Part shown: positions 1 to 64,000 of the stretch, piece after piece
Layout of the letters: each line of letters begins with the position of its first letter
How positions within the stretch are numbered: position 1 is the stretch's first letter
Translations under genes and position numbers: made by a program
The notes under the pieces: generated by a model
What the model was told of the DNA's origin: nothing
The model's input: only the letters and a program-made list of their open reading frames with translations
Databases searched by the model: none
Source of the DNA: Victivallis lenta
Lineage (GTDB): Bacteria > Verrucomicrobiota > Lentisphaeria > Victivallales > Victivallaceae
DNA length: 64,000 nucleotides
NCBI RefSeq assembly: GCF_009695545.1
Contig: NZ_VUNS01000020.1
Location: 1 to 64,000, forward strand
Direction of reading: 5' to 3'

Positions 1-471
1 GTCGATGAATAACGAAAGTTGACGGAAGCCGAGACAAAAATCAGAACAGAAAACGCCGGAAAATCCGGCAAAAAACAACGTTTGAATCCGCATGAAAAAC
101 ACATGGACAAAATTTCACGGATTCAGGAAATATTTTTCGACCAACTCAAGGCGACAGAGAGCCATATTCGGATTTCCCTGTATAGCTGACACATTCCAAA
201 TTCTTCCCCTATGGTATTTCTGAATTTCGTTCATTTTGAAATGATGGATCAAATCAGCCGATTTCTGTGAAATCTGTCCATTTTTTGGAACTCGCCCAAA
301 CTCTGTCTTTTCCTCCCCTTAAACTCGCCATTTTGAAACCATTTTATATTATTATCGATAATTATATAAACACTCTAAAAACACTAACAAAATTATCTAT
401 ATTTAGACTTGAATTATTTGGTCCATCATCTATCTTAAGCTATTGTAATACCAATACTTTAAGAGGTAAAA
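1..471. other. AT-rich island edge without a confident gene
   Basis: I see no convincing coding region here. A short frame from a TTG near 19 to a stop at 187-189 is basic and polar, lacks a ribosome site and could be a remnant. A reading frame beginning near 267 overlaps the amidoligase start and has no ribosome site. The stretch holds a small GCCGG/CCGGC hairpin near 54-69 and the palindrome at 343-370, and it serves as the upstream region of the amidoligase operon. Confidence 0.5.
343..370. repeat. Palindrome A, candidate recombinase or operator site
   Basis: A 28-base near-perfect palindrome is centred on ATCGAT (centre between 356 and 357), with 14-base arms and one internal mismatch. 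Its left 18 bases (342-359) recur exactly at 3030-3047. A weaker copy is visible around 391-405, about 41 bases downstream. The site lies upstream of the amidoligase, and its partner lies just past the serine recombinase. It could be a recombinase crossover site, or an operator for a shared regulator. Confidence 0.6.
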
Positions 472-1365
472 ATGGACAAAATTGCAGAGCTCTCAGGAAT
501 GAGGTTTGGGGTTGAGATTGAAACTATCGGAATCAGCAGAAAAGACACCGTTTCAGCCATTCTGACAGTGGTTGGCGGCGAGATTGGACATGAAGGCGGC
601 AGCTATGATAAATGGCACTGCATCGCTCTTGACGGTCGTAAATGGAATGCTGTTTCCGATGCTTCGATTGGTCGTGGGAATGCGGAAATTGTCAGTCCGA
701 TATTGACTTATCCTGACGACATTTCAGCTCTGCAGAATGTTATTCGGGCGATTCGAAAAAATGGAGGAAAAGTTAATTCGAGCTGTGGAATTCACGTTCA
801 TGTGGATGCCTCTTGCTTGAATGGGCGGCAATTGGGGAACCTCGCTAAAATCGTTTATAAGCAAGAGCCGTTGATTCTGCATGCACTCCAAATTTCTGAG
901 GCTCGTTTGAACTCATATACAAAGCCGATGGAACCGTCATTTATTGAGAATGTTGATAAATATCGTCCTCATTCAATTGGGCAACTTGGTAAGCTGTGGT
1001 ATAAGGATAATGACGACCACCATACAGAACACTACCATAGCTCTCGATACCACGGCGTGAACTTTCATTCTCTCTTTTATAGAGGAACAGTGGAGTTTCG
1101 TTGGTTTGAAAGCACTCTCCATGCGGGAAAGGTAAAAAGCTATATTCAATATTGCCTCCTGCTTGTCAACCGTGCAAGAGAAGTGAAATTCGCCGCCTCG
1201 AAGAAGCGCTGCCTCTCCATGGAATCGGCAAAATATGACATGAGGGTTCACCTCCTGAGAATCGGAGCCATTGGCGACGAATTCAAGACTATGAGAAAAT
1301 TCTTGCTTGAGAATATGCCTGGCTGTGCCAGCTACAAGCATAAACCTGAGCAAAAGGTGGCATAA
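472..1365 (+). CDS. Amidoligase (glutamine synthetase-fold COOH-NH2 ligase)
   Basis: The 297-residue protein shows the hallmarks of the putative amidoligase family (Pfam Amidoligase_2). These are FGVEIE at 12-17, VSDASI near 61-66, AEIVSP at 71-76, CGIHVHVD at 105-112 and RGTVEFRWF at 204-212. In this family the Glu, His and Arg positions are thought to bind metal and ATP in a glutamine synthetase-like fold and to form amide or peptide bonds using an amine or ammonia. ATG 472 follows an AAGAGG ribosome site. The next gene, a glutamine amidotransferase, begins two bases after the stop, so ammonia could be supplied in trans. Base composition is much richer in A+T than the chromosome beyond 9.9 kb, which fits horizontal transfer. 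The substrate is unknown. The family assignment is strong; the role is inferred from published genome-context work on such pairs. Confidence 0.85.
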   Translation: MDKIAELSGMRFGVEIETIGISRKDTVSAILTVVGGEIGHEGGSYDKWHCIALDGRKWNAVSDASIGRGNAEIVSPILTYPDDISALQNVIRAIRKNGGKVNSSCGIHVHVDASCLNGRQLGNLAKIVYKQEPLILHALQISEARLNSYTKPMEPSFIENVDKYRPHSIGQLGKLWYKDNDDHHTEHYHSSRYHGVNFHSLFYRGTVEFRWFESTLHAGKVKSYIQYCLLLVNRAREVKFAASKKRCLSMESAKYDMRVHLLRIGAIGDEFKTMRKFLLENMPGCASYKHKPEQKVA

Positions 1366-1367
1366 CA

Positions 1368-2129
1368 ATGTGCGGTCAATGCGGAATCATTTTGGGTAAG
1401 AAGCGTCGAACTCGGAAAGAACTGGAGGCTCTCGGCAATATGTTCACTTCGCTCCTTCAATATAATGAGCGTCGTGGTCGTGATGCCACAGGCATTTATA
1501 TTGCAGATAAAAACGGAATCGGAAAAATTCTGAAAGCTCCTATTTCTGCGATACACCTGACGGAATCATCGAAATATCAGGAGGCGATTCGGAGTATCAA
1601 CAATAAAACTGTGACTTTGATTGGACATACTCGCTGGAAAACGGTTGGAACGCCTATGGTGAATGGGAACAATCATCCGATTGCTACTGAGCGTTGTGTC
1701 GGCACTCATAATGGAACCATCATGAATCATAATGATCTTTTCCATGAGTTCGGTTGGCAGAGGACAGGACAGGTCGATTCTGAGGCAATTTTTCGGTGTG
1801 CTGATGATTGCATTGATAAACGGGGAAGACTCGATATGGGGGAATTTTCGGAAAAGCTGAAAAAATTTCTTGGAACCATGTCTTTCATTCTTCACAATCG
1901 TCAAGAGCCCACCATGGTCTACATTGGAATCGGCAATATGCCGCTCAGCCTTCGGTATAACTCAAAACTTCGCTGCTTGTGTTACTCGTCCGAACTGATG
2001 CCTCTGGTGATGGCGGGGAAAGGATATAGAGGATGGCATCTCCAAACACAATCGCCTATGACACTTTTTCGTTTTGACATCGCTGATTTAATGAGGAGGG
2101 ATTCTGTCCCAATGATTTTCAATTTATAA
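1368..2129 (+). CDS. Class II glutamine amidotransferase
   Basis: The 253-residue protein begins MCGQCG, which exposes the Ntn-type nucleophile Cys2 after methionine removal. It also carries HTRW (87-90), HNGTI (114-118) with the oxyanion-hole Asn-Gly, and VDSEA (136-140), all typical of the class II (PurF/GlmS/AsnB-type) glutaminase domain. No synthetase or isomerase domain follows, so this is a stand-alone glutaminase domain that presumably releases ammonia from glutamine. It starts two bases after the amidoligase stop, with an AAGGTGG ribosome site inside the end of that gene, so the two are almost certainly co-translated. Its ammonia most likely feeds the amidoligase. Length and motifs look intact. 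Confidence 0.88.
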   Translation: MCGQCGIILGKKRRTRKELEALGNMFTSLLQYNERRGRDATGIYIADKNGIGKILKAPISAIHLTESSKYQEAIRSINNKTVTLIGHTRWKTVGTPMVNGNNHPIATERCVGTHNGTIMNHNDLFHEFGWQRTGQVDSEAIFRCADDCIDKRGRLDMGEFSEKLKKFLGTMSFILHNRQEPTMVYIGIGNMPLSLRYNSKLRCLCYSSELMPLVMAGKGYRGWHLQTQSPMTLFRFDIADLMRRDSVPMIFNL

Positions 2130-2271
2130 CGTAGAATTCGAACACAAATTTTTTAAAAAGAGGTGTTCCAAAACGTTTCTGAAAATCGATGATTTTTTGA
2201 GCTCAAAATAGCCCCCAATATTTACTGTTTCAAAACGACCGTTTCGGAATGACGGCAAGGAGAAGCAAAAA

Positions 2272-2853
2272 ATGCGTTGTGTTATTTATAGTCGAGTATC
2301 AACCGAAGAACAGAGTACAGATAACCAGCTTCGGCAACTTCGGGAATATGCGGATCGGCAAGGTTGGAATGTTGTTGAAGAAATTCGAGACATCGCCTCT
2401 GGAGGAAAATCCGCAGAAGAACGCCAAGGACTCAAGAAAGTTTTTATCATGGCAAGGCAACGGAAATTCGATGTTTTGTTATTTTGGTCGTTGGATCGTT
2501 TCTCCAGAGAGGGATCAAGAAAGACACTCGAATATTTGACTCGACTCGATAGTTATCACACGAAGTGGCATTCCTATACCGAAGAATACATTTCTTCGTT
2601 GGGGATTTTCTCTGATGCCATTATTTCATTAATGGCATGTTTGGCAAAACAGGAACGCATTCGGATTTCAGAAAGAACCAAGGCTGGATTGGCAAGGGTG
2701 AAGGCTAAGGGCAAAGTTCTTGGTCGCCCTACTGACGTGATTGCCGACACCGAACAGATCAGAGAACTTCGCCAGAGTGGATATTCTTTATCAGAAATTT
2801 CACAAATCACCGGGGTATCAAAAACTCGTGTTCATAGGCTTCTCTCCGCTTGA
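2272..2853 (+). CDS. Small serine recombinase (resolvase/invertase family)
   Basis: The 193-residue protein has the resolvase N-terminal domain. It begins MRCVIYSRVST, with the expected nucleophile Ser10 and Arg8, followed by a LDRFSR segment and an extended E helix (ERIRISERTKAGL). The C-terminal 45 residues contain a GRPT linker and a helix-turn-helix (SLSEISQITGVSKTRVHRLL), as in Tn3/Gin resolvases. It acts on short paired dyad sites as a dimer or tetramer. ATG 2272 has an AAGGAGA ribosome site. It lies downstream of the amidoligase pair, and matching palindromes flank the three genes. Whether it is a resolvase, an invertase or a cassette excision enzyme cannot be told from sequence. Confidence 0.9.
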   Translation: MRCVIYSRVSTEEQSTDNQLRQLREYADRQGWNVVEEIRDIASGGKSAEERQGLKKVFIMARQRKFDVLLFWSLDRFSREGSRKTLEYLTRLDSYHTKWHSYTEEYISSLGIFSDAIISLMACLAKQERIRISERTKAGLARVKAKGKVLGRPTDVIADTEQIRELRQSGYSLSEISQITGVSKTRVHRLLSA

Positions 2854-2900
2854 ATCCGTTTTGAGAAATTGTTCAAAACAAAACGAATCCATTCCCCCCC

Positions 2901-2978
2901 AAAAGTGTCTTTCTTCGACTTTCATCTCCAGAACCTTCTGATCAAGAAATCTGCAGATTGCCGAGAAAAGACACTTTT
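2901..2978. repeat. Inverted repeat downstream of the recombinase
   Basis: AAAAGTGTCTTT at 2901-2912 is complemented by AAAGACACTTTT at 2967-2978, with about 54 bases between the arms. The same 12-mer occurs again near 3372-3383 inside the lipoprotein gene. The arms could form a cruciform or a weak transcript end for the recombinase. No classical T-tract accompanies a short loop. Confidence 0.45.
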
Positions 2979-3028
2979 CCCTATTACCGATTTCACTTCA
3001 CTTCCATTTCTTTCTGAGCTCAGAAAGG

Positions 3029-3093
3029 TTTTTATATTATTATCGATTATAATATAAGAACTTGAAGAGAAATCATTATCGAAAATAATATAC
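3029..3093. repeat. Palindromes B and C, candidate two-subsite recombination region
   Basis: Palindrome B (3031-3058, centre 3044/3045) shares 18 consecutive bases with palindrome A. Its arms pair with two mismatches in 14. Palindrome C (about 3068-3093, centre 3080/3081) is a degenerate copy whose right half, after TTATCGA, resembles the consensus. The centres are 36 bases apart, a geometry compatible with subsites of a serine recombinase. The repeats also lie between the recombinase and the convergent lipoprotein gene. Confidence 0.55.
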
Positions 3094-3097
3094 GAGA

Positions 3098-3961
3098 TCA
3101 GTTGATCCGCTCCGTTGTCCAATGATTGATCAGAACGGAGTCAGAGTTGGGGATCTGATAGTTGAATTCCTTCTGCTGAAACACTCCTGCTTTATCAAGG
3201 AAAGACACTTTCACCATCCTGTCATTGATCGAAAGTCCTTGAATGGTGATTTTTCTACCAACGAGGTAATTGGCAATATTTCCCCCATTCTTCCAGATGG
3301 ATAAGTTGCTTTCCGTTCCCATGCCGAAGCTGGATATTACGCCATAATTTGTCGGTTCAATAATTCCAATATGAAAAGTGTCTTTCCCAATCACCATCTT
3401 CCGACAAAATGGGATATTAAGTTGAGCGATGGTTTCAGTTTTCAGCATTCCATCCCGCCATTTATCCTCAGGTATTCTGAAGTCCAGTTCGCCGTGTCGC
3501 AAAGAAATACTTTTCTCCTGAAAGTGAACAGGCGCATTCCGCATGGCAATGAATGCTTGCCGTACCTCCTCAGGAACGGTCAGTTCCGTAAACCGATTTT
3601 TCAAGCGTTTTCCCTCACGTCCATACCGAAGCATCGGAGCAATCGAACCTTCTCCCATGGATTCGGAATTGCGGCGATCCATCAGGCGTTGCCATTCGGC
3701 TTGGTCTATGAGCAGTTTGATCCGTTCAGATTGGGAAAGTTTGGAGAGTTTATGGTCAAGGGCGGCTGCCACCTGCTCCTCGGCAAGCGCAACCAGCCCT
3801 CCTACGTTTCCGGTCATTTCAAGTTGCGTGATAACTTGCTCCTGTTCCGCTATAACCCTTTTCCCCAATTCCAAAGATGGAACCGGGGTACACCCAAGCA
3901 GGGTACACTGCAGGAAAATAGAACAAGCATTTATTACAAACTTTTGACGCAATTCTCCCAT
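3098..3961 (-). CDS. Putative lipoprotein of unknown function
   Basis: This 287-residue protein has an N-terminal hydrophobic stretch ending in a lipobox-like LLGC, so it is probably exported and lipid-anchored. It has a predicted coiled or helical segment rich in E, Q and K (roughly residues 30-110), then a more structured C-terminal half. I recognise no family. ATG 3961 overlaps the stop of the upstream zinc-ribbon/MORN gene (TGATG), which implies translational coupling, so the two may act together at the membrane. A GTG one codon upstream is an alternative start. The gene is AT-rich like the rest of the island. Confidence 0.7.
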   Translation of the reverse strand: MGELRQKFVINACSIFLQCTLLGCTPVPSLELGKRVIAEQEQVITQLEMTGNVGGLVALAEEQVAAALDHKLSKLSQSERIKLLIDQAEWQRLMDRRNSESMGEGSIAPMLRYGREGKRLKNRFTELTVPEEVRQAFIAMRNAPVHFQEKSISLRHGELDFRIPEDKWRDGMLKTETIAQLNIPFCRKMVIGKDTFHIGIIEPTNYGVISSFGMGTESNLSIWKNGGNIANYLVGRKITIQGLSINDRMVKVSFLDKAGVFQQKEFNYQIPNSDSVLINHWTTERIN

Positions 3962-4785
3962 CACTTTCTTCTGCCGTCAGAATGATACTTCACAACATTT
4001 CGAGGTATGTCGTTATAATAAGTCGCAGTAGTCTCCGGTTGTCCATTTTCATAGTAAGAAATGTACTCACCATTTAACTTACCATTTTCATAATTTTTTT
4101 TGGCTTTGATCTGCCCACTTTTGTAATATTCAATGAGTTCACCTTCTTTCCAAAGTCGCAGGTATGGAGTATATTTATATTTTTCCAGCAATTCACCTGT
4201 TGGATAGTAAGAAATCGCCTCACCATAGCCACTCGCACCACCATGCACTTGATACTCTAAGCGCTTGGCTCCATTATCATAGTATTGAATTCCTTTTTGA
4301 TCTTTTCCGTCTTTGTAGTAGGCGATGCTGACAATCTGACCACTGGCAGCATACGAAATATACGGACCATTCAGCTTACCATTTTTATACTCGAACTTGA
4401 TTTTTTCTCCATTTGCAAAAGAGTCGGTTGCATAACCGGAGTATGGAGTCTGAGAATTTGCCTCGTAAGTTATTCCATCTCTCTCGACCAACGTATCCCG
4501 ATGAACGCTCCTTTTTCCGAATATACCCCAGCAAATGAATCCTATTCCTGTGATAATCACAAGCAAAACTGGAATCGCAGTCCACAGAATTCTTTTATTG
4601 CGTAATAAGTTTTTCTTCGATAGAGGAAGGGAGGAAGCAATCGTGGACGAAAGTGGAATAGGTTCGGTTTGTTTGGAGATTGTGATTTGGACAGAACAAC
4701 TTGGGCACGTGGTTTCCAAACCGTCCCATTCGTCCTCGGCTTCTAATTTGGCATTGCATGCGGGACACCTGAAATGAAATGACAT
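3961..4785 (-). CDS. Membrane protein with zinc ribbon and MORN-type (YwqK-like) repeats
   Basis: The start is set at ATG 4785 because it has a clear AGGAGAG ribosome site; longer frames run into a terminator. The first 30 residues hold CPAC and CPSC knuckles (CX2C-X17-CX2C), a likely zinc ribbon. One transmembrane helix follows (ILWTAIPVLLVIITGIGFI). The C-terminal two thirds repeat a GKLNGxYxSYYxxGQ pattern, the MORN_2/YwqK-antitoxin-type repeat seen in many bacterial surface and toxin-associated proteins. The repeats probably face the periplasm. Its stop overlaps the start of a lipoprotein gene. The biochemical role is unknown. Confidence 0.75.
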   Translation of the reverse strand: MSFHFRCPACNAKLEAEDEWDGLETTCPSCSVQITISKQTEPIPLSSTIASSLPLSKKNLLRNKRILWTAIPVLLVIITGIGFICWGIFGKRSVHRDTLVERDGITYEANSQTPYSGYATDSFANGEKIKFEYKNGKLNGPYISYAASGQIVSIAYYKDGKDQKGIQYYDNGAKRLEYQVHGGASGYGEAISYYPTGELLEKYKYTPYLRLWKEGELIEYYKSGQIKAKKNYENGKLNGEYISYYENGQPETTATYYNDIPRNVVKYHSDGRRK

Positions 4786-4820
4786 TTTTGGCTCTCCTGT
4801 GGTTGTTTGAGTTTGACATG

Positions 4821-4847
4821 AAAAAAGGCACATCCCGAAGGAGTGCC
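4821..4847 (-). terminator. Strong terminator with UUCG loop upstream of the MORN gene
   Basis: On the minus strand, GGCAC-TCC-TTCG-GGA-(T)-GTGCC is followed by six T. It lies 36 bases upstream of the ATG at 4785, so transcripts from further upstream would stop before that gene unless the structure is bypassed. Confidence 0.75.
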
Positions 4848-5089
4848 CATCTCTACGCCTACCACAGCGTCTCAAAGTACACACAATCAGAATGTGCCAA
4901 ATATTGACACACTGATTGCAAAAGCACTTTGAGGTTAACGTTTATCGAAGTGGTAGTTCAGAGATGGACGTTATTCATCAGCTTTATAATTTTATTTCAA
5001 GTATTGTTCGTTCTTTTTTACCTCACTTTTTGCTGTATGGTTCATGGTATTCAATATATCTCTGCCGAGTGAAAAGTCAACCATATCAA
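4848..5089. other. Intergenic stretch between two minus-strand terminators
   Basis: No frame here has a ribosome site, and the frames that span it cross terminator hairpins. On the minus strand a TTGGCA...TACTTT pair lies just upstream of 4866 and could start a short leader RNA that ends in the 4821-4847 terminator. A small RNA or attenuator leader is possible but unproven. Confidence 0.35.
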
Positions 5090-5140
5090 CAAAAAAACCA
5101 AGCCGATTGGGCTTGGCTGTACTGTGTGGTAGGCGTAGAG
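4851..5140. repeat. Pair of 16-base inverted repeats
   Basis: TGTGGTAGGCGTAGAG occurs at 5125-5140 on the plus strand and exactly inverted at 4851-4866. Each copy is next to a hairpin containing TTCGGGA. A related core, TAGGCGGTAG, sits in the leader hairpin near 9436-9456 (minus strand). This suggests a shared regulatory or recombination signal within the island. Confidence 0.55.
5090..5116 (-). terminator. Rho-independent terminator of the small-gene operon
   Basis: On the minus strand, CCAAGCC-CAATC-GGCTTGG is followed by seven T. It sits 35 bases after the end of the 45-residue gene. Confidence 0.85.
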
Positions 5141-5151
5141 GTCTTCGGGAT

Positions 5152-5289
5152 TCACTCCTGATAACATCCCCCAATAGTTGCATTGGGATATTGCTGTTGA
5201 GCAATCAGCCGTGCCCTTGAAGCATCGACTGCCTCAATGATGGTTTCGAATACCGTGGTGCGAGTTTGAACGACGACTCTGAATTTCAT
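5152..5289 (-). CDS. Small 45-residue protein of unknown function
   Basis: ATG 5289 has an excellent AGGAGG ribosome site nine bases upstream, so the short form (starting MKFRVVVQT) is preferred over a frame extended to 5346. The protein reads as a beta strand (FRVVVQTRTTVFETIIEA), a helix (ASRARLIAQQQYP) and a short tail, a compact alpha/beta micro-domain. I do not recognise it. A terminator follows directly. Its island location suggests an accessory or regulatory role. Confidence 0.65.
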   Translation of the reverse strand: MKFRVVVQTRTTVFETIIEAVDASRARLIAQQQYPNATIGGCYQE

Positions 5290-5406
5290 GAAAAATCCTC
5301 CTTGGTTTGTGTCGTCTACAGATAATCCCAATTGGCTAAATTTCAAGTCTTATTTTAAAGATAAAGCATTAATAGATAAACATATATACAATAATAAAAC
5401 ATGATA

Positions 5407-5489
5407 ATCCGGGGCATTCTGGGAACGATTGCGATTCTGTCGATAAAAATTCACGAGAACTGTTAATTGCGCCCAGAATCGCCCCGGAT
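5407..5489. repeat. 17-base inverted repeat, candidate origin or terminator
   Basis: ATCCGGGGCATTCTGGG (5407-5423) is matched by its complement at 5472-5489 with one extra base, and the loop is 48 bases. GC-rich arms in an AT-rich island stand out. No T-tract follows on either strand, so a simple terminator is not the best reading. It could be a cruciform origin, a nick site or a protein-binding site near the replication genes. Confidence 0.5.
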
Positions 5490-5494
5490 AGGCT

Positions 5495-5911
5495 TCATTT
5501 TGAAGAGAAAACGAAATCGATGATTTCTTTTTGTCTTTGGCGATATTCTGCCGCTTCATCATCAGAGTCAGCCATCGCCTCTTGATATTGATAATATTCG
5601 TGTTCTCGACCGATCATCTCCGCAACTGAACGTGAAACAATTCGATATTGGGTCGAATCATCGAGCTTGTCGGTGAATGAATTGATGCGCCTTTCTGCTT
5701 CTTCTTTTGTATCAAACGCAAAAAACTTCAACACTCCGGCTTCGACAAAGAGCGCAAAATATTCTTTGTCATCCGGAAAATTGATATGAAAATCTGAGCT
5801 TGCATTATAAATTACACGTTCAAACTGTTCATTATATCCAGCATCCAATAGTCCTTGGAGCACTAATCTGATTTCACTGAGCAAGGTTTCCATAGTTGCT
5901 GCATTTTCCAT
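5495..5911 (-). CDS. Acidic island protein of unknown function
   Basis: This 138-residue acidic protein has a central alpha/beta portion (DFHINFPDDKEYFALFVEAG, then a FFAFDTKEEAERR helix) and a polar, charged C-terminal helix (HEYYQYQEAMADSDDEAAEYRQ). ATG 5911 directly abuts the stop of the HTH gene (TAAATG), and a GGAGGG ribosome site lies inside that gene, so the two are co-translated. I recognise no family. The context suggests a regulatory or replication accessory role in the mobile element. Confidence 0.65.
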   Translation of the reverse strand: MENAATMETLLSEIRLVLQGLLDAGYNEQFERVIYNASSDFHINFPDDKEYFALFVEAGVLKFFAFDTKEEAERRINSFTDKLDDSTQYRIVSRSVAEMIGREHEYYQYQEAMADSDDEAAEYRQRQKEIIDFVFSSK

Positions 5912-6076
5912 TTATTTTCCCTCCGTTAAAATTTTTTCAATAAGGTTCTCTTCGTAATAGACTCGTTTCCCGATTCTGATTCTGTTCAATTTCCAGCGGC
6001 TGAGGGTACGTGCCGAAATATTGAGGAACTGTGCCACTTCCTGAGTGGTCAATAAATTACCATTTTTATTTTTCAT
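5912..6076 (-). CDS. Excisionase-like helix-turn-helix protein
   Basis: This 54-residue protein contains LLTTQEVAQFLNISARTLSRW, a winged HTH_17/MerR-type motif of excisionases and small DNA-binding regulators, followed by a basic wing (RIRIGKRVYY). ATG 6076 is preferred over a start at 6217 because a GGAGA site lies just upstream and the motif begins immediately. It is transcribed divergently from the primase-helicase. It may regulate the divergent promoters or act as a recombination directionality factor. Confidence 0.8.
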   Translation of the reverse strand: MKNKNGNLLTTQEVAQFLNISARTLSRWKLNRIRIGKRVYYEENLIEKILTEGK

Positions 6077-6438
6077 TGTATTTTTTCTCCTTACAGCGTT
6101 CATCGCTGCCATCAATGGAAAAATATAAAAAAATATGAAAATCGGAACTTTCTGCCGGATTTTCCGACAGGAATATTTTTTCGAGAAACTTCCCCGAAAG
6201 CTGGTTTCATGCTTCAAGAAAATTCAGATGGAGGGTGAAGCCATGGGAACAACTTCCTTGCGGATGCTTTATATATAAGTAAAATAGCACTCTGCCTACT
6301 TTCTGCAGATGGGTGAAAAAAATCCTCAATGTTAACATTTTTTTATAATCATCTATTTATGTCATTGAATGACAGACAGGGATACTGGCAGTCCGAACAA
6401 CCCTGTTTTTCACTTCGGATATTAAGGATGAATATGTG
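6077..6438. promoter_or_regulatory. Divergent promoter region between HTH gene and primase-helicase
   Basis: This 362-base gap contains no convincing gene. A TATAAT at 6344-6349 could serve the primase-helicase, and a TATATA-rich element near 6270-6280 could serve the minus-strand HTH operon. AT tracts near 6120-6170 are compatible with an unwinding or regulatory region. Confidence 0.4.
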
Positions 6439-9072
6439 ATGATTACAAATACCAAGGATTTTATGACGCTCTTGGGCTTCCAAGAGAATGATCTTGTCAG
6501 TTGGGGAGCCTCAGCTCCTGACTGGCGTTTCCATAGGAGCATCGCCACGGCTGGGGAGCTCTGGCAGACGAATGAGTCGGCAGAAGCTGACAACTATAAT
6601 ATGTATTACTCGATTTCGAGTTTCAAGGGCAGAGGGAAAGCAACCGAGGATCAGGTGGACAAGGTATTCGAGCTTGTATTGGATATTGACTATGGGGCTC
6701 ACCATAAACGTGCCGAATTCGAAAATCGTGATCATGCGTGGCAATACATCAAGGAACATTTTCCCAAGCCGACCATAATCGTTCATACAGGCGGAGGTTT
6801 CCAGCTCCACTATAAACTCTCGACTCCACTTTCAGGGGATGCCAATAAAAGGCACTTCAAAATGCTTGTGGCGGCAATAGCCCGCCACTATCGAGTGGAT
6901 TTCTGTTTTTCATTGGAGCATTTGTTCCGTTTGCCGTTCTCACGCAACATCAAGTCGGGAGCCGAAATCAGAGAGGTATCCATCTTGGAAGTGAACCCGG
7001 AAATATCATATACACTTGAGGAAATTCAGGACAAGTTCCTTCCGTCCGATTTTTCATTGGAAGAACCGACATCCCATGCCGTCGAAAAAAGCAGAATCGC
7101 TTCCATTAAAAAGGATACGCAGTCATTATTTGACCGTAGCGCCGTTGCGTTTCAGCTTCTCATCAGATGTTTGAAGTTCATACCGGATGTTTCCGATAAA
7201 GTGCTCGAAACCGCAATCGTCAATGATCCGGTGTTGTTCGATCACTATCATCAAAAGCGCCGCTTGGTCAGAATGGACATCCAGAGAGCTCGAAACAAGG
7301 TAATGGAAGAATCCATAGAATGTGTCCTTCCTGTCGAGAAATTCCATCTCAGCAACCCGGATTTGAGTTTGTATGACAAGGTCAGGAATAAGTTCGATCA
7401 GCAGTTCTTCAATACCCGTTCTCCTAAAATCGATATCACGTTATCCATTCTTGACCAGTGCAATAAACAGGAAAAACAGGCGCTTCTCAGCTTGCCTTGC
7501 AGCAGCGGGAAAAGTACAGCCGCTTTGTTATTTATCGCCGCTCATGCTTCGGCGAATCGTCGCTTCTGGTTGGTGTCGGAAAAGATCGTCGATTGCAAGC
7601 GCAATGCCGATGCGTTGAGAAAGTTGAACTGTAATGCACTCGCATTTCATGGACGTGACGGGGAATGCTGCAAGGTTGATGAGCAGGTTTTCCGTCATCA
7701 GAATAAGAAGCGCATCTGTTCCGAATGTCCCAATCCATGCGGAGCGGAATTGAAGTATTGTGCCGATGAATACCGTTTGGATTTGCCCTCAGCGGATGTC
7801 GTTTGCTGTACGCATGCACACTATAAGCATGCGTTGGCAAACGGGCAATTTTCGCCCAATATTCATATGGTCATCATTGATGAAAGTCCTGAATTGCTTG
7901 AAAATTTCTCGTTTCAGCAAAAAGACCTCAGCATTTTGTATAAACACTTGGCTGATTATCCTCCCGTCCTTGAATTGGAGGCTGATATGGTGGCAATCGA
8001 ACAGCTCTTATCCGATCACTCCTGTCGCCGTATCAAGCCGTTGAACTATGATTTTTCTGAAATATCCCGTTACCTCTTTATGCAATTCCATCGCAAGGCA
8101 ATAGCCATGGAGGAGTTCGAGTTCGCATTGGAATTCTGTCAGTTCTTCGGAAAAAATAAGAATATTTTCGGAATAGCTAAGGATCAGCATTATGAATTCA
8201 TCGCAGGGACAGTGAAACTTGAAACTTCCGTCCAAACTATCATTTTGGATGGATCAGCCAAACTTCAAAGCACAAAATGGAAAGGCTTTTCCATCATAGA
8301 ATGCGACCAGTTGAAAACCGCTTATCCGAATACGCATATCCACTGTATTCTCGACAATCCTACCAAGAATAAGTTGTCGAACAAGAAGGTCTTCCAAAAA
8401 ATTATTGACGCAACCGACGAGCTTCTTACTCAATCCGATATGAATACCATACTTTTTGCCAACAAGAACTTGAGTTCAGAACCCATATTAGCCAGGGCGA
8501 TTGACCGCCTCAAACAAACCATCATCAGTAAGAATGGCAACATCATTCCGTTACCTCGTGGACAACATGTCGGCAGTAACGCAGGGAGAACAGCTCAATT
8601 TTCCGTGATTGCGATGAGTTTGTTCCGTACCGTTTCAGCCTATGCTCTCCAAACGGCAATCTGCCGTGATGAGGAAATCGACGCTGGCAGAATCTGGGGA
8701 GAAACGGTTTTCAATGGAAAGAAAGTGCTCATTCCCAAGTTTTGCCGTGACGGTTCTTTTGCGGATAAGATGATCAATCAGCAATACCTCAAAACTCTTG
8801 AGCGTGATCTATACCAAGCCATCATGCGTGGCTGTATCAGAGAGCATTCCGATGCCGAATATCACGTGATCGCTTTGGTCAACATTCCTCAGTTAGTCAA
8901 TTTATTGAAACTTGATCTACCGAAATGTCATATTCATTTTCTCGAAAACGAAGTGCTCAATCTCTATTTTCAAGGATACTCCGAAGCCGAAATTGCCCAA
9001 AAAACCGGAATTGCCAAAAGAACGGTCAGGGATCAGATCCTTAAAGTATCCGAATATTGCCGCTTGGACTGA
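6439..9072 (+). CDS. Primase-helicase replication protein (AEP primase plus DinG/XPD-like helicase)
   Basis: The 877-residue protein (ATG 6439 after AAGGATG; a GTG one codon earlier is possible) combines three parts. Residues are numbered from that GTG, so subtract one for the ATG form. The first 200 residues resemble an archaeo-eukaryotic primase: LDID at 82-85 as the metal-binding DxD, HTGGGFQLHY at 117-126, and RLPFSRNIKSG near 165-175. The middle is a superfamily 2 helicase with Walker A PCSSGKST (354-361) and DESP as motif II (482-485). Between them lies a cysteine group (411, 412, 428, 431, 435, 442), placed like the 4Fe-4S cluster of DinG/XPD helicases. The last 35 residues form an HTH (EIAQKTGIAKRTVRDQIL). 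It probably initiates replication of the mobile element. The domain calls are from motifs only; the Fe-S cluster is an inference. Confidence 0.8.
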   Translation: MITNTKDFMTLLGFQENDLVSWGASAPDWRFHRSIATAGELWQTNESAEADNYNMYYSISSFKGRGKATEDQVDKVFELVLDIDYGAHHKRAEFENRDHAWQYIKEHFPKPTIIVHTGGGFQLHYKLSTPLSGDANKRHFKMLVAAIARHYRVDFCFSLEHLFRLPFSRNIKSGAEIREVSILEVNPEISYTLEEIQDKFLPSDFSLEEPTSHAVEKSRIASIKKDTQSLFDRSAVAFQLLIRCLKFIPDVSDKVLETAIVNDPVLFDHYHQKRRLVRMDIQRARNKVMEESIECVLPVEKFHLSNPDLSLYDKVRNKFDQQFFNTRSPKIDITLSILDQCNKQEKQALLSLPCSSGKSTAALLFIAAHASANRRFWLVSEKIVDCKRNADALRKLNCNALAFHGRDGECCKVDEQVFRHQNKKRICSECPNPCGAELKYCADEYRLDLPSADVVCCTHAHYKHALANGQFSPNIHMVIIDESPELLENFSFQQKDLSILYKHLADYPPVLELEADMVAIEQLLSDHSCRRIKPLNYDFSEISRYLFMQFHRKAIAMEEFEFALEFCQFFGKNKNIFGIAKDQHYEFIAGTVKLETSVQTIILDGSAKLQSTKWKGFSIIECDQLKTAYPNTHIHCILDNPTKNKLSNKKVFQKIIDATDELLTQSDMNTILFANKNLSSEPILARAIDRLKQTIISKNGNIIPLPRGQHVGSNAGRTAQFSVIAMSLFRTVSAYALQTAICRDEEIDAGRIWGETVFNGKKVLIPKFCRDGSFADKMINQQYLKTLERDLYQAIMRGCIREHSDAEYHVIALVNIPQLVNLLKLDLPKCHIHFLENEVLNLYFQGYSEAEIAQKTGIAKRTVRDQILKVSEYCRLD

Positions 9073-9084
9073 TTCTCTCAATGA

Positions 9085-9130
9085 AAAAGAGTGGTTTACC
9101 TTAAGAATACTATAGGTATTCCACTCTTTT
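9085..9130. terminator. Bidirectional hairpin after the primase-helicase
   Basis: AAAAGAGTGG at 9085-9094 pairs with CCACTCTTTT at 9121-9130, with an inner CCTTA/TATAGG pairing. T-rich ends exist on both strands, so it can end the primase-helicase transcript and the minus-strand zinc-knuckle gene. Confidence 0.7.
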
Positions 9131-9196
9131 CTTCTCGCTTGTGTCTCCACCAGTTCAAGCGGATAAGAGTTCAAACTTCTATGCGACTCTAAAATT

Positions 9197-9379
9197 TTAG
9201 TTAACTGACTGTTCATCAATCATATCCATCCAGTCCTTGTAGTCTTCTCTCACAGGCTCCAACTGACTGAAACAATCCATGCAACAGATCATGTCATTAC
9301 CGACTCCATAAGCGACTTTTTCGTTTTCGGCGATGAGTTTGAAACAAATCCAACAAAATTTACTATTTTCATTTTTCAT
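9197..9379 (-). CDS. Small CX2C-CX2C zinc-knuckle protein
   Basis: This 60-residue protein has CWIC near residues 9-12 and CCMDC near 32-36, the layout of a treble-clef or ribbon zinc site, followed by an acidic tail. ATG 9379 has an AGGAGA ribosome site. A large terminator-like hairpin (9405-9484) lies directly upstream in its 5' leader. Such proteins in mobile elements are usually DNA- or protein-binding adaptors, but no function can be named. Confidence 0.65.
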   Translation of the reverse strand: MKNENSKFCWICFKLIAENEKVAYGVGNDMICCMDCFSQLEPVREDYKDWMDMIDEQSVN

Positions 9380-9404
9380 TTATTATTCTCCTATTTGAGG
9401 ACAC

Positions 9405-9484
9405 AAAAAAGGGGTACTCAGAACAACAGACCAATGCTACCGCCTAGGCAGTAAGCAATTCAGCGTGGTTGTTCTGAGCACCCC
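9405..9484 (-). promoter_or_regulatory. Leader hairpin with terminator character upstream of the zinc-knuckle gene
   Basis: On the minus strand a 17-base stem (9484-9468 with 9427-9411, one mismatch) encloses a second hairpin, GCTTACTGCCTAGGCGGTAGC (9456-9436), and ends in six T at 9410-9405, 26 bases before the ATG. Nested stems ahead of a gene suggest attenuation or a structured RNA. The inner hairpin shares TAGGCG(G)TAG with the repeats at 4851 and 5125. Confidence 0.6.
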
Positions 9485-9756
9485 TTGTGCTCCGTGAATT
9501 ACTTTTATGTTATGCTAAATATGAAATACTAAATAATATAGCATTATATTTAAAAAAGTCAAATTTTGTTTGAAAAACAATAGATTGTCACCTTGAAAAT
9601 CAGAAGGTGAGGAAGCGATTTCCATTTCAGAAGATTTCTGGAATGACACGAGCAACTTTCTCGTGAGTTCTTCTTCAAAACCGTATTTGTCTCTCCCTCA
9701 AATGGCTTTCGCAAAATTTTCGCAAATCTGAGGGGGAAATCCTGCTTTTTCCACAC
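9485..9756. other. AT-rich stretch with no supported gene
   Basis: A 65-codon minus-strand frame at 9559-9756 lacks a ribosome site and has no recognisable fold. The stretch is the island flank between the leader hairpin and the tRNA-Arg terminator. Confidence 0.5.
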
Positions 9757-9791
9757 AAAAAAAGAGATCGTGAATTTTACCTCACGACCTC
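9757..9791 (-). terminator. Terminator downstream of tRNA-Arg
   Basis: On the minus strand, GAGGTCGTGA pairs with TCACGATCTC and is followed by seven T, 17 bases after the tRNA 3' end. Confidence 0.8.
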
Positions 9792-9807
9792 ATTTTGAGC
9801 TTAAAAA

Positions 9808-9884
9808 TGGTACACCCGACGAGATTCGAACTCATGACCTTCTACTCCGGAGGCAGACGCTCTATCCAGCTGAGCTACGGGTGC
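9808..9884 (-). tRNA. tRNA-Arg(CCG)
   Basis: The 77-base cloverleaf has a GCACCCG/CGGGTGT acceptor (a G1-U72 wobble), D arm GCTC-AGCTGGATA-GAGC, anticodon stem TCTGC/GTAGA with loop CTCCGGA (anticodon CCG), T arm TGAG-TTCGAAT-CTCG and an encoded CCA at 9810-9808. Its 3' end faces the AT-rich island, which marks it as the likely integration target. Confidence 0.93.
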
Positions 9885-9900
9885 ACCAGCGTTTGACCTT

Positions 9901-9929
9901 AATATAACGCGGTTACGGCTTTTTTCCAA
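9901..9929 (-). promoter_or_regulatory. Promoter of tRNA-Arg
   Basis: On the minus strand, TTGGAA (9929-9924) and TATATT (9906-9901) are separated by 17 bases. The -10 box lies 16 bases before the tRNA 5' end. Confidence 0.7.
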
Positions 9930-10141
9930 TCTGAATCGATGTTTTTCCGGGATTTTTTTCCTCTCCGGCGCCGGAGGGGGGAATCCGACGGAAGCGGAAC
10001 GGCTTTTCACGCTGGCGGACAAGTCCGCAAAAATTCATTTTTTTCATCGAGAACCGGTATTTCTCCAGGCGAATCCGCTGTTTCCGGTCTATATTATTCC
10101 GGACACCGGAATGTTTATTCATCTTATATCAGGAGCGGTTT

Positions 10142-12244
10142 ATGTTTTTCATCGGCGGTCCCGGCAATGCCTTCTGCCGGAAAGTGATTGTTCTCGACAA
10201 ACCCGTATCCGGCGCATTCGCTGCCGTGATCGCGGACCCACACTCCTACGCCTGCCCCTCGTGGATGGAAATTCCCGGTATGGAACACAACTGGCTGCTT
10301 GCCGGCAGTCTCCTCAAATACCGGCTCTTCGTCAATGGCAGGACGGCCGGCATCGGTCCGGCACGTCCCGTCGATCCCGCCCGGACCGTCGAAACCCATT
10401 TCCCGCTGACCGGCATTCTTCACAAAGGCGTCAATGTGGTCGGCGTCATGTCGCGCGGCGAACGGTTCGGCTTCGCGCTCTCCATCCGCATCGACTTCAC
10501 CGACGGCTCGTACCGCGAATTCGTGACCGGTCCGGACTGGAAGGTTCTGCTGGCCAATGATATCTTCTCTCCGGTCTGCTGGAAAAAGCCCGCACTGTCG
10601 TTTCCGAAGGGGAGTCCGGGCCCCGGCGAACAGCCGGAACATATCAACGGAGAGCGCTTCCCGTACGGCTGGCTTTCTCCGGATTTCGACGATTCGGCCT
10701 GGGAGCAGGCCGTCTGTTTAGCGGATGACAAGGCGTATTCGCTCGAACCGGCGCAGATTCCGCAATATCAGGAGACCCGTATCGCTCCGGTCAGCATTGA
10801 GCGTCTTGACGACGGCCGCATCGTCGTCGATTTCGGCCGCGCGGTTTTCGGCTCGCTCGAACTCGCCTGCCGCCGAGCCGCCCTCGTCGAAGTGCGGCTC
10901 GGCGAGGAGCTGCTGCCGTACGGAGGCGTCCGCTTTCAGATGCGGACCGGCAACTGTTATCAGGAAGGCTGGAGTTTCCCGGAAGGCGGCGCGCGGCTCT
11001 TTCAGTTCGGACTGCGTTCGTTCCGCTATGCCGAGCTAGTCGGCTATCCGGGCAAACTGATTCCGCGCAGCATCGCGGCACTGGCGCTGAACTCACCGTT
11101 CGACGACGGCGATTCGGCCTTCGACTGTTCCGATCCGCGACTCGGACAGGTCTGGCAGCTCTGCAAAAACTCAGTCAAGTATACGACGCTCGACGTTTAT
11201 CAGGATTGTCCGAGCCGTGAACGCATGGCTTACGAGGCGGATGCCTACATCAATATGCTGACCCACTTTTCGGTCGAAGCCCGCACCCGCGTGGCGCGGC
11301 GCACGATCCTCTACCAGATGAACCACTATACCTGGCCGTGTGAATGGCGGCTTTTCATGGCGCCGGTCGTCTACGAGTATTTCATGCATACGGGTGACCG
11401 CGCCCTGCTCAAACAGGTTTACGGGCGGCTGACGGCCGAATGCAGCTTCCACCGGCTGCTGCGGGACGGCCTTGTGCCGGAGTTCCCGATGCGGGTCATC
11501 GTCGACTGGCCGCAGTCCTGCCGCGACAACTATGAATTCGGGCCGGACAACGCCGTGCCGAACGCCTTCGTCTACTGGTCGCTCGACACTCTGTCCAAAC
11601 TGGCCGGTTATCTCGGGAAAAAAGCGGACTGCACCGAATTCGCCGCCCTCGCCGCAAAGGTGAAGCTGGCGTTCAACGAACGGCTGTTCGACCCGGAGCA
11701 GGAGCTCTTCGTCGACAATTCGAAGAGCCGCCATGCCGGATTCCACACGAACATGTTCGCTGTCGCTTTCGATCTGGTCGGGGCGGACCGGCTGGAGCGT
11801 GTCGCGGATTTCATCGACCGTTCCGGCATGAAGTGCAGCGTCTACGGCGCGCAGTTCTACCTTGACGCCCTGTTCAAGTGCCGTCGCGCCGACCGGGCGA
11901 TCGAACTCATGACCGCTGATTCCGACCGGAGCTGGCTCAATATGATCCGGCTCGGGGCAACGGTGACGACGGAAGCGTGGAATCCGGAACTGAAACCGAA
12001 CATGAGCTTCGTCCACCCGTGGGGAAGCGCTCCGGGCAATGTGATTCCCCGCCGTCTCTTCGGGCTGCAGCCGACGGCGCCGGGCTGGCGGGAATTCTCC
12101 TTCGACCCGCAGCCGGGACCGCTCGACTTCGGAACATACCGGCTGAAGACGCCGGCGGGAATCGTGGCGGCCGGCTTCGACCGCCGCAGCGGAGAACTCC
12201 GTTCCAGCTGTTCTCTCATGCGCAACGAGGAGTGTCCACGCTGA
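10142..12244 (+). CDS. GH78 alpha-L-rhamnosidase
   Basis: This 700-residue protein hydrolyses terminal alpha-L-rhamnose from glycans or glycosides. The catalytic (alpha/alpha)6 barrel has the family signature DCPSRERMAYEAD: Asp355, Glu360 and Asp367 show the same spacing as D567, E572 and D579 of Bacillus RhaB. Glu611 in TTEAWNPE matches the fourth key acid (E841). N-terminal beta-sandwich domains occupy about residues 1-320 (FVNGRTAGIGPARPV, SRGERFGFAL), and a C-terminal beta sandwich follows the barrel. No signal peptide is visible, so it probably works in the cytoplasm on imported oligosaccharides. ATG 10142 has an AGGAG site. It is the first core gene beyond the island and stands alone, with a YhcH-type gene converging on it. 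Confidence 0.92.
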   Translation: MFFIGGPGNAFCRKVIVLDKPVSGAFAAVIADPHSYACPSWMEIPGMEHNWLLAGSLLKYRLFVNGRTAGIGPARPVDPARTVETHFPLTGILHKGVNVVGVMSRGERFGFALSIRIDFTDGSYREFVTGPDWKVLLANDIFSPVCWKKPALSFPKGSPGPGEQPEHINGERFPYGWLSPDFDDSAWEQAVCLADDKAYSLEPAQIPQYQETRIAPVSIERLDDGRIVVDFGRAVFGSLELACRRAALVEVRLGEELLPYGGVRFQMRTGNCYQEGWSFPEGGARLFQFGLRSFRYAELVGYPGKLIPRSIAALALNSPFDDGDSAFDCSDPRLGQVWQLCKNSVKYTTLDVYQDCPSRERMAYEADAYINMLTHFSVEARTRVARRTILYQMNHYTWPCEWRLFMAPVVYEYFMHTGDRALLKQVYGRLTAECSFHRLLRDGLVPEFPMRVIVDWPQSCRDNYEFGPDNAVPNAFVYWSLDTLSKLAGYLGKKADCTEFAALAAKVKLAFNERLFDPEQELFVDNSKSRHAGFHTNMFAVAFDLVGADRLERVADFIDRSGMKCSVYGAQFYLDALFKCRRADRAIELMTADSDRSWLNMIRLGATVTTEAWNPELKPNMSFVHPWGSAPGNVIPRRLFGLQPTAPGWREFSFDPQPGPLDFGTYRLKTPAGIVAAGFDRRSGELRSSCSLMRNEECPR

Positions 12245-12341
12245 ACTCCCTCCGCTGCCGTTCCCGGTACAGTGAACAAAGGAGCTGCCGCATACCTTGA
12301 GGTTTTGCAGCAGCCCCCTTGTTGCGGTGCGGTTGTTTCGG

Positions 12342-12866
12342 TTAAAGCGCGTTTGCGGCGATTTTGACGACAACCTTCACGACATGGCGCGGCGGCGTCG
12401 GCGGATACGGCTGCTCGGAGGCCACCGGACACTCGCGGCAGTAGAGTTCCCCGGCGCAGCTCACGCCGGGCATATGCCCCTCTTCCGGGAAAAATACGGC
12501 GAAGTTGCCCGGAACGAGCGTCAACGGAACCGATTGCTCGATCGCAAGCCGGTAAAACGCAATGTCTTTCTCCGCATTATACGGAACCGTCTCCTTCAAA
12601 CCGGCGACGGAGCGGCAGACGATCGACTCCTCGCCGGAGAGCAGAAGCTGGATGTCGACGTATTTCCGGTGAATCTCGAGCTTGTCCGGGTCCGCATCGT
12701 GTGTCTCGTACCCCTGCACCATCGCATATACGCGGTCGCCGTCGAGCTCATAGCGGCCGGCCGGCGTCTCCGGCGTGCAGCCGGCCAGAAACGCCGACAC
12801 CTTTTCCCATGCCTCCGGAGCCAGTTTCCGGTAGGCCGCAAAATTTTTCATCGAATCGTAAATCAT
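12342..12866 (-). CDS. YhcH/YjgK/YiaL family protein (EbgC-like cupin)
   Basis: The 174-residue protein starts MIYDSMKNFAAYR at ATG 12866 with an AGGAGG site; a longer frame to 12932 lacks one. It carries family marks: YELDGDRVYAMVQGYET, KLEIHRKYVDIQLLLSGEE, and VPGNFAVFFPEEGHMPG with metal-binding His/Glu. E. coli relatives (YhcH, TabA, EbgC) act in sugar metabolism or biofilm control, and some are thought to act on sugar anomers. Its convergence with the rhamnosidase suggests a role in sugar handling. A terminator and tRNA-Leu lie just upstream on the same strand. Confidence 0.88.
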   Translation of the reverse strand: MIYDSMKNFAAYRKLAPEAWEKVSAFLAGCTPETPAGRYELDGDRVYAMVQGYETHDADPDKLEIHRKYVDIQLLLSGEESIVCRSVAGLKETVPYNAEKDIAFYRLAIEQSVPLTLVPGNFAVFFPEEGHMPGVSCAGELYCRECPVASEQPYPPTPPRHVVKVVVKIAANAL

Positions 12867-12914
12867 CGGTTCAGCCTCCTGTCCTGCCGTGATGAAAAGC
12901 CGTGGAACGGGCTC

Positions 12915-12939
12915 AAAAAAAGGCGGTTGCAAAACCGCC
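12915..12939 (-). terminator. Terminator of tRNA-Leu
   Basis: On the minus strand, GGCGGTT pairs with AACCGCC and is followed by seven T, starting 14 bases after the tRNA end. Confidence 0.85.
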
Positions 12940-12952
12940 CGTCATCTGAATC

Positions 12953-13036
12953 TGGTACCGAGGGCGGGACTTGAACCCGCATGGTCGTAACCGGTTGATT
13001 TTGAGTCAACTGCGTCTGCCATTCCGCCACCCCGGC
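12953..13036 (-). tRNA. tRNA-Leu(CAA)
   Basis: This 84-base class II tRNA has a GCCGGGG/CCTCGGT acceptor (again a G1-U72 wobble), D arm with GGCGGAATGGCAGACGC, anticodon stem GTTGA/TCAAC with loop CTCAAAA (anticodon CAA), a long variable arm and T arm GCGGG-TTCAAGT-CCCGC. CCA is encoded. It is preceded by a related, decayed copy and probably shares its promoter. Confidence 0.93.
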
Positions 13037-13047
13037 ACATGCTTTAA

Positions 13048-13123
13048 ACCGAATATCGGCAATTTCTGAGCTCAACACTATAAGATTTTGAGTCTAGTGC
13101 GTCTGCCATTCCGCCACTTCGGT
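13048..13123 (-). pseudogene. Decayed tRNA-Leu-like sequence
   Basis: Reading the minus strand from 13123, the sequence GTGGCGGAATGGCAGACGCA is identical to the D-arm half of the intact tRNA-Leu, and ACTCAAAATC repeats its anticodon loop. The anticodon stem, variable arm and T arm no longer pair, and no CCA is encoded. Yet the ends ACCGAA and TTCGGT (13123 and 13048) remain complementary. It lies between a good promoter and the intact tRNA, so it is probably co-transcribed. It may be a duplication remnant or a tRNA-like RNA. Confidence 0.7.
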
Positions 13124-13134
13124 AATTCTTTATT

Positions 13135-13162
13135 AAAATAGTCGCTGTTTTTTGAAAATCAA
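13135..13162 (-). promoter_or_regulatory. Promoter of the tRNA-Leu locus
   Basis: On the minus strand, TTGATT (13162-13157) and TATTTT (13140-13135) are 16 bases apart, 11 bases ahead of the decayed tRNA copy. No separate promoter is obvious before the intact tRNA. Confidence 0.6.
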
Positions 13163-13173
13163 GGCGGAACAAA

Positions 13174-13204
13174 TAAAAAAGCGCCCCATTTCCGCAGGGG
13201 CGCT
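13174..13204 (-). terminator. Terminator of the secretin operon
   Basis: On the minus strand, AGCGCCCC-TGCGGAAAT-GGGGCGCT is followed by six T, just after the secretin stop at 13215. Confidence 0.9.
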
Positions 13205-13214
13205 CCAGGCCGGA

Positions 13215-15059
13215 TCATTTCTCCCTGTCCAGCAGGTACTGGTCGAAGCCGTATTCGTTTTCGTCGAACCCTCTGAGCCCGAAATTGCTTATCCGGCCGC
13301 CGATTTTCCCGGCCTCCTCCGCAAAATCCGCCGGGACCGGTGTTTTCGGATCGACCGGAATCACAGTCAGCACCGCGACCAGCTGCGACTTCTTCACCGT
13401 CTCGTTCTCGGCCGAGAAGAGCCAGCCGAGCACCGGAATATCGCCGAGGAACGGCACTTTGCTGACGCTGCGCACGAGTTCCGACTTCTCCAACCCGCCG
13501 ATGTAGAAGGTTCCGCCGTCGTTTGCAACCTGAATATTCGTGTCGAGCGCCGCCATGCTCGTACGCGGCTCCCCGTTGCTTTTGAAGCCGATCAAATTCG
13601 TGTTGCTCATCGAAACCTTCACGATCGACTGTCTGCCGTTGATCTCCGGCGTCAGGGAAAGCGTGAAGCCGAATTCGGCCTGCTTCGTCACGCGGGTTTT
13701 GTCCTTCTTCGGCGCATAGGCGTACGCACGGCTCCAGTCGTCGAGCGTCGTCGTCACCGCCGGGGAGACCGTATCGTCGGTATACGAGATCGCGGCGTCG
13801 TAAGCCTGCGCAACGCGGCCGAGGTTCCTGCCGTCCGCACGCACGAATGCCGCACCGGAGTCGTTCAGCGAAAGCGTGTAATAAGTCCGTGTGTTGATCT
13901 GCGTCCGGGTCAGGACGACCTCGCCGTCATACGAAGCCGGATCGATCGAAATCGCCATCCCCTTCTTCTGGTCCACCGCGGAGAGCGTGTAGGCCGGTCC
14001 CCATTCCGAAACCACGATCGATTCGTTGAGCACGTTTCCGTTCCCGGCCGTCTCGGTTCCTTCGACGATGACCGGCATGCGCGTCACGTTCGAGACCATG
14101 CCGGTGGCGCGGTTCATGATCGACAGCCGCCCGCCGGTCACGACCTTCGCTTTGCTCCTCGCAACGAGAAAATCCAGATACTTCGAATTCCATTTCGGAT
14201 TGAAATTGATAAAACTCGAATGCGATTCCCTGATCAGGTTCGACGCCACATTATTGGCCAACCGGTCCCAGCCGGACATATAGCGCGCGCCGGCAGCGAA
14301 AAGGTCGGCGCCGGGACCGTTTTTCCACGCCTGGAAATCCACGCCGAGATTGCCGTCGTTTTCTGTGCCGAGCTCATAGATTCTGTACTCAACCAGCGCT
14401 TCGGTCGCCGGAGCATCATACTGTTCAAGCACACTGCCGATGTTCCTGACCGAAGCCGGGGTCGAATAGAACAGCAGCGCATTGAGCCCCGTGTCGGCCC
14501 GGACGGCATCGATACCGCCGTCCAGCTCGACGCTGTCGCCGGAACGGATCATGCCGACCTGCCGGATCAGTTTCGCCAGCGAAATCGAGTCGAAATACTT
14601 CGGATAGTAGAGGAAGTATTTGCGCCCCTCCTCCGATTTCAGGTCCGGCTTATCGAGTTCGGTTACGATGGCGTCGATGCTCATGCCGTTCTCGACCGGT
14701 TTGAACCGGTATTCCTCGGCCGAGACGATCAGCATGCCGGTTCCGTCCGCGTACTTGACCGCTTCGACTTTGGTCAGGTTCGTATCGACCCGGCGCGAGC
14801 GGATCGCCGACATGATGTACGGCCGGATCTCATACGGATCGGCGTGTTTGAGGATATAGACCTTCGTGTAGACAAACGGATCGTTGTTCGTGTTGACGAA
14901 GGTGATCTCCTCCGTCTCCTTACCGATCTGGACGTTGAGCCGGGGCTGAACCTGGGTCGGCAGCGGTGCAGGCGTCGGCGTGTTCCAACTTTCGGCCGCA
15001 GCGCCGAACGAAAGGCCGGCGCCGAGCAGAATCAAAAACAGTTTTCCCGTTTTCTTCAT
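13215..15059 (-). CDS. Secretin-like outer membrane protein (GspD/PilQ type), copy 2
   Basis: The 614-residue protein has a signal peptide (MKKTGKLFLILLGAGLSFGAAA) and N-terminal ring-building domains with the YILKHADPYEIRPYI pattern. A C-terminal secretin region follows, with FYIGGLEKSELVRSVSKVPF and LGDIPVLGWLF, the classic GspD signature. It would form an outer membrane channel for type II secretion or pili. No inner membrane platform or ATPase genes are nearby. ATG 15059 has an AAGGAG site, 22 bases after the stop of a shorter paralogue. Both share an unusual AWKNGPGA(D/E)LFA segment. Confidence 0.82.
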   Translation of the reverse strand: MKKTGKLFLILLGAGLSFGAAAESWNTPTPAPLPTQVQPRLNVQIGKETEEITFVNTNNDPFVYTKVYILKHADPYEIRPYIMSAIRSRRVDTNLTKVEAVKYADGTGMLIVSAEEYRFKPVENGMSIDAIVTELDKPDLKSEEGRKYFLYYPKYFDSISLAKLIRQVGMIRSGDSVELDGGIDAVRADTGLNALLFYSTPASVRNIGSVLEQYDAPATEALVEYRIYELGTENDGNLGVDFQAWKNGPGADLFAAGARYMSGWDRLANNVASNLIRESHSSFINFNPKWNSKYLDFLVARSKAKVVTGGRLSIMNRATGMVSNVTRMPVIVEGTETAGNGNVLNESIVVSEWGPAYTLSAVDQKKGMAISIDPASYDGEVVLTRTQINTRTYYTLSLNDSGAAFVRADGRNLGRVAQAYDAAISYTDDTVSPAVTTTLDDWSRAYAYAPKKDKTRVTKQAEFGFTLSLTPEINGRQSIVKVSMSNTNLIGFKSNGEPRTSMAALDTNIQVANDGGTFYIGGLEKSELVRSVSKVPFLGDIPVLGWLFSAENETVKKSQLVAVLTVIPVDPKTPVPADFAEEAGKIGGRISNFGLRGFDENEYGFDQYLLDREK

Positions 15060-15081
15060 GGCAGATTTCTCCTTTTTCGCG

Positions 15082-16509
15082 TCACTTTACGGCGGCGAGT
15101 TTCGCGGCCTCGATCACTTCCCCCGCGGCCGGAGGAACGATGGAGCCGTTTTCGACCGCCTCCGCCTTCATCGTGACGAATATTTTCATTTTGCTCTTCA
15201 CCCTGCTTTCGGCGCCGAACAGATATTTCAGCACCGGAATGTCACCGAAAAACGGCATGCCGTTGTACTGTTCGACCTCGATTTCCTTGTCGAATGAGGC
15301 GATGAGCTTTTCGGCTCTGTTCTCGAGCGTCAACATCGAACCGAACGTATTGCTGTCGATGGTCGTGACGCCGAGATCGTCGGTTTCGACAAGGGAGTTC
15401 ACGGCCAGATTCCATTCGCACATGAGCGTCAGCGCCCGGTCGGCCGGGTCCTCGCCGAAGCAGATGACCGGCATGCTCAGGTAAAAGGCGTACTCGGCGC
15501 CGTCTACCGCTTCGATCGTCGTCGTCTGTTCCTCATCCTTCCGGATGTTCTGGAACTGCGGGACGAATTTGAACCGGTAGGACGCATCATCCCAGCCGGT
15601 CGCCGCCGGAGAGGTGAAATCATTGACAACCGTGATTGCGGCAGAACCGGCCGTGTATGCCTTCCCCTTCTGCGCCAGCATCCGCAGAAACGTCGCATCG
15701 AAATTCGGCGCGACCATAATCCCTCCCCAGCCGGTCGCCGCCGAGAGCGGCCCTTCGGAAAGGATGCTCGTGAAATCCCTGATCTTCGAAAGCGAATCGA
15801 AGTCGGTAAAGTCGAAGCCGGTGGCGAAGAGTTCGGCGCCGGGACCGTTCTTCCAGGCGACGTAATCGATGCCGAGCTCGCGGAAATCGTTGTCGCTGAC
15901 CATATAGACGTTCAGAGTCACCGTCATCTGCGGGACCGGCCGGTCGACCGCCTTCAGGAATTTCAGATATTCCTCCCCCTGCGATTTCGAGCTCTTCCAG
16001 TAGAACATGTTGGTCGGCGCATCGAAAAAGCTTGCGCCCGACCCGTATCCGCCCGGACGGAACGCCAGCGACAGGACTTCGCGCATGTTTTCGCTCGAAC
16101 GGAAGAGCGGGCAGTAAACCCAGCGGTAAATGCCGTCGCCTTCGATGCCGATGCCGTTTTCGTCAACCTTGGCCGACGGATAGTCGAGCTTGGCGATCAT
16201 ATCGTCGATATACGGCAGCAGCGTATCCGAGGTCGAAACGACGAGGTACTGCTCCTTGCCGAGATAATCGAGACTCTGCACATCGGACTGGCTGTCGAAC
16301 CGTTTCACGGCTCCGAGCACGTAGGGCATGAGGTCGTGCGCCTTCACGTGGTTGAGCCGGTAGGTTTTGCTGGTCATATAGTGCTGACCGCGGTCTTCGG
16401 TGAATACAATGGTTCGCTGTCTGTCCGTTTCTGCCGCAGCAGCGGCAGAAACGAGGCCGGCAAGCAGAAGCGCCCCGGACAGACTCCGGATTTTTGCATG
16501 TTTCATCAT
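15082..16509 (-). CDS. Secretin-like protein, copy 1
   Basis: The 475-residue protein starts at ATG 16509 after AGGAGGGAACC; the frame up to 16608 has no ribosome site. It has a signal peptide (SLSGALLLAGLVSAAAAA), an N-domain with KTYRLNHVKAHDLMPYVLG, the shared AWKNGPGAELFATG motif, and a C-terminal MPFFGDIPVLKYLFGAES secretin end. Compared with copy 2 it lacks the GG-turn sequence FYIGGL, so pore formation is less certain. It is first in a two-gene operon. The divergent TrmH gene is 347 bases away. Confidence 0.75.
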   Translation of the reverse strand: MMKHAKIRSLSGALLLAGLVSAAAAAETDRQRTIVFTEDRGQHYMTSKTYRLNHVKAHDLMPYVLGAVKRFDSQSDVQSLDYLGKEQYLVVSTSDTLLPYIDDMIAKLDYPSAKVDENGIGIEGDGIYRWVYCPLFRSSENMREVLSLAFRPGGYGSGASFFDAPTNMFYWKSSKSQGEEYLKFLKAVDRPVPQMTVTLNVYMVSDNDFRELGIDYVAWKNGPGAELFATGFDFTDFDSLSKIRDFTSILSEGPLSAATGWGGIMVAPNFDATFLRMLAQKGKAYTAGSAAITVVNDFTSPAATGWDDASYRFKFVPQFQNIRKDEEQTTTIEAVDGAEYAFYLSMPVICFGEDPADRALTLMCEWNLAVNSLVETDDLGVTTIDSNTFGSMLTLENRAEKLIASFDKEIEVEQYNGMPFFGDIPVLKYLFGAESRVKSKMKIFVTMKAEAVENGSIVPPAAGEVIEAAKLAAVK

Positions 16510-16855
16510 GGTTCCCTCCTTGGATGATCCCGCGGCCGTTGCAGCCGGAGATGCCGATAAATCAGCAGAAACCATGCCAGACGGGGAGAGGCCGGGCGGA
16601 AACAACACATAACAAATTGAATGTAAATGAATTCTGCCATTTCATCTATTTTCGTTCCTTTTTCGGGCATCGACAAAAATGTCTGGAAACGCGCAAGGCA
16701 TTTACGATTTTTTCCGAAGAAATGCAATTCGGTCCCGGACGATCGGGAACCGTATGGAAAATCCCGTCATTTTTTCCGGCGGATCATGGAAAAAAACAGC
16801 TTCGGATGCTATTTTATCCGTCATCTGAAACAATCACGATTTTTAAGAAAAGCCC

Positions 16856-17662
16856 ATGGAATTCGTCAAGATCACAAGTGCGCAGAACGACGCCGTCAAA
16901 CACGTCATCAAGCTTCGGGACCGCCGTCCGCGTGAAAAGGAGCAGCTGACCGTTCTCGAAGGCTACCGTGAACTGACCCGCGCCCGGGAGTACGGCATGG
17001 AGCTGCTGGAGTGTTTCTTTTCCCCGTCCCATTTTCTCGGCGAAAACGAATTTCCGCTGCTGGAGACGCTCGCTTCGGAGGGAGTCCGGGTCGTGGAGGT
17101 CGCGCCGCAGCTGCTCGAGAAGATGGCGTACCGCGAACGCCCGGAAGGGCTGATCGCGGTCGCAAAAATGAAACGCCATACGCTGGCCGACCTGCCGGTG
17201 GTCGAAAACGGCCTTTACCTGGTGGCCGAAGCGGTCGAAAAACCCGGGAATCTCGGTTCGATCCTGCGCAGCGCCGACGCTGCCGGGGTCGACGGGCTCA
17301 TCATCTGCAACAAATGCACGGACCTCTATAATCCGAATGTGATCCGGGCCAGCACCGGCGCCCTCTTTTCCGTACCGCTGGCGGAGGCGGAAAACCAGGA
17401 GGCGTACGACTGGCTGAAATCGCACGGGATCAAGACGCTCGCGGCGACGCCTCACACCGAGAACCTCTACACCGACGTCGATATGACCCAGGCGGTCGCG
17501 ATTGTGGTCGGCACTGAACAGACCGGGCTTACCGAACTCTGGATGGAGCACTCCGATCTGCCGGTCCGCATTCCGATGCTCGGAAAAATCGACTCCCTGA
17601 ACGTCGCCACCGCAACCACGATCCTGCTCTACGAAGCCGCCCGCCAGCGCAATTGGAAATAG
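16856..17662 (+). CDS. TrmH/SpoU family RNA 2'-O-methyltransferase
   Basis: The 268-residue protein uses S-adenosylmethionine to methylate ribose in tRNA or rRNA. An N-terminal substrate-binding domain (about residues 1-100, FVKITSAQNDAVKHVIKLRD) is followed by the SPOUT knot. Motif 1 is EKPGNLGSILRSADAAG (123-139), motif 2 VVGTEQTGL (about 219-227), and motif 3 IPMLGKIDSLNVATATTILLYEA. The trefoil knot arginine and asparagine are present. It is likely close to the RlmB or YsgA subgroup; the target base is unknown. ATG 16856 follows a weak AAGAAAAG site. Confidence 0.9.
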   Translation: MEFVKITSAQNDAVKHVIKLRDRRPREKEQLTVLEGYRELTRAREYGMELLECFFSPSHFLGENEFPLLETLASEGVRVVEVAPQLLEKMAYRERPEGLIAVAKMKRHTLADLPVVENGLYLVAEAVEKPGNLGSILRSADAAGVDGLIICNKCTDLYNPNVIRASTGALFSVPLAEAENQEAYDWLKSHGIKTLAATPHTENLYTDVDMTQAVAIVVGTEQTGLTELWMEHSDLPVRIPMLGKIDSLNVATATTILLYEAARQRNWK

Positions 17663-18119
17663 CGGATTTCATACCGTGTGTGCAAGCTTCTGCAATAACG
17701 GACGGACGGCCGTGCGCGATTTTCAGGACCTATGGCCCGGCGGATTCCGAAGGTGCGGAACCTCCGGCCGCCGGAAGCATCCGCTTGCGCCGAAGGCGGG
17801 CTTTTCCCGGTAAATCTCACTTCAGGAAACTTGCGTACGACGTGATTTCCCCATTCGGCATTTGTCGGCCGGAATAAAACGTCCCGGCCGTTTTTCTTTA
17901 TAAATTCTTTGGACTGGATTGATTTTTCTTCGCAAAATCAATCATCCGAATCAAAAAATCCAAGCCAAACCCTCTCCGCTGAATATAATTATAGCTGTGA
18001 TCAAACGTATATCCGCTTGTCAGCCGGAGATGGGATTCAGCAAACAGCAAAGGAGTTTCAAGGCAGGTCGTCGTCCGTTCCCGCTATTTTCAACGATATT
18101 GTGGTGCAAAGGAGGAATC
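17663..18119. promoter_or_regulatory. Intergenic region with terminator, hairpin and pilin promoter
   Basis: No gene is visible. CGGCCGG (17866-17872) pairs with CCGGCCG (17884-17890) and is followed by TTTTTCTTT, a plus-strand terminator. A perfect 10-base inverted repeat, GATTGATTTT/AAAATCAATC (17917-17926 and 17934-17943), looks like an operator. TATAAT at 17984-17989 is a plausible -10 box for the pilin-glycosidase operon, which implies a 5' leader of about 125 bases. Confidence 0.55.
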
Positions 18120-18860
18120 ATGAAAAGTCGTCGTTTCACGTTGATCGAGCTTCTGGTGGTTATCGCGATCATCGCCATCCTCGCCGCCATGCTGCTCCCG
18201 GCGCTTCAGCAGGCCCGCGAACGGGCCAGAACGGTCCAGTGCATGAACAACGTCAAGCAGCTCGGAACCTATGCCGCCATGTACTCCGGCGACAATGACG
18301 ACTACACCGTGCGGGCCAACGGCAACAACGGCCTCACCGACAACGAAAGCACCTGGCTGCCGCTGCTCTGGCGGTACACCGGACAGGGACAGGACCTGAC
18401 CGGAAACGAGATTATCCTGAAGACCTTCGAGGGAGGAACCGTTTTCCGCTGTCCGTCGAGCAACTATCCGAAGGATCACAACATCTATGCCTTTTCCTAC
18501 AGTGTGAATCTCCATATGCAGCTGACCAACGCCTGGGATGTCAGTACGGTCATCCAGCGGAAACTGACTTCCTTCCGGCGCCCGAGCGAAATCCTGTACA
18601 TCGGGGACAACGGCTCCTACAACAGTTACATCCATCCGATTCTCCAGCGCGGCGGCATGGCGGCGCTGCTGAGTCCCGGCGCCCGGCTCCGGGCCAATAC
18701 CGGCGCCCTCTCCTTCGCCGAGGGCGACGAACAGCCGCGCCATAACGGCGGCTCGATCCTGAATATGTGTTACCTCGACGGCCACGCCTCAAGCACCCAG
18801 GCGGGCCAGATCGATCTTTCCAGCGGTGCGTATGCAAGTTATATGTGGTTCGGTAAATGA
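18120..18860 (+). CDS. Prepilin-like protein with H-X9-DG C-terminus (DUF1559-type)
   Basis: The 246-residue protein begins [20 protein letters not shown], a type IV prepilin leader with Phe+1 and Glu5, followed by [16 protein letters not shown], the form typical of Lentisphaerota and Planctomycetota. The C-terminus has [16 protein letters not shown], the H-X9-DG motif. It is probably processed by prepilin peptidase and surface-exposed. ATG 18120 has AGGAGG; the upstream frame is not used. Its last codon overlaps the start of a large glycosidase (ATGA), so the two are coupled. The same pairing occurs at 59-60 kb. Confidence 0.85.
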
Positions 18861-21800
18861 GAAATCTGTTCGGAAAATCGATGTTGGCGTCGGCCTGCTG
18901 CCTCGGACTGCTTTTCAGCGCCTCCGGAGCAAAGCTGGTCGAAACGGTGAAGCAGGCCGATCTGGGCGTCGCCTGGGGCAATGCGAAGGCAAACCGCACT
19001 GCGGACGGCTCGATACGGGTCGAGGCGCTCACTGCGGACGGTCCGGCGGCGCTGAACGCGGGCAATAAAGTCGAAATCGCTCCGGGCGATGAGTTCACGG
19101 TCTCGTTCGAAGCGCGCGGCAATGTGAAGTTTCTGGTCATGATGAATTTTCCGGAGAGCAGCGTCAAGCGCATCGACCTGCTGCCGATGACGCAGCTCAA
19201 CCCGGACAAATGGGAGAGCTTCACCCGCTCTTACCGGATGCCGGACGGCTGCAGCAAGCTGACGCTCGACTTCCTGGTCTGGCAGCAGACCGGATTTTTC
19301 GAGATCCGCAACTACCGGCTCATGGCTCCGGCGAAAAAGCCCGACACGATGGTGGTGGACGAATATTTCCGCAAGGGAGAATTCCGCAACAACGTGTTTT
19401 CCGCCACGGTCCCGGCCGGCTGGACGCGGTTCCGCTCCGGAACGGAACCGGATGCGGACTGCGGCGGCATCACGAAGGAGTTCACGCTGGTTTCCCCGCA
19501 GTTCCACTCGCTCGCCGTGCCGGTGCCGGCCAAAGGCGAGGTCGGCTGGAGCAATGCGGCGACGCCGGTTTACCGTCCGCTGCGGCCGTGGAACATCCTC
19601 GTGCAGTATCGTCCGTCCGACGATTTCTCCGGCGGGGAGCCGGTTTGCCGCATCACCTTCTACGACAAGGACGGCAAACCGCTGCCGAAGCCGGTCGAAT
19701 ACCTCCTGCCGGTGAAGAAGAATGCCGGCTGGAACACCGCGAAACACGAACTGCCGGCCTCCGCGTTTCCGGCCGACGCCGAATCGTTCCGGGTTACGCT
19801 CGCCGTAAAGCGCGGCGGCGGCACACCGGCCGGGAAGCTCTTTTTCGGGCTCGTCCGGATCAAGCTGCCGGTCACGGCCGGAACCTTCGCCAAAGTCCGC
19901 GGCAGTGAGTTCGCAAACTGGTTCACGCCCGGGCAGCCGGTCGTATTCAAGCCAGAAGGCGTCATGCCGCCAGATGCGCTTTCGGTCACCGGCAAGGTCA
20001 CGAACGAGCAGAACGAGCTGCTCGACACCGTGACCGTCAGCGCCGCCGAATTCGAAAAGAACGGCTGGAAATACGAGCCGAAGGAGCCGGGACTCTATTA
20101 CGTCGAATTCGAGGCGAAGACGCCGAACGGCTCCATTTCACTTGGAGAAGAGTATATGGAGCGGGCCATGGACAACCGGATCGGCCTTTACGAGCAGAAG
20201 CGGCAGGCGTTCGCAGTCATTCCGCCGCGCCGCAGCGACGGTACGGCCACACCGCCGGTATTCGGCTATCAGGTCGGCTACTCCCCGAACAGCACCCGCG
20301 GCGAAACCGAAGTCGAGCTGATCCGGCGCGCCGGTGCGGATTTCGCCCGTTTCCACGTGACCTGGTTCGAAATCGAGCCGGAGAAGGGAAAGTTCGACTG
20401 GGCGGGGCTCGACCGTCTCGTCGACAAGTGCGTGAAAGCCGGAATCAAGCCGGTGATCTGTTTCTACGGCACGCCGCGATGGGCGTCGAACACGCCGGAC
20501 GACACGCGCTACGTCGTCCACGTCTGGGCCTACAACGCCTATGCGGCCAAAGATGTGAACGACTGGACCAACTTCGTCGGGCAGCTCGTCAAACGCTACG
20601 GCGACCGCGTCGACACGTGGGAGGTCTGGAACGAGCCGCATCTGCGCAACTACTCCTGCTACTGGCACGACACGCCGGAGAATTACGTCATGCTGCTCAA
20701 ATCCGCCTACCAGACGATCAAGAAGCTCCAGCCGGAATCGAAGGTCTGGATCGGCGGCATGGCGCTGCGCTATCTGCCGTTTTACGAAGCGATCATGAAG
20801 CTCGGCGCCGGACCGTATTTCGACTATTTCGCAATGCACGGGCATGGACAGTCCATCGCGCCGTTCCATGCGCTCGACCGCAAATACGGCAGCGAGCCGC
20901 ATCCGTGGGTCAGCTCCGAGTGGCATGCGAGCCTGATCCGCTACACGGACGCGGCCTACAAGCTGAATGAAAACCAGCGGACAGTCCGCATGATGCTCGA
21001 CTTCTTCAGCATGGTCCGGCAGGGAGCCGAACAGATCGCGTTCTTCGAACCCTTCAACCTCGTCGAACGCGAAACGCTGAAGCTGCACACCGAAGGGGGA
21101 GCCCCGCTGAATCACTGCTCCGGCATCTTCCGCCGCCGCCCCTACTTCCAGCCCGTGCTCGGCGCAGTAGTCATGGCGACGTTCGACCGGGCGCTGGCCG
21201 GAAAGATCGGAATCACCGGGACCTACCGGTTCGGCAACCAGAAGGCCGCAGCTTTCACGAGCGATTACGGTCCGCTTCTCGTCGTCTGGCAGGAGACGGA
21301 CAGGGATGAAAAGCTCGCGCCCGAGCTGGCCCCGGTCTTTGCGGAAGCGAACGTTCAAAGCTGGGAAGGCCGCCCGGTGAAAGAGCCCGGTTCGATGACG
21401 CTGCGGCCGCATACAATGTACTTTGCGTCGAACGTCACAATCCCGCCGGAGTGGCAGGATCGTCCGGATGTGCTGCGCGCCGACCGCCCGAAGCTCGAAC
21501 TCGAACACAAGGTCAGGGGCGTTTACGGCGACAAGCCGCTCTTCGACGATAACGGCAAACTCATCGCAAAGAACGTCCGCTGGAACAACCGCGGTTTCAA
21601 GATCCACACCATGCCGGGCTTCGAACCGTTCCGCAAGGACGCCCGCTTCGCCGCAGCGCTCTTCGGCGACAGGCTGCAGCTCGTGGTGGAGACGCAGGAC
21701 GACCTCTTCCACCAGCCCGGCGCAGGCGGCAATATGTGGCAGGGCGACGGGATCGAATTCGCGTTCGACGCCGTCGGCGACGGGTATGCGGACAGCCGGG

Positions 21801-22147
21801 TCGAATTCCTCGCATCGAAAACCGCCAAGGGGGACGAGCTCTTCAAGTCCGCCAACCCGACGCTGGTCGGCGACCTGCCGACCGAATGGACCACTCCGAA
21901 CACAACGGTCAAATACGGCAAGGCGAAGGTCGAAACGCTCCCCGGCCAAAAGACCCGCTATCTGGTCGAAATGAGCATCTCGGAGCTCTACCCGCTCGTG
22001 CCGAAACCGGGGGACGACCTGCGGTTCTCGCTCATCGTCAACGAATCGGACGGAAAGAACCGGATCGGGCTGGCTCACTGGGCAAGCGGTATCTTCAACG
22101 GCAAGAAACCGGCGGAATACGGCGATCTCGTTCCGGCCGGAAAGTGA
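18857..22147 (+). CDS. Large secreted GH-A clan glycosidase (GH39/GH5-like) with binding domains
   Basis: The 1,096-residue protein starts with a signal peptide ([12 protein letters not shown]). The domain order is: a carbohydrate-binding-like sandwich at about 65-157 ([22 protein letters not shown]), a second sandwich at about 165-335, an Ig-like domain starting RGSEFANWF near 350, and a TIM-barrel catalytic domain at about 460-750. In the barrel, Glu593 in WNEP is the likely acid/base and Glu688 in SSEWHA the likely nucleophile. The last 200 residues look like a CBM9/DOMON module ([19 protein letters not shown]). It is likely exported and surface-linked, and acts on a plant or animal polysaccharide. 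A paralogue with permuted domains lies at 55,341-58,103. The exact family is uncertain. Confidence 0.82.
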
Positions 22148-22154
22148 CGGCACA

Positions 22155-23555
22155 TCACTTCGGCTGAGAGCGGAACAGCTCGATCAGAAACTGGAGGCGC
22201 ACCGGCAGGCGGTCGTGCCTCCAGTCGTATCCGGGGTCGGCGAGCGCCCGCCGGAAAGCCGGCATCGCCTCCTGGTACGCCCGCTGGTGCTCGATCACCG
22301 GGTTGACACGGTGCAGCAGCAGATAGCCGCCCAGGTGGACCGCCGCAGTGACGGTCAGCACGAAGCCGACCGGGTTGACCTTCCATCCGAGTTTCCGCAC
22401 CGTCTCCGCCGCAGGCGCGAAAAACGGCAGCAGCAGCGACCATCCCGGCAGGAAATAGAGGCTGAACATGACCGCCGGAACCAGCACTGCCGGATGCCGC
22501 CCCACCATGCCTGCCGCCGCGACCCAGCATCCGGCGAGAGCGGCAGCGAATGCGGCGGCGGCAAGCAGAATCGTGCGGTTTCGCAGCTTCAGCCCCCCGA
22601 AGAACAGCAGCGCAAGCAACGCGGCGGCCGCCGCGCTCCCGGCCAGTGTCGATGCAAAGCCGGTCACGCCTGCCAGAGAGTAACCGATGTTGCGAAACAG
22701 GAAACGTCCCCCGAACGGCAGAACTTCCGGCGGCAGGCCGCTCATATTCTGATAACTGAAATCCGGCACGTAGCCGTTGCAGGCGTAAATCAGCTTCGGA
22801 CCGATCGCAAGATTATAAAATGTCCCGGTCAGCACCACTGCAAGCGCAGCCGCCGTCACCGAGCACAGAATCCGCCGCGCATCGGCGGAGAGCGGCGGAA
22901 ATCGGTTCCAGAGCGTCAGCAGCAGAAAGAAACCGGCGGCCGAAGCGTAGGCTGCCGCGAAAAACGCCCCCTGCCGGTCGAACAGCGTCGCCCCGAGCAG
23001 TACGGCGGCGATTCCGGCGACCTTCCACTTCCAGCGGCGGAACCGACCCCGGAACAGCGCGAACGTCAGGAACACCGCAATGGTGAAAGTCAGCGCGCAG
23101 CCGTATTTTGAAGAGCGGAAAAAGCCGTTGCCGGCAACGCACGGCGTCAGCACATAGGCGAATGAAAACAACGTCGCAATCCACCCCGGCAGTTTCGGAT
23201 ACAGCGTACGGATGCCGTACTGCTGGACGAAAACGGCAGCCGTCAGCATCAGAAAACCGCTGAGCGTGTAAAACTGGCACCAGCCGTGCCGGATCGACCA
23301 GCCGATGAACCGGGCGTCAAGACAATCGAAGAAATAGCTGAGCTCCCTCGCCTGGTACAGCTTCCAGTCGTTGCGCGCCGGATCGAAGACAAGTTCGGGT
23401 AAAGAGCGGTCCGCCAGATAGTTTCCAAGAAAAGCCGCGCTTTCCAGATCCAGATGGTATCCGAAGAGGTAGAGGTTTTCAAGCAGCAGCGCAAGCGAGC
23501 AGCCGAATGTGACGATGAGAGCGGCGCCGAGCGGGGTGACAGCTTTCAGATTCAT
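22155..23555 (-). CDS. Polytopic membrane protein of unknown function
   Basis: This 466-residue, very hydrophobic protein has roughly 11-13 membrane helices and short polar loops; the longest sits near residues 45-75 (ADRSLPELVFDPARNDWKLYQARELSYF). The profile resembles uncharacterised PMT-like/glucosyltransferase-type (GT-C fold) proteins, but I see no convincing catalytic DD or DE motif beyond the loop acids. ATG 23555 overlaps the stop of the short upstream gene (ATGA), so the two form a coupled unit. It converges with the glycosidase, 7 bases apart. Confidence 0.7.
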   Translation of the reverse strand: MNLKAVTPLGAALIVTFGCSLALLLENLYLFGYHLDLESAAFLGNYLADRSLPELVFDPARNDWKLYQARELSYFFDCLDARFIGWSIRHGWCQFYTLSGFLMLTAAVFVQQYGIRTLYPKLPGWIATLFSFAYVLTPCVAGNGFFRSSKYGCALTFTIAVFLTFALFRGRFRRWKWKVAGIAAVLLGATLFDRQGAFFAAAYASAAGFFLLLTLWNRFPPLSADARRILCSVTAAALAVVLTGTFYNLAIGPKLIYACNGYVPDFSYQNMSGLPPEVLPFGGRFLFRNIGYSLAGVTGFASTLAGSAAAAALLALLFFGGLKLRNRTILLAAAAFAAALAGCWVAAAGMVGRHPAVLVPAVMFSLYFLPGWSLLLPFFAPAAETVRKLGWKVNPVGFVLTVTAAVHLGGYLLLHRVNPVIEHQRAYQEAMPAFRRALADPGYDWRHDRLPVRLQFLIELFRSQPK

Positions 23556-24061
23556 TTTTCCAACTCCGCCCGGACAGCCTGCCGGCGTTCCCGCACGGCC
23601 TGCCGGAACTGTTCCAGCCCGGCCGTGCCGTCCGCACTCTCCCGGCCGGCTTCTTCCGCCCGGGCATACCAGAAATCGGCCCGCAGCAGGCCGGAACGGC
23701 CTTCCTCGCCGCGCAGGAAATCACCGTACATCAGCATGAGCGAAGGGCCTTTGAGCTGGGCCGCCCCGTGCCGGAGCCAGCTCTCGGCGGCGGTGCGGTC
23801 CCCGTTCCGGATCAGATAGCCGGCGAGCCGGGCGATACCGGCCGGTTTGCCGTCCGTCGCATCGTCTCCGATCCGGGCGAGTTCCATCCGGGCGGTTTCC
23901 TCCGGTCCGTAAACCGGTTCGACCGGATCGTCCGGGGAGTTCGCCCATGACGACTGCAGCCAGAACAGTCCGGGGCCGCCCAGCAACGCAGCCAGAGCAA
24001 GAATCAGGGCCGCCGCCGATCCGCGGCCGGAAATTTCCCGTTTCTCCGTCTCCGGTTCCAT
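23552..24061 (-). CDS. Short membrane-anchored Sel1/TPR-like protein
   Basis: This 169-residue protein (start ATG 24061, 14 bases after the serine hydrolase stop) has one N-terminal transmembrane helix (ALILALAALLGGPGLFWLQS). Helical repeats with GDGPA/LMYGDF-type turns follow (AESWLRHGAAQLKGPSLMLMYGDFLRG), reminiscent of Sel1/TPR repeats. It probably binds a protein partner in the periplasm, perhaps the coupled membrane protein. A longer frame to 24217 would overlap the hydrolase gene and is rejected. Confidence 0.6.
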   Translation of the reverse strand: MEPETEKREISGRGSAAALILALAALLGGPGLFWLQSSWANSPDDPVEPVYGPEETARMELARIGDDATDGKPAGIARLAGYLIRNGDRTAAESWLRHGAAQLKGPSLMLMYGDFLRGEEGRSGLLRADFWYARAEEAGRESADGTAGLEQFRQAVRERRQAVRAELEK

Positions 24062-24074
24062 CGTTCCAACCGGC

Positions 24075-25589
24075 TCAATCGATTTTCCCGGTGGTTTCGA
24101 CCGGAGTCTCATCGAAATTGAACCGCCCCTCGAGCGCGACCGTTCCGCCGTCGAACCGGAAGCGGAAAAAGTTCTGGATGGCGGAATTCGGAGAAACCGT
24201 GACCAGCAGCCATTCATCAGCGCCCTGCTGAAACGCCCGGCCGAAAAGCGGCCCTTCGATCGGATAGGAGCGCTCGCCGTCCGCCGCCCCCGGAACGGCC
24301 GGATTCTCCGCCCAGCTCCCGATTCCGAAATTCATCGGGTAGCCGTTGAGGGTGGCGCGAAGCTGTTTCCCGTCATGCTCAAGCAGGAGTTTTTCCGCAT
24401 GGAACGGATTGTCGTCCGGCAGCGACACCGAAACCTTGCCGCCGGGCCTGAACAGTTTCGGCTCCACCGTCTTTTCCGGGAATGACAGAGTCAGCCCGGC
24501 GAGAAAGGTCCGCAGCGAAGCGTCAGTCGTTTTCCGTTCCGGGCGGACCGGTTCGCCGCGCAGGGCCGGCAGAAGCGTCTCCCAGACCGTGTCGAGCGCA
24601 GGCTGCAGGCGGTTCGAAGAGTTGAACATGATCAGCACAGCATCTTCGTCCTCCATCACCACCGCATACTGGCCGAGGAAACCGTCGGCGCGGAACGCGC
24701 CGTTCCGGCAGCGCCAGAACTGAAAGCCGTACCCCTGATTCCAGTCGGACCGGTCGTCGCCGGCGACCACGTTGCACTGCGGGGCGGTCGCAAGGTTGAT
24801 CCATCCTTCGCTCAGGAGCTGTTTCCCGTTCCACCTGCCCTTGTTCAGGCAGAACTGGGCGAATTTCGCCGCGTCCTCCGGAGTCAGGTGGAGCCCCCAG
24901 GCGCCGAAGTTGACTCCGCGGTCATCCGCCTCCCATTTCACGTTTTCGATGCCGAGCGGTTCGAAGAGCCGCGGCGTCAGGTAATCACGCAGGGATTCCC
25001 CGGTCACCTTCGTGATGATCGCCGAAAGCATATAGGTCGCACCGTTGTTATAGACGAAATGGGTGCCGGGCTTGAATTCGATTTCGCTGCCGAGGAATCC
25101 CCGCACAAGGTCCTTCGCCTCGAACATTTTCCCGATCGGGTCGCTCTTGTGGCCCGACTGCATGGTCAACAGGTCGCGCACGCGCATCGCGGCGAGATGC
25201 CCGGAAATCTGCAGCGGCAACTTGTCCGGGAAGAAGCTGATGACGGGGTCCTCCAGCGTCAGGCGCTTCTCCTGAACCGCAAAGCCGACAGCGGTCGACG
25301 TAAAGCTCTTGCTCATGGAAAACACGTGCCGCGGCGCATCCAGCCGGCAGGGAGCCCAGGCGCCCTCCGCGATGACCTTGCCGTTCTTCAGCAGCATGAA
25401 CGCATTCGGGTCGCCGTTCAGCGTATCGCCCGACTGCATCATTTTCCGTTCGAGGCTTTCGACGAACGCCTGAACCGCCGCCGGATCGACCCCCTCTTCG
25501 CCCGGCAGGGAGCGTTCCAGTGAATTGGTGGCACAGCCGCCGGCCAGCAGAACGGCCGCGGTGAACAGCATACCGATTTTTCCCGTCAT
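24075..25589 (-). CDS. Serine hydrolase lipoprotein (class C beta-lactamase/esterase fold)
   Basis: The 504-residue protein has a lipobox LLAGGC near the N-terminus. The catalytic SMSK motif (Ser91, Lys94) and a YNNG motif near residue 180 are those of the beta-lactamase/D-aminopeptidase/EstB superfamily (Pfam Beta-lactamase). A C-terminal beta-rich region of about 150 residues follows. It likely hydrolyses an ester or D-peptide in the periplasm, anchored to a membrane. The start at ATG 25589 is chosen because it yields the signal peptide; its ribosome site is weak. It is the first gene of a minus-strand operon with the TPR-like and membrane proteins. Confidence 0.85.
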   Translation of the reverse strand: MTGKIGMLFTAAVLLAGGCATNSLERSLPGEEGVDPAAVQAFVESLERKMMQSGDTLNGDPNAFMLLKNGKVIAEGAWAPCRLDAPRHVFSMSKSFTSTAVGFAVQEKRLTLEDPVISFFPDKLPLQISGHLAAMRVRDLLTMQSGHKSDPIGKMFEAKDLVRGFLGSEIEFKPGTHFVYNNGATYMLSAIITKVTGESLRDYLTPRLFEPLGIENVKWEADDRGVNFGAWGLHLTPEDAAKFAQFCLNKGRWNGKQLLSEGWINLATAPQCNVVAGDDRSDWNQGYGFQFWRCRNGAFRADGFLGQYAVVMEDEDAVLIMFNSSNRLQPALDTVWETLLPALRGEPVRPERKTTDASLRTFLAGLTLSFPEKTVEPKLFRPGGKVSVSLPDDNPFHAEKLLLEHDGKQLRATLNGYPMNFGIGSWAENPAVPGAADGERSYPIEGPLFGRAFQQGADEWLLVTVSPNSAIQNFFRFRFDGGTVALEGRFNFDETPVETTGKID

Positions 25590-25869
25590 AAGAATGGAGC
25601 GTCTCCCGATTTGATCTCTCTGTCGTTTCAGGGAATAACATACCACCGAGGTTCCGTTTTTCAAGCGGCGGTCGAAAAAAATCAGTATGGAAGCCAGGCG
25701 GAACGACCAAAGGAACGGAACTTCCCCATGTTGATGCCGAACACGTTATAAAAATGACGGAGAAACGGCGGAGAAATGACGGAACAGACTGAAACGGGAA
25801 ATGTCCGCATCCGGTCTTGAAATTGTCCGGCAGTCCGTCTATATTTGGAGCCAAACATGGAGCCTGCTT

Positions 25870-26532
25870 ATGATTTCGCCCGGAAAGACAGTCGTACTCA
25901 CGTTCGATGACGCAGTTTCAAACCACGCCGCCTTCGCGGCTCCGCTCCTGTTGGAGCTCGGATTCCACGCAACATTCTTCATCTGCGAATTCCCGCCCGA
26001 CTTCGCAGTCAACAAGCGGCAGTATATGACCTGGGAGCAGATCCGTTCGCTCGACGCAGCCGGTTTTGAAATTGCGAATCACACCATGACCCACGCCGGG
26101 CTCAGCGCGATGGCGCCGGAGACGTGCGAAAAGGAGATCGAGCTTCTCGAAGCACGGTTCCGGGATGTCGGGCTGCCGCGCAGCAGGGCGTTCGGTTATC
26201 CGGGCGGACCGGCCGCCGACTATGCGCCGCCGCTGCTGAAAAAGCTCGGCTTCCGCTTTGCCCGGACCGTCGAGGACCGGGCGTGGGAACCGGATCGGGA
26301 CGACCCGTACCTCATTCCGGCCGTCGCGGTTCATGGTGCGGACGACTCGAATTTCCGGCGCGCTCTTTCCTATGCGCAATCCGGCGGCATCCCGGTGCTG
26401 GTCTATCACGGCATTCCGGACCGTCTTCACCCGTGGGTCGATACCCCGCCTGAGCTGTTTGAATCGGAAATGCGTTACCTGAAACGCGAAAACTACCGCG
26501 TTCTCGCCTTCCGCGACCTGCTTCAGAGCTGA
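25870..26532 (+). CDS. NodB-type polysaccharide deacetylase
   Basis: The 220-residue protein has TFDD (11-14; Asp13 catalytic base, Asp14 metal) and HTMTH (His71, His75 metal), which define carbohydrate esterase family 4. FGYPGG follows as motif 3, and a C-terminal LVYHGI as motif 5. It removes N-acetyl groups from polysaccharide or peptidoglycan. No signal peptide is present when the start is ATG 25870 (GGAG site nine bases upstream), so it may act in the cytoplasm or have a non-classical location. It is divergent from the serine hydrolase. Confidence 0.88.
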   Translation: MISPGKTVVLTFDDAVSNHAAFAAPLLLELGFHATFFICEFPPDFAVNKRQYMTWEQIRSLDAAGFEIANHTMTHAGLSAMAPETCEKEIELLEARFRDVGLPRSRAFGYPGGPAADYAPPLLKKLGFRFARTVEDRAWEPDRDDPYLIPAVAVHGADDSNFRRALSYAQSGGIPVLVYHGIPDRLHPWVDTPPELFESEMRYLKRENYRVLAFRDLLQS

Positions 26533-26690
26533 TCCCGGAATAAGGCGAAGCCTGGAATCCGCAGTCACGCCTACTGCCGAACCGGTGCCGCAGAACATCG
26601 GTGTCTGAAGCGGTCAAGTGGATGTGAATTGAATGCGGGAAGGACAATTTTATTATTCAGAGATAAACTCTTAATCAAGGAAAATCCCAA

Positions 26691-27437
26691 ATGAACCGTT
26701 CCCTTCCCGGAATCTGCGCGCACCGCGGCCTGTCGGGTGCGATGCCGGAAAACACGCTCCCGGCCTTCGCCGCGGCGATCGCCGCCGGCGCTCAGGAAAT
26801 CGAGTTTGACCTGTTCCCCTCCGCCGACGGCATACCGGTCGTTTCGCACGATCCGGATCTTGCCCGGGTGGCCGGCGTGCCGCACCGGGTGGAAGAACTG
26901 ACCTGGCGCGAGATCGCCGGAATCGACCTCGGGAACGTCTTCGGCGATGCCTGGCGCCTTCTGCGGATTCCGCGTCTGGAGGAGGTGCTGGACCTCTCCG
27001 GCGGCAGGGTCGGCCTGAATATCCACCTCAAAACCGCCGGACCGGGCGGCAGTCTGGTCCAAACCGTCTGCCGGGAACTTGAAAAGCGGGGACTGAGCGG
27101 CGCCGCTTACATCGGCGGCGAATCCGATGTGCTCGAAGCCGCGATCCGCTATGCTCCCGGCGTGGAACGCTCCTGCATGGCCGGCCAGAATGATCCGGAG
27201 AAGCTGGTTGACAATGCGATCCGCTACGGCTGCCGGCGGCTTCAGTTCTTCACGAATTTCTCCCCGAAGGCGGCCGAACGCGCCCACGCCGCCGGCATTC
27301 GCTGCAATCTGTTCTACGCCGACGACTATGCCGAAGCGGTTCAGGCGGTCAGGAACGGCATCGATACCGTGCTGACCAACCGCGCCCTCGCACTCCTCAA
27401 TGAACCGGCCTCCATCTTCCGGACGCCGCACCGTTGA
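26691..27437 (+). CDS. Glycerophosphodiester phosphodiesterase family protein
   Basis: The 248-residue protein shows the GDPD TIM-barrel signature: AHRGLSGAMPENT (His and Arg/Glu), EIEFDL (metal-binding Glu/Asp) and VVSHDPDL (second His). It hydrolyses glycerophosphodiesters to glycerol-3-phosphate and an alcohol. The absence of a signal peptide suggests cytosolic action. It follows the deacetylase after 158 bases and precedes the convergent IMP cyclohydrolase. ATG 26691 has an AAGGAAA site. Confidence 0.9.
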   Translation: MNRSLPGICAHRGLSGAMPENTLPAFAAAIAAGAQEIEFDLFPSADGIPVVSHDPDLARVAGVPHRVEELTWREIAGIDLGNVFGDAWRLLRIPRLEEVLDLSGGRVGLNIHLKTAGPGGSLVQTVCRELEKRGLSGAAYIGGESDVLEAAIRYAPGVERSCMAGQNDPEKLVDNAIRYGCRRLQFFTNFSPKAAERAHAAGIRCNLFYADDYAEAVQAVRNGIDTVLTNRALALLNEPASIFRTPHR

Positions 27438-27627
27438 ATCCGGATAAGAGGAGAATCCGCAGCCGAATTCAGGGGATTGCATTCCCCCCGGGCAGCGGGA
27501 GAACCTCCGGCTGGAATCAATTTTCTCCGGCTCAAGCCGGCTTCGGGCATCATCCGGCCGGAAAAAGCGGGGGTGCGGAATCGAACTCCCGCCCCCCGAA
27601 ACAGTGTACCCGTGTTTTCCGAAATCG

Positions 27628-28263
27628 TCAGATCACCCGGACAGCGAGCTCGTAGCCGTCGCCCTCCGCCACTGCCGCCGCACTCGTCACCGGATTCGTG
27701 AAATCCGCGAAAATCCCGCCGTCCACCACGTAGTTCACGGCGCAATGCGCACAGGTTCCGTCGAAATCACCGGTCACCTGATCGTCGCAGGGACGGTTCT
27801 TCTCGTAGGTGGACAAGTAGCGGACCTGCCCCGGAACCAGATCGAATTCGCGCACCAGCAGCGCATCCCTGCGGACGATGCCGAGGTATCCCTTGCGGCA
27901 CTTGCTGCCGACCACCGCCACAATGCGCGGCGTATCGAGCGAATCCTTTTCGTAATCCATCGCGAGCAGCGGCAGCGCGATCGCATCGCGCGCCGGATAA
28001 CCCATCGCCAGCTTTTCGACGATCGGATCAGTCTGGGAACCGTTCGTCGCAACCGCCCACTCCCCGGTCAGCCGGATGCAGTTATAGGTGATATACGGAT
28101 TCTTCCGCAGGTCGTCCTCGAATCCCGGGCGCGGCATGATCGCCACCTGCTGATTGCCGAGCACGGCCTCGCGGTTCGGGAACGACCGCGACGAAACACG
28201 GTACATCGCCGCCGCCTTGCCTTCTTTCGTCATGCCGATCGCCACAATTCGTCCGAGATACAT
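27628..28263 (-). CDS. IMP cyclohydrolase, archaeal PurO type
   Basis: The 211-residue protein matches the IMP_cyclohyd (PurO) family, beginning MYLGRIVAIGMTKEGKAAAM and containing YRVSSRSFPNR (21-31), YNCIRL and ATNGSQTDPI. PurO closes FAICAR to IMP, the last step of purine synthesis in archaea, and scattered bacteria encode homologues. Length and motifs look complete. ATG 28263 has an AGGTGA site. The gene stands alone between a phosphodiesterase and GH42. Whether it is the only IMP-forming enzyme here cannot be known from this window. Confidence 0.85.
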   Translation of the reverse strand: MYLGRIVAIGMTKEGKAAAMYRVSSRSFPNREAVLGNQQVAIMPRPGFEDDLRKNPYITYNCIRLTGEWAVATNGSQTDPIVEKLAMGYPARDAIALPLLAMDYEKDSLDTPRIVAVVGSKCRKGYLGIVRRDALLVREFDLVPGQVRYLSTYEKNRPCDDQVTGDFDGTCAHCAVNYVVDGGIFADFTNPVTSAAAVAEGDGYELAVRVI

Positions 28264-28342
28264 AATTTCACCTGATTGGTTTGGTTTTGAAAAAGTACAG
28301 CTATAAAATACGGCCGGAGAGAGCGAATTTCAACTGTCCGCG

Positions 28343-30364
28343 TCACTTTTTCAGAATTTCGGCCCCGTACGGCGGCAGCATCAGATACCCGGATGCCGCG
28401 GCGCCGCTTCCCACGACCGTGAATTTTCCGGCCGGAAGCACGGCTTCGCGCTTCTCGCCGGTATAATTATAAAGGAAGAGCCACTCCCCGCCGCGGCCGA
28501 CACGCAGCGCGCCGCAGATGCCGTCGTTTCCGGCCGGAAGCACCGGTTTGATTCCGATCTCCGAGATGATTCCTGCATAGAGATCGGCCAGGAACGCCTC
28601 CCGCGTCCGGGCCGCGATATAATACGCCTTCCCGTTTCCGGAGGCGTTGACGGTCACGGCGGGAGCGCCCGCATAAAAGTCGCTCGTGTACTCGGCCAGA
28701 ACCTGCGCCCCGCGCGGATGAATCCGCTCGGCGTATTCGACGACCTCGTACTCCCTGCCGCCGAACCGGAGCGACTGGCGGTCGAACGGCGGAATGCCGC
28801 CGATCTCCTCGTTCCAGATGCCGAAAAGATCCATCAGCCCGTCGCCGGGCCAGCCGTCGAGGAAGCAGCGCCCCGACTCATCCTCGCAGCCGGAGAGACA
28901 GGTCATGACCAGCGTGCCGCCGCCGGAGACGAACGCCTTCAGCCGTTCCGCCACGCCCGGCTTCAGCATAAGCAGCATCGGGCAGACCAGCAAACGGTAC
29001 TTCGAAAAATCCGACAAACTTTCAATCACGTCGAGCGGAACGTTCTGCGTCCACAACGCGCGATAATGCTCCAGAACGGTTTCGACATATTTTTTCTGCC
29101 GGGTATCGCCGGGGCCGGAACTGATTGAGAAAGACCAGTAATTTTCCCAGTCGAACACGACCGCGGCTTCGACCGGATAGCCGCTGCCGCACAATTCCGG
29201 GCACTTCCGGTAAAGCGCGCCGAGCTCGGCCACGTCGCGGAACACCCGTGTTTCGGAGCTGCCGGCGTGATCGACAACCGCGCCGTGGAACCGCTCAAGG
29301 TTGCCGCGGCTTTTGCGCCATTGGAAGTAGAGCGTGCCGTCCGCGCCGTGGCCGACCGCACACAATTCCTCAAACCTGTGCTGGTTCGGCCGCTTCAGCC
29401 GATGGCAGGGGCACCAGTTCGTCGCGCTCGGAGCGGATTCCATGATCAGGAACGGCTTGCCGCCCTTCATCGAGCGGTGCATATCGTGCCGCATCGAAAT
29501 TTCGGCGGCCAGCAGCCGGATATCCGGCTGGGTATCCCACGGCGGGTAAACGTCGTCCGAAATGAAATCGCAGACTTCGGCGACCCGCCAGTAGTCGAGC
29601 CCTTCAAAGAAACCCATCATATTGGTGGTGGCCGGGATGTCCGGCGTGAATTTCTTCACCGTGTCGACTTCGAATTTCATGAAGTCGCAGCATTGAAACG
29701 TCGTAAAACGCCGCCAGTCGAGCGTATTGCACTCGGAGCCGCCCCACGGCGTGATTTCATTCCAGCCGGTATGCAGGTGGCTCCAGAACGCGTTGCACCA
29801 GGCGCGGTTCAGATTTTCGAGCGTGCCGTAACGTTCTTTGAGCCAGCCGCGGAACCGGTCGATGCAGCGTTCACAATAACAGGCGCCGGAATATTCGTTC
29901 GAAATATGCCAGGCGGAAAGAGCCGGATGATCCGCATAACGTTCCGCCAGTTTCGCATTGATCGCGCCGAGCCTTTCACGGTAGACGGGGGAACTCCAGC
30001 AGTGATTGTGCCGCGAGCCGTACGGTTCGCGGCGCCTGTCGGCGTCAACGCGGCAGACTTCCGGATACGCCGTGGCAAGCCATGCCGGTTTCGCGCCGCT
30101 CGGCGTGGCCAGAATCACATGAAAGCCGTGTTCCGCCATGCGGTCCATGATCCGGTCGAGCCAGTCGAAACGGTATTCGCCCGGAGCAGGTTCAAGGGCG
30201 GTCCAGCTGAAAATGCCGACCGAAAACGTATTGCAGCCGGACTTCTCCATCAACTCGAAATCGCGATCGATGATTTTCGGATTTTCGAGCCACTGATCGG
30301 GATTGTAGTCGCCGCCGTGAAGAATTTCCGCCGCGTGACGGATGATCGGGCCGTAATGATTCAT
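28343..30364 (-). CDS. GH42 beta-galactosidase
   Basis: The 673-residue protein starts at ATG 30364 with a GGGAGAA site; the longer frame to 30535 runs through non-coding DNA. It opens GGDYNPDQW, carries Glu157 (acid/base) in HISNEY and Glu309 (nucleophile) in LIMESAPSATNW, and has the zinc-binding CYCERC cluster near 162-167, all typical of GH42. A trimerisation domain and a C-terminal beta sandwich follow. It hydrolyses terminal beta-D-galactosides, probably cytosolic oligosaccharides. It is downstream of a LacI regulator and a GH2 gene on the same strand. Confidence 0.93.
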   Translation of the reverse strand: MNHYGPIIRHAAEILHGGDYNPDQWLENPKIIDRDFELMEKSGCNTFSVGIFSWTALEPAPGEYRFDWLDRIMDRMAEHGFHVILATPSGAKPAWLATAYPEVCRVDADRRREPYGSRHNHCWSSPVYRERLGAINAKLAERYADHPALSAWHISNEYSGACYCERCIDRFRGWLKERYGTLENLNRAWCNAFWSHLHTGWNEITPWGGSECNTLDWRRFTTFQCCDFMKFEVDTVKKFTPDIPATTNMMGFFEGLDYWRVAEVCDFISDDVYPPWDTQPDIRLLAAEISMRHDMHRSMKGGKPFLIMESAPSATNWCPCHRLKRPNQHRFEELCAVGHGADGTLYFQWRKSRGNLERFHGAVVDHAGSSETRVFRDVAELGALYRKCPELCGSGYPVEAAVVFDWENYWSFSISSGPGDTRQKKYVETVLEHYRALWTQNVPLDVIESLSDFSKYRLLVCPMLLMLKPGVAERLKAFVSGGGTLVMTCLSGCEDESGRCFLDGWPGDGLMDLFGIWNEEIGGIPPFDRQSLRFGGREYEVVEYAERIHPRGAQVLAEYTSDFYAGAPAVTVNASGNGKAYYIAARTREAFLADLYAGIISEIGIKPVLPAGNDGICGALRVGRGGEWLFLYNYTGEKREAVLPAGKFTVVGSGAAASGYLMLPPYGAEILKK

Positions 30365-30559
30365 CGCTGTATTCTCCCATCTTCCCCCAAAAAGTTGTTT
30401 TATCCTCGGCCACCGGCCCCGGGTCTTTCGGGCTCCCCGCCGGAAAGCGTACGCCATTAACATACCGTCTCCCTGAGCGTGCGAACCCGGGATGACGCTG
30501 CGGCGAATAAAATACCACGCTTTCAAGGAAATCAAATAGGTTTTCCGGGGAAATCAGAT

Positions 30560-30578
30560 GTGTTTTCTGGTAAAACAC
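30560..30578. promoter_or_regulatory. Palindrome upstream of GH42, candidate operator
   Basis: GTGTTTT-CTGGT-AAAACAC is a perfect 7-base dyad, 40 bases beyond the LacI stop and about 195 bases before the GH42 start. A LacI-family operator is possible, though it lacks the usual central CG. Confidence 0.4.
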
Positions 30579-30618
30579 CGTACCCGACGCGCGTGCGCAA
30601 TGCGTTCCGGCCGTTCTC

Positions 30619-31635
30619 CTATTTCATTCTCGGCCCGGCAGACTCGCGCAGGACGAGTTCCGAAGGCAGCAGCACCGGCTCCGTCACCGGCTCGCCCCGG
30701 ATCATCCGGCACGCCATCCGCACCGCGCAGACTCCAAGCTCCGCCTGCGGCTGGCGGATCGTCGACAGCCGCGGATAACAGTTGCACGCAAAGCCGAGGT
30801 CGCCGTAACCGAGGATCGACATCTCCTCCGGCACTCGAACGCCGTCCCGCTGCAGCACGCTCAGCGCCTGAAGCGCAAAGTAATCAGACCCGCAGGTGAT
30901 CGCCGTCACGCCTTCTCCCCGCATCCGCTCGAGAAACGTGCGGACGCCGCTCTCCGGCGCATTCAGTCCGAGCGACAGGACCCGGTTTTCCGGAAGCTCC
31001 AGTCCGAACTCCGCCAGCGCCTCCCGGTAATCCCTGAGGCGGATCTCCGCGTACTGCGCTTTCATGATGTCGGTGATATGCGCAAAACGGCGGTGGCCGA
31101 GCATATGAAGATGTTCGACCCCGCTGCGGATGCCGGACGGATCGTCCGTCCTCACATACGCCCGGCTGCTCCGGCTCACGTAATCGAAATGGACGAACGG
31201 AATCGAACACTCCTCCGTCACCCGCCGCAGATAGGTTTCGTCGCCGCTGCGGTCCCCCCAGCACAGAATCGCCGCCGGACATTGACGCAGCACCAGCTCA
31301 AGCCGCCGGTGCAGCTCCTCGTGATTTTCAGTCTCCACCCGGAGCAGCTTCGGGAAATAACCGGCGTTCTCAGCTTCCGCACACGCCGCGGCCAGCCCGC
31401 CGAACAAAATATTGTCGACACTCTCCGACAACAGGAACAGCATGCTGCTCCTGCGGCCCGACTTCATCTGCGCCGCAATATCGTTCCGGCGGTAGCGCAG
31501 CTTCGCCGCGGCCCGGACGACCTTTTCGCAGGTGGCGGCCTTGATCCCGAGCCGGCCGGCCCGGTTGCCCAGCACGGCCGAGACGGTCGAGGCGCTGACT
31601 CCGGCCTCGCGGGCGACATCCCTGATCGTAATCAT
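30619..31635 (-). CDS. LacI/GalR-family transcriptional regulator
   Basis: The 338-residue protein has a LacI-type HTH (ITIRDVAREAGVSASTVSAVLG, about residues 2-23) and a hinge helix region near 45-60. A periplasmic-binding-protein-like sensor domain (about 60-335) follows, with the FVHFDYVSR and GYGDLGFACN motifs. It likely represses the adjacent GH2 and GH42 genes until a galactoside binds. ATG 31635 has GGAGGAAC. Its own promoter carries a palindrome overlapping the start site, which suggests autoregulation. Confidence 0.9.
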   Translation of the reverse strand: MITIRDVAREAGVSASTVSAVLGNRAGRLGIKAATCEKVVRAAAKLRYRRNDIAAQMKSGRRSSMLFLLSESVDNILFGGLAAACAEAENAGYFPKLLRVETENHEELHRRLELVLRQCPAAILCWGDRSGDETYLRRVTEECSIPFVHFDYVSRSSRAYVRTDDPSGIRSGVEHLHMLGHRRFAHITDIMKAQYAEIRLRDYREALAEFGLELPENRVLSLGLNAPESGVRTFLERMRGEGVTAITCGSDYFALQALSVLQRDGVRVPEEMSILGYGDLGFACNCYPRLSTIRQPQAELGVCAVRMACRMIRGEPVTEPVLLPSELVLRESAGPRMK

Positions 31636-31670
31636 GCGTTGTTCCTCCGCATTCCGATTCGACATGAAAC

Positions 31671-31717
31671 CTGCAACGTTACAGAAATATTATGACGCAT
31701 TTCCGGCGGAATGTCAA
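31671..31717 (-). promoter_or_regulatory. Promoter and candidate operator of the LacI regulator
   Basis: On the minus strand, TTGACA (31717-31712) and CATAAT (31694-31689) are 17 bases apart. The near-palindrome CTGTAACGTTGCAG (31684-31671) covers the expected start site, with a central AACGTT as in LacI-family operators. This arrangement fits negative autoregulation. Confidence 0.75.
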
Positions 31718-31735
31718 GGAATCCGCACGATTATT

Positions 31736-35107
<3,372 letters not shown>

Positions 35108-35179
35108 TCAATAGATTGAATAGATAAAACAGGGCCCGGACGCAAATCGGGAGCCGGATAAAAGAAAGGTTTGATTGAG

Positions 35180-36487
35180 ATGGCGAAGAATCTCGTGGAT
35201 TCCATCCAGATGGAAGTGCGTTCCAAGCAGCCGTGCCGCAAGGAGTTGGATTTTACGGTCCCGGCGGATGCGGTCAAGAGTGAGACGGACAAGGTCCTCC
35301 GCGAATTCGCGTATGCGGTGTCGATTCCCGGCTTCCGCCAGGGCAAGGCCCCGGCCGGAATGCTGAAGAGCAAATACGGCAACGATATCCGTCAGGAGGT
35401 TGAGCGCAAGATCGTCTACGCGGCTTTTGAACTGGCCGGCAAGGACGGGAGCCTCGACATCGTGACCTGCGGAATCGAAGGCGAGCCGAAGCTCGAGTTC
35501 GATCAGGAATTCAAATTCACGCTCGGCGCCGACATCGCCCCCGAATTCGAGCTTGGCGACTACAAGGCGATCAAGGTCAAGGAAGAACTCGAAGCCGTCA
35601 CCGACGAGCAGATCGACGAGCGCGTCAAGACCTACCGCGCCATGTACGGCAACTATGCCGAGGCCGAAGGCGCGGCGCAGAAGGACGACATGCTGAAGGT
35701 CAGCTACAAGAGCGACTTTCCGCTGCCGGAAGACGCCTCCCCGGCCCTGAAACGCCAGCTTGAAGCCGAAAGCACCTTCCTCTGGCTCAGCGATCCCGAG
35801 ACCATTCCGGGCTGCACCGCGGCGCTGACCGGCGCCGAAGTCGGCAAAGAATACACGATCAAGGCCGAATATCCGGCCGATTACCGGGAAGCGGCCCTGG
35901 CCGGCAAAACCGTGAACTACACGGTCAAGGTCGAGGGCATTCAGCGCCGGGTTGAGCTGACCGATCAGGAACTGGCCGAAAAGGCCCGGGTCAAGACGAT
36001 CGAGGAGTTCCGCGACATGCTCCGCAAGGCGATGGAGCAGGAGAACCAGAGCAAGCAGCGCAGCGCGGTGATCGAAAAGGTCTACGCCGAAATCGACAAG
36101 GCGATCCCGGAATTCGAGCTGCCGCCGTCGGTTCTGGCCTCCGAAGTCCAGAAGGAGCTCCAGAAGATTGCGCGCGAAACCGTGAAGAGCGAAGAGGACG
36201 CCGAGAAATTCAAGGCCGGGCTCGAAGAGCACAAGAAGGCCGCGGAAGAGCCGGCGAAGAAGGCGCTGCGCCGCACTTTCATCCTCCGCAAGATCGCGAA
36301 AGCCGAGGAGATCAAGCTCGAGCAGGGCGAAGTCGACGCCCAGCTCCGTGAAATGAGCCGCTACTACGGCTACAAGGAAAAGGAATTCCGCGACATGCTC
36401 GAAAAGAACGGCGGAATGGATGACCTTCAACTGGACATCCTGAGCAACAAGGTGCTGAACCATCTTGCCGATATGGCGACGAAGTAA
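35180..36487 (+). CDS. tig: Trigger factor
   Basis: The 435-residue ribosome-associated chaperone has the ribosome-docking and tail signatures PGFRQGKAP (about residues 47-55), followed by a PPIase-like middle domain. In that domain the sequence GAAQKDDMLKVSYKS replaces the canonical FKBP active-site motifs, so isomerase activity may be weak. A long helical C-terminal arm follows (about 280-435). ATG 35180 is preferred over TTG 35171 because the ribosome site AAAGG is better spaced. It is followed by clpP and clpX, the usual tig-clpP-clpX gene order. Confidence 0.95.
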   Translation: MAKNLVDSIQMEVRSKQPCRKELDFTVPADAVKSETDKVLREFAYAVSIPGFRQGKAPAGMLKSKYGNDIRQEVERKIVYAAFELAGKDGSLDIVTCGIEGEPKLEFDQEFKFTLGADIAPEFELGDYKAIKVKEELEAVTDEQIDERVKTYRAMYGNYAEAEGAAQKDDMLKVSYKSDFPLPEDASPALKRQLEAESTFLWLSDPETIPGCTAALTGAEVGKEYTIKAEYPADYREAALAGKTVNYTVKVEGIQRRVELTDQELAEKARVKTIEEFRDMLRKAMEQENQSKQRSAVIEKVYAEIDKAIPEFELPPSVLASEVQKELQKIARETVKSEEDAEKFKAGLEEHKKAAEEPAKKALRRTFILRKIAKAEEIKLEQGEVDAQLREMSRYYGYKEKEFRDMLEKNGGMDDLQLDILSNKVLNHLADMATK

Positions 36488-36506
36488 GGCAACTGCTGCG
36501 CATTCC

Positions 36507-36560
36507 GAAAGAGCCGGGTGGCGGACCGTTCCGTAAGGAGCGGCCTGACGCGGCTCTTTC
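36507..36560 (+). terminator. Hairpin between tig and clpP
   Basis: GAAAGAGCCG pairs with CGGCTCTTTC, with an inner CCGTTCC-GTAA-GGAGCGG stem. T residues follow only partly, so it may attenuate rather than fully end the tig transcript. Confidence 0.65.
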
Positions 36561-36663
36561 TGTGTTTGAAGAGGGAGAGGAGGCGGCGGCGCCCCCGCGA
36601 GGACGCCGCCGGGTTGACAGTTCAGTCAGCGTATCAGAATAAACATAACATGAGGTGATGCAC

Positions 36664-37269
36664 ATGAAAAGCAACTCTTTTCTGGTTCCGATGGTGGTCG
36701 AACAGACCGGTCAGGGCGAAAGAGCTTTCGATATTTACAGCCGGCTGCTGAAAGACCGGATCATTCTGCTCGGCACCCCGATTGACGACGATGTCGCGAA
36801 TCTCGTGGTGGCCCAGCTGCTGTTCCTGCAGGCGGAAGACCCGAAAAAGGACATCGATCTTTACATCAACAGCCCCGGCGGCTCCGTGACGGCCGGGCTG
36901 GCGATCTACGACACGATGCAGATTCTCTCCTGCGACGTCAAGACCTACTGCGTGGGGCAGTGCGCGTCGATGGGGGCCGTGCTGCTCTGCGCCGGCGCGG
37001 AAGGCAAGCGGTTCGCGCTGCCGAACAGCCGGATCATGATCCACCAGCCGTGGGGCGGCGCCCAGGGGACCGCGGCCGACATCGACATTCAGGCCAAAGA
37101 GATCCTGCGGTTGAAGTCGATGCTGAACAACATCATCGCGACGCACACGAAACAGCCGGTCAAAAAGATCGAAAAGGACACCGAACGCGACTTCTTCATG
37201 GGCGCCGACGAGGCGGTCAAGTACGGAATCGTCGACAAGGTGGTCTCCAAACCTTCTCAGGGGAAATAA
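36664..37269 (+). CDS. clpP: ATP-dependent Clp protease proteolytic subunit
   Basis: The 201-residue ClpP has the catalytic triad Ser102 (GQCASMGA), His127 (MIHQPW) and Asp172 (KDTERD). It assembles into a tetradecamer that degrades proteins unfolded by ClpX. ATG 36664 is preferred because GAGGTG lies six bases upstream; a GTG at 36655 and an ATG at 36658 are weaker choices. clpX follows after six bases. Confidence 0.96.
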
Positions 37270-37275
37270 CAGACG

Positions 37276-38619
<1,344 letters not shown>

Positions 38620-38641
38620 GAAAAAGGAGTCCCTGATTCTG

Positions 38642-39766
38642 ATGGCTCAGTCCGTTGACCTGAAGACCCGCGTGATCGGCCCGGATACCGCCGTGCCGGA
38701 AACCGGCGACGGTGTCGATGTCTTCTCTTCGCTGCCGATCAAACCGCAGGAGCGGTACAAGTTCCTGCGGTCGGTCGGTTTCGGCGGAATGAAGAGTGTG
38801 CTGCTGGTCTTCGACCGGGATACCGGCCGTGAAGTCGCCATGGCGATCATGCCGGATTTCCGCGACCGGCCGAAGAGCGATCTCGAACGGTTCGTCCGCG
38901 AGGCGCGGCTGACTGCCCAGCTCGAACATCCGAACATCGTTCCGGTGCACGATCTCGGCATCGACAGCTCGGGCTCGCCGTTCTTCACAATGAAATACCT
39001 GCACGGGCAGTCGCTTTCGTCGGTGCTGCGCAAGCTCGCCAAGGGCGACGCCGAGGCGGTGCACCGCTTCAGCCAGCTCCGGCTGCTGCAGATTTTCATC
39101 CGGATCTGCAACGCGGTCGAATTCGCGCATTCGCAGGGAATCTGCCACCTCGACATCAAGCCGGAGAATGTGAATATCGGCGACTTCGGCGAAGTGCTGC
39201 TGCTGGACTGGGGGCTGGCCCGGGTCATCTCCCCGCATTCGCGGCTCGCCTCGCCCAATACGGAGGACGTCGACGCGAACGGGCATGTGAAGGGAACTCC
39301 CGGCTACATGGCGCCGGAACAGATCCGGCTGCTGAAGGAGCATCCGGTCGGCTTCCGGTCGGACATCTACTCGCTCGGCGGAATCCTGTATGCGATGCTT
39401 TCGCTGTCGAATCCGCTCTCGCGGCTGCCGATGGAGGAGATTCTGCGCCGGACGACCTCCGGCGAAATTCCGCCTCCGTCCGACGTGGCGCCCGACGAGC
39501 GTCATATTCCGGCTGCTCTCGAGGCGATCTGCCAGAAAGCGATGGCCCTGAACCCGGACGACCGCTATCAGACCGTAGCCGAGCTGCGGGAGGACATCTT
39601 CGCCTTCCAGACCGGCTATGTGCCGAAGGCTGAAAACGCCTCGCCGCTGAAGCATGCCGGGCTGTTCCTCGGACGGAATCTTCTGATCCTGATGATCCTG
39701 CTCGTCCTGTTCCTTGCGCTGTCGCTGGCGACGCTGGCCTACTACTATTTCAATGCGGTGAATTGA
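38642..39766 (+). CDS. Membrane-anchored Ser/Thr kinase with WNK-like lysine placement
   Basis: The 374-residue protein has an Hanks-type kinase domain (about 38-330) and a C-terminal transmembrane helix (LILMILLVLFLALSLATLAYYY), the reverse of most bacterial Pkn kinases in having almost nothing outside. The glycine loop is GFGGMKSV (46-53). The VAIK lysine position is Ala68 (VAMAIM), while Lys51 sits within the loop exactly where WNK kinases carry their catalytic lysine. Glu87 of helix C, HLDIKPEN (169-176, Asp171) and DWG (189-191) are present. It may be active with a relocated lysine, or a pseudokinase. It is 22 bases after clpX and 2 bases before a Gfo/Idh gene. Confidence 0.85.
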   Translation: MAQSVDLKTRVIGPDTAVPETGDGVDVFSSLPIKPQERYKFLRSVGFGGMKSVLLVFDRDTGREVAMAIMPDFRDRPKSDLERFVREARLTAQLEHPNIVPVHDLGIDSSGSPFFTMKYLHGQSLSSVLRKLAKGDAEAVHRFSQLRLLQIFIRICNAVEFAHSQGICHLDIKPENVNIGDFGEVLLLDWGLARVISPHSRLASPNTEDVDANGHVKGTPGYMAPEQIRLLKEHPVGFRSDIYSLGGILYAMLSLSNPLSRLPMEEILRRTTSGEIPPPSDVAPDERHIPAALEAICQKAMALNPDDRYQTVAELREDIFAFQTGYVPKAENASPLKHAGLFLGRNLLILMILLVLFLALSLATLAYYYFNAVN

Positions 39767-39768
39767 CC

Positions 39769-40758
39769 ATGATACGGTTTGCGACGATCGGCACGAATTT
39801 CGTCACCGGCTGGTTCCTCGAAGCCGCCCGCGAATGCCGGGAACTGCATTATGCGGCCGCCTGTTCGCGGAGCGGAGATAAAGCGCGCGGCTTTGCCGCG
39901 GAGCACGGCGCGGACGGCATCCACACCGACCTCACCGCACTGGCGGAGGACGCCGGAATCGACGCGGTCTATATCGCCAGCCCGAACAGCCTGCATTTCG
40001 AGCAGGCGGCGCTCATGCTGTCGCACGGGAAGCACGTGCTGCTGGAGAAGCCGGCCGCCTCGAACCGGCGGGAGCTGTCCAAATTGCTGGAGATCGCGAA
40101 GACGAACCGGGTCATCCTGCTCGAAGCGATGCGCTCGGTGTTCGACCCCGGCTTTGCGGCCGTTGAACAGGCGCTGCCGCGGCTTGGCAGAATCCGCCGT
40201 GCGAGTTTTCAATACTGCCAATATTCGTCGCGTTACGACAAATTCAAAGCCGGAATCATCGAAAACGCCTTCAACCCGGCCTACTCCAACGGAGCGCTGA
40301 TGGATATCGGCGTCTACTGCGTGCATCCGCTGGTCCGGCTGTTCGGCCGCCCGGACCGGATTCTGGCTGATGCGGTGATTCTCGACAACGGCGTGGACGG
40401 CGCCGGAACGATCCTGGCCGGATACGACTGCGGCATGCAGGCGGAGCTGGTCTATTCGAAAATCACAAACAGCCGGGTTCCCAGCCAGATTCAGGGAGAG
40501 GAAGGCAGCATGGTGATCCGGGAGATCGCAAATCCGCGCGAAGTCACGATTTTTTACCGGAACGGCGGGGAGGAGACGGTCTTCGCCGGGCCCGATCGCC
40601 GGAACATGATTTTCGAAGTGCGGGAGTGGGTCCGGCTGATCCGGGAGGGCGCCCCCGACAACCCGCACAACCGCTATTCCCTGCTGGAGCTCGAAGTCAT
40701 GGACGAGGCGCGCCGTCAGACCGGAATCCGCTTCCCGGCGGACGACATCAGGCCCTGA
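39769..40758 (+). CDS. Gfo/Idh/MocA-family oxidoreductase
   Basis: The 329-residue NAD(P)-dependent enzyme has a Rossmann start (IRFATIGTNFVTGWFLEA), SPNSLHFEQA and the catalytic EKPAASN motif (Lys in EKP). A C-terminal alpha/beta domain follows, with MDIGVYCVHPL. The family oxidises or reduces sugars and sugar derivatives; the specific substrate is unknown. ATG 39769 lies two bases after the kinase stop, so the two are likely co-expressed. A TTG three bases after the preceding frame is not favoured. Confidence 0.9.
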   Translation: MIRFATIGTNFVTGWFLEAARECRELHYAAACSRSGDKARGFAAEHGADGIHTDLTALAEDAGIDAVYIASPNSLHFEQAALMLSHGKHVLLEKPAASNRRELSKLLEIAKTNRVILLEAMRSVFDPGFAAVEQALPRLGRIRRASFQYCQYSSRYDKFKAGIIENAFNPAYSNGALMDIGVYCVHPLVRLFGRPDRILADAVILDNGVDGAGTILAGYDCGMQAELVYSKITNSRVPSQIQGEEGSMVIREIANPREVTIFYRNGGEETVFAGPDRRNMIFEVREWVRLIREGAPDNPHNRYSLLELEVMDEARRQTGIRFPADDIRP

Positions 40759-40782
40759 TCCTTCCCTCGTCATCGCAACGGC

Positions 40783-40822
40783 AAAAAAAACAGGAGCCGA
40801 AGGACAGCCTGCCCTCCGCTCC
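40783..40822 (-). terminator. Terminator of the sigma factor gene
   Basis: On the minus strand, GGAGCGGAGG pairs with TCCTTCGGCTCC and a T-run (TGTTTTTTTT) follows. It also separates the convergent oxidoreductase gene. Confidence 0.75.
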
Positions 40823-40849
40823 CGCGTCGTTGCCGCACCGGTTGAACGG

Positions 40850-42121
40850 TCAGTCGGCGGCGAAGCCGGCTTCATCCACCAGCAACTGCTTCAGCTTTGA
40901 AAGCGCCTGATTCTGGATCTGGCGGACACGTTCGCGGGTGCGGCCGATCTCCTGACTGACCTCTTCGAGGGTCAGCGGCCGGTTGCCGCGCAGCCCGAAC
41001 CGCATTTCAAGGATGCGCCGTTCGCGTTCTTCCAGTTTCTCGAGCAGGTCCATCAGCCGGAACACCGATTCGACGTCGCCGAGAATCTGGTCGGGCGTCA
41101 TGGCGTGACGGTCCGGAATGATATCCTGGAATTCGCCCTCCTCCCCCTGCTGGATCGGGTCATGCAGCGAAAAGGTGCGCAGATCGGCGAGCCGGAGTCC
41201 GGCCACGGTGCGTTCACTGAAGTCGAGATGCTCGGCGATTTCGGCGTCGGTCGGTTCACGCCCGAGCTCTTCGGTCAGTTTCATGCGGACGGATTTGATC
41301 TTGTTGATCTTGCCGGCCGACTGCACCGGGATGCGGATGGTGCGGCTCTGGTTTGCGAGCGCGCGGCGCATCGACTGTTTGATCCACCAGGCTGCATAGC
41401 TGGAAAATTTCGCGCCCTTGGCCGGATCGAATTTCTCGACCGCGCGCATAAGGCCGATATTGCCTTCGCTGATGAGGTCCAGAAGCGGCAGCCCCAGCCC
41501 CTTGAAGTCGTGGGCGATCTTGACCACCAGACGGAGATTCGCCTTGATCAGCGTCGAACGCGCATCTTCGTGACGGTCCTCATCGCAGCCGTGAATGGCA
41601 TCTGCCAGCTCGGCCTCTTCCTTCTTGTTCACGAGCGGAATACGGGCGATCTCGCCCATATAGACCTTCATCGTATCGTTCTTGGCGCCGGCCACCACTT
41701 TGGAGTCAAGCGCGATCTTGCGGGCCGATTCCTTCTCCTGCTTGGTACGGGGACGGGCGACAGCGGAAACATCGACGGCCTTGCGGCGGCTTTTCGCAAC
41801 GCTTTCGGGAACCTCCCTGAAGCTCTCCTCCTCGTCGGCAGCCGGAGCAACCGGCTTCGCGGCGGCCCCCTTCGGCATGAACTTGGTCGGCGGAGCTTCA
41901 ACCTTCCTGATCAGCAGCTTGCCCTTCGGCCGCGGATCGGCGGAAGGGGCCTCGCTCTCTTCCGGCAGCTCGTCCGGAACATCGAGACGTCTCGCCGACT
42001 CCTCCTCCCCGGCTGCGGAAACCCGGATGGATTTCCTGAGTTTGACTTCTTCATCAAGGCCGGCGGTCACTTCGCCCGCCCGGTCCTTCCCGAGATTCGA
42101 CCCACTCTTTTTCACAGGCAT
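40850..42121 (-). CDS. rpoD: Primary-type sigma-70 factor (RpoD/SigA group)
   Basis: The 423-residue protein has a charged, low-complexity N-terminal third (about residues 1-150, rich in E, K, A, P). Region 1.2 starts [15 protein letters not shown], region 2 includes [38 protein letters not shown] and [18 protein letters not shown], region 3 follows, and region 4 carries [18 protein letters not shown]. These are group 1 or 2 sigma features. It directs core RNA polymerase to promoters of the TTGACA/TATAAT type seen in this window. ATG 42121 has a GGGGACC site; ORF starts at 42187 lie upstream of it. No other primary sigma is visible here, so the rpoD name is tentative. Confidence 0.85.
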
Positions 42122-42375
42122 AACGGTCCCCAACTCTTCCGCAAAACGAAAACGATTCACCGAATACATTTTCCCATGCGGAAACATGAAAAAAATTGAA
42201 ATTTATAAAAAAATAATGCCGTATCCACTATAAAAAATCGGCTTTCCGGCATATAATAAAACGAGCACAGAAGATACGAACCGCCGGGAACCGGCAAATT
42301 GATCAAATGCTCAATAAACGTGTTTCCACAAATTTACCAAGATAAAGCTTTCCTGCTGAAAGTCAAGTCATTAAA

Positions 42376-45300
42376 ATGAGAAACTGGAAAAAAATACTGA
42401 AAAAACAGCTGGAAACCGGCGGAGATGCCGGAATCAGCCGTTCCGGAGTCGATCCGGGCAGCATCGCCTTCCTTCTGATCCAGGCCGTCAGGAAACTCGG
42501 CAAGCCTCTGGTCGCGGCGTTTCCGGAGCTCAAGCTGGCCGACCGCGCGGCGGCGGAGTGCGAAGCCGCCGCGGCGCTGACCGGCATCCCGCTGCGCATA
42601 CTCCCGATCCCGGAATGCGGCCGGGGCAAACTGCTGTTTCCGGGGGGAGAGGCGCGGCGGGCACGGGCGCTCAACGCGGCGCTGACCGATGCCTTCGATC
42701 TTTACATCGGGAGTGTCCACGCCCTGACTGCTCCCGCGCCGAAGCCGGCCGAAACCCGGGAGTCCACTCTGATCCTGCGCCCCGGGCTTGAAATCCCGCC
42801 CGCGGCGCTGCTCGAAAAACTGGTCAAACTCGATTACGACGACGAATACGAGGCAACCGTATCGGGTGAGTTCGCCCGGCGCGGCGGCATCGTCGACCTG
42901 TTCAGTCCGGCGCACGATTTTCCATGCCGGGTCGAATTCTTCGGGGACGAAATCGATTCGCTGCGGAGTTTCGCGCCGGAGACGCAGCGCTCAACCGGTC
43001 CGCTTGATGAATACCGGGTGATCGGCCGGGCCGGCATCACGGCCGGGGGCGCGGCCGAAGCGGACTTCTTCGACTACCTGGCCGGAGTCGACTTCTCGTT
43101 TCTCTCCGTCTATCCCGAAGCCGGACGCGAACGGCTCGGGAAATACTCGGGAGCCGAAGCCGTCGGCCGGTTGGACGAAATCGACCGGCTCTGTGCAAAG
43201 CGGGAGGGCTCTTTCGCTTTTTACGACAGTACCGAAGGGGCCTTCCACCCCGAAACGCCGCCTTCGGAAATCGAACCGCCGCTGCCGTCACCGGAGACGG
43301 ACGGCGGAAGCGTATTCGCGCCGGAAGCGCGCGAAGGCGCCTGCCGGATGGCCCGGCAACTGCTGGAGGACCACCTGCGCCGGGCGCTCGAAACCGGTTA
43401 TGAGGTCGTGCTGGTCGCGCCCCACCGGGAGAATCTCCCCGCGCTGCGGGCCTACTGCCGCCGCATGGGACTTGATACGGCCGGACTCTCCTGCGATGCG
43501 GCACGACTCGGGTGCGGTTTCTCCCTGCCGGAAGAAAAACTGCTGGTCATCACCGAACGGGAGCTGGTCACCTGCGGCTACACGCACGACCCGCACGAAC
43601 TCGAACTCGAAGAGGCGCTCGAAGAACAGGCCGCCGCCGAAGTCGAACCGGAACCGGTCCGGGTCCCGGAGTTTTCGCTGGCCGACCTCGACTACGGCGA
43701 TTACGCCGTCCATCTCGACCACGGCATCGGCATCTTCCGCGGCTTCAAGACACTGAATACGCGGGGAATCGTCCGGGAAGTCCTCACCCTCGAATACAAG
43801 GACGGCCAGCTGCTTTACGTGCCGCTTCTGCAGGCCCACAAAGTCAGCCGCTACCTCGGCAGCCCCGGCAAGGTGCATCTTCACGCGCTCGGCGGCGCGA
43901 AGTGGGGCAGAGACAAGGAGTCGGCGCGCCACGGCGTGCGCTCCTATGCGGCGGACATGCTGCGTCTGCAGGCGATGCGGCAGTCGGCTCCCGGCATCGT
44001 GTTCCCGAAGGACAACGGCGAATGCCGCGCGTTCGTCCGGGCCTTTCCGTTCTCCGACACGCCGGATCAGCGCCGTTCGACCGACGAGGTGTTCGCGGAT
44101 ATGGAGTCGTCCCGGCCGATGGACCGGCTGCTCTGCGGCGACGTCGGCTACGGAAAAACCGAGATCGCGATGCGGGCCGCCTTCAAAGCGGTCGAAGCCG
44201 GCTATCAGGTTGCGATCCTCGCCCCGACGACCGTGCTGGCCCAGCAGCACTACAACAGCTTCCGCGAACGGTTCGCGGAGTATCCGTTCACGATCGAGGT
44301 GCTGAGCCGGTTCCGGACCGGCGCCGAGCAGGGCGACATCATGCGGCGCGTCGGCACCGGCGGCATCGACATCCTGATCGGGACCCACCGGCTCTGCAAC
44401 CCGGAGCTGCGCTTCCGGAACCTCGGGCTGGTCGTGATCGACGAGGAGCAGCGGTTCGGCGTCAAACACAAGGAGCGGCTGCGCCGGTTCCGGGCCGAAG
44501 TCGATGTGCTGACCATGTCCGCCACGCCGATTCCGCGGACGCTCTACCTCGCCATGGCCGGTGCGCGCGACCTCTCGACGCTGATGACCGCGCCGAAGCT
44601 GCGGCTGCCGGTCAAGACGGTCATCGCCCCCGAAGAGGACAACCTCGTCGAACAGGCGATCCGGGCCGAACTCGCCCGCGGCGGGCAGGTCTACTACCTG
44701 CACAACCGGGTGCGCACGATCGACGAAAAGGCGAAGCAGCTGAAAAAGCTGATTCCGGAAGCCCGCTTCGCGGTCGCCCACGGCCAGATGCACGAACACG
44801 AGCTTGAGGAGGTCATGACCCGTTTCCTGCAGGGAGAAGTCGACTGCCTGATCTGCAGCACGATCATCGAATCGGGACTCGACGTGCCGAATGCGAACAC
44901 GATTCTCATCGAACGCGCCGACCGCTTCGGGCTGGCCGAACTCTACCAGCTGCGCGGCCGGGTCGGACGGTGGAAGCATCAGGCCTATGCATACATGCTC
45001 CTGCCGAAAAGCCAGCTGGTCAGCACCGACGCGCGAAAACGGCTCGCGGCGATCCGGCGCTGTTCGAACCTCGGCGCGGGTTTCCAGCTTGCTCTGCGGG
45101 ACCTCGAAATCCGCGGTTCCGGGAACCTGCTCGGCAGCGAACAGTCCGGCCATCTGAACACGATCGGCTTCGATCTCTACTGCCAGCTGCTGAAGCAGGA
45201 AGTCGCCGGCCTGCGCGGCGAACGCCACGACCTGCTGCCGGAGGTCGAGCTCGGCATCGACTTCGTAAGCTTCACGCTGACCGCCCCGGAGGGGCAGCTG

Positions 45301-45678
45301 GCCGCGGCGTTCCCGCCCGAATATATCGGCGGCGACCGGCTGCGTCTCGACGCATACCGGAAGCTCTCGGGGCTTGAGGACGAAGCACAGCTCACCGCCT
45401 GCGGCGAAGAGCTGCGCGACCGCTTCGGGCCGCTGCCGGAACCGGTGAAAAACCTGCTCGAAGTCATCCGCCTGCGCATTCTCGCGGCGCGGGCCGGTTA
45501 TGAAATTCTCACCGTCGCCGACGGCAAAGTCACCTTGAAGAATCCGGGCGGCACCATCTTCCGCATCGACGGCAAACAGCCGGTCATCAGCTACGCAAAC
45601 CCGCCGAAGCTGCGGCTGAAACACCTGCTTGAGCTGCTGCGCCGGGCGAACGAAGAGAGGGAGGCACTCCACCCGTGA
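42376..45678 (+). CDS. mfd: Transcription-repair coupling factor Mfd
   Basis: The 1,100-residue protein has an N-terminal UvrB-homology module, an RNA polymerase interaction domain (about 430-490, DYAVHLDHGIGIFRGF) and a RecG-type SF2 translocase. The translocase has Walker A GDVGYGKTE near residues 588-596, DEEQRFGVKHKERLR and VDCLICSTIIESGLDVPN. A C-terminal TRCF domain completes it. It removes stalled RNA polymerase from lesions and recruits UvrA. The length matches the family. The M48 protease gene overlaps its stop (GTGA). Confidence 0.96.
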   Translation: MRNWKKILKKQLETGGDAGISRSGVDPGSIAFLLIQAVRKLGKPLVAAFPELKLADRAAAECEAAAALTGIPLRILPIPECGRGKLLFPGGEARRARALNAALTDAFDLYIGSVHALTAPAPKPAETRESTLILRPGLEIPPAALLEKLVKLDYDDEYEATVSGEFARRGGIVDLFSPAHDFPCRVEFFGDEIDSLRSFAPETQRSTGPLDEYRVIGRAGITAGGAAEADFFDYLAGVDFSFLSVYPEAGRERLGKYSGAEAVGRLDEIDRLCAKREGSFAFYDSTEGAFHPETPPSEIEPPLPSPETDGGSVFAPEAREGACRMARQLLEDHLRRALETGYEVVLVAPHRENLPALRAYCRRMGLDTAGLSCDAARLGCGFSLPEEKLLVITERELVTCGYTHDPHELELEEALEEQAAAEVEPEPVRVPEFSLADLDYGDYAVHLDHGIGIFRGFKTLNTRGIVREVLTLEYKDGQLLYVPLLQAHKVSRYLGSPGKVHLHALGGAKWGRDKESARHGVRSYAADMLRLQAMRQSAPGIVFPKDNGECRAFVRAFPFSDTPDQRRSTDEVFADMESSRPMDRLLCGDVGYGKTEIAMRAAFKAVEAGYQVAILAPTTVLAQQHYNSFRERFAEYPFTIEVLSRFRTGAEQGDIMRRVGTGGIDILIGTHRLCNPELRFRNLGLVVIDEEQRFGVKHKERLRRFRAEVDVLTMSATPIPRTLYLAMAGARDLSTLMTAPKLRLPVKTVIAPEEDNLVEQAIRAELARGGQVYYLHNRVRTIDEKAKQLKKLIPEARFAVAHGQMHEHELEEVMTRFLQGEVDCLICSTIIESGLDVPNANTILIERADRFGLAELYQLRGRVGRWKHQAYAYMLLPKSQLVSTDARKRLAAIRRCSNLGAGFQLALRDLEIRGSGNLLGSEQSGHLNTIGFDLYCQLLKQEVAGLRGERHDLLPEVELGIDFVSFTLTAPEGQLAAAFPPEYIGGDRLRLDAYRKLSGLEDEAQLTACGEELRDRFGPLPEPVKNLLEVIRLRILAARAGYEILTVADGKVTLKNPGGTIFRIDGKQPVISYANPPKLRLKHLLELLRRANEEREALHP

Positions 45679-47546
45679 TTCTGGAAGAGATCAACCGGAA
45701 AGATTGGGAGAGATACGAGCAGATCGCGGTTTTCCGGCAGAAACACCCGCATCTGCATCTGGCCGGATTGTGGTTTCTGATTCTCCTCTCCTTCGGCATG
45801 GCGTTTCTGGTGATCGGAGGGATCGTCTGGATCATGCTGCGCGTCTGCGCCGCGCCGGGCACGGGGATAGTCCTGCTGGTCAATGCCGTTTTTACAATCA
45901 CATTCTATCTCGCCGCATTGCGCGACCGGCCGTGGAAACAGATGATGAAACTCGAACCGCGCGATTATCCGGAACTGTATCGGAAAGTCAACTGGATCGC
46001 CTGCCGGATGAAAGCTCCGAAGATTCACCGCATCTACCTTTCGGTCGAATTCAACGCGAGCGTCGGAAGCATGTTCACCTTCGTCCCCGGACTGCGGACC
46101 AACGTGCTGATGATCGGCTACCCGCTGCTCTGTTCTCTGAGTTCCAAAGGAGTGATTGCGGTTCTGGCGCATGAATTCGGGCATGTCTCCGGCGGCCATC
46201 TTTCGCGGCAGGCTCTGTTTTTTCATATCCGCCTCTTCTGGGAAGGGCTTGAACTGGGGCTTTTCGATCTGCTGCTCTACCCGTGGAAACGCTGTTTCCT
46301 GCGGAATTTCGATCTGCTGCTCCACCCGCTTCGCCGTTCGTTCGAGCAGGAGGCCGACCGGCGGATCGTCGAGTATTTCGGCCGGGATCATCAACTTGAG
46401 GCGATGGCCCGGACGGCGATGTGCAGCCGGATAATCGCCGGAGACAGAACGCTTCAACAGCTCATGATGACGCACAGCGCGGAAGAGATCGATTTTGCTG
46501 CCGCCATCCGTTCGGCACTGACCCGGGAATGCTCTTATGATGAGTGCCGGAACGGCCTGACAGCCGCCCTGGCGGAAATACCGCCGGTTTTCGACGAGCA
46601 TCCGCCGTTCCGGGAGCGGGTCGGGAAATATAACGACGCAGAAAAACTTATGCCGTACGCGACAGCCGATCCGGATGCACTTGAGAAACTGCTGCATCCC
46701 GGCAAAGTGTTTTACGAACAGCTCAACGATTATTACCGCCGTTTTTTTGCGGAAGAAATTTCGGCACTTCATGCCGATTGCGAAGAATACGCCGCCCGTC
46801 TTGCGGCTTTTGATCCCGAAGCGGTCAATGATGAACCGGAGGCGATCAGATTTCTCGAATTTCTGGAATCAATCGGCCGGAAAAAGGAGTATGAACAGCT
46901 TCTGGCCGCCGCGCGAAAGCGTTTCCCCGGCTCCCTGTCGCTCCGCGGCCTTTCCCTGGTCAGGCAGCTCGAACAAAGCGGAACGGAAGAGGGACAAAAA
47001 ACGTTGATCGCCCAGATGGAAACGATCCTTTCCGAAGCGCCGCTGATGATTTACCAACTCAACGATCCGCTGATGAACTACTATTTGAGGCATGGAGAAA
47101 ATGAATCCATCAAGCGGCTGCTGGATTTGCGCGACTCCGGGCTGCGCCGCGAGCAGCATCGCCTGATGCAGCCGCTGAGTGTGCGGGACGATTTGCGGCC
47201 GGCCGGCTGGAATGATTATGAAAAGGAAGAATTAAGAAAAGCATTTGCGAACAATGCGCTCCAGATCGAGGCGGTTTACCCGGTGCAGCGGTATTACGAC
47301 TCGAATGTGCAGGTTTCCACCCTCTTTCTGGTCATTCGCAAACGCAGGATGCCGTACAGGAGCTTTCGCTTTCAACGTTCCGACCAGGACCTCATCTCGG
47401 ATTACGAAGTTCTGGACGGAGAGGTCGTAATCGGTACTCCAGAGCTGCTGGCGCATCTGGATTCCCGGCGGATTGAGCCGGTTCTCATCCCGCTGCGGTC
47501 CCAAGGCATGAGCGAAAAAAAACGGCAGCCAGAGCCAGGAGCATAG
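45675..47546 (+). CDS. M48-type zinc metalloprotease, membrane-bound
   Basis: The 623-residue protein has two N-terminal membrane helices (about 30-75), then the HEFGH zinc motif (His166, Glu167, His170) followed by SGGHLS. The third zinc ligand is probably a Glu near EQEADRRI (about residue 223). Family members (HtpX, Ste24, Oma1 relatives) cleave membrane or misfolded proteins. A long C-terminal region (about 300-620) has helical repeats, possibly TPR. The start is GTG 45675, four bases inside mfd. The last 90 residues are less conserved and its 3' end borders an accessory patch. Confidence 0.85.
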   Translation: MILEEINRKDWERYEQIAVFRQKHPHLHLAGLWFLILLSFGMAFLVIGGIVWIMLRVCAAPGTGIVLLVNAVFTITFYLAALRDRPWKQMMKLEPRDYPELYRKVNWIACRMKAPKIHRIYLSVEFNASVGSMFTFVPGLRTNVLMIGYPLLCSLSSKGVIAVLAHEFGHVSGGHLSRQALFFHIRLFWEGLELGLFDLLLYPWKRCFLRNFDLLLHPLRRSFEQEADRRIVEYFGRDHQLEAMARTAMCSRIIAGDRTLQQLMMTHSAEEIDFAAAIRSALTRECSYDECRNGLTAALAEIPPVFDEHPPFRERVGKYNDAEKLMPYATADPDALEKLLHPGKVFYEQLNDYYRRFFAEEISALHADCEEYAARLAAFDPEAVNDEPEAIRFLEFLESIGRKKEYEQLLAAARKRFPGSLSLRGLSLVRQLEQSGTEEGQKTLIAQMETILSEAPLMIYQLNDPLMNYYLRHGENESIKRLLDLRDSGLRREQHRLMQPLSVRDDLRPAGWNDYEKEELRKAFANNALQIEAVYPVQRYYDSNVQVSTLFLVIRKRRMPYRSFRFQRSDQDLISDYEVLDGEVVIGTPELLAHLDSRRIEPVLIPLRSQGMSEKKRQPEPGA

Positions 47547-47790
47547 CCGCCCGGACACAGATCGATGCGGAAAGGCGGATTGCCAAAACTTATTTATCCT
47601 GAATGAAGCTCCTCGATCCAAGGCTCGAGGCATCTTCTCGCAAATCCAGGCTCAGTTGTCGAAACAAAAGTCTTTCATACTCTCCATGAGCAGAGAGAGA
47701 TCTTATCTCCACAATGAATACAAGTCAAACGGCCCCTATCCGATTATTGAACGTTCCGGCAAGAGCACCAACTGAAATTGTTTTCACGGC

Positions 47791-48204
47791 CTATTTCCCT
47801 CCGGTCAGATATTGTTGATTGAGTTTCGGCAGAAGCGGTTCGCCGTCGATATAGACATCGGCGCCGATTCGGAAATATTTGTCCCGGTCGATGTTTCGGA
47901 GTTCGATAACATGGGCATTGGTCAGTAAGTCTGAAAGACGTTGTTTTTCGAAGATGGCAGACAGGCGCTCTTCCGGGTCTTTGCTTCGCAGTTCGGGAGT
48001 GTTGATTCCCCGGAGACGAATGGAGATATTCTTTCCGGCAATGGCCGAATGTTCGTCGATGTCACAGGCGAAAGTGTCGCCGTCAATGACACGCAGGAGG
48101 CGAGATACTTTGACGTCGGGATAAAGTTTATCCTGTGTCTGCGGATGAGTGGCACATCCGGCCAGCAGCAGAATTCCGAACAGCAGAAGCAGCATTCTTT
48201 TCAT
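47791..48204 (-). CDS. Thermonuclease-like (SNase family) lipoprotein
   Basis: The 137-residue protein begins MKRMLLLLFGILLLAGC, a lipoprotein signal. VIDGDTF and IRLRGINTPE follow, the N-terminal hallmarks of staphylococcal nuclease-fold enzymes, then RDKYFRIGADVYIDG. The SNase region looks complete but short. Such enzymes cut DNA or RNA outside the cytoplasm and are common in accessory elements. ATG 48204 has an AAAGGAG site. A 115-nt hairpin and a terminator lie just upstream on the same strand. Confidence 0.82.
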   Translation of the reverse strand: MKRMLLLLFGILLLAGCATHPQTQDKLYPDVKVSRLLRVIDGDTFACDIDEHSAIAGKNISIRLRGINTPELRSKDPEERLSAIFEKQRLSDLLTNAHVIELRNIDRDKYFRIGADVYIDGEPLLPKLNQQYLTGGK

Positions 48205-48276
48205 GATTTTTCGTCTCCTTTGTCATCTTATGCCGGGATCTATCGGCAATCTTACGCAGCAGACGAAAATTTGTGC

Positions 48277-48305
48277 AAAAGAAGAGGTGCATCCCCAATT
48301 GCACC
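48277..48305 (-). terminator. Terminator of the HepT-MntA operon
   Basis: On the minus strand, GGTGCA-ATTGGGGA-TGCACC is followed by TCTTCTTTT. It stands at the end of the long hairpin. Confidence 0.7.
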
Positions 48306-48421
48306 AACTAGAGGCCCCACTACGAGCCCACACGAGAATGCAAGAGGGGAGCACCAAAAATATGGTGCTCTCCTCCAGCAATGACTCTCGTGTTAGAAAT
48401 GTAGTGGGTTTCTAGTTGAGC
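48300..48421 (-). repeat. Long imperfect hairpin with attC-like ends
   Basis: The arms 48304-48321 and 48401-48418 pair over most of their length. An inner arm at 48329-48338 pairs with 48384-48393, and GAGGGGAGCACC (48344-48355) pairs with 48364-48376 around an AAAAATAT loop. On the minus strand the left end reads GCTCAAC, fitting the RYYYAAC core of integron attC sites, while the right end GTTGGTG departs from GTTRRRY. The total of about 122 nt and the bulges are attC-like. A mobile element remnant or structured RNA are alternatives. Confidence 0.5.
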
Positions 48422-48471
48422 ATCTGCTGAGAAGTCAACATTGACTTAACTTATTCAATTGTAAGATTCGG

Positions 48472-48813
48472 TTATTGCTCCGATATATCCTCCAATATTT
48501 TCTGTATCTGTTTTTTCAGGGCCGGCAAATCATCCATCGCCGTATCCCAGACAATACTGTAGTCAACAGCCATATAATTATGTACCAGTACATTGCGCAT
48601 GGCAATGGAACGTTTCCATGAAACATCTGGATGCGCTTTCCGCAGGTCATCGGATATCCGGGCGGCGGCTTCGCCAATCATGGCGAAATTAGCGAAGACA
48701 ATGTCTTTTTTATCCTGATTGCAGATAAATTCATCATAAGACACCGTCAGAGTCTCTTCGACACGGGAGATACTCTTGAGTATATGTTCCAACCGATTGA
48801 TGTCAGGATTCAA
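48472..48813 (-). CDS. hepT: HepT-type HEPN ribonuclease toxin
   Basis: The 113-residue HEPN-domain protein has the RX4HXY active site RNVLVHNY (Arg73, His78, Tyr80), the HepT mark. HepT cleaves RNA and is neutralised by the MntA-type nucleotidyltransferase, which in Shewanella modifies the tyrosine. The start is TTG 48813 overlapping the MntA stop (TTGA), with GGTGG upstream; no ATG fits. The gene order antitoxin then toxin and the overlap are classic for this module. Confidence 0.85.
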   Translation of the reverse strand: MNPDINRLEHILKSISRVEETLTVSYDEFICNQDKKDIVFANFAMIGEAAARISDDLRKAHPDVSWKRSIAMRNVLVHNYMAVDYSIVWDTAMDDLPALKKQIQKILEDISEQ

Positions 48814-49103
48814 AGTGCCACCATATCCTTTTCTACCTCGCGACTGAACGTGTCGCCGTTTAACGCACCCAACGAAACTACATCAACTCTGGAGTGCAGA
48901 AATTCAGACAGTTGCTCCAATAACTCCGCTTGGTCGAACAGCGTGGTTCCACGCGAAAACTTAGCGACGAAGTCCACATCACTTTCCGGCGTCTCCTCTT
49001 TTCGGGCACAGGAACCGAAGACGTAAAGTTTCTCCACCTTGTGCGCTTTCGCTATCCGGTAGATTTCATTCCGTCTGGCTCTGAGTTCGTCGAGTTTGCA
49101 CAT
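48810..49103 (-). CDS. mntA: MntA-type minimal nucleotidyltransferase antitoxin
   Basis: The 97-residue protein has the nucleotidyltransferase motif GSCARKEETPESDVDF (residues 30-45), with the GSX10DXD pair Asp42/Asp44, and a C-terminal helix. In HepT-MntA modules it transfers AMP to the toxin and blocks it. ATG 49103 has a good AGGAGGATATC site. A strong terminator lies just upstream and the tRNA-Cys gene beyond it. Confidence 0.85.
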   Translation of the reverse strand: MCKLDELRARRNEIYRIAKAHKVEKLYVFGSCARKEETPESDVDFVAKFSRGTTLFDQAELLEQLSEFLHSRVDVVSLGALNGDTFSREVEKDMVAL

Positions 49104-49470
49104 GATATCCTCCTGCTCTGTTTAAATATAAGCCGCTTACGGGAAATTTCAATTGCACCAATGAAAAATACCGATTGCATTATCGATATCTCACCGACAT
49201 ATCGGAGCCAAAGACGATAAAACAAAAAATCCATCCGCCTTAAGCGTTTTTACGCTCAATCAAGATGGATTGCTCATGCTGTTTCTTCCGGCTGATACCG
49301 TAAGTGAATTCATCATCGAAAACATATGAGGCGTTCAATCAGGTCCATCCAATCGGGATGCTAATGGTCAACGGCCCGAATGAATTTCCATTCTCTTTCG
49401 CAGACCGGTTCTTCTTATTTCAGCTTGGAGAGCAAAAGGGAGAAAGAGCTGGAATCAGGGCAAAAAAAAT
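49104..49470. other. Intergenic stretch between MntA and tRNA-Cys
   Basis: No gene is supported. A frame from 49304 overlaps the tRNA and is rejected. The region contains the terminator at 49225-49272 and otherwise AT-rich DNA, the likely outer edge of the accessory patch. Confidence 0.5.
49225..49272 (-). terminator. Terminator upstream of the MntA gene
   Basis: On the minus strand, AATCCATC pairs with GATGGATT, with GAGCG-TAAAAA-CGCTT inside, followed by six T. It probably ends the tRNA-Cys transcript and insulates the toxin module. Confidence 0.75.
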
Positions 49471-49544
49471 TGGAGGCGTGGACCGGAATCGAACCGGTCT
49501 GAGCGATTTTGCAGACCGCTGCCTAACCTCTTGGCTACCACGCC
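49471..49544 (-). tRNA. tRNA-Cys(GCA)
   Basis: The 74-base cloverleaf has a GGCGTGG/CCACGCC acceptor, D arm GCC/GGC, anticodon stem GCGGT/ATCGC with loop CTGCAAA (anticodon GCA) and T arm ACCGG-TTCGATT-CCGGT. The discriminator is U, and CCA is encoded. Confidence 0.93.
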
Positions 49545-49558
49545 TCGTGATGTTTTAT

Positions 49559-49586
49559 ACTATAATCCGCGTTTCAGGAAAAGCAA
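49559..49586 (-). promoter_or_regulatory. Promoter of tRNA-Cys
   Basis: On the minus strand, TTGCTT (49586-49581) and TATAGT (49564-49559) are 16 bases apart. The -10 box lies 14 bases before the tRNA. Confidence 0.7.
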
Positions 49587-49618
49587 ATCGAAAAACTTGA
49601 TTTTTTCGAAAATTCCCC

Positions 49619-49646
49619 TCCCGCGGCGGAAATCGTACCGCGGGAG
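49619..49646 (-). terminator. Hairpin after the symporter gene
   Basis: CTCCCGCGG pairs with CCGCGGGAG, 25 bases beyond the stop. The T-tract on the minus strand is short (AATTTTC), so this is a moderate terminator. Confidence 0.55.
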
Positions 49647-49670
49647 AGTCGGAATTCCGGGCCGGTGCTT

Positions 49671-51353
49671 TTATTCGAACGGCACCACCGCTTCGGCGGA
49701 AGCCGGCGTCGCAACCACCTCCGTGCTCTGCGACAGCACCGAGAAATCCGCGAAGAACGCATAAATCAGCACTACCACGACCAGCAGCGCGATTCCGCAC
49801 GGAACCACGTACTTCCACGGCGTCAGATCCACCTCGCCGGAGTCCTCGTGCACCCACGGCGTCGAACGCGGAAACGCATAGGCGAAGAACAGCATCACCG
49901 CGATCAGCAGCACGAAGACCACACCGAAGAAGTGCCATTGACCGCCGAACAGGTAGTTCACCGCTTCCGGAAAGGCCAGCACGCCGAGCGCAATGATGAT
50001 CACACCGCCGAGCAGCGCGATCTTCGCCGCAATCGCCGGTGTGCGTTTGCTCAGAAGACCGACGAGCACCACCGCGCAGATCGGAATGTTGTAAATGCCG
50101 TTCATGGTCTGGAGATAGGTGAAGATGCTGTCCTGTCCCGCCAGCAGCGGAGCAACGATCATCGACATGGCCGCAATCAGGCAGCCGAAGTATTTGCCGG
50201 AGCGCACGACCTGGATCTCGGTCGCATCCTTCTTCCAGAGCCGTTTGTAGATGCCGAGGCTGAACAGCGTGCAGGTGCTGTTCAAAGCCGAGTTGAAGCT
50301 CGACAGGATCGCGCCGACCAGAACCGCCGCGAAGAAACCGGTCAGCCACCACGGCAGCACCTCGCGGACGAGCGTTCCGTATGCCAGAACCGACTTCAGC
50401 TCCTCCCCTCGCTGAACCACGAAAATATAGTAGGCCATGATGCCGGGAAGCACGAGGTAGAGCGGCCCGAGCAGCTTCAGCAGCCCGGTCAGCAGCACAC
50501 CCTTCTGGCCTTCGGCCAGGTTGCTCGCCGCCAGCGTCCGCTGGATGATCTGCTGGTTCGTGCACCAGTAGAAAACGTTGATGATCAGGACGCCGGTGAA
50601 GATGTTCCAGAACGGAACCGGCGCCTTCGCTCCCCCGATGGAGTTCAGCCGGTCCGGAATCTCCGTCGAAAGCGTCTCGAGGCCGCCGAGAATGCCGGCG
50701 TCGCCGCCGATCAGTTTCAGCCCGAGAATCGTGATGAGAAAGCCGCCGGCCAGAAGCCCGATGCCGTTCAGCATGTCCGAAAACGCGGTCGAACGCAGCC
50801 CGCCGAGCAGCGCATAGGCCGAACCGATGAGCCCGATCACCCAGACCGAAAGCCAGAGCAGGACGGTGTGATTCTGAATCCCGGTCAGCTCCGTCAAATT
50901 CAGGATGCTCGCCATACCCTGCGCGCCGGTATAGAGGATGATCGGCAGCAGAATCGTCATGTATGCGATAAGAAAAATCAGATTGCAGATGATCTGAGTC
51001 GTGCGGTCGAAACGGATCTCAAGCAGCTGCGGCACCGTCGTAATGCCGCTCTTCAGGAAACGGGGCAGGAAGAAGAGCGCCATGGCGACCAGCGCCACCA
51101 CCGCGACGACCTCCCACACCATGACCGACAGCCCGGCGCTGAACGCGTCGCCGTTCAGGCCGACCATCTGCTCGGTGGACAGGTTGGTCAGCAGCAAGGA
51201 GCCGGCGATCACCGGGAAAGTCAGCGAACGCCCGGCCAGAAAGTAACCCTTCTGCGTCTTGAGGTCCTCGCCGCGGGTGGCCAGCCAGGTCAGCAGCGCG
51301 ACGAGGCCGGTAAAAAACAGAAATGAGATCAAAGTGAACCAGATTGCCGGCAT
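49671..51353 (-). CDS. Sodium:solute symporter (SSS family)
   Basis: The 560-residue polytopic protein starts at ATG 51353 with an AAAGGA site. Around 13-14 membrane helices are visible. The SSS pattern includes GYFLAGRSLTFP near the N-terminus, LTNLSTEQMVGLNG, and FNSALNSTCTLFSLGIYKRLW, which contains the Na2-site serine/asparagine region of the family. It imports a sugar or another small solute with sodium. The closest known group by these motifs is the SGLT/sugar branch, an inference. It is followed by a gap of about 270 bases to an aldo/keto reductase on the same strand. Confidence 0.9.
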   Translation of the reverse strand: MPAIWFTLISFLFFTGLVALLTWLATRGEDLKTQKGYFLAGRSLTFPVIAGSLLLTNLSTEQMVGLNGDAFSAGLSVMVWEVVAVVALVAMALFFLPRFLKSGITTVPQLLEIRFDRTTQIICNLIFLIAYMTILLPIILYTGAQGMASILNLTELTGIQNHTVLLWLSVWVIGLIGSAYALLGGLRSTAFSDMLNGIGLLAGGFLITILGLKLIGGDAGILGGLETLSTEIPDRLNSIGGAKAPVPFWNIFTGVLIINVFYWCTNQQIIQRTLAASNLAEGQKGVLLTGLLKLLGPLYLVLPGIMAYYIFVVQRGEELKSVLAYGTLVREVLPWWLTGFFAAVLVGAILSSFNSALNSTCTLFSLGIYKRLWKKDATEIQVVRSGKYFGCLIAAMSMIVAPLLAGQDSIFTYLQTMNGIYNIPICAVVLVGLLSKRTPAIAAKIALLGGVIIIALGVLAFPEAVNYLFGGQWHFFGVVFVLLIAVMLFFAYAFPRSTPWVHEDSGEVDLTPWKYVVPCGIALLVVVVLIYAFFADFSVLSQSTEVVATPASAEAVVPFE

Positions 51354-51626
51354 AGGTCGTCCTTTCCAACTGCAGGACAGCCCGGAAGATACACGCCGGA
51401 GGCTCCAACGCATATTGGCGCTGTCCAGATTTTGATATCGATGCTACTCCGAAGACGAGCGGACCGCCGGAATCGGAGAATGGATGAATTCCAACCGGAT
51501 TCCATCCATTTCCGCACGTTCCGCCACCGACAGAATATATCATGAACCCGGTTTGAGTTCAATCCGCGAGCGAACGAAAATCCAAAGAAAAACGGCGAAA
51601 ATCCGCTTCGCGCTCCCGGAACCGCC

Positions 51627-52763
51627 TCAGCCTTCAAACAGGGCGCGCGCTTCAGCCAGATGCTTCCGGATCGGCAGCTTCTGCGGGCACTTCGACTCGC
51701 AGAGGCCGCACCCGACGCAGGCGGAGGCGTTGCGCTCCTCCTTATCCGGCGCGGAACCGATTCTCGCATAGCTGCTGCGCGCATGTTCGCGGAACCCGTA
51801 GACCCTGTCGTAGATCAATGCCTCGAGCACAGCCGGAATCCGGACGTGTTCCGGACAGGATGGACCGCAGTAGTTGCAGCCGGTGCAGTAAAGATTCCGC
51901 AGTTCGCCGCACTGCTCACGGACCCGGACGAGGGCGGCGAGCTCCGGCTCCGTCAGCGGGTCGGCGTCGGAGGCGACCCGCGTATTGGCATCCACCATCG
52001 CGGCGCTCCCCATGCCGGAGAGCGCGCACGAAACGGCGGGATTCGCCAGAACAAAGCGCAGCGCGAGCTCCGGCGTCGTGAACTTCCCGCCGAGCGCATC
52101 TTCGAAGACGCCGCCGGCAAAGGCGAGGCGGCCGCCGCCGACCGGCCCCATCGCAACGGTTCCGAGCCCTTTTCCGGCCGCATAAGCGATCATCTCCGCA
52201 TTAGCTACGTCGAGCAGATTGTACTGGAAGAGGACCGACGAAAATTCGCCGGTGTCGATCAGCGTCTTCATCGCGGCGGGCCGGTCGTGGAACGAAAAGC
52301 TCAAATGCCGGATCATCCCCCGGTCCCGCGCCTTCGCGGCCTGTTCGAAAAGCCGGAATTCGCGGATCGGCCCCGAAAGCGCCGATTCGCCGATGCCGTG
52401 AAAGTGATAGAAATCGATATGGTCCGTATCGAGTTTGCGCAACTGGTTTTCGAGAATCCGCCAGAAATCGTCCGCACATTTCAGCTCGCCGAGCGGCAGT
52501 TTGGTCGAAAGCCGGACCCTGTCGCGCCAATGGTTCCGCTTCAGCGCGCGGCCGACCGCGATTTCGCTCCAGCCGCGCAGGTAGAAATAGGCGGTGTCCA
52601 CATAGTTGATCCCCGCCTCGAAACCGCGGCAGAGCAGATCGATTGCCGGTTCAAGATCGGGCTCGGGCCCGTCGAGCGGAACATCCGCGACCGGCAGCCG
52701 CATCGCGCCGAAACCGAGCGCTGAAATTTCGAATCCGGTATTGCCGAATTTCCGGTACTGCAT
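51627..52763 (-). CDS. Aldo/keto reductase with C-terminal ferredoxin domain
   Basis: The 378-residue protein starts at ATG 52763 with GGAGGATGAT. The (alpha/beta)8 reductase has the catalytic tyrosine of the YVDTAYFY region and a lysine near STKLPLG. The C-terminus carries two cysteine motifs, CTGCNYCGPSC and CVGCGLCESKC, for two 4Fe-4S clusters. Proteins of this type are widespread in anaerobes and may use ferredoxin rather than only NADPH. The substrate is unknown. It is divergent from the tandem Fe-S protein, with a promoter in between. Confidence 0.9.
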   Translation of the reverse strand: MQYRKFGNTGFEISALGFGAMRLPVADVPLDGPEPDLEPAIDLLCRGFEAGINYVDTAYFYLRGWSEIAVGRALKRNHWRDRVRLSTKLPLGELKCADDFWRILENQLRKLDTDHIDFYHFHGIGESALSGPIREFRLFEQAAKARDRGMIRHLSFSFHDRPAAMKTLIDTGEFSSVLFQYNLLDVANAEMIAYAAGKGLGTVAMGPVGGGRLAFAGGVFEDALGGKFTTPELALRFVLANPAVSCALSGMGSAAMVDANTRVASDADPLTEPELAALVRVREQCGELRNLYCTGCNYCGPSCPEHVRIPAVLEALIYDRVYGFREHARSSYARIGSAPDKEERNASACVGCGLCESKCPQKLPIRKHLAEARALFEG

Positions 52764-52872
52764 ATCATCCTCCCTGGTTGTCATACAGGAAAGTATACCG
52801 GCTGTTTGCATCCGGCGCAAGTCCGATCCCCCGCACGTCAAAGAATTTTTTGAAAAATCCTCCTTTCCGCTG

Positions 52873-52900
52873 TTGCTTTTTTTACAAACTCATGTATAAT
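52873..52900 (+). promoter_or_regulatory. Promoter of the tandem Fe-S protein gene
   Basis: TTGCTT (52873-52878) and TATAAT (52895-52900) are 16 bases apart, about 60 bases before the start codon. Confidence 0.65.
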
Positions 52901-52961
52901 GAATATAGTTCATCAATAATGAATATCATCCCAAACAAACCTTTCCCAAAAGGAGCCGGCC

Positions 52962-55277
52962 ATGAATGCAGAGACCGTTTACCGGGTGGACAATGCCGAA
53001 ACCGTGAAGATCAAGCACTATGCGCTGGAGACGCTGCGGGCGGATCTGGTCGGAATCGCCAATATCGGGCGTTTTGCAGGCGCGCCGGTCAAAATGAGTC
53101 CGCAGGGGGTCATGCCTTCGGCGCGGTCGGTCATCGTGATGGCGATCCACCACCCTGACGCGGCGATCGAGCTCGGCGGGAAAAAGCATCCGCAGGAGAT
53201 CGGCCCGTACCAGATCCAGTACCATATGAACTGGCGGCTCGACGACATGTCGTACCGGATGAGCAATTTCCTCGAAAAGCTCGGCTGGAATGCGGTCCCG
53301 ATCGTCTCATCGAACATCTGGCGCTATCGCGGCTACAAGGACCTGAAGGAGCAGTTCGCGCCGGATGTGTCGCACATCCATTCGGCGGTCGCCGCCGGCC
53401 TGGCGGAATACGGTTACAGCGGGCTGGCGATCACGCCGGAATTCGGCGCGCGCGTCCGCTTCGTCACCGTCATCACCGATGCGGAGCTGACGCCGTCGCC
53501 GCTGCTCGAACCGGGCTCGGTCTGCGACAGCTGCATGATCTGCAAGCGCGAGTGCCGTTCGGGCGCGCTCTCGAAGGAGATCAAGGGGTGGAACGTCATC
53601 GAGTACGAAGGCAGACAATACCGTTACGCGAACAAGAATCTCTGGCGCTGCTCGTGGGGGGAACACTTCGACCTCGACCTCGACCTGCCGATTCCGGACG
53701 TCGTCGACGAGAAGGTCATCATGGAGGCGACCGTGAAATACGGCCGCCGCGGCGGAGAGATGGGCTCATGCCTGCGCTACTGCCTGCCGAAGGCGCTGCG
53801 CTACTGGGACAGGGATTATACGAACGCGCCGCGCCGCCGCCGCCGGTATATCGAAAACCCGGAGGTGCAGGGGGCGGTTCCCCGCGGCCTTTTCGAAGAG
53901 ATCCGGGCTCTCGGCGGCGGGTGGGGAGTCGATCATGTCGTGGTCCGGAGCGCCGACGAACTCCGGGAAAGCTCCGGAATCGATATCGGCGCACTGATGC
54001 CGGGGGCGATCCGCAGCGTCAGCATGGTTTCGATGCGCCGGCCGCTGTCGCTGTGCGACGGAATCCCGAACCGGGAGCGGAATCTGCCCGACGCGGCCTG
54101 GAGCCCGATCATGACGCAGGCCGGCTATGACGCGGTCCGCCTGCTCGAAAAGTTCGGCTATTCGGCCTGCCAGTACCTCAATTTCCCGGAGGAGACATTT
54201 GCAGCTTCGCTGACCGGAGCGCCCGGAATGGAGATCCGGACGCTGACGCTGCTGACCGATGCGCCGCTGCCGCTGACCGGCAGCGAACTGCCGTTCTCCG
54301 CCCGGCGGAACGGCCCGCCGCGCGAGCTGACCGACCGCCTGGAAGAAGAAGCGCGCCTGCGAGAATGCGACCTCTTCGGAGTGGCGCCGGCGGAGCGGCT
54401 CGCCGCGATCGTTCCGGATCTGAAGGCGATCTTCGAGGGTGAGGTCGAATATGTCGGCCGGAACAAGGCCGATTCGTTTCACAAGCCGTACGATCCGGTC
54501 GTCACGAAGGAGGCGCGCCGGGTCTGCGGCCCGGCAGACTATCTGCCGGGTGCGAAATCGGTCATCGTGATCGGGCTGCGCATGCCGAAAGCCACAGTGG
54601 ACATCACGGCGCGGACGCCGGCCGAGGCGGCCGGCCCCTACGTATTCGCCCAGTATGAGACGATCATGCGGCTGCGGGTGGCGGCCTGGAATCTGACCGG
54701 ACTGCTTGAGGCGGCCGGATACCGCGGCGTCTACACGCTCGACCTGCACAACACCGGGTCAGTCTGCATGAATCCGCGCGGCGAATACCCGGACGCGTTC
54801 AGCAACGCATTCGCCGCAGTCGGGGCGGGGCTGGGGGCGCTGAGCCTCTGCGGCTCGGTCGTGAATCCGCGATTCGGTTCGAACATGCGCTACGTCGCAA
54901 TCGTGACCGATGCGGAGCTCGCGCCGAACGAGGTGCTGAAATCGGTGGAGCTGGGCTGCGCCGGCTGTTCCGGCAGCTGCTTCTCGGCCTGCAAAACCGC
55001 CGCGTTCCAGCCGGAGGTGCACGAGATCGTGCTCGGCGGCGTGCCGCAGCGCTTCCGCAAATTCGACGTGAACCGCTGCAACTGGGCCAAGCGTTACAGC
55101 CTGGTCGGGTCGGAGGGGAACCAATACACCGGCTGGCACCTCGACCTCGCCTATCCCGAGCAGCTCAATGAGGAGACGCTGGCGGATGCGCTCCGGCAGC
55201 TGCCGCACATCGAAAAAATCCGGCCCTGCAACTTCGAACAGTGTGTGCTCGCCTGTCCGCATGCCAGAAAGCAATAA
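52962..55277 (+). CDS. Tandem QueG/reductive dehalogenase-like Fe-S protein
   Basis: The 771-residue protein consists of two homologous halves, each with a reductase-type body (first half PSARSVIVMAIHHPD, second half PGAKSVIVIGLRMPK) and a ferredoxin end. The first cluster is CDSCMICKREC (Cys188, 191, 194, 198), canonical CX2CX2CX3C. The second is CAGCSGSCFSAC (Cys666, 669, 673, 677), CX2CX3CX3C. Further cysteines follow each (CLRYC; CNFEQCVLAC). QueG removes the epoxide oxygen from tRNA queuosine precursors using cobalamin and Fe-S, and reductive dehalogenases are related. No cobalamin residue is assigned. ATG 52962 has an AGGAGCC site. The fused arrangement is unusual. Confidence 0.75.
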   Translation: MNAETVYRVDNAETVKIKHYALETLRADLVGIANIGRFAGAPVKMSPQGVMPSARSVIVMAIHHPDAAIELGGKKHPQEIGPYQIQYHMNWRLDDMSYRMSNFLEKLGWNAVPIVSSNIWRYRGYKDLKEQFAPDVSHIHSAVAAGLAEYGYSGLAITPEFGARVRFVTVITDAELTPSPLLEPGSVCDSCMICKRECRSGALSKEIKGWNVIEYEGRQYRYANKNLWRCSWGEHFDLDLDLPIPDVVDEKVIMEATVKYGRRGGEMGSCLRYCLPKALRYWDRDYTNAPRRRRRYIENPEVQGAVPRGLFEEIRALGGGWGVDHVVVRSADELRESSGIDIGALMPGAIRSVSMVSMRRPLSLCDGIPNRERNLPDAAWSPIMTQAGYDAVRLLEKFGYSACQYLNFPEETFAASLTGAPGMEIRTLTLLTDAPLPLTGSELPFSARRNGPPRELTDRLEEEARLRECDLFGVAPAERLAAIVPDLKAIFEGEVEYVGRNKADSFHKPYDPVVTKEARRVCGPADYLPGAKSVIVIGLRMPKATVDITARTPAEAAGPYVFAQYETIMRLRVAAWNLTGLLEAAGYRGVYTLDLHNTGSVCMNPRGEYPDAFSNAFAAVGAGLGALSLCGSVVNPRFGSNMRYVAIVTDAELAPNEVLKSVELGCAGCSGSCFSACKTAAFQPEVHEIVLGGVPQRFRKFDVNRCNWAKRYSLVGSEGNQYTGWHLDLAYPEQLNEETLADALRQLPHIEKIRPCNFEQCVLACPHARKQ

Positions 55278-55294
55278 CCAGGAAAGCGGAAACC

Positions 55295-55334
55295 GGAAAG
55301 CCGGAGGCGGCAGCCATCCCCCTCCGGTTTTCCG
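55295..55334. terminator. Hairpin between convergent genes
   Basis: GGAAAG-CCGGAGG pairs with CCTCCGG and is followed by TTTTCC. It ends the Fe-S protein transcript and is close to the end of the convergent glycosidase gene. Confidence 0.65.
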
Positions 55335-55340
55335 CAACGG

Positions 55341-58103
55341 TCACTGCCGGAACGGTTCAACGGTGAAATTCCGGATTTCGAAGGTACGGCCCGGCTGCCG
55401 CCAGGCGAAGCAGGTGACGGAGAGCCCCCGGCACTCCTTCGGCACATAGAGCGGCAGGTCGAAAGCCTCCCACCCGGCGCCGAGCGGAGTGGGGGGCAGC
55501 AGGTCGAGCCGCTTTACGGCCGATCCGCTCGCCAGCACCTGAAGCCGCGCGTCGCCGCGCGCTTCGAACCGGACCCGGTACACGGCTCCGGGAACCACGC
55601 CGAACCAGCCGGAACTCACTCCGGCGCAGAGCGGGGAGCTGCCGACCTTCACGGACGGAATGCCGTTCTCATTGCGGAATTCAAGCTCGTACTCCTTGTT
55701 CCAGCCCTTGTTCTTCAACTGCTGCTGGGACGCGAGCGGTCCCGGCGGAAGCGCAGGCGTGAGGTTGCCGTACCGGCACGGGTCCTTGACTCCGCCGATG
55801 CCGGAGCCCCATTCGATCCACGCGGCGCGGCCTTTGCCGTCATTGTTGTTCACCAGCAGCGAAAAGCGCACGCGCGGCTGCTGTTCGAGGCTGAACGGAT
55901 AAAGCTCCGACGCATCAACCGCGATGCGGTAGACGGTCCGGCCGTCCTTCCGTTCAATCCGGCAGCGGCCGTTCCGGACGCGCTCGCCGGCGGGCGTGTA
56001 ACGCGCCGGCAGATCGCCGGCCAGGTTCGGCGCATAGACTTTCCATAAAACCGGTTTGCCGTCTTCGCCGAGCGCGGCGGCAAATTCGATGCGGTCGACG
56101 TCGAAGCCTTCGCCTTTCGTGTCGAGCGCGAACTGCAGGCTGTCGAACTCCCATACCTTCCCATTGTCCGCCTTCATGACATGCACGGGGTCTTCGACCT
56201 CGACGAGCAGTTCGAGCCCGGCCGACGTGAATCCGGCCGCAAAACGCCCTTTCGTTTCACCCGGAGCGAGAGCGGGATTGTTCACGACGCGCTCCGCAAC
56301 CGGCTGCCAGGCGATCTTCTGCGGAAAAACCGGGTTCATGTCCGCGTCAAAGAGCGCACCGCGCCGGTAGACGCCGTTCAGCTTATTCTGCAAAGTGAGC
56401 TTCGCATTCTGGGCGTACAGCACCTCGCCGGTATTGCGCCATGCCGCCACGGCGGCCGGATCGGGGTCGCGGACGAAATAATAGACCTCCGGCTCGAGCG
56501 TGAGGGGGGCCCCGCGTTCAAGCTCCGCCCCCTCCGCCGTCAGAATCCGGGAATCCGGACCGACTGCGCTGCGAAGTTCCGGGGCGGCGGGCGCGGCTTT
56601 GCCGCCGGTGTTCCAGACCATCAGCATCGGGCCGGAATCGCTTTCGAGCATCAGCGCCCGCTGCGTATTGTTGTCAAAAAGGTACCCGCTGCCGACTTTC
56701 AGCTTCCCCTTTACCTGCGCGGTGAACACCTGCCACGCCAGTGCCGGATAACGCGGCTGGATATACGGCACCTGCCGGAAGAGGCCGGAGACGTGCGTGT
56801 CATACGAGCGGTTTTCCCGATGGAACTGCAACGTCTCCTTCTCGGTCCGATAGAGGTTCAGGATGCAGAAAAAATCGACCTCGGTCACTCCGGCACGGAT
56901 CTGATTCAGGAAATCGAGCACCATATTGCGGGCCAGCAGCTGTTCGCTCGGAAAGTCCTGCGCATACGGCTTCAGCAGCATCGCATGCCACTCGGAGCTC
57001 ACAACCGGCTTCGGTTCGAGTCCGTACTTCTTCTCGAGTTCATGGAACGGTTCCGGGCGGACCCAGCTGCCGTGCAGCGGCAGCACGTCGTAATACCTGC
57101 CGCCGCCGAGCTTCAGGAACTCGTCGTAAAACGGCAGGTAGCGCATGCCGATGCCGCCGAGCCAGACCGTCGCCTCCGGCTTTTCAGCCTTGACCGTCTC
57201 GTAACCGGCCTTCAGCAGATCGACGAAATTCCGCGTCGAATCGACCCAGAAGCAGGTGAAACCGATCAGGTGCGGCTCGTTCCAGAGCTCGTAACGCCCG
57301 ATCTTCGGATAGCGGCGCATGACCTGCCGGATGAAATTCCGCCAGTCATCGAGATTTTTCGGCGTCACGGCGGCGTATTCCGGAACGAAAATATTGATCC
57401 AGTCCGCCTCCGGACGCGAGCTCGCCCAGCGCGGCGTGCCGTAGATGTTGAAGGTGATGCGTTCGTCCGGGAAGCCGTTCTCCCGGGCGAGCCGCAGGAA
57501 ATCGTCAACGCCGCTCCAGTTGATCTTCCCCGGCTCCTTCTCCATACTGTCCCAGCGGAGAGCGTGGATGCGGATCGAGTGGAAGCCGATCAGCCGGGCC
57601 AGCGGAATCGCGTTCTTATACATGCTGAAATGCGGCGACGCGCCGAAGTGCGGCGAAATATCGGCCGGGTCGGCCGTCTTTGCCGGAGCGACGGCGAAAG
57701 CGTGGCGGGACACCGCAAAGTCGCGTTTGCCGACAAACGTGTATTTGCGTTTATCGACCGGGTCCTGCCGCCGGATTCCGACCGGATAGTGCTCGGAGAC
57801 GGTCTCGCCGTCCACCTTGAACTCCGCCTCGTAAAAACCGGGCCGGGGAGCGTTCCAGCGCCAGCCTTCCCGGTTGAAAACCGCGCCGGAGAACTCCTGC
57901 CGGGCGGCCTCTTTCCCGGCTGAGTCGAAAACCGCGACCGCGACCTTCGCACTCTCCGGCAGCGTTTTCTTTGCCCGGAAAAGGACCGGTTCGCCCGCGA
58001 CGAACCAGTTCGCAAAATTCGCACCGCGGATTTCGATCCCGGCGGCGGAAAAAGCGGCCGCGAGCAGGCAGCCGAACAGAGCAGTTCGCATCACATCGGA
58101 CAT
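55341..58103 (-). CDS. Secreted GH-A clan glycosidase, second copy
   Basis: The 920-residue protein starts at ATG 58103 (MSDVM), with GGAGAGG upstream, overlapping the stop of the WbsX gene by 13 bases. It has a signal peptide (ALFGCLLAAAFSAAG), an Ig-like domain beginning IRGANFANWF (about 20-115), a TIM barrel with Glu276 in WNEP and Glu371 in SSEWHA, and a CBM9/DOMON-like module (about 590-790). It ends in a sandwich domain (about 830-915) with RFEARG, VKRLDLLP and FEIRNF, which matches the N-terminal domain of the 18,857-22,147 protein. The domains are thus permuted between the copies. The substrate is unknown. Confidence 0.8.
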   Translation of the reverse strand: MSDVMRTALFGCLLAAAFSAAGIEIRGANFANWFVAGEPVLFRAKKTLPESAKVAVAVFDSAGKEAARQEFSGAVFNREGWRWNAPRPGFYEAEFKVDGETVSEHYPVGIRRQDPVDKRKYTFVGKRDFAVSRHAFAVAPAKTADPADISPHFGASPHFSMYKNAIPLARLIGFHSIRIHALRWDSMEKEPGKINWSGVDDFLRLARENGFPDERITFNIYGTPRWASSRPEADWINIFVPEYAAVTPKNLDDWRNFIRQVMRRYPKIGRYELWNEPHLIGFTCFWVDSTRNFVDLLKAGYETVKAEKPEATVWLGGIGMRYLPFYDEFLKLGGGRYYDVLPLHGSWVRPEPFHELEKKYGLEPKPVVSSEWHAMLLKPYAQDFPSEQLLARNMVLDFLNQIRAGVTEVDFFCILNLYRTEKETLQFHRENRSYDTHVSGLFRQVPYIQPRYPALAWQVFTAQVKGKLKVGSGYLFDNNTQRALMLESDSGPMLMVWNTGGKAAPAAPELRSAVGPDSRILTAEGAELERGAPLTLEPEVYYFVRDPDPAAVAAWRNTGEVLYAQNAKLTLQNKLNGVYRRGALFDADMNPVFPQKIAWQPVAERVVNNPALAPGETKGRFAAGFTSAGLELLVEVEDPVHVMKADNGKVWEFDSLQFALDTKGEGFDVDRIEFAAALGEDGKPVLWKVYAPNLAGDLPARYTPAGERVRNGRCRIERKDGRTVYRIAVDASELYPFSLEQQPRVRFSLLVNNNDGKGRAAWIEWGSGIGGVKDPCRYGNLTPALPPGPLASQQQLKNKGWNKEYELEFRNENGIPSVKVGSSPLCAGVSSGWFGVVPGAVYRVRFEARGDARLQVLASGSAVKRLDLLPPTPLGAGWEAFDLPLYVPKECRGLSVTCFAWRQPGRTFEIRNFTVEPFRQ

Positions 58104-59245
58104 ACGGCCACCTCTCCGGCTTCCACGGTTTCGGAACGCAGCCCGAACACCTCCCGGACCGCCTCCAGCCGGCCGTAGCCGTACTGTGTATCCGGCTCGA
58201 GATAGGCTCCCTCGGTCCACTCGTTCCAGCAGGCGATATGCACGATCCCGCCGGTGCCTTCGGCAGCCATGTAATCGGCGGTGCGCCGCAGGGCCGCCCT
58301 GAAGAGCTCCGGCGTGTTGCCGGTGATGACCGTGCCGAACGGATAATGCCGCTTGTCGTACATGTCGGACTGAACCGTGCGCGGAGAGCTGTCCCAGCCG
58401 GTCGGCACGACCGGATTGTACGGAACTTCGAGCCCGCGGGTGAAACTGCGGTCCTCATCGCGGTTCAGCTCGAACCAGTCGGCGTAGGAGAGATCCGGAA
58501 AGCGTTCGCCCCACTTGCCCCAGCCGTAGTTGCTGCAGCAGTCGAGCCCGATTTCGCGAATCAGGCGGTTTCCGGCATCGAAATCGCCCCGGGCGAGCTC
58601 GGAGGCCATGCCGTCGAGCGTGAGCTTGCCGAGTCCCGCTTTTTCGGCGCGGAACCGGAAATCGTCGAAGAGCTGCCGGGCGGCCGCCGGACCGCCGAGC
58701 TGTTCGACCAGCGCCTTCACCCGGAAAAACGAGAAATAGAGCCCTCCGTCGATCCGCAGATAATTCGGCCGGTTCAGGTAATGCCTGATGCAGTGATCCG
58801 TGCATTTGCGGAAGGTCTCGGCGTCGACGTCGCCGCTCCAGAGTTTCTCCGCAGGTTTCCGGTAGCTGCCCGGATGCGCGTAGATCGGGTCGTGGTTCGC
58901 CCACATCAGCGCGAACTTCAGGTCTGCGCAGTTCGGAGCGCCGAGAAATCCGTCGCGGATGCAGCGCTCGCGGTACGGGCCGTCGAAGAAGTAGTACCAG
59001 TCGAAGATGAACGCGTCGATGCCGTGTTCGGCGGCCATCCTGATCTTCGCGGCCATGACCTGCGGATCGGCCTCGTCGCCATAACCGAGCAGCGGAATTT
59101 TCGGCTGCTCATGTCCGGGGAAACGCGGCGTGGCGTGCTGCGTCACGCGCCACTCGGTCCAGTTTCCGCCGTGAATCGCTTCATTGCGCGGGTCCACGTG
59201 CCAGTTCGGAAAATAGTAGGCGCAGACAACGGGTCTCTTTTTCAT
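58091..59245 (-). CDS. WbsX/GH99-like glycan-processing protein
   Basis: The 384-residue protein resembles the WbsX/GH99-like family. It opens RPVVCAYYFPNWHVDP, contains FIFDWYYFFDG and GWDSSPRT, and ends with ACWNEWTEGAYLEPD. GH99 enzymes act on endo-alpha-mannosidic glycans, and WbsX homologues are found in polysaccharide clusters. No signal peptide is visible, so it likely acts in the cytoplasm. It lies between the pilin-like gene (27 bases upstream) and the GH-A glycosidase (13-base overlap) in one operon. Confidence 0.82.
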   Translation of the reverse strand: MKKRPVVCAYYFPNWHVDPRNEAIHGGNWTEWRVTQHATPRFPGHEQPKIPLLGYGDEADPQVMAAKIRMAAEHGIDAFIFDWYYFFDGPYRERCIRDGFLGAPNCADLKFALMWANHDPIYAHPGSYRKPAEKLWSGDVDAETFRKCTDHCIRHYLNRPNYLRIDGGLYFSFFRVKALVEQLGGPAAARQLFDDFRFRAEKAGLGKLTLDGMASELARGDFDAGNRLIREIGLDCCSNYGWGKWGERFPDLSYADWFELNRDEDRSFTRGLEVPYNPVVPTGWDSSPRTVQSDMYDKRHYPFGTVITGNTPELFRAALRRTADYMAAEGTGGIVHIACWNEWTEGAYLEPDTQYGYGRLEAVREVFGLRSETVEAGEVAVCPM

Positions 59246-59272
59246 GATCGGATGATTCCTTCGGGTTGCGTT

Positions 59273-60019
59273 TCAAAGGCCTTTCCAGAAGCCCTTTTCC
59301 TTGTCGTTCTCGTATCCGCTTAACGGCATGTCTCCGCCGGACGCGGCTTTTACGTTTCCGCCCAGATAGAGGACGTTCAGCGAACTGCCGCCATTGTGGC
59401 GGAGCTGCGCTTCGTCGGGGCTGATCGCCAGCGAAAAGGAGCCTCCGCGGGTGCGTTCGCGGGCATTCAGCAGCGCGCTCATATGGCCGCGCAGACAGTG
59501 CGGAACGCAGCCACCGAAATGCCCGATATCGGAAGCCAGCAGCGTGGCCGACGGATTGCGGAAAGCCGTGATCTTCTTCCGCCGGATCACCGAAACGTCG
59601 AAATTGCCGCCGGAACCCGGGGGCGTCTGGAGAAAACCGTTGACGCCGTACGAGCAGCCGCCGGAAGCATGGGCTTCGTAGGTGTCCGCGGGACAGTTGA
59701 AGATCGTTCCCCGATAGGGACGGGCGTCGCTGACCTCCTGCGCCGCGCGATTGTCCGCCAGAATGTAATGGTGAAGAATCCAGAGCCAGGTTCCCTGAAA
59801 GGTGGTGACGCCGTTGTTGCATTTCGGCAGCAGCAGATGGCCGTCAAAAGAGTCGGAGTAAACCATCAGGCAGGTGCCGAGCTGCTTCAGATTTCCAACG
59901 CACTGCGTGCTGCGGGCGCGGCTGCGCGCCTGGTTCAGCGCAGGCAGCAGCATGGCGGCGAGAATCGCGATGATCGCAATTACGATAAGAAGTTCTATCA
60001 GGGTAAATTTCCGTTTCAT
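59273..60019 (-). CDS. Prepilin-like protein, second copy
   Basis: The 248-residue protein begins [19 protein letters not shown], a type IV prepilin leader, and continues [16 protein letters not shown]. The C-terminal H-X9-DG motif is changed to [16 protein letters not shown], with Gly in place of Asp, so its capping or interaction role may differ. ATG 60019 lies about 10 bases after GGGG; a longer frame starting at 60121 includes upstream non-coding DNA. It opens the operon WbsX-GH-A and repeats the pilin/glycosidase pairing seen at 18.1-22.1 kb. Confidence 0.82.
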
Positions 60020-60130
60020 GACTTCCATGCCCCTCAAAAAGTTGTTCCGGACCTCGGGTCTTCCGGGCCCGTCGCCCAAAATCGATACCCCGTCTTCCGA
60101 ACAAAACGCGCGTCCTGTCATCCAACGATA

Positions 60131-60250
60131 ATTATATCACAGAAGCTCCCGGCCGGATTGGGTGCTTGAGCACAATTCTGCATAAAGCCGGAAATTCTGA
60201 CGATTTACCATAAATGCGGACTGGAAAAGCGAAACACGCCGGCATATAAT
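60131..60250. promoter_or_regulatory. Divergent promoters of the pilin operon and AraC gene
   Basis: On the minus strand, TATAAT at 60136-60131 serves the pilin operon. On the plus strand, TATAAT at 60245-60250 with TGGAAA at 60222-60227 (17-base spacing) lies only six bases before the AraC start codon, which implies a leaderless message. An operator between them could be shared. Confidence 0.6.
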
Positions 60251-60256
60251 AATTCC

Positions 60257-61465
60257 ATGACAAACATTTCGGGCAGATTCTACCGCGCGGCGGATTATTT
60301 CAAGGACGATTTGCCGATCGTCGTGCAGCACAACATCCATTCGCCCGCCGACTTCGACCCGCCGGAGTCGCTGAACCGGCGGCAGTTCTGGAAAATTCTG
60401 TACATCATCGACGGAACCGGCCTGCTGAAGATCAACCACCGGGAGTATCCGTTCGGTCCCGGCTTCGTCTGCCTGAACCATCCGGACGACCTGACCAACC
60501 TCGCGCTCGACAGGCCGGTTGAGCTCTGCAACATCCTGTTCCTGCAGAAAACGATCGAAAACGACCTCGCCCGGCTCTACAACGACAACAGCTTCTTTTC
60601 GATCTTCCGCCCTGATTTCCGGCCGGAGCAGTCGCTCAGCCACAATCTGCTGCACCTGATCGACTCGAACCGCCGGATTTATCTCGAGATCAGACGGCTT
60701 CACCACGAGTACACCCATACCGACGCGAATTCCGGCGAAATGCTGCGGCATATGCTCGTCGGGCTGCTCATCGAATTCTCGCGGCAGAGCGCGCGCGTGT
60801 TCAACCGCAAGCGGCGGCAGAATGCCGCCGGACACATCGACAGGTTCCTGCGCGAAAACTTCGCACAGCCGTTCGACCGCGAAAGAGCCGCCCGCGAAGT
60901 CGGCATGTCGAAGGGGTATCTTTTCAGCTATTACCGCGCCGCAACCGGCCGCACCATCGGCGAGACGCTGCTCGCCATCCGGCTCGAGGAGGCGAAAAAG
61001 CTGCTCGCCGGAACCGGAATGAAGATCAAAACAGTCTGCTACCGCTGCGGATTTTCGGACCTCAGCAACTTCTACAAGCTCTTCCGGCGCGCCGCCGGAA
61101 CCACCCCCGGAGCCTTCCGGGAAAGCGCCCGGCGACAGCCGCCGGCAGCCCGGTCAGCGGTTTTTCCGGCCGAAATCAGCCGGAATCAGCCGGGAGACCG
61201 GATAGACCACAAGAAAACTCGGGATCGTGCAGACCATGACGTACCAGAAGAACGTGACGTACCCGAGATGCCTCTCGGCGTAGCCGGAGAGAATGCCGAC
61301 CAGCATCATGCCGAGAATCGTGATCCCGGTCATGATCGCAAAGTGGCTGGTCTTGTACCTGCCCGAGTTTTCGGCGAGGGCGACCATGACGAGCAGAATC
61401 GCCGTATAGCCGAGTCCGTACCCGAACTGTTCGACCGCGATGCAGCCGCCGACGGCCCAGAGTGA
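60257..61465 (+). CDS. AraC-family regulator with extended C-terminus
   Basis: The 402-residue frame has an N-terminal cupin-like sensor (about 30-140, GLLKINHREYPFGPGFVCLN) and a C-terminal AraC double HTH (about 195-290, REVGMSKGYLFSYYRAATG and TVCYRCGFSDLSNFYKLFRRAAGTTPGAF). The last 105 residues or so, after GAFRESARR, have the composition of antisense DNA, since they overlap the convergent transporter gene by 312 bases. The true end may be earlier if a frameshift occurs. It probably senses a sugar and controls the divergent glycosidase operon. Confidence 0.75.
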   Translation: MTNISGRFYRAADYFKDDLPIVVQHNIHSPADFDPPESLNRRQFWKILYIIDGTGLLKINHREYPFGPGFVCLNHPDDLTNLALDRPVELCNILFLQKTIENDLARLYNDNSFFSIFRPDFRPEQSLSHNLLHLIDSNRRIYLEIRRLHHEYTHTDANSGEMLRHMLVGLLIEFSRQSARVFNRKRRQNAAGHIDRFLRENFAQPFDRERAAREVGMSKGYLFSYYRAATGRTIGETLLAIRLEEAKKLLAGTGMKIKTVCYRCGFSDLSNFYKLFRRAAGTTPGAFRESARRQPPAARSAVFPAEISRNQPGDRIDHKKTRDRADHDVPEERDVPEMPLGVAGENADQHHAENRDPGHDRKVAGLVPARVFGEGDHDEQNRRIAESVPELFDRDAAADGPE

Positions 61466-62437
61466 AGCGGGACGCTCCACCGCGAGATAGACATAGACGA
61501 TGTCGGGCAGGTTGATCGCGCAGACCAGCGGCCAGACGGTTTTGCCGAATCCCCAGTACGCAGCGGCGACGCCGCCGAGAATTCCGCCGGCAATCAGCGC
61601 GACCGGGCCGACGGTCCCGTAGAGAATCCCGATCGTGTCGAGCCCGAGGCCGAGCCCGCCGGCTTCGGGTTTGTCCTGCAGAAAGAGGACGGCGATTTTA
61701 CCGAGCTGCGCCTCCGCCAGACGGAAGAAGAGCAGGAAGAGCAGAATCCACACGATTCCCCTCATGCGGAAGAAGCTGACGAACGGGGACAGAAAATCGG
61801 TCAGGAACCGGTCGCCTCCGCCGACCGGCCCGTCATCCGCCGGACGCGGCAGCACCAGACAGTGCCAGAGGAAGAGGGCGAGCATCGCCCCGGCAGCGAG
61901 CAGCAGGGAGTACGCCCAGCCGCTCCGGAGGCTGCCGCCGTGCTTTTCGATCAGCCCGGCCAGCATGACCAGCCCGCCCTGCACGGAGACGGAGGCGATG
62001 CGGTAAAACGTTCCGCGGATTCCGGCCAGCAGGGCCTGGGTGTGCTTGTCGAGCGCGATCAGATAGAAGCCGTCCACCGCGACATCGTGCGTGGCGGAGG
62101 CGAAGGCGAGCAGGAAAAAGAACCCGATGAGAACAGCCGACAGACTCTCCCGGACGATCAGCGCCGCCATGCCGGCAAACAGAAGCGCCATCAGAAGCTG
62201 GGTGGCGAGAATCCACTGCCGCTTGGTCCGGAACAGGTCGATGAACGGCGCCCAGAGCGGCTTGATCGACCACGGCAGCATCATGAGCCCGGTCCAGAGC
62301 GCGATGTCGTCATTCTCCATGCCGAGCGATTTGAACAGGATCGCCGAGACGAGCGACACGACCATATACGGCCCGCCTTCCGCAAAATAAGCGGTCGGAA
62401 CCCAGAGCCAGGAGCGTTTTTCACTTTGCACGGTCAT
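61154..62437 (-). CDS. AmpG/PAT-like MFS transporter
   Basis: The 427-residue protein has about 12 membrane helices and an AmpG-type hallmark FASATHDVAVDGFYLIAL near residue 115. AmpG imports anhydromuropeptides from wall recycling; related PAT transporters carry other sugars. The cytosolic loop near residue 200 (RPADDGPVGGGD) separates the helix bundles. ATG 62437 has an AGGAG site. It converges on the AraC gene and overlaps its tail. With the neighbouring hydrolases it could import an oligosaccharide, but the substrate is unproved. Confidence 0.85.
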   Translation of the reverse strand: MTVQSEKRSWLWVPTAYFAEGGPYMVVSLVSAILFKSLGMENDDIALWTGLMMLPWSIKPLWAPFIDLFRTKRQWILATQLLMALLFAGMAALIVRESLSAVLIGFFFLLAFASATHDVAVDGFYLIALDKHTQALLAGIRGTFYRIASVSVQGGLVMLAGLIEKHGGSLRSGWAYSLLLAAGAMLALFLWHCLVLPRPADDGPVGGGDRFLTDFLSPFVSFFRMRGIVWILLFLLFFRLAEAQLGKIAVLFLQDKPEAGGLGLGLDTIGILYGTVGPVALIAGGILGGVAAAYWGFGKTVWPLVCAINLPDIVYVYLAVERPASLWAVGGCIAVEQFGYGLGYTAILLVMVALAENSGRYKTSHFAIMTGITILGMMLVGILSGYAERHLGYVTFFWYVMVCTIPSFLVVYPVSRLIPADFGRKNR

Positions 62438-62546
62438 AATCTCCTACTGTACCGGAAAATCGCGCGAATGCAAATCCGGAACCGGGAAAAACGGCGGAAA
62501 TTCCGGCCGGAGACCGTCTTTCCGCCGTTCTGCCCGGAGCAGGCCC

Positions 62547-63686
62547 TCAGGAGACGGCAATCTGATTCTGCAGCTTGAGCGCGTCGCGCAGGTCACCGAC
62601 CAGAATACAGCCGGCCAGGCAGCCCGCTTCATTGTAGAAAAGCTTCCGGAACACGCCGGTTTCCGGATTATGCTCGACTTCGCAGCGGGCGCCGGAGAGC
62701 GTCCCCGCCGAAAAAATCTTGAGCCCGAACACCGAGAGCCGGGCCGGATAAATCTGCGGGACGAACGGCTGCGCTTCGCCGAGCATATTCCGCGCGGCGG
62801 CGGCGCCCATCATCCGGGCGGCTTCGTAAAGTCCGTAGGAGGCGCCGCCGGCCTCGGCGCAGTCGCCGGCGGCATACACGTCCGGCGCGCTGGTTTTCAT
62901 CAGACAGTCCGTGACGATTCCGCGATTGCATTTGAGCCCGGCGGCGGCGGCTTCGGCGATATTGGCGCGGGCGCCGGCCGACACCATGACCAGATCGGCC
63001 GGAACCGTTTGCCCGGGCAGTTCGACGCCGCGGACCCTGCCGCCCTCTCCGAGAATGGAACTGACGCTGCTGCCGAACAGCAGCGTCAGTTTTTTCACCT
63101 TGCCCAGCATCGCCTGCACGACGGCCGCCGCCTCTTCGTCGAGGTTGCGCGGCAGCAGGACCGGGCAGCTTTCGACGACCGTAACTTCGCAGCCGCGTTC
63201 GAGCAGGCTCTGCGCAAGCTCAAGCCCGAGCAGCCCGCCGCCGATCACGACGACCCGCCCGACGCCCGCGTCGAGACGGGCGCGGAGGCGTTCGAGATCC
63301 GCATATTCCCGCAGCGACATGACGCCGTCGAGCTCCATGCCCGGCACGGGCGGCAGAAAGCAGTGCGCGCCGGTCGCCAGCAGCAGCTTGTCATAGCTCT
63401 CCGTTTCCCCCGTATCGAATTTCAGTTGCCTGACATCCGGATCGAAGGCGGTCAGCGTGCGCCCGAGTTCCAGCCGGATGCGGTTCTCGTCGTAAAACGC
63501 CTGCGGCTTGATGTAGAACTGGACCTCGGAAACCTCCTCGGACGCCATGCGGGAAAGCGCCGGGCGGCGGTAGGGCCGCACTCTCTCCCGGCTGTACAGG
63601 ACGATCTCCGCTTCGGGAGAAAGTGTTCTGGCCGTTCCGGCCGCCTCGAATGCGGCGATGCCGCTGCCGATGATCGCGATTTTCAT
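62547..63686 (-). CDS. FAD/NAD(P)-dependent pyridine nucleotide-disulphide family oxidoreductase
   Basis: The 379-residue protein has an FAD-binding GSGIAAFEA start (residues 7-15), a NAD(P)-binding VVVIGGGLLGLELAQSL (about 145-161) and a second FAD signature VYAAGDCAEAG. A C-terminal dimer domain follows. The architecture matches nitrite-reductase-type, rubredoxin- and ferredoxin-reductases. No redox-active disulphide is visible, so it probably passes electrons to a partner such as rubredoxin. ATG 63686 has a GGAGG site. It is divergent from the radical SAM gene. Confidence 0.9.
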   Translation of the reverse strand: MKIAIIGSGIAAFEAAGTARTLSPEAEIVLYSRERVRPYRRPALSRMASEEVSEVQFYIKPQAFYDENRIRLELGRTLTAFDPDVRQLKFDTGETESYDKLLLATGAHCFLPPVPGMELDGVMSLREYADLERLRARLDAGVGRVVVIGGGLLGLELAQSLLERGCEVTVVESCPVLLPRNLDEEAAAVVQAMLGKVKKLTLLFGSSVSSILGEGGRVRGVELPGQTVPADLVMVSAGARANIAEAAAAGLKCNRGIVTDCLMKTSAPDVYAAGDCAEAGGASYGLYEAARMMGAAAARNMLGEAQPFVPQIYPARLSVFGLKIFSAGTLSGARCEVEHNPETGVFRKLFYNEAGCLAGCILVGDLRDALKLQNQIAVS

Positions 63687-63758
63687 GAAAAACCTCCATA
63701 GCGCGTTTGCAAAATATCACCCTCTCTTTTAAATTACCGGAATTGGAACACAAGTCAA

Positions 63759-64000
63759 ATGGATCAACTTCATTTTTTCAGCGATTATATTGCCCGGAAG
63801 TACGGCAAGAGGCTTTACCGGATCGGAATCGATCTTGCGCTGGGGTGTCCGAACCGGGTCAACCGGTTCGGACCCGGCTGCGTCTTCTGTTCGGAGGACG
63901 GCAACCGCGCCCGCCATCTCGCCCGCAAACTCGATCTGAAGGGGCAGGTCGCCGCCGGCATCGCCTACACGGCGCAGCGCTACGGGGCGGAAGCGCCGTA
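63759..64000 (+). CDS. YhcC-type radical SAM protein, 5' part only
   Basis: The frame from ATG 63759 runs off the right edge; about 80 residues are present. It contains KYGKRLYRIGID, then LGCPNRVNRFGPGCVFCSEDGN, which resembles the opening of the TIGR01212/YhcC radical SAM family. Its CX11CX2C type cysteines (about residues 30, 41 and 44) would bind the 4Fe-4S cluster. The function of these proteins is largely unknown. The ribosome site is weak. Confidence 0.82.
   Translation, partial: MDQLHFFSDYIARKYGKRLYRIGIDLALGCPNRVNRFGPGCVFCSEDGNRARHLARKLDLKGQVAAGIAYTAQRYGAEAP

Follow-up and report, generated by a model that had tools for sequence, protein, structure and literature searches.

A Victivallis amidoligase, amidotransferase and recombinase gene set as a probable module of a tRNA-inserted element with a candidate 86-bp recombination site

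Integrative elements and genomic islands that target tRNA genes insert at the tRNA 3' end, are bounded by direct attachment (att) repeats and carry an integrase at one end, together with an excisionase-like HTH protein, a replication-type gene and defence-type cargo. All of these features recur among the elements described here, which differ from described tRNA-targeting elements in their Victivallis host and in their combination of amidoligase/amidotransferase cargo with a small serine recombinase. For the recombinase, the closest described relatives in kind are (i) resolvases of the Sin/beta type, that is, proteins of ~190 aa with a catalytic serine and a C-terminal HTH that act at an adjacent site (86 bp in the case of Sin, whose site II is arranged head-to-tail; PMC2428073) and (ii) Mpi of Bacteroides fragilis, a small serine recombinase that inverts DNA. 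For the cargo, pairs of an amidoligase and a glutamine amidotransferase (PF12224 near PF13522) have been described on mobile DNA in LUZ24-like, OM43 and gut phages (PMC3890496, PMC10580990), and both cell-wall modification and superinfection exclusion have been suggested as their roles (PMC10580990).

Here the start of contig C20 (NZ_VUNS01000020.1) of a 5.5-Mb Victivallis genome is analysed; the whole stretch of 64,000 nucleotides is termed the window, and its features are collected in Table 1. A first-pass annotation of this DNA had proposed that an amidoligase, its probable ammonia donor and a serine recombinase form a mobile module of ~2.7 kb bounded by palindromes that the recombinase uses. 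The families are confirmed (PF12224, PF13522 and PF00239), as are two flanking palindromes that share 18 identical bases in the same orientation; three things were overlooked, namely an inverted half-site (P3), two further copies of the gene set and a repeat at the contig start. As for mobility, the genes do lie on mobile DNA, as att repeats and an integrase indicate; the 2.7-kb boundaries are unsupported, homology between copies crossing both palindromes. The joint reading that we consider probable, judging from sequence, is that of a tRNA-Arg-inserted element in which the amidoligase pair is cargo, the recombinase acts at an 86-bp site of its own, and the palindromes are not its substrate.

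Table 1. Features of the window and further copies of the gene set
Feature	Position	Strand	Evidence and remarks
Repeat end, IS-like	1..127	.	identical 127 bp open contigs C9, C13 and C54
Palindrome P1	342..370	.	overlaps promoter-like -35/-10 pair (333-362), upstream of amidoligase
Amidoligase, Amidoligase_2 family	472..1365	+	PF12224, 1.8e-59
Class-II glutamine amidotransferase, probable ammonia donor	1368..2129	+	GATase_6 PF13522, 3.4e-14; N-terminal Cys2
Res-like site	2165..2250	-	86 bp (11+64+11), directly upstream of recombinase
Small serine recombinase, resolvase/invertase class	2272..2853	+	Resolvase PF00239, 1.2e-29; catalytic motifs present
Long stem AAAAGTGTCTTT...AAAGACACTTTT	2901..2978	+	3' of recombinase; possible terminator or RNA element
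Palindrome P2	3030..3059	.	in longest invariant run of the three copies, 3029-3066
Half-site P3	3078..3093	-	inverted relative to P2; directly after 3' end of LprI-like gene
LprI-like protein	3098..3964	-	weak family match; in element in all three copies
Small HTH_17/excisionase-like protein	5912..6115	-	PF12728, 1.4e-06; excisionase domain sub-threshold
Large replication-type protein	6436..9072	+	primase/helicase-like motifs, no confident family
Attachment repeat (tRNA-Arg 3' end), element end	9803..9860	-	tRNA-Arg 9808-9884
Further copies of three-gene set	C1 296.8-299.2 kb; C15 4.2-6.7 kb

Boundaries and copies of the element

The amidoligase, amidotransferase and recombinase set occurs three times in the genome (C20, C1 and C15). 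The three copies are homologous past both palindromes, by ~200 bp on the left side and across the LprI-like gene on the right, and C15 and V. vadensis DSM 14823 (the relative used here, from the same genus) also agree across P1; the palindromes therefore are not the ends of the shared DNA. Those ends appear to lie elsewhere. A 58-bp copy of the tRNA-Arg 3' end, 96.6% identical, is found at C8:185675-185732 and is followed directly by a tyrosine integrase (PF00589, 6e-24), and C8 ends in DNA homologous to the C1 sequence that adjoins, on its left side, the point matching C20:128. Homology between C20 and C1 begins at that same position, next to a repeat that ends at 127 and is common to four contigs (C20, C9, C13 and C54), which suggests that an IS-like repeat was inserted near the element's left end. 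We infer that the window element comprises 3.1 kb (C8), the IS and 9.7 kb (C20:128-9860), or ~12.8 kb plus IS, C8 and C20 being separate contigs joined across the IS. The three genes would thus form a module inside a tRNA-Arg integrative element.

The same layout, with a tRNA 3'-end direct repeat at both boundaries, is seen in related elements. The C1 element follows the 3' end of a tRNA-Thr (L014:6102-6177) and has its 61-bp repeat 18.3 kb away (L080:8470-8530), with a PF00589 tyrosine integrase inside; V. vadensis has the layout at tRNA-Asn, with a 53-bp repeat and an integrase; and the window element has its ends on separate contigs. Each integrase (PF00589 in L080, L082 and L166) is located between the att repeats, close to one end of its element, and this tyrosine integrase of the element itself would drive integration and excision at the tRNA 3' end. 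A search for an empty site within the genus found none, the relatives' flanks being too diverged or on separate contigs; an Rfam search returned the tRNA only; and a non-systematic reading of stretches of these elements revealed no conjugation or capsid genes.

A homologue of the replication-type protein, 38% identical, occurs at L176, where an integrase, the recombinase and this large protein stand together without the amidoligase; an AlphaFold model of the 878-aa protein was unusable (pLDDT 33). In V. vadensis (L082:7977-8966) amidoligase residues 1-229 are fused in frame to the C-terminal end of the replication-type protein; the fusion is the remnant of an internal deletion in the element, and P1 is kept. 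Degenerate or separate amidoligase copies also occur in the Victivallis genome: on C53 (L048:482-900) the left end of the element and its amidoligase survive in decayed form; on C45 (L017:1-900) the amidoligase breaks off after ~43 residues and continues in frame into transposase-like sequence at the contig end; and C30 (L016, C30:1-20000) has a lone amidoligase without amidotransferase, on a contig that also carries a large serine recombinase, relaxase-like genes and a radical-SAM protein, putatively of the RlmN/Cfr family.

The serine recombinase and its res-like site

The recombinase (193 aa) matches gamma-delta resolvase (4e-15), contains RVS and DRxSR motifs and ends in a C-terminal HTH. 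Among 294 genomes searched, nine others encode homologues that are 50-72% identical, and in those nine neither the amidoligase nor the palindromes adjoin the recombinase gene. Directly upstream of the gene in the window, inverted half-sites of the form GTTCnAAAACG, namely GTTCCAAAACG (2165-2175) and CGTTTCGGAAT (2240-2250), flank a 64-bp core (2176-2239). The recombinase-proximal end carries a crossover-like full dyad (site I); of the second subsite a single half-site, in inverted orientation to site I, is recognisable. The pattern of this site has two matches genome-wide (control, 0), one upstream of the recombinase gene in C15 and the other in C20, oppositely oriented relative to the gene; the C1 site is more diverged, as is the C-terminal HTH of the C1 recombinase (54% identity). 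No scattered copies of the site were found elsewhere in the genome. Beside the gene, 10 of 15 recombinase homologues have such a pair of half-sites around a core of 62-65 bp, mostly 64 bp to within ~1 bp (shuffle p <= 0.013 each), that is, a multi-subsite site of fixed geometry as expected of a resolvase, and most of these site-bearing homologues lack both amidoligase and palindromes; the remaining five have no recognisable res-like site. The association claimed between palindromes and recombinase is thus unsupported on two counts, the related enzymes lacking the palindromes and the recombinase probably having a site of its own: most likely, on this pattern, the recombinase would act at 2165-2250 rather than at the palindromes.

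What it might do there is suggested by comparing the copies. Between C20 and C15 the core matches in inverted alignment (z 7.2, with 46 of 66 columns identical; z 2.6 in direct alignment), whereas the flanks of the core align direct (z 7.6 and 6.5); this inversion is seen between homologous copies rather than inside one population. Gene histories also switch across the site interval: C15 combines a G136-like amidotransferase (87%) with a C20-like recombinase (93%), where G136 is the sole other locus with the complete three-gene set. The mosaic extends further, the amidoligases of C1 and C15 being 96% identical and the C15 amidotransferase 87% identical to that of G136 versus 51% to that of C20. 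Occasional recombination at 2165-2250 could account both for the inverted core and for the exchange of neighbouring modules.

An inverted core between unchanged flanks would also be expected of a DNA invertase of the Mpi kind, in which case 2165-2250 would be a switchable inverton that controls the recombinase or the operon. Mpi is the best NCBIfam match of the protein, and half-site GGTGTTCCAAAA, which resembles the PSA repeat, also occurs in a primer for the invertible PSA promoter of B. fragilis (PMC10939037). Yet the match scores 65 bits against a family cut-off of 272; unlike Mpi, the Victivallis enzyme has a local site only; the core is ~64 bp in every homologue that has the site, as in a res synapse; one subsite alone is a full dyad; and the core contains no clear promoter directed at the recombinase. 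Moreover, the central dinucleotides of the two subsites mismatch within every single copy, which makes present-day inversion of the core doubtful. A switchable inverton is accordingly unlikely, though a rival to be taken seriously, and a resolvase is favoured over an invertase because the core length is fixed and the subsites are unequal. At this putative Sin-like res site, which at 86 bp is as long as Sin res, the recombinase would most likely resolve element multimers or co-integrates. The likeness to Sin is nevertheless incomplete: the second subsite here is a half-site turned towards the first in inverted orientation, whereas Sin site II is head-to-tail (PMC2428073), and recombinase homologues differ in which way the site points relative to the gene.

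The ATCGAT-centred palindromes

The 18-mer TTTTATATTATTATCGAT is identical, on the same strand, at 342-359 and 3030-3047. The ATCGAT hexamer was rejected as a signal in itself, its count in the window being at chance level (30 versus 32 expected). The 16-mer core TTATATTATTATCGAT, by contrast with that hexamer, has five exact matches in the genome, all at the three-gene set (two in C20, two in C1 and one in C15, where the left copy has decayed), and P1 is present in V. vadensis and G136 as well. In keeping with the first-pass annotation, which had named genome-wide operators as a contrary outcome, the palindromes are nearly confined to these loci, and their reading as such operators is rejected. 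Other candidates were also set aside: the few 15-mer matches in other relatives (G060, G081 and G116) are not copies of this palindrome and have neither amidoligase nor recombinase adjoining; the inner bases appear to mismatch the dif consensus of a Xer/dif-like module; and a genome search with a strict 23-mer dyad was too rigid and returned noise.

That P1 and P2 are crossover sites of the recombinase, so that the three genes excise or move together as a 2.7-kb cassette, is suggested by several features: the 18-mer brackets exactly these genes in C20 and C1, and C15 and G136 each have a single site that matches; a dyad of 26-28 bp has the geometry of a crossover site; and sequence similarity between C15 and G136 breaks abruptly at the right edge of P2, so that P2 may have some role in rearrangement. 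Against this, homology between copies runs through P1 and P2, the palindromes are missing beside related recombinases, the recombinase family has a separate res-like site, V. vadensis retains P1 without the recombinase or P2, and no empty site for such a cassette was found. Because the genes belong to a larger tRNA element and the recombinase likely uses its own site, the excisable cassette is unsupported, and we regard it as most improbable.

The stretch from P2 to P3 (3029-3121) is nonetheless the most conserved non-coding sequence between the copies and therefore probably functional. In C1 it is nearly identical to C20 and C15, although both the HTH of the C1 recombinase and the C1 res-like site have diverged, which suggests that another protein reads P2. 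The palindromes are probably regulatory or structural sites of the element, bound perhaps by an element-specific protein and distinct from the recombinase substrate. A narrower version, limited to the palindromes and consistent with the main explanation, is that P1, P2 and P3 bind an element-encoded regulator (e.g., the HTH_17/excisionase-like protein) that controls the amidoligase operon and its neighbours. This is a tentative reading, to which we give somewhat less than an even chance: the motif is confined to these elements, P1 overlaps the promoter-like pair (a consensus match only), and the P2 site of G136 precedes the HTH_17 gene by ~90 bp; in the Victivallis copies, however, P2 and P3 lie between convergent gene ends, not at a promoter, and V. 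vadensis has P1 but lacks the HTH gene.

The G136 block that runs from the HTH_17 gene to the LprI-like gene is inverted compared with the Victivallis copies, with a weak P3-like site (3 mismatches in 15) still 3' of the LprI-like gene. It is very unlikely that the three palindromes mark borders between modules, with cargo blocks shuffled or inverted there by a system that the element encodes, and no mechanism is built on the inverted block because it is a single case. G136 also has a different ATCGAT-centred dyad, GAGAGTTGC..GCAACTCTC (L181:11289-11324), ahead of its LprI-like gene. A separate feature is the long stem between the recombinase gene and P2 (fold z -4.05), which is kept in four loci while its loop diverges. 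Four copies of the 11-mer AAAGTGTCTTT fall into a stretch of 500 bp (2902-3385), versus 0.02 expected in the whole window, and two of them form a stem with a significant fold.

Cargo and significance

Class-II glutamine amidotransferases need a Met-Cys-Gly start, which the amidotransferase here has. The layout that defines the amidoligase pair, PF12224 followed by PF13522 with an N-terminal Cys, is thus present, and its chemistry, as follows from family membership, would be ATP-dependent amide formation fed by glutamine-derived ammonia. Amidoligase and amidotransferase are neighbours at 35 other loci in several phyla; 33 of these have no serine recombinase match nearby, and in the other two the only such matches are weak ones to distant serine recombinases. 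The first-pass annotation had named pairs kept without the palindromes as evidence against its cassette, and these 33 loci are in part what it described. Relatives of the amidoligase occur in 93 phage records; the best phage matches are only 38-43% identical, and the pair described here, unlike the phage pairs, is on an integrative element.

The amidoligase and its ammonia donor are probably cargo, with a predicted target that is a cell-surface component or a small molecule. Sister elements carry defence-like cargo, namely an AbiL-like AAA/RloB pair (C1, L080:6409-8270) and a PDC-S73 homologue (V. vadensis, L082:5575-7470). A scan of the amidoligase pair against anti-phage families gave no match; a role in defence against phages or competitors is plausible by analogy, because the cargo beside it in sister elements resembles defence systems.

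The element is ordinary in kind, being inserted at a tRNA gene and carrying cargo, and amidoligase/amidotransferase pairs are frequent on mobile DNA, phages included; the candidate recombination site is of moderate interest. The idea of a 2.7-kb cassette gives way to a delimited family of tRNA-inserted Victivallis elements with amidoligase and defence-type cargo, and the recombinase is tied to a specific, easily testable 86-bp candidate site, the core of which is found in both orientations.

Follow-up and report, generated by a model that had tools for sequence, protein, structure and literature searches.

The window, that is, the whole 64,000-nucleotide stretch of DNA that was analysed, contains a gene for a PknB-type, membrane-anchored protein kinase directly downstream of clpX (Table 1). 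The protein matched the Pfam Pkinase domain (PF00069) at 1.2e-37 (130.1 bits, above the cut-off of 31.7). It consists of a variable N-terminus, a kinase domain covering approximately residues 37-325 and a single membrane helix at the C-terminus. The AlphaFold2 model had a mean pLDDT of 89.6, and its fold compared with that of PknB (1mru) at Z 31.9, with an rmsd of 1.8 over 262 residues. The best matches among solved structures were the bacterial kinases PknB, StkP and PknA.

Table 1. Features of the clpP-clpX-kinase locus
Feature	Position in the window	Strand	Evidence
clpP, upstream of clpX	36655..37269	+	gene list, locus comparison
clpX, directly upstream of the kinase gene	37276..38619	+	gene list, locus comparison
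CDS of the lysine-shifted, membrane-anchored Ser/Thr-type kinase, 374 aa (ATG at 38642, TGA at 39764-39766)	38642..39766	+	translation, Pfam PF00069, orthologues
Glycine loop GFGGMK, residues 46-51; Lys51 (codon 38792-38794) in place of the third glycine	38777..38794	+	translation, alignments
beta3 motif VAMA, residues 65-68; Ala68 (codon 38843-38845) in place of the VAIK lysine	38834..38845	+	translation, alignments
Glu87, helix C glutamate, invariant	38900..38902	+	alignments of relatives
Catalytic loop HLDIKPEN, residues 169-176; Asp171 and Asn176 retained, Leu170 in place of the HRD arginine	39146..39169	+	alignments of relatives
DWG, residues 189-191, instead of DFG; metal ligand Asp189 kept	39206..39214	+	alignments of relatives
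C-terminal transmembrane helix, residues 347-373; almost nothing past the membrane in the short form	39680..39760	+	AlphaFold2 helix, hydrophobicity
Gfo/Idh/MocA-type oxidoreductase (named by sequence reading), beginning 2 nt past the kinase	39769..40758	+	gene list, open reading frame

The initial annotation, made from the sequence alone, had read the VAIK lysine as replaced by Ala68 and had put Lys51 of GFGGMK at the position of the WNK lysine, with Glu87, Asp171 (HLD) and Asp189 (DWG) remaining. All of these assignments hold. The alignments of the window kinase with Mycobacterium tuberculosis PknB and with WNK1 were gap-free across the stretch from Lys51 to Ala68, so the residue assignment does not depend on alignment choices; the WNK1 equivalents are Lys233 for Lys51 and Cys250 for Ala68. 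In the AlphaFold2 model, Lys51 is the first residue of beta2 (51-58), Ala68 lies within beta3 (63-69) and Glu87 within helix C (78-92). The membrane helix that had been placed after the kinase domain is likewise found in the model (347-373), and the most hydrophobic 19-mer of the protein is formed by residues 347-365.

The kinase had also been described as a neighbour of clpX, which is correct: the gap between the two genes is 22 nt, and 51 of 52 loci retrieved from the window's family have clpX directly upstream of the short-form kinase. The end of clpP often precedes clpX at these loci, at the same place in many relatives. The oxidoreductase gene on the other side was not found as a neighbour in the compared loci L016-L044. 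Most orthologues from outside the window's family are open frames of approximately 830 to 1050 aa, and in several of the long forms scanned the membrane helix is followed by LRR, TPR or F5/8-type domains, whereas the clpX-linked copy has no such domains; the window protein is therefore a clpX-linked short form in a family of receptor-like kinases. Next to the long forms no clpX was seen, though for many of them only approximately 500 bases of flank were available. The short-form kinase would probably be made together with ClpP and ClpX, co-expression being inferred from the arrangement; co-transcription with clpX and any role in controlling ClpXP likewise rest on inference alone.

Conservation of the relocated lysine

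Close orthologues were identified by protein search in most of 100 related genomes. All of those with a readable glycine loop keep Lys51, Ala68, Glu87 and HxD, and all have DWG except one with DFG; the identity of these similarity-selected orthologues goes down to approximately 43%. The genome's own other readable kinases, covered by the same survey, have the normal lysine. Additionally, Lys51, Ala68, Glu87, Asp171, Asn176 and Asp189 were invariant across 37 aligned, diverse members with identities as low as 34%, and E87, H169, D171, N176, D189 and G191 were kept in 139/139 tabulated shifted sequences, part of which came from a pattern that itself required Lys51/Ala68. Leu occupied the HRD arginine position in 132 of the 139. 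Within the genus, the dN/dS of the window kinase gene was 0.08-0.29, a sign of purifying selection. One orthologue, L022 in genome G004 (G004:C82:8146-9231), contains a single in-frame TGA, which is either a sequencing error or the mark of a decaying gene.

Among 302 distinct related kinase domains, 185 carried Lys51/Ala68, one Lys51/Val68 and 113 Gly, Ala or Ser at position 51 together with Lys68. Two degraded domains had neither lysine, one was unreadable and none had both. Because motif searches select for the motif, the survey was repeated with the profile alone; of the profile-selected paralogues that were read, 29/30 and 31/40 carried Lys51, and the shifted variants GGEK, GGSK and GGLK, missed by the motif, were recovered. 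The initial annotation had proposed looking for homologues with both changes and would have been refuted by homologues with a regular VAIK lysine. Many homologues do keep both changes, Lys51 and Ala68 being invariant in the shifted family, and those with the regular lysine carry Gly, Ala or Ser at position 51, so no refutation follows. In some shifted kinases (L270, L279, L289, L295, L304, L309, L312, L317, L321 and L323), an extra lysine directly precedes Ala68 ([VI]AKA), besides Lys51.

Distribution and origin of the shift

The shifted form extends through most of the window's order. It recurs in other families of the same phylum and also in a single genome belonging to a second phylum, and additional copies within the class and the phylum came from motif searches. 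It is absent from several genomes of the order (family f8, genus g41) and of the class. Profile matches per genome numbered 98 in G251, 104 in G338 and 10 in G122; G251 by itself yielded 46 distinct shifted kinases by our own count. The WNK-like layout is thus that of a widespread, heavily duplicated family rather than of a single odd protein. In G251 and G338 (for example, L270-L339), approximately 100 family matches occur per 5-6 Mb genome, mostly in frames of 640-750 aa that comprise a kinase and a membrane helix; such an expansion of receptor-like kinases is extraordinary for bacteria.

Genome G446, placed in the same phylum as a Phycisphaerae MAG, contains at least 11 shifted kinases (L186, L191-L200), and none were found in the other 293 genomes of its sample. 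No 16S was found in G446, so misbinning or misassignment is not excluded, and transfer and misassignment remain as alternatives. Pattern matches in Acidobacteriota, and those in four of the five matching genomes of the Planctomycetota sample, were not kinases and were rejected. The shifted lysine was not seen in the top Chloroflexota matches, all of which have the normal lysine.

Two trees of shifted and other bacterial kinases, built without columns 51 and 68, placed the shifted kinases in one group, surrounded by bacterial DWG kinases that have the normal lysine. A more careful tree, to which Planctomycetota and Chloroflexota kinases were added, placed L371 and L372 (HLD, old lysine) basal to the shifted group; it was compatible with one or two lysine changes. 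Constraining the shifted kinases to one clade gave a likelihood equal to or slightly above that of the free tree (p-AU 0.517). Most simply, and in this best tree, the shift had a single origin within the bacterial DWG kinases, with two changes remaining possible. The large numbers of shifted kinases therefore stem from one or two evolutionary events and are not independent; their weight lies in long retention, not in repeated origin.

The top Planctomycetota relatives have GGMG/VAMK, the parental state; the change therefore resembles a hop of the lysine that left most of its surroundings as they were. The columns that best separate shifted from unshifted kinases are 51, 68, 170 (Arg/Cys to Leu), 221 and a few others. 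Three kinases, L371, L372 and L330, combine the old beta3 lysine with HLD instead of HRD, the first two beside the shifted clade and L330 elsewhere, and it is possible that they are relicts of the state that preceded the lysine move. In addition, a degenerate sequence (L209, G063:C351:2164-3168) without the HxD and DxG aspartates and with a disturbed glycine loop forms a long branch near the base of the shifted clade.

Inferred catalytic competence and its alternatives

We read the window protein as a catalytically competent bacterial Hanks-type kinase whose phosphate-binding lysine no longer sits in beta3 but at the end of the glycine loop, where beta2 starts (probability approximately 0.84); activity and the Lys51-ATP geometry are inferred, with no biochemistry and no ATP-bound model. 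WNK1, an active enzyme, uses a beta2 lysine (Lys233) in place of the beta3 one (PMC4718504; PMC1821047). As the substitution is WNK-like and the other catalytic residues are invariant in 139/139 sequences, an active kinase is the best reading. Specifically, Lys51 would enter the ATP site, contact the alpha and beta phosphates and pair with the helix C glutamate Glu87, like Lys233 of WNK1, while Ala68 would occupy the place left by the lysine and Asp171, Asn176 and Asp189 would perform the usual chemistry. The kinase domain is predicted to be cytoplasmic and tethered to the membrane by one helix. The move itself would have taken place within the bacterial DWG kinases, most simply once, and would then have been retained through large duplications. 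Activation differs from that of both WNK and PknB, since the HRD arginine is lost (HLD); its replacement by leucine makes RD-type activation by a phosphorylated loop unlikely, an inference from general kinase knowledge.

A conserved pseudokinase family, which perhaps binds nucleotide without phosphotransfer and keeps Lys51 only for structure or nucleotide binding, is an unlikely alternative. A missing VAIK lysine is one of the usual pseudokinase criteria (PMC12599244), the shifted family has lost the HRD arginine too, and genuine pseudokinases (L388, L389 and L209) do occur among the relatives. However, these true pseudokinases lose the HxD and DxG aspartates together, unlike the shifted family, in which Asp171, Asn176, Asp189 and Glu87 are invariant in 139/139 sequences and would not be needed by a dead scaffold. 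Moreover, the lysine is nearly always at one of the two sites and never at both in the 302 domains. Thus, we keep to the active kinase; by inference, many enzymes that the usual rules would class as dead are then probably active. Two tandem pairs, L378 + L389 (G093:C4) and L379 + L388 (G094:C7), each combine a DWG kinase that looks intact with a kinase-like protein that is fully degraded (GGRY, VAIY, HANL, KGWG) and are possible kinase/pseudokinase partner pairs.

The relocation of the lysine in WNK is thought to permit chloride sensing. The chloride pocket of WNK1 comprises F283, L299, L369 and L371; the bacterial family has V/I, F, W and L at the positions of F283, L299, L369 and L371, respectively. 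WNK1 L369F is chloride-insensitive (PMC13397483). Since the pocket is not conserved and this single change causes insensitivity, WNK-type chloride sensing is not expected. By analogy, the relocated lysine might open a pocket behind the ATP site for the sensing of a small ion or metabolite, which would have driven the expansion to approximately 100 receptor-like matches per genome, with the clpX-linked copy coupling the signal to ClpXP proteolysis. This idea is speculative and unlikely, and its ligand would have to be another one, as the WNK pocket is not conserved.

WNKs have been described as unique among functional ePK families in lacking the VAIK lysine (PMC1821047). With activity inferred, the present kinases would be a second, independent family, bacterial and with hundreds of members, indicating that kinases can move their catalytic lysine by a defined hop. 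Close relatives exist on both sides of the hop (GGMG/VAMK and GGMK/VAMA, including the HLD relatives with the old lysine), making the order and energetics of the change testable. The usual criteria would file these proteins as pseudokinases, so the kinome counts for such bacteria may be seriously in error. A review puts the pseudokinase share of bacterial kinomes as high as 67% (PMC12599244), to which the present family might contribute. No such bacterial family was found described in the literature searched, which did not cover the large kinase surveys, so earlier notice is possible; as far as checked, a large family of bacterial kinases with a relocated lysine is undescribed.

Relation to WNK and other known kinases

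The family resembles the eukaryotic WNKs in having a lysine at the last glycine-loop position (beta2) and another residue at the VAIK site, and in retaining the Glu of helix C and the Asp of both HxD and DxG; all 139 tabulated sequences have the WNK-type lysine position (Lys51 = Lys233). Unlike WNK, it is bacterial and membrane-anchored, has DWG and HLD, carries Ala instead of Cys in beta3 and nests with PknB-type kinases. WNK1 R348, the HRD arginine, is not conserved (Leu in 132/139 of the bacterial family). No WNK was present among the best 60 sequence matches to solved structures. The structural matches listed included no WNK either, which is not evidence of a different fold.

That the bacterial family and WNK share the relocated lysine by descent or gene transfer is very unlikely. 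The same two columns are involved with the same 17-residue spacing, but this spacing is that of kinases generally (Gly55-Lys72 of PKA). Furthermore, the bacterial family nests within DWG kinases with the normal lysine in trees without WNK, and it lacks the HRD arginine, the chloride pocket residues and the Cys, having Ala instead. An artefact, be it misalignment, sequencing error or a local oddity of a single strain, is refuted by the conservation, as identical residues occur in more than 100 independent contigs from many genomes and the region has no gap. The convergence suggested by the initial annotation is supported by the trees that nest the family inside the bacterial DWG kinases, in which WNK itself was not placed; judged from sequence comparison, the family is a convergent WNK-like solution, not a WNK.

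A comparable charge shift, from position 72 to position 55, was proposed for the CAK-chloro subfamily (Kannan 2007, PMC1821047). These proteins differ from the window family in having Arg rather than Lys at 55, Met at 72 and Phe at the helix C Glu, and they belong to the choline/aminoglycoside kinase branch, not to the PknB branch. The bacterial pseudokinase families ActPs1-3, GLW, CP1, DYD and DLHK are STK-like and many lack the VAIK lysine, but none is reported, in the portion of the review that was accessible, with a glycine-loop lysine plus intact HxD and DxG (PMC12599244). Lentisphaerota, Verrucomicrobiota and Planctomycetota are not mentioned in that same portion (PMC12599244).

The helix C Glu, HxD Asp, Asn and DxG Asp are present in the window kinase as in Hanks-type kinases. 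Chlamydial PknD has DWG, and its NCBIfam model (NF009651) was the best match of the window protein (1.8e-66), at 224.8 bits below the equivalog cut-off of 839. No PASTA domains were found in the window protein or in the ten long forms scanned. With the PknB-type (Hanks-type) kinases, especially DWG kinases like PknD, the family shares the fold, the Pfam domain, the GGM glycine loop and the layout of a kinase followed by a transmembrane helix; it differs from them in that the VAIK lysine is gone and relocated.
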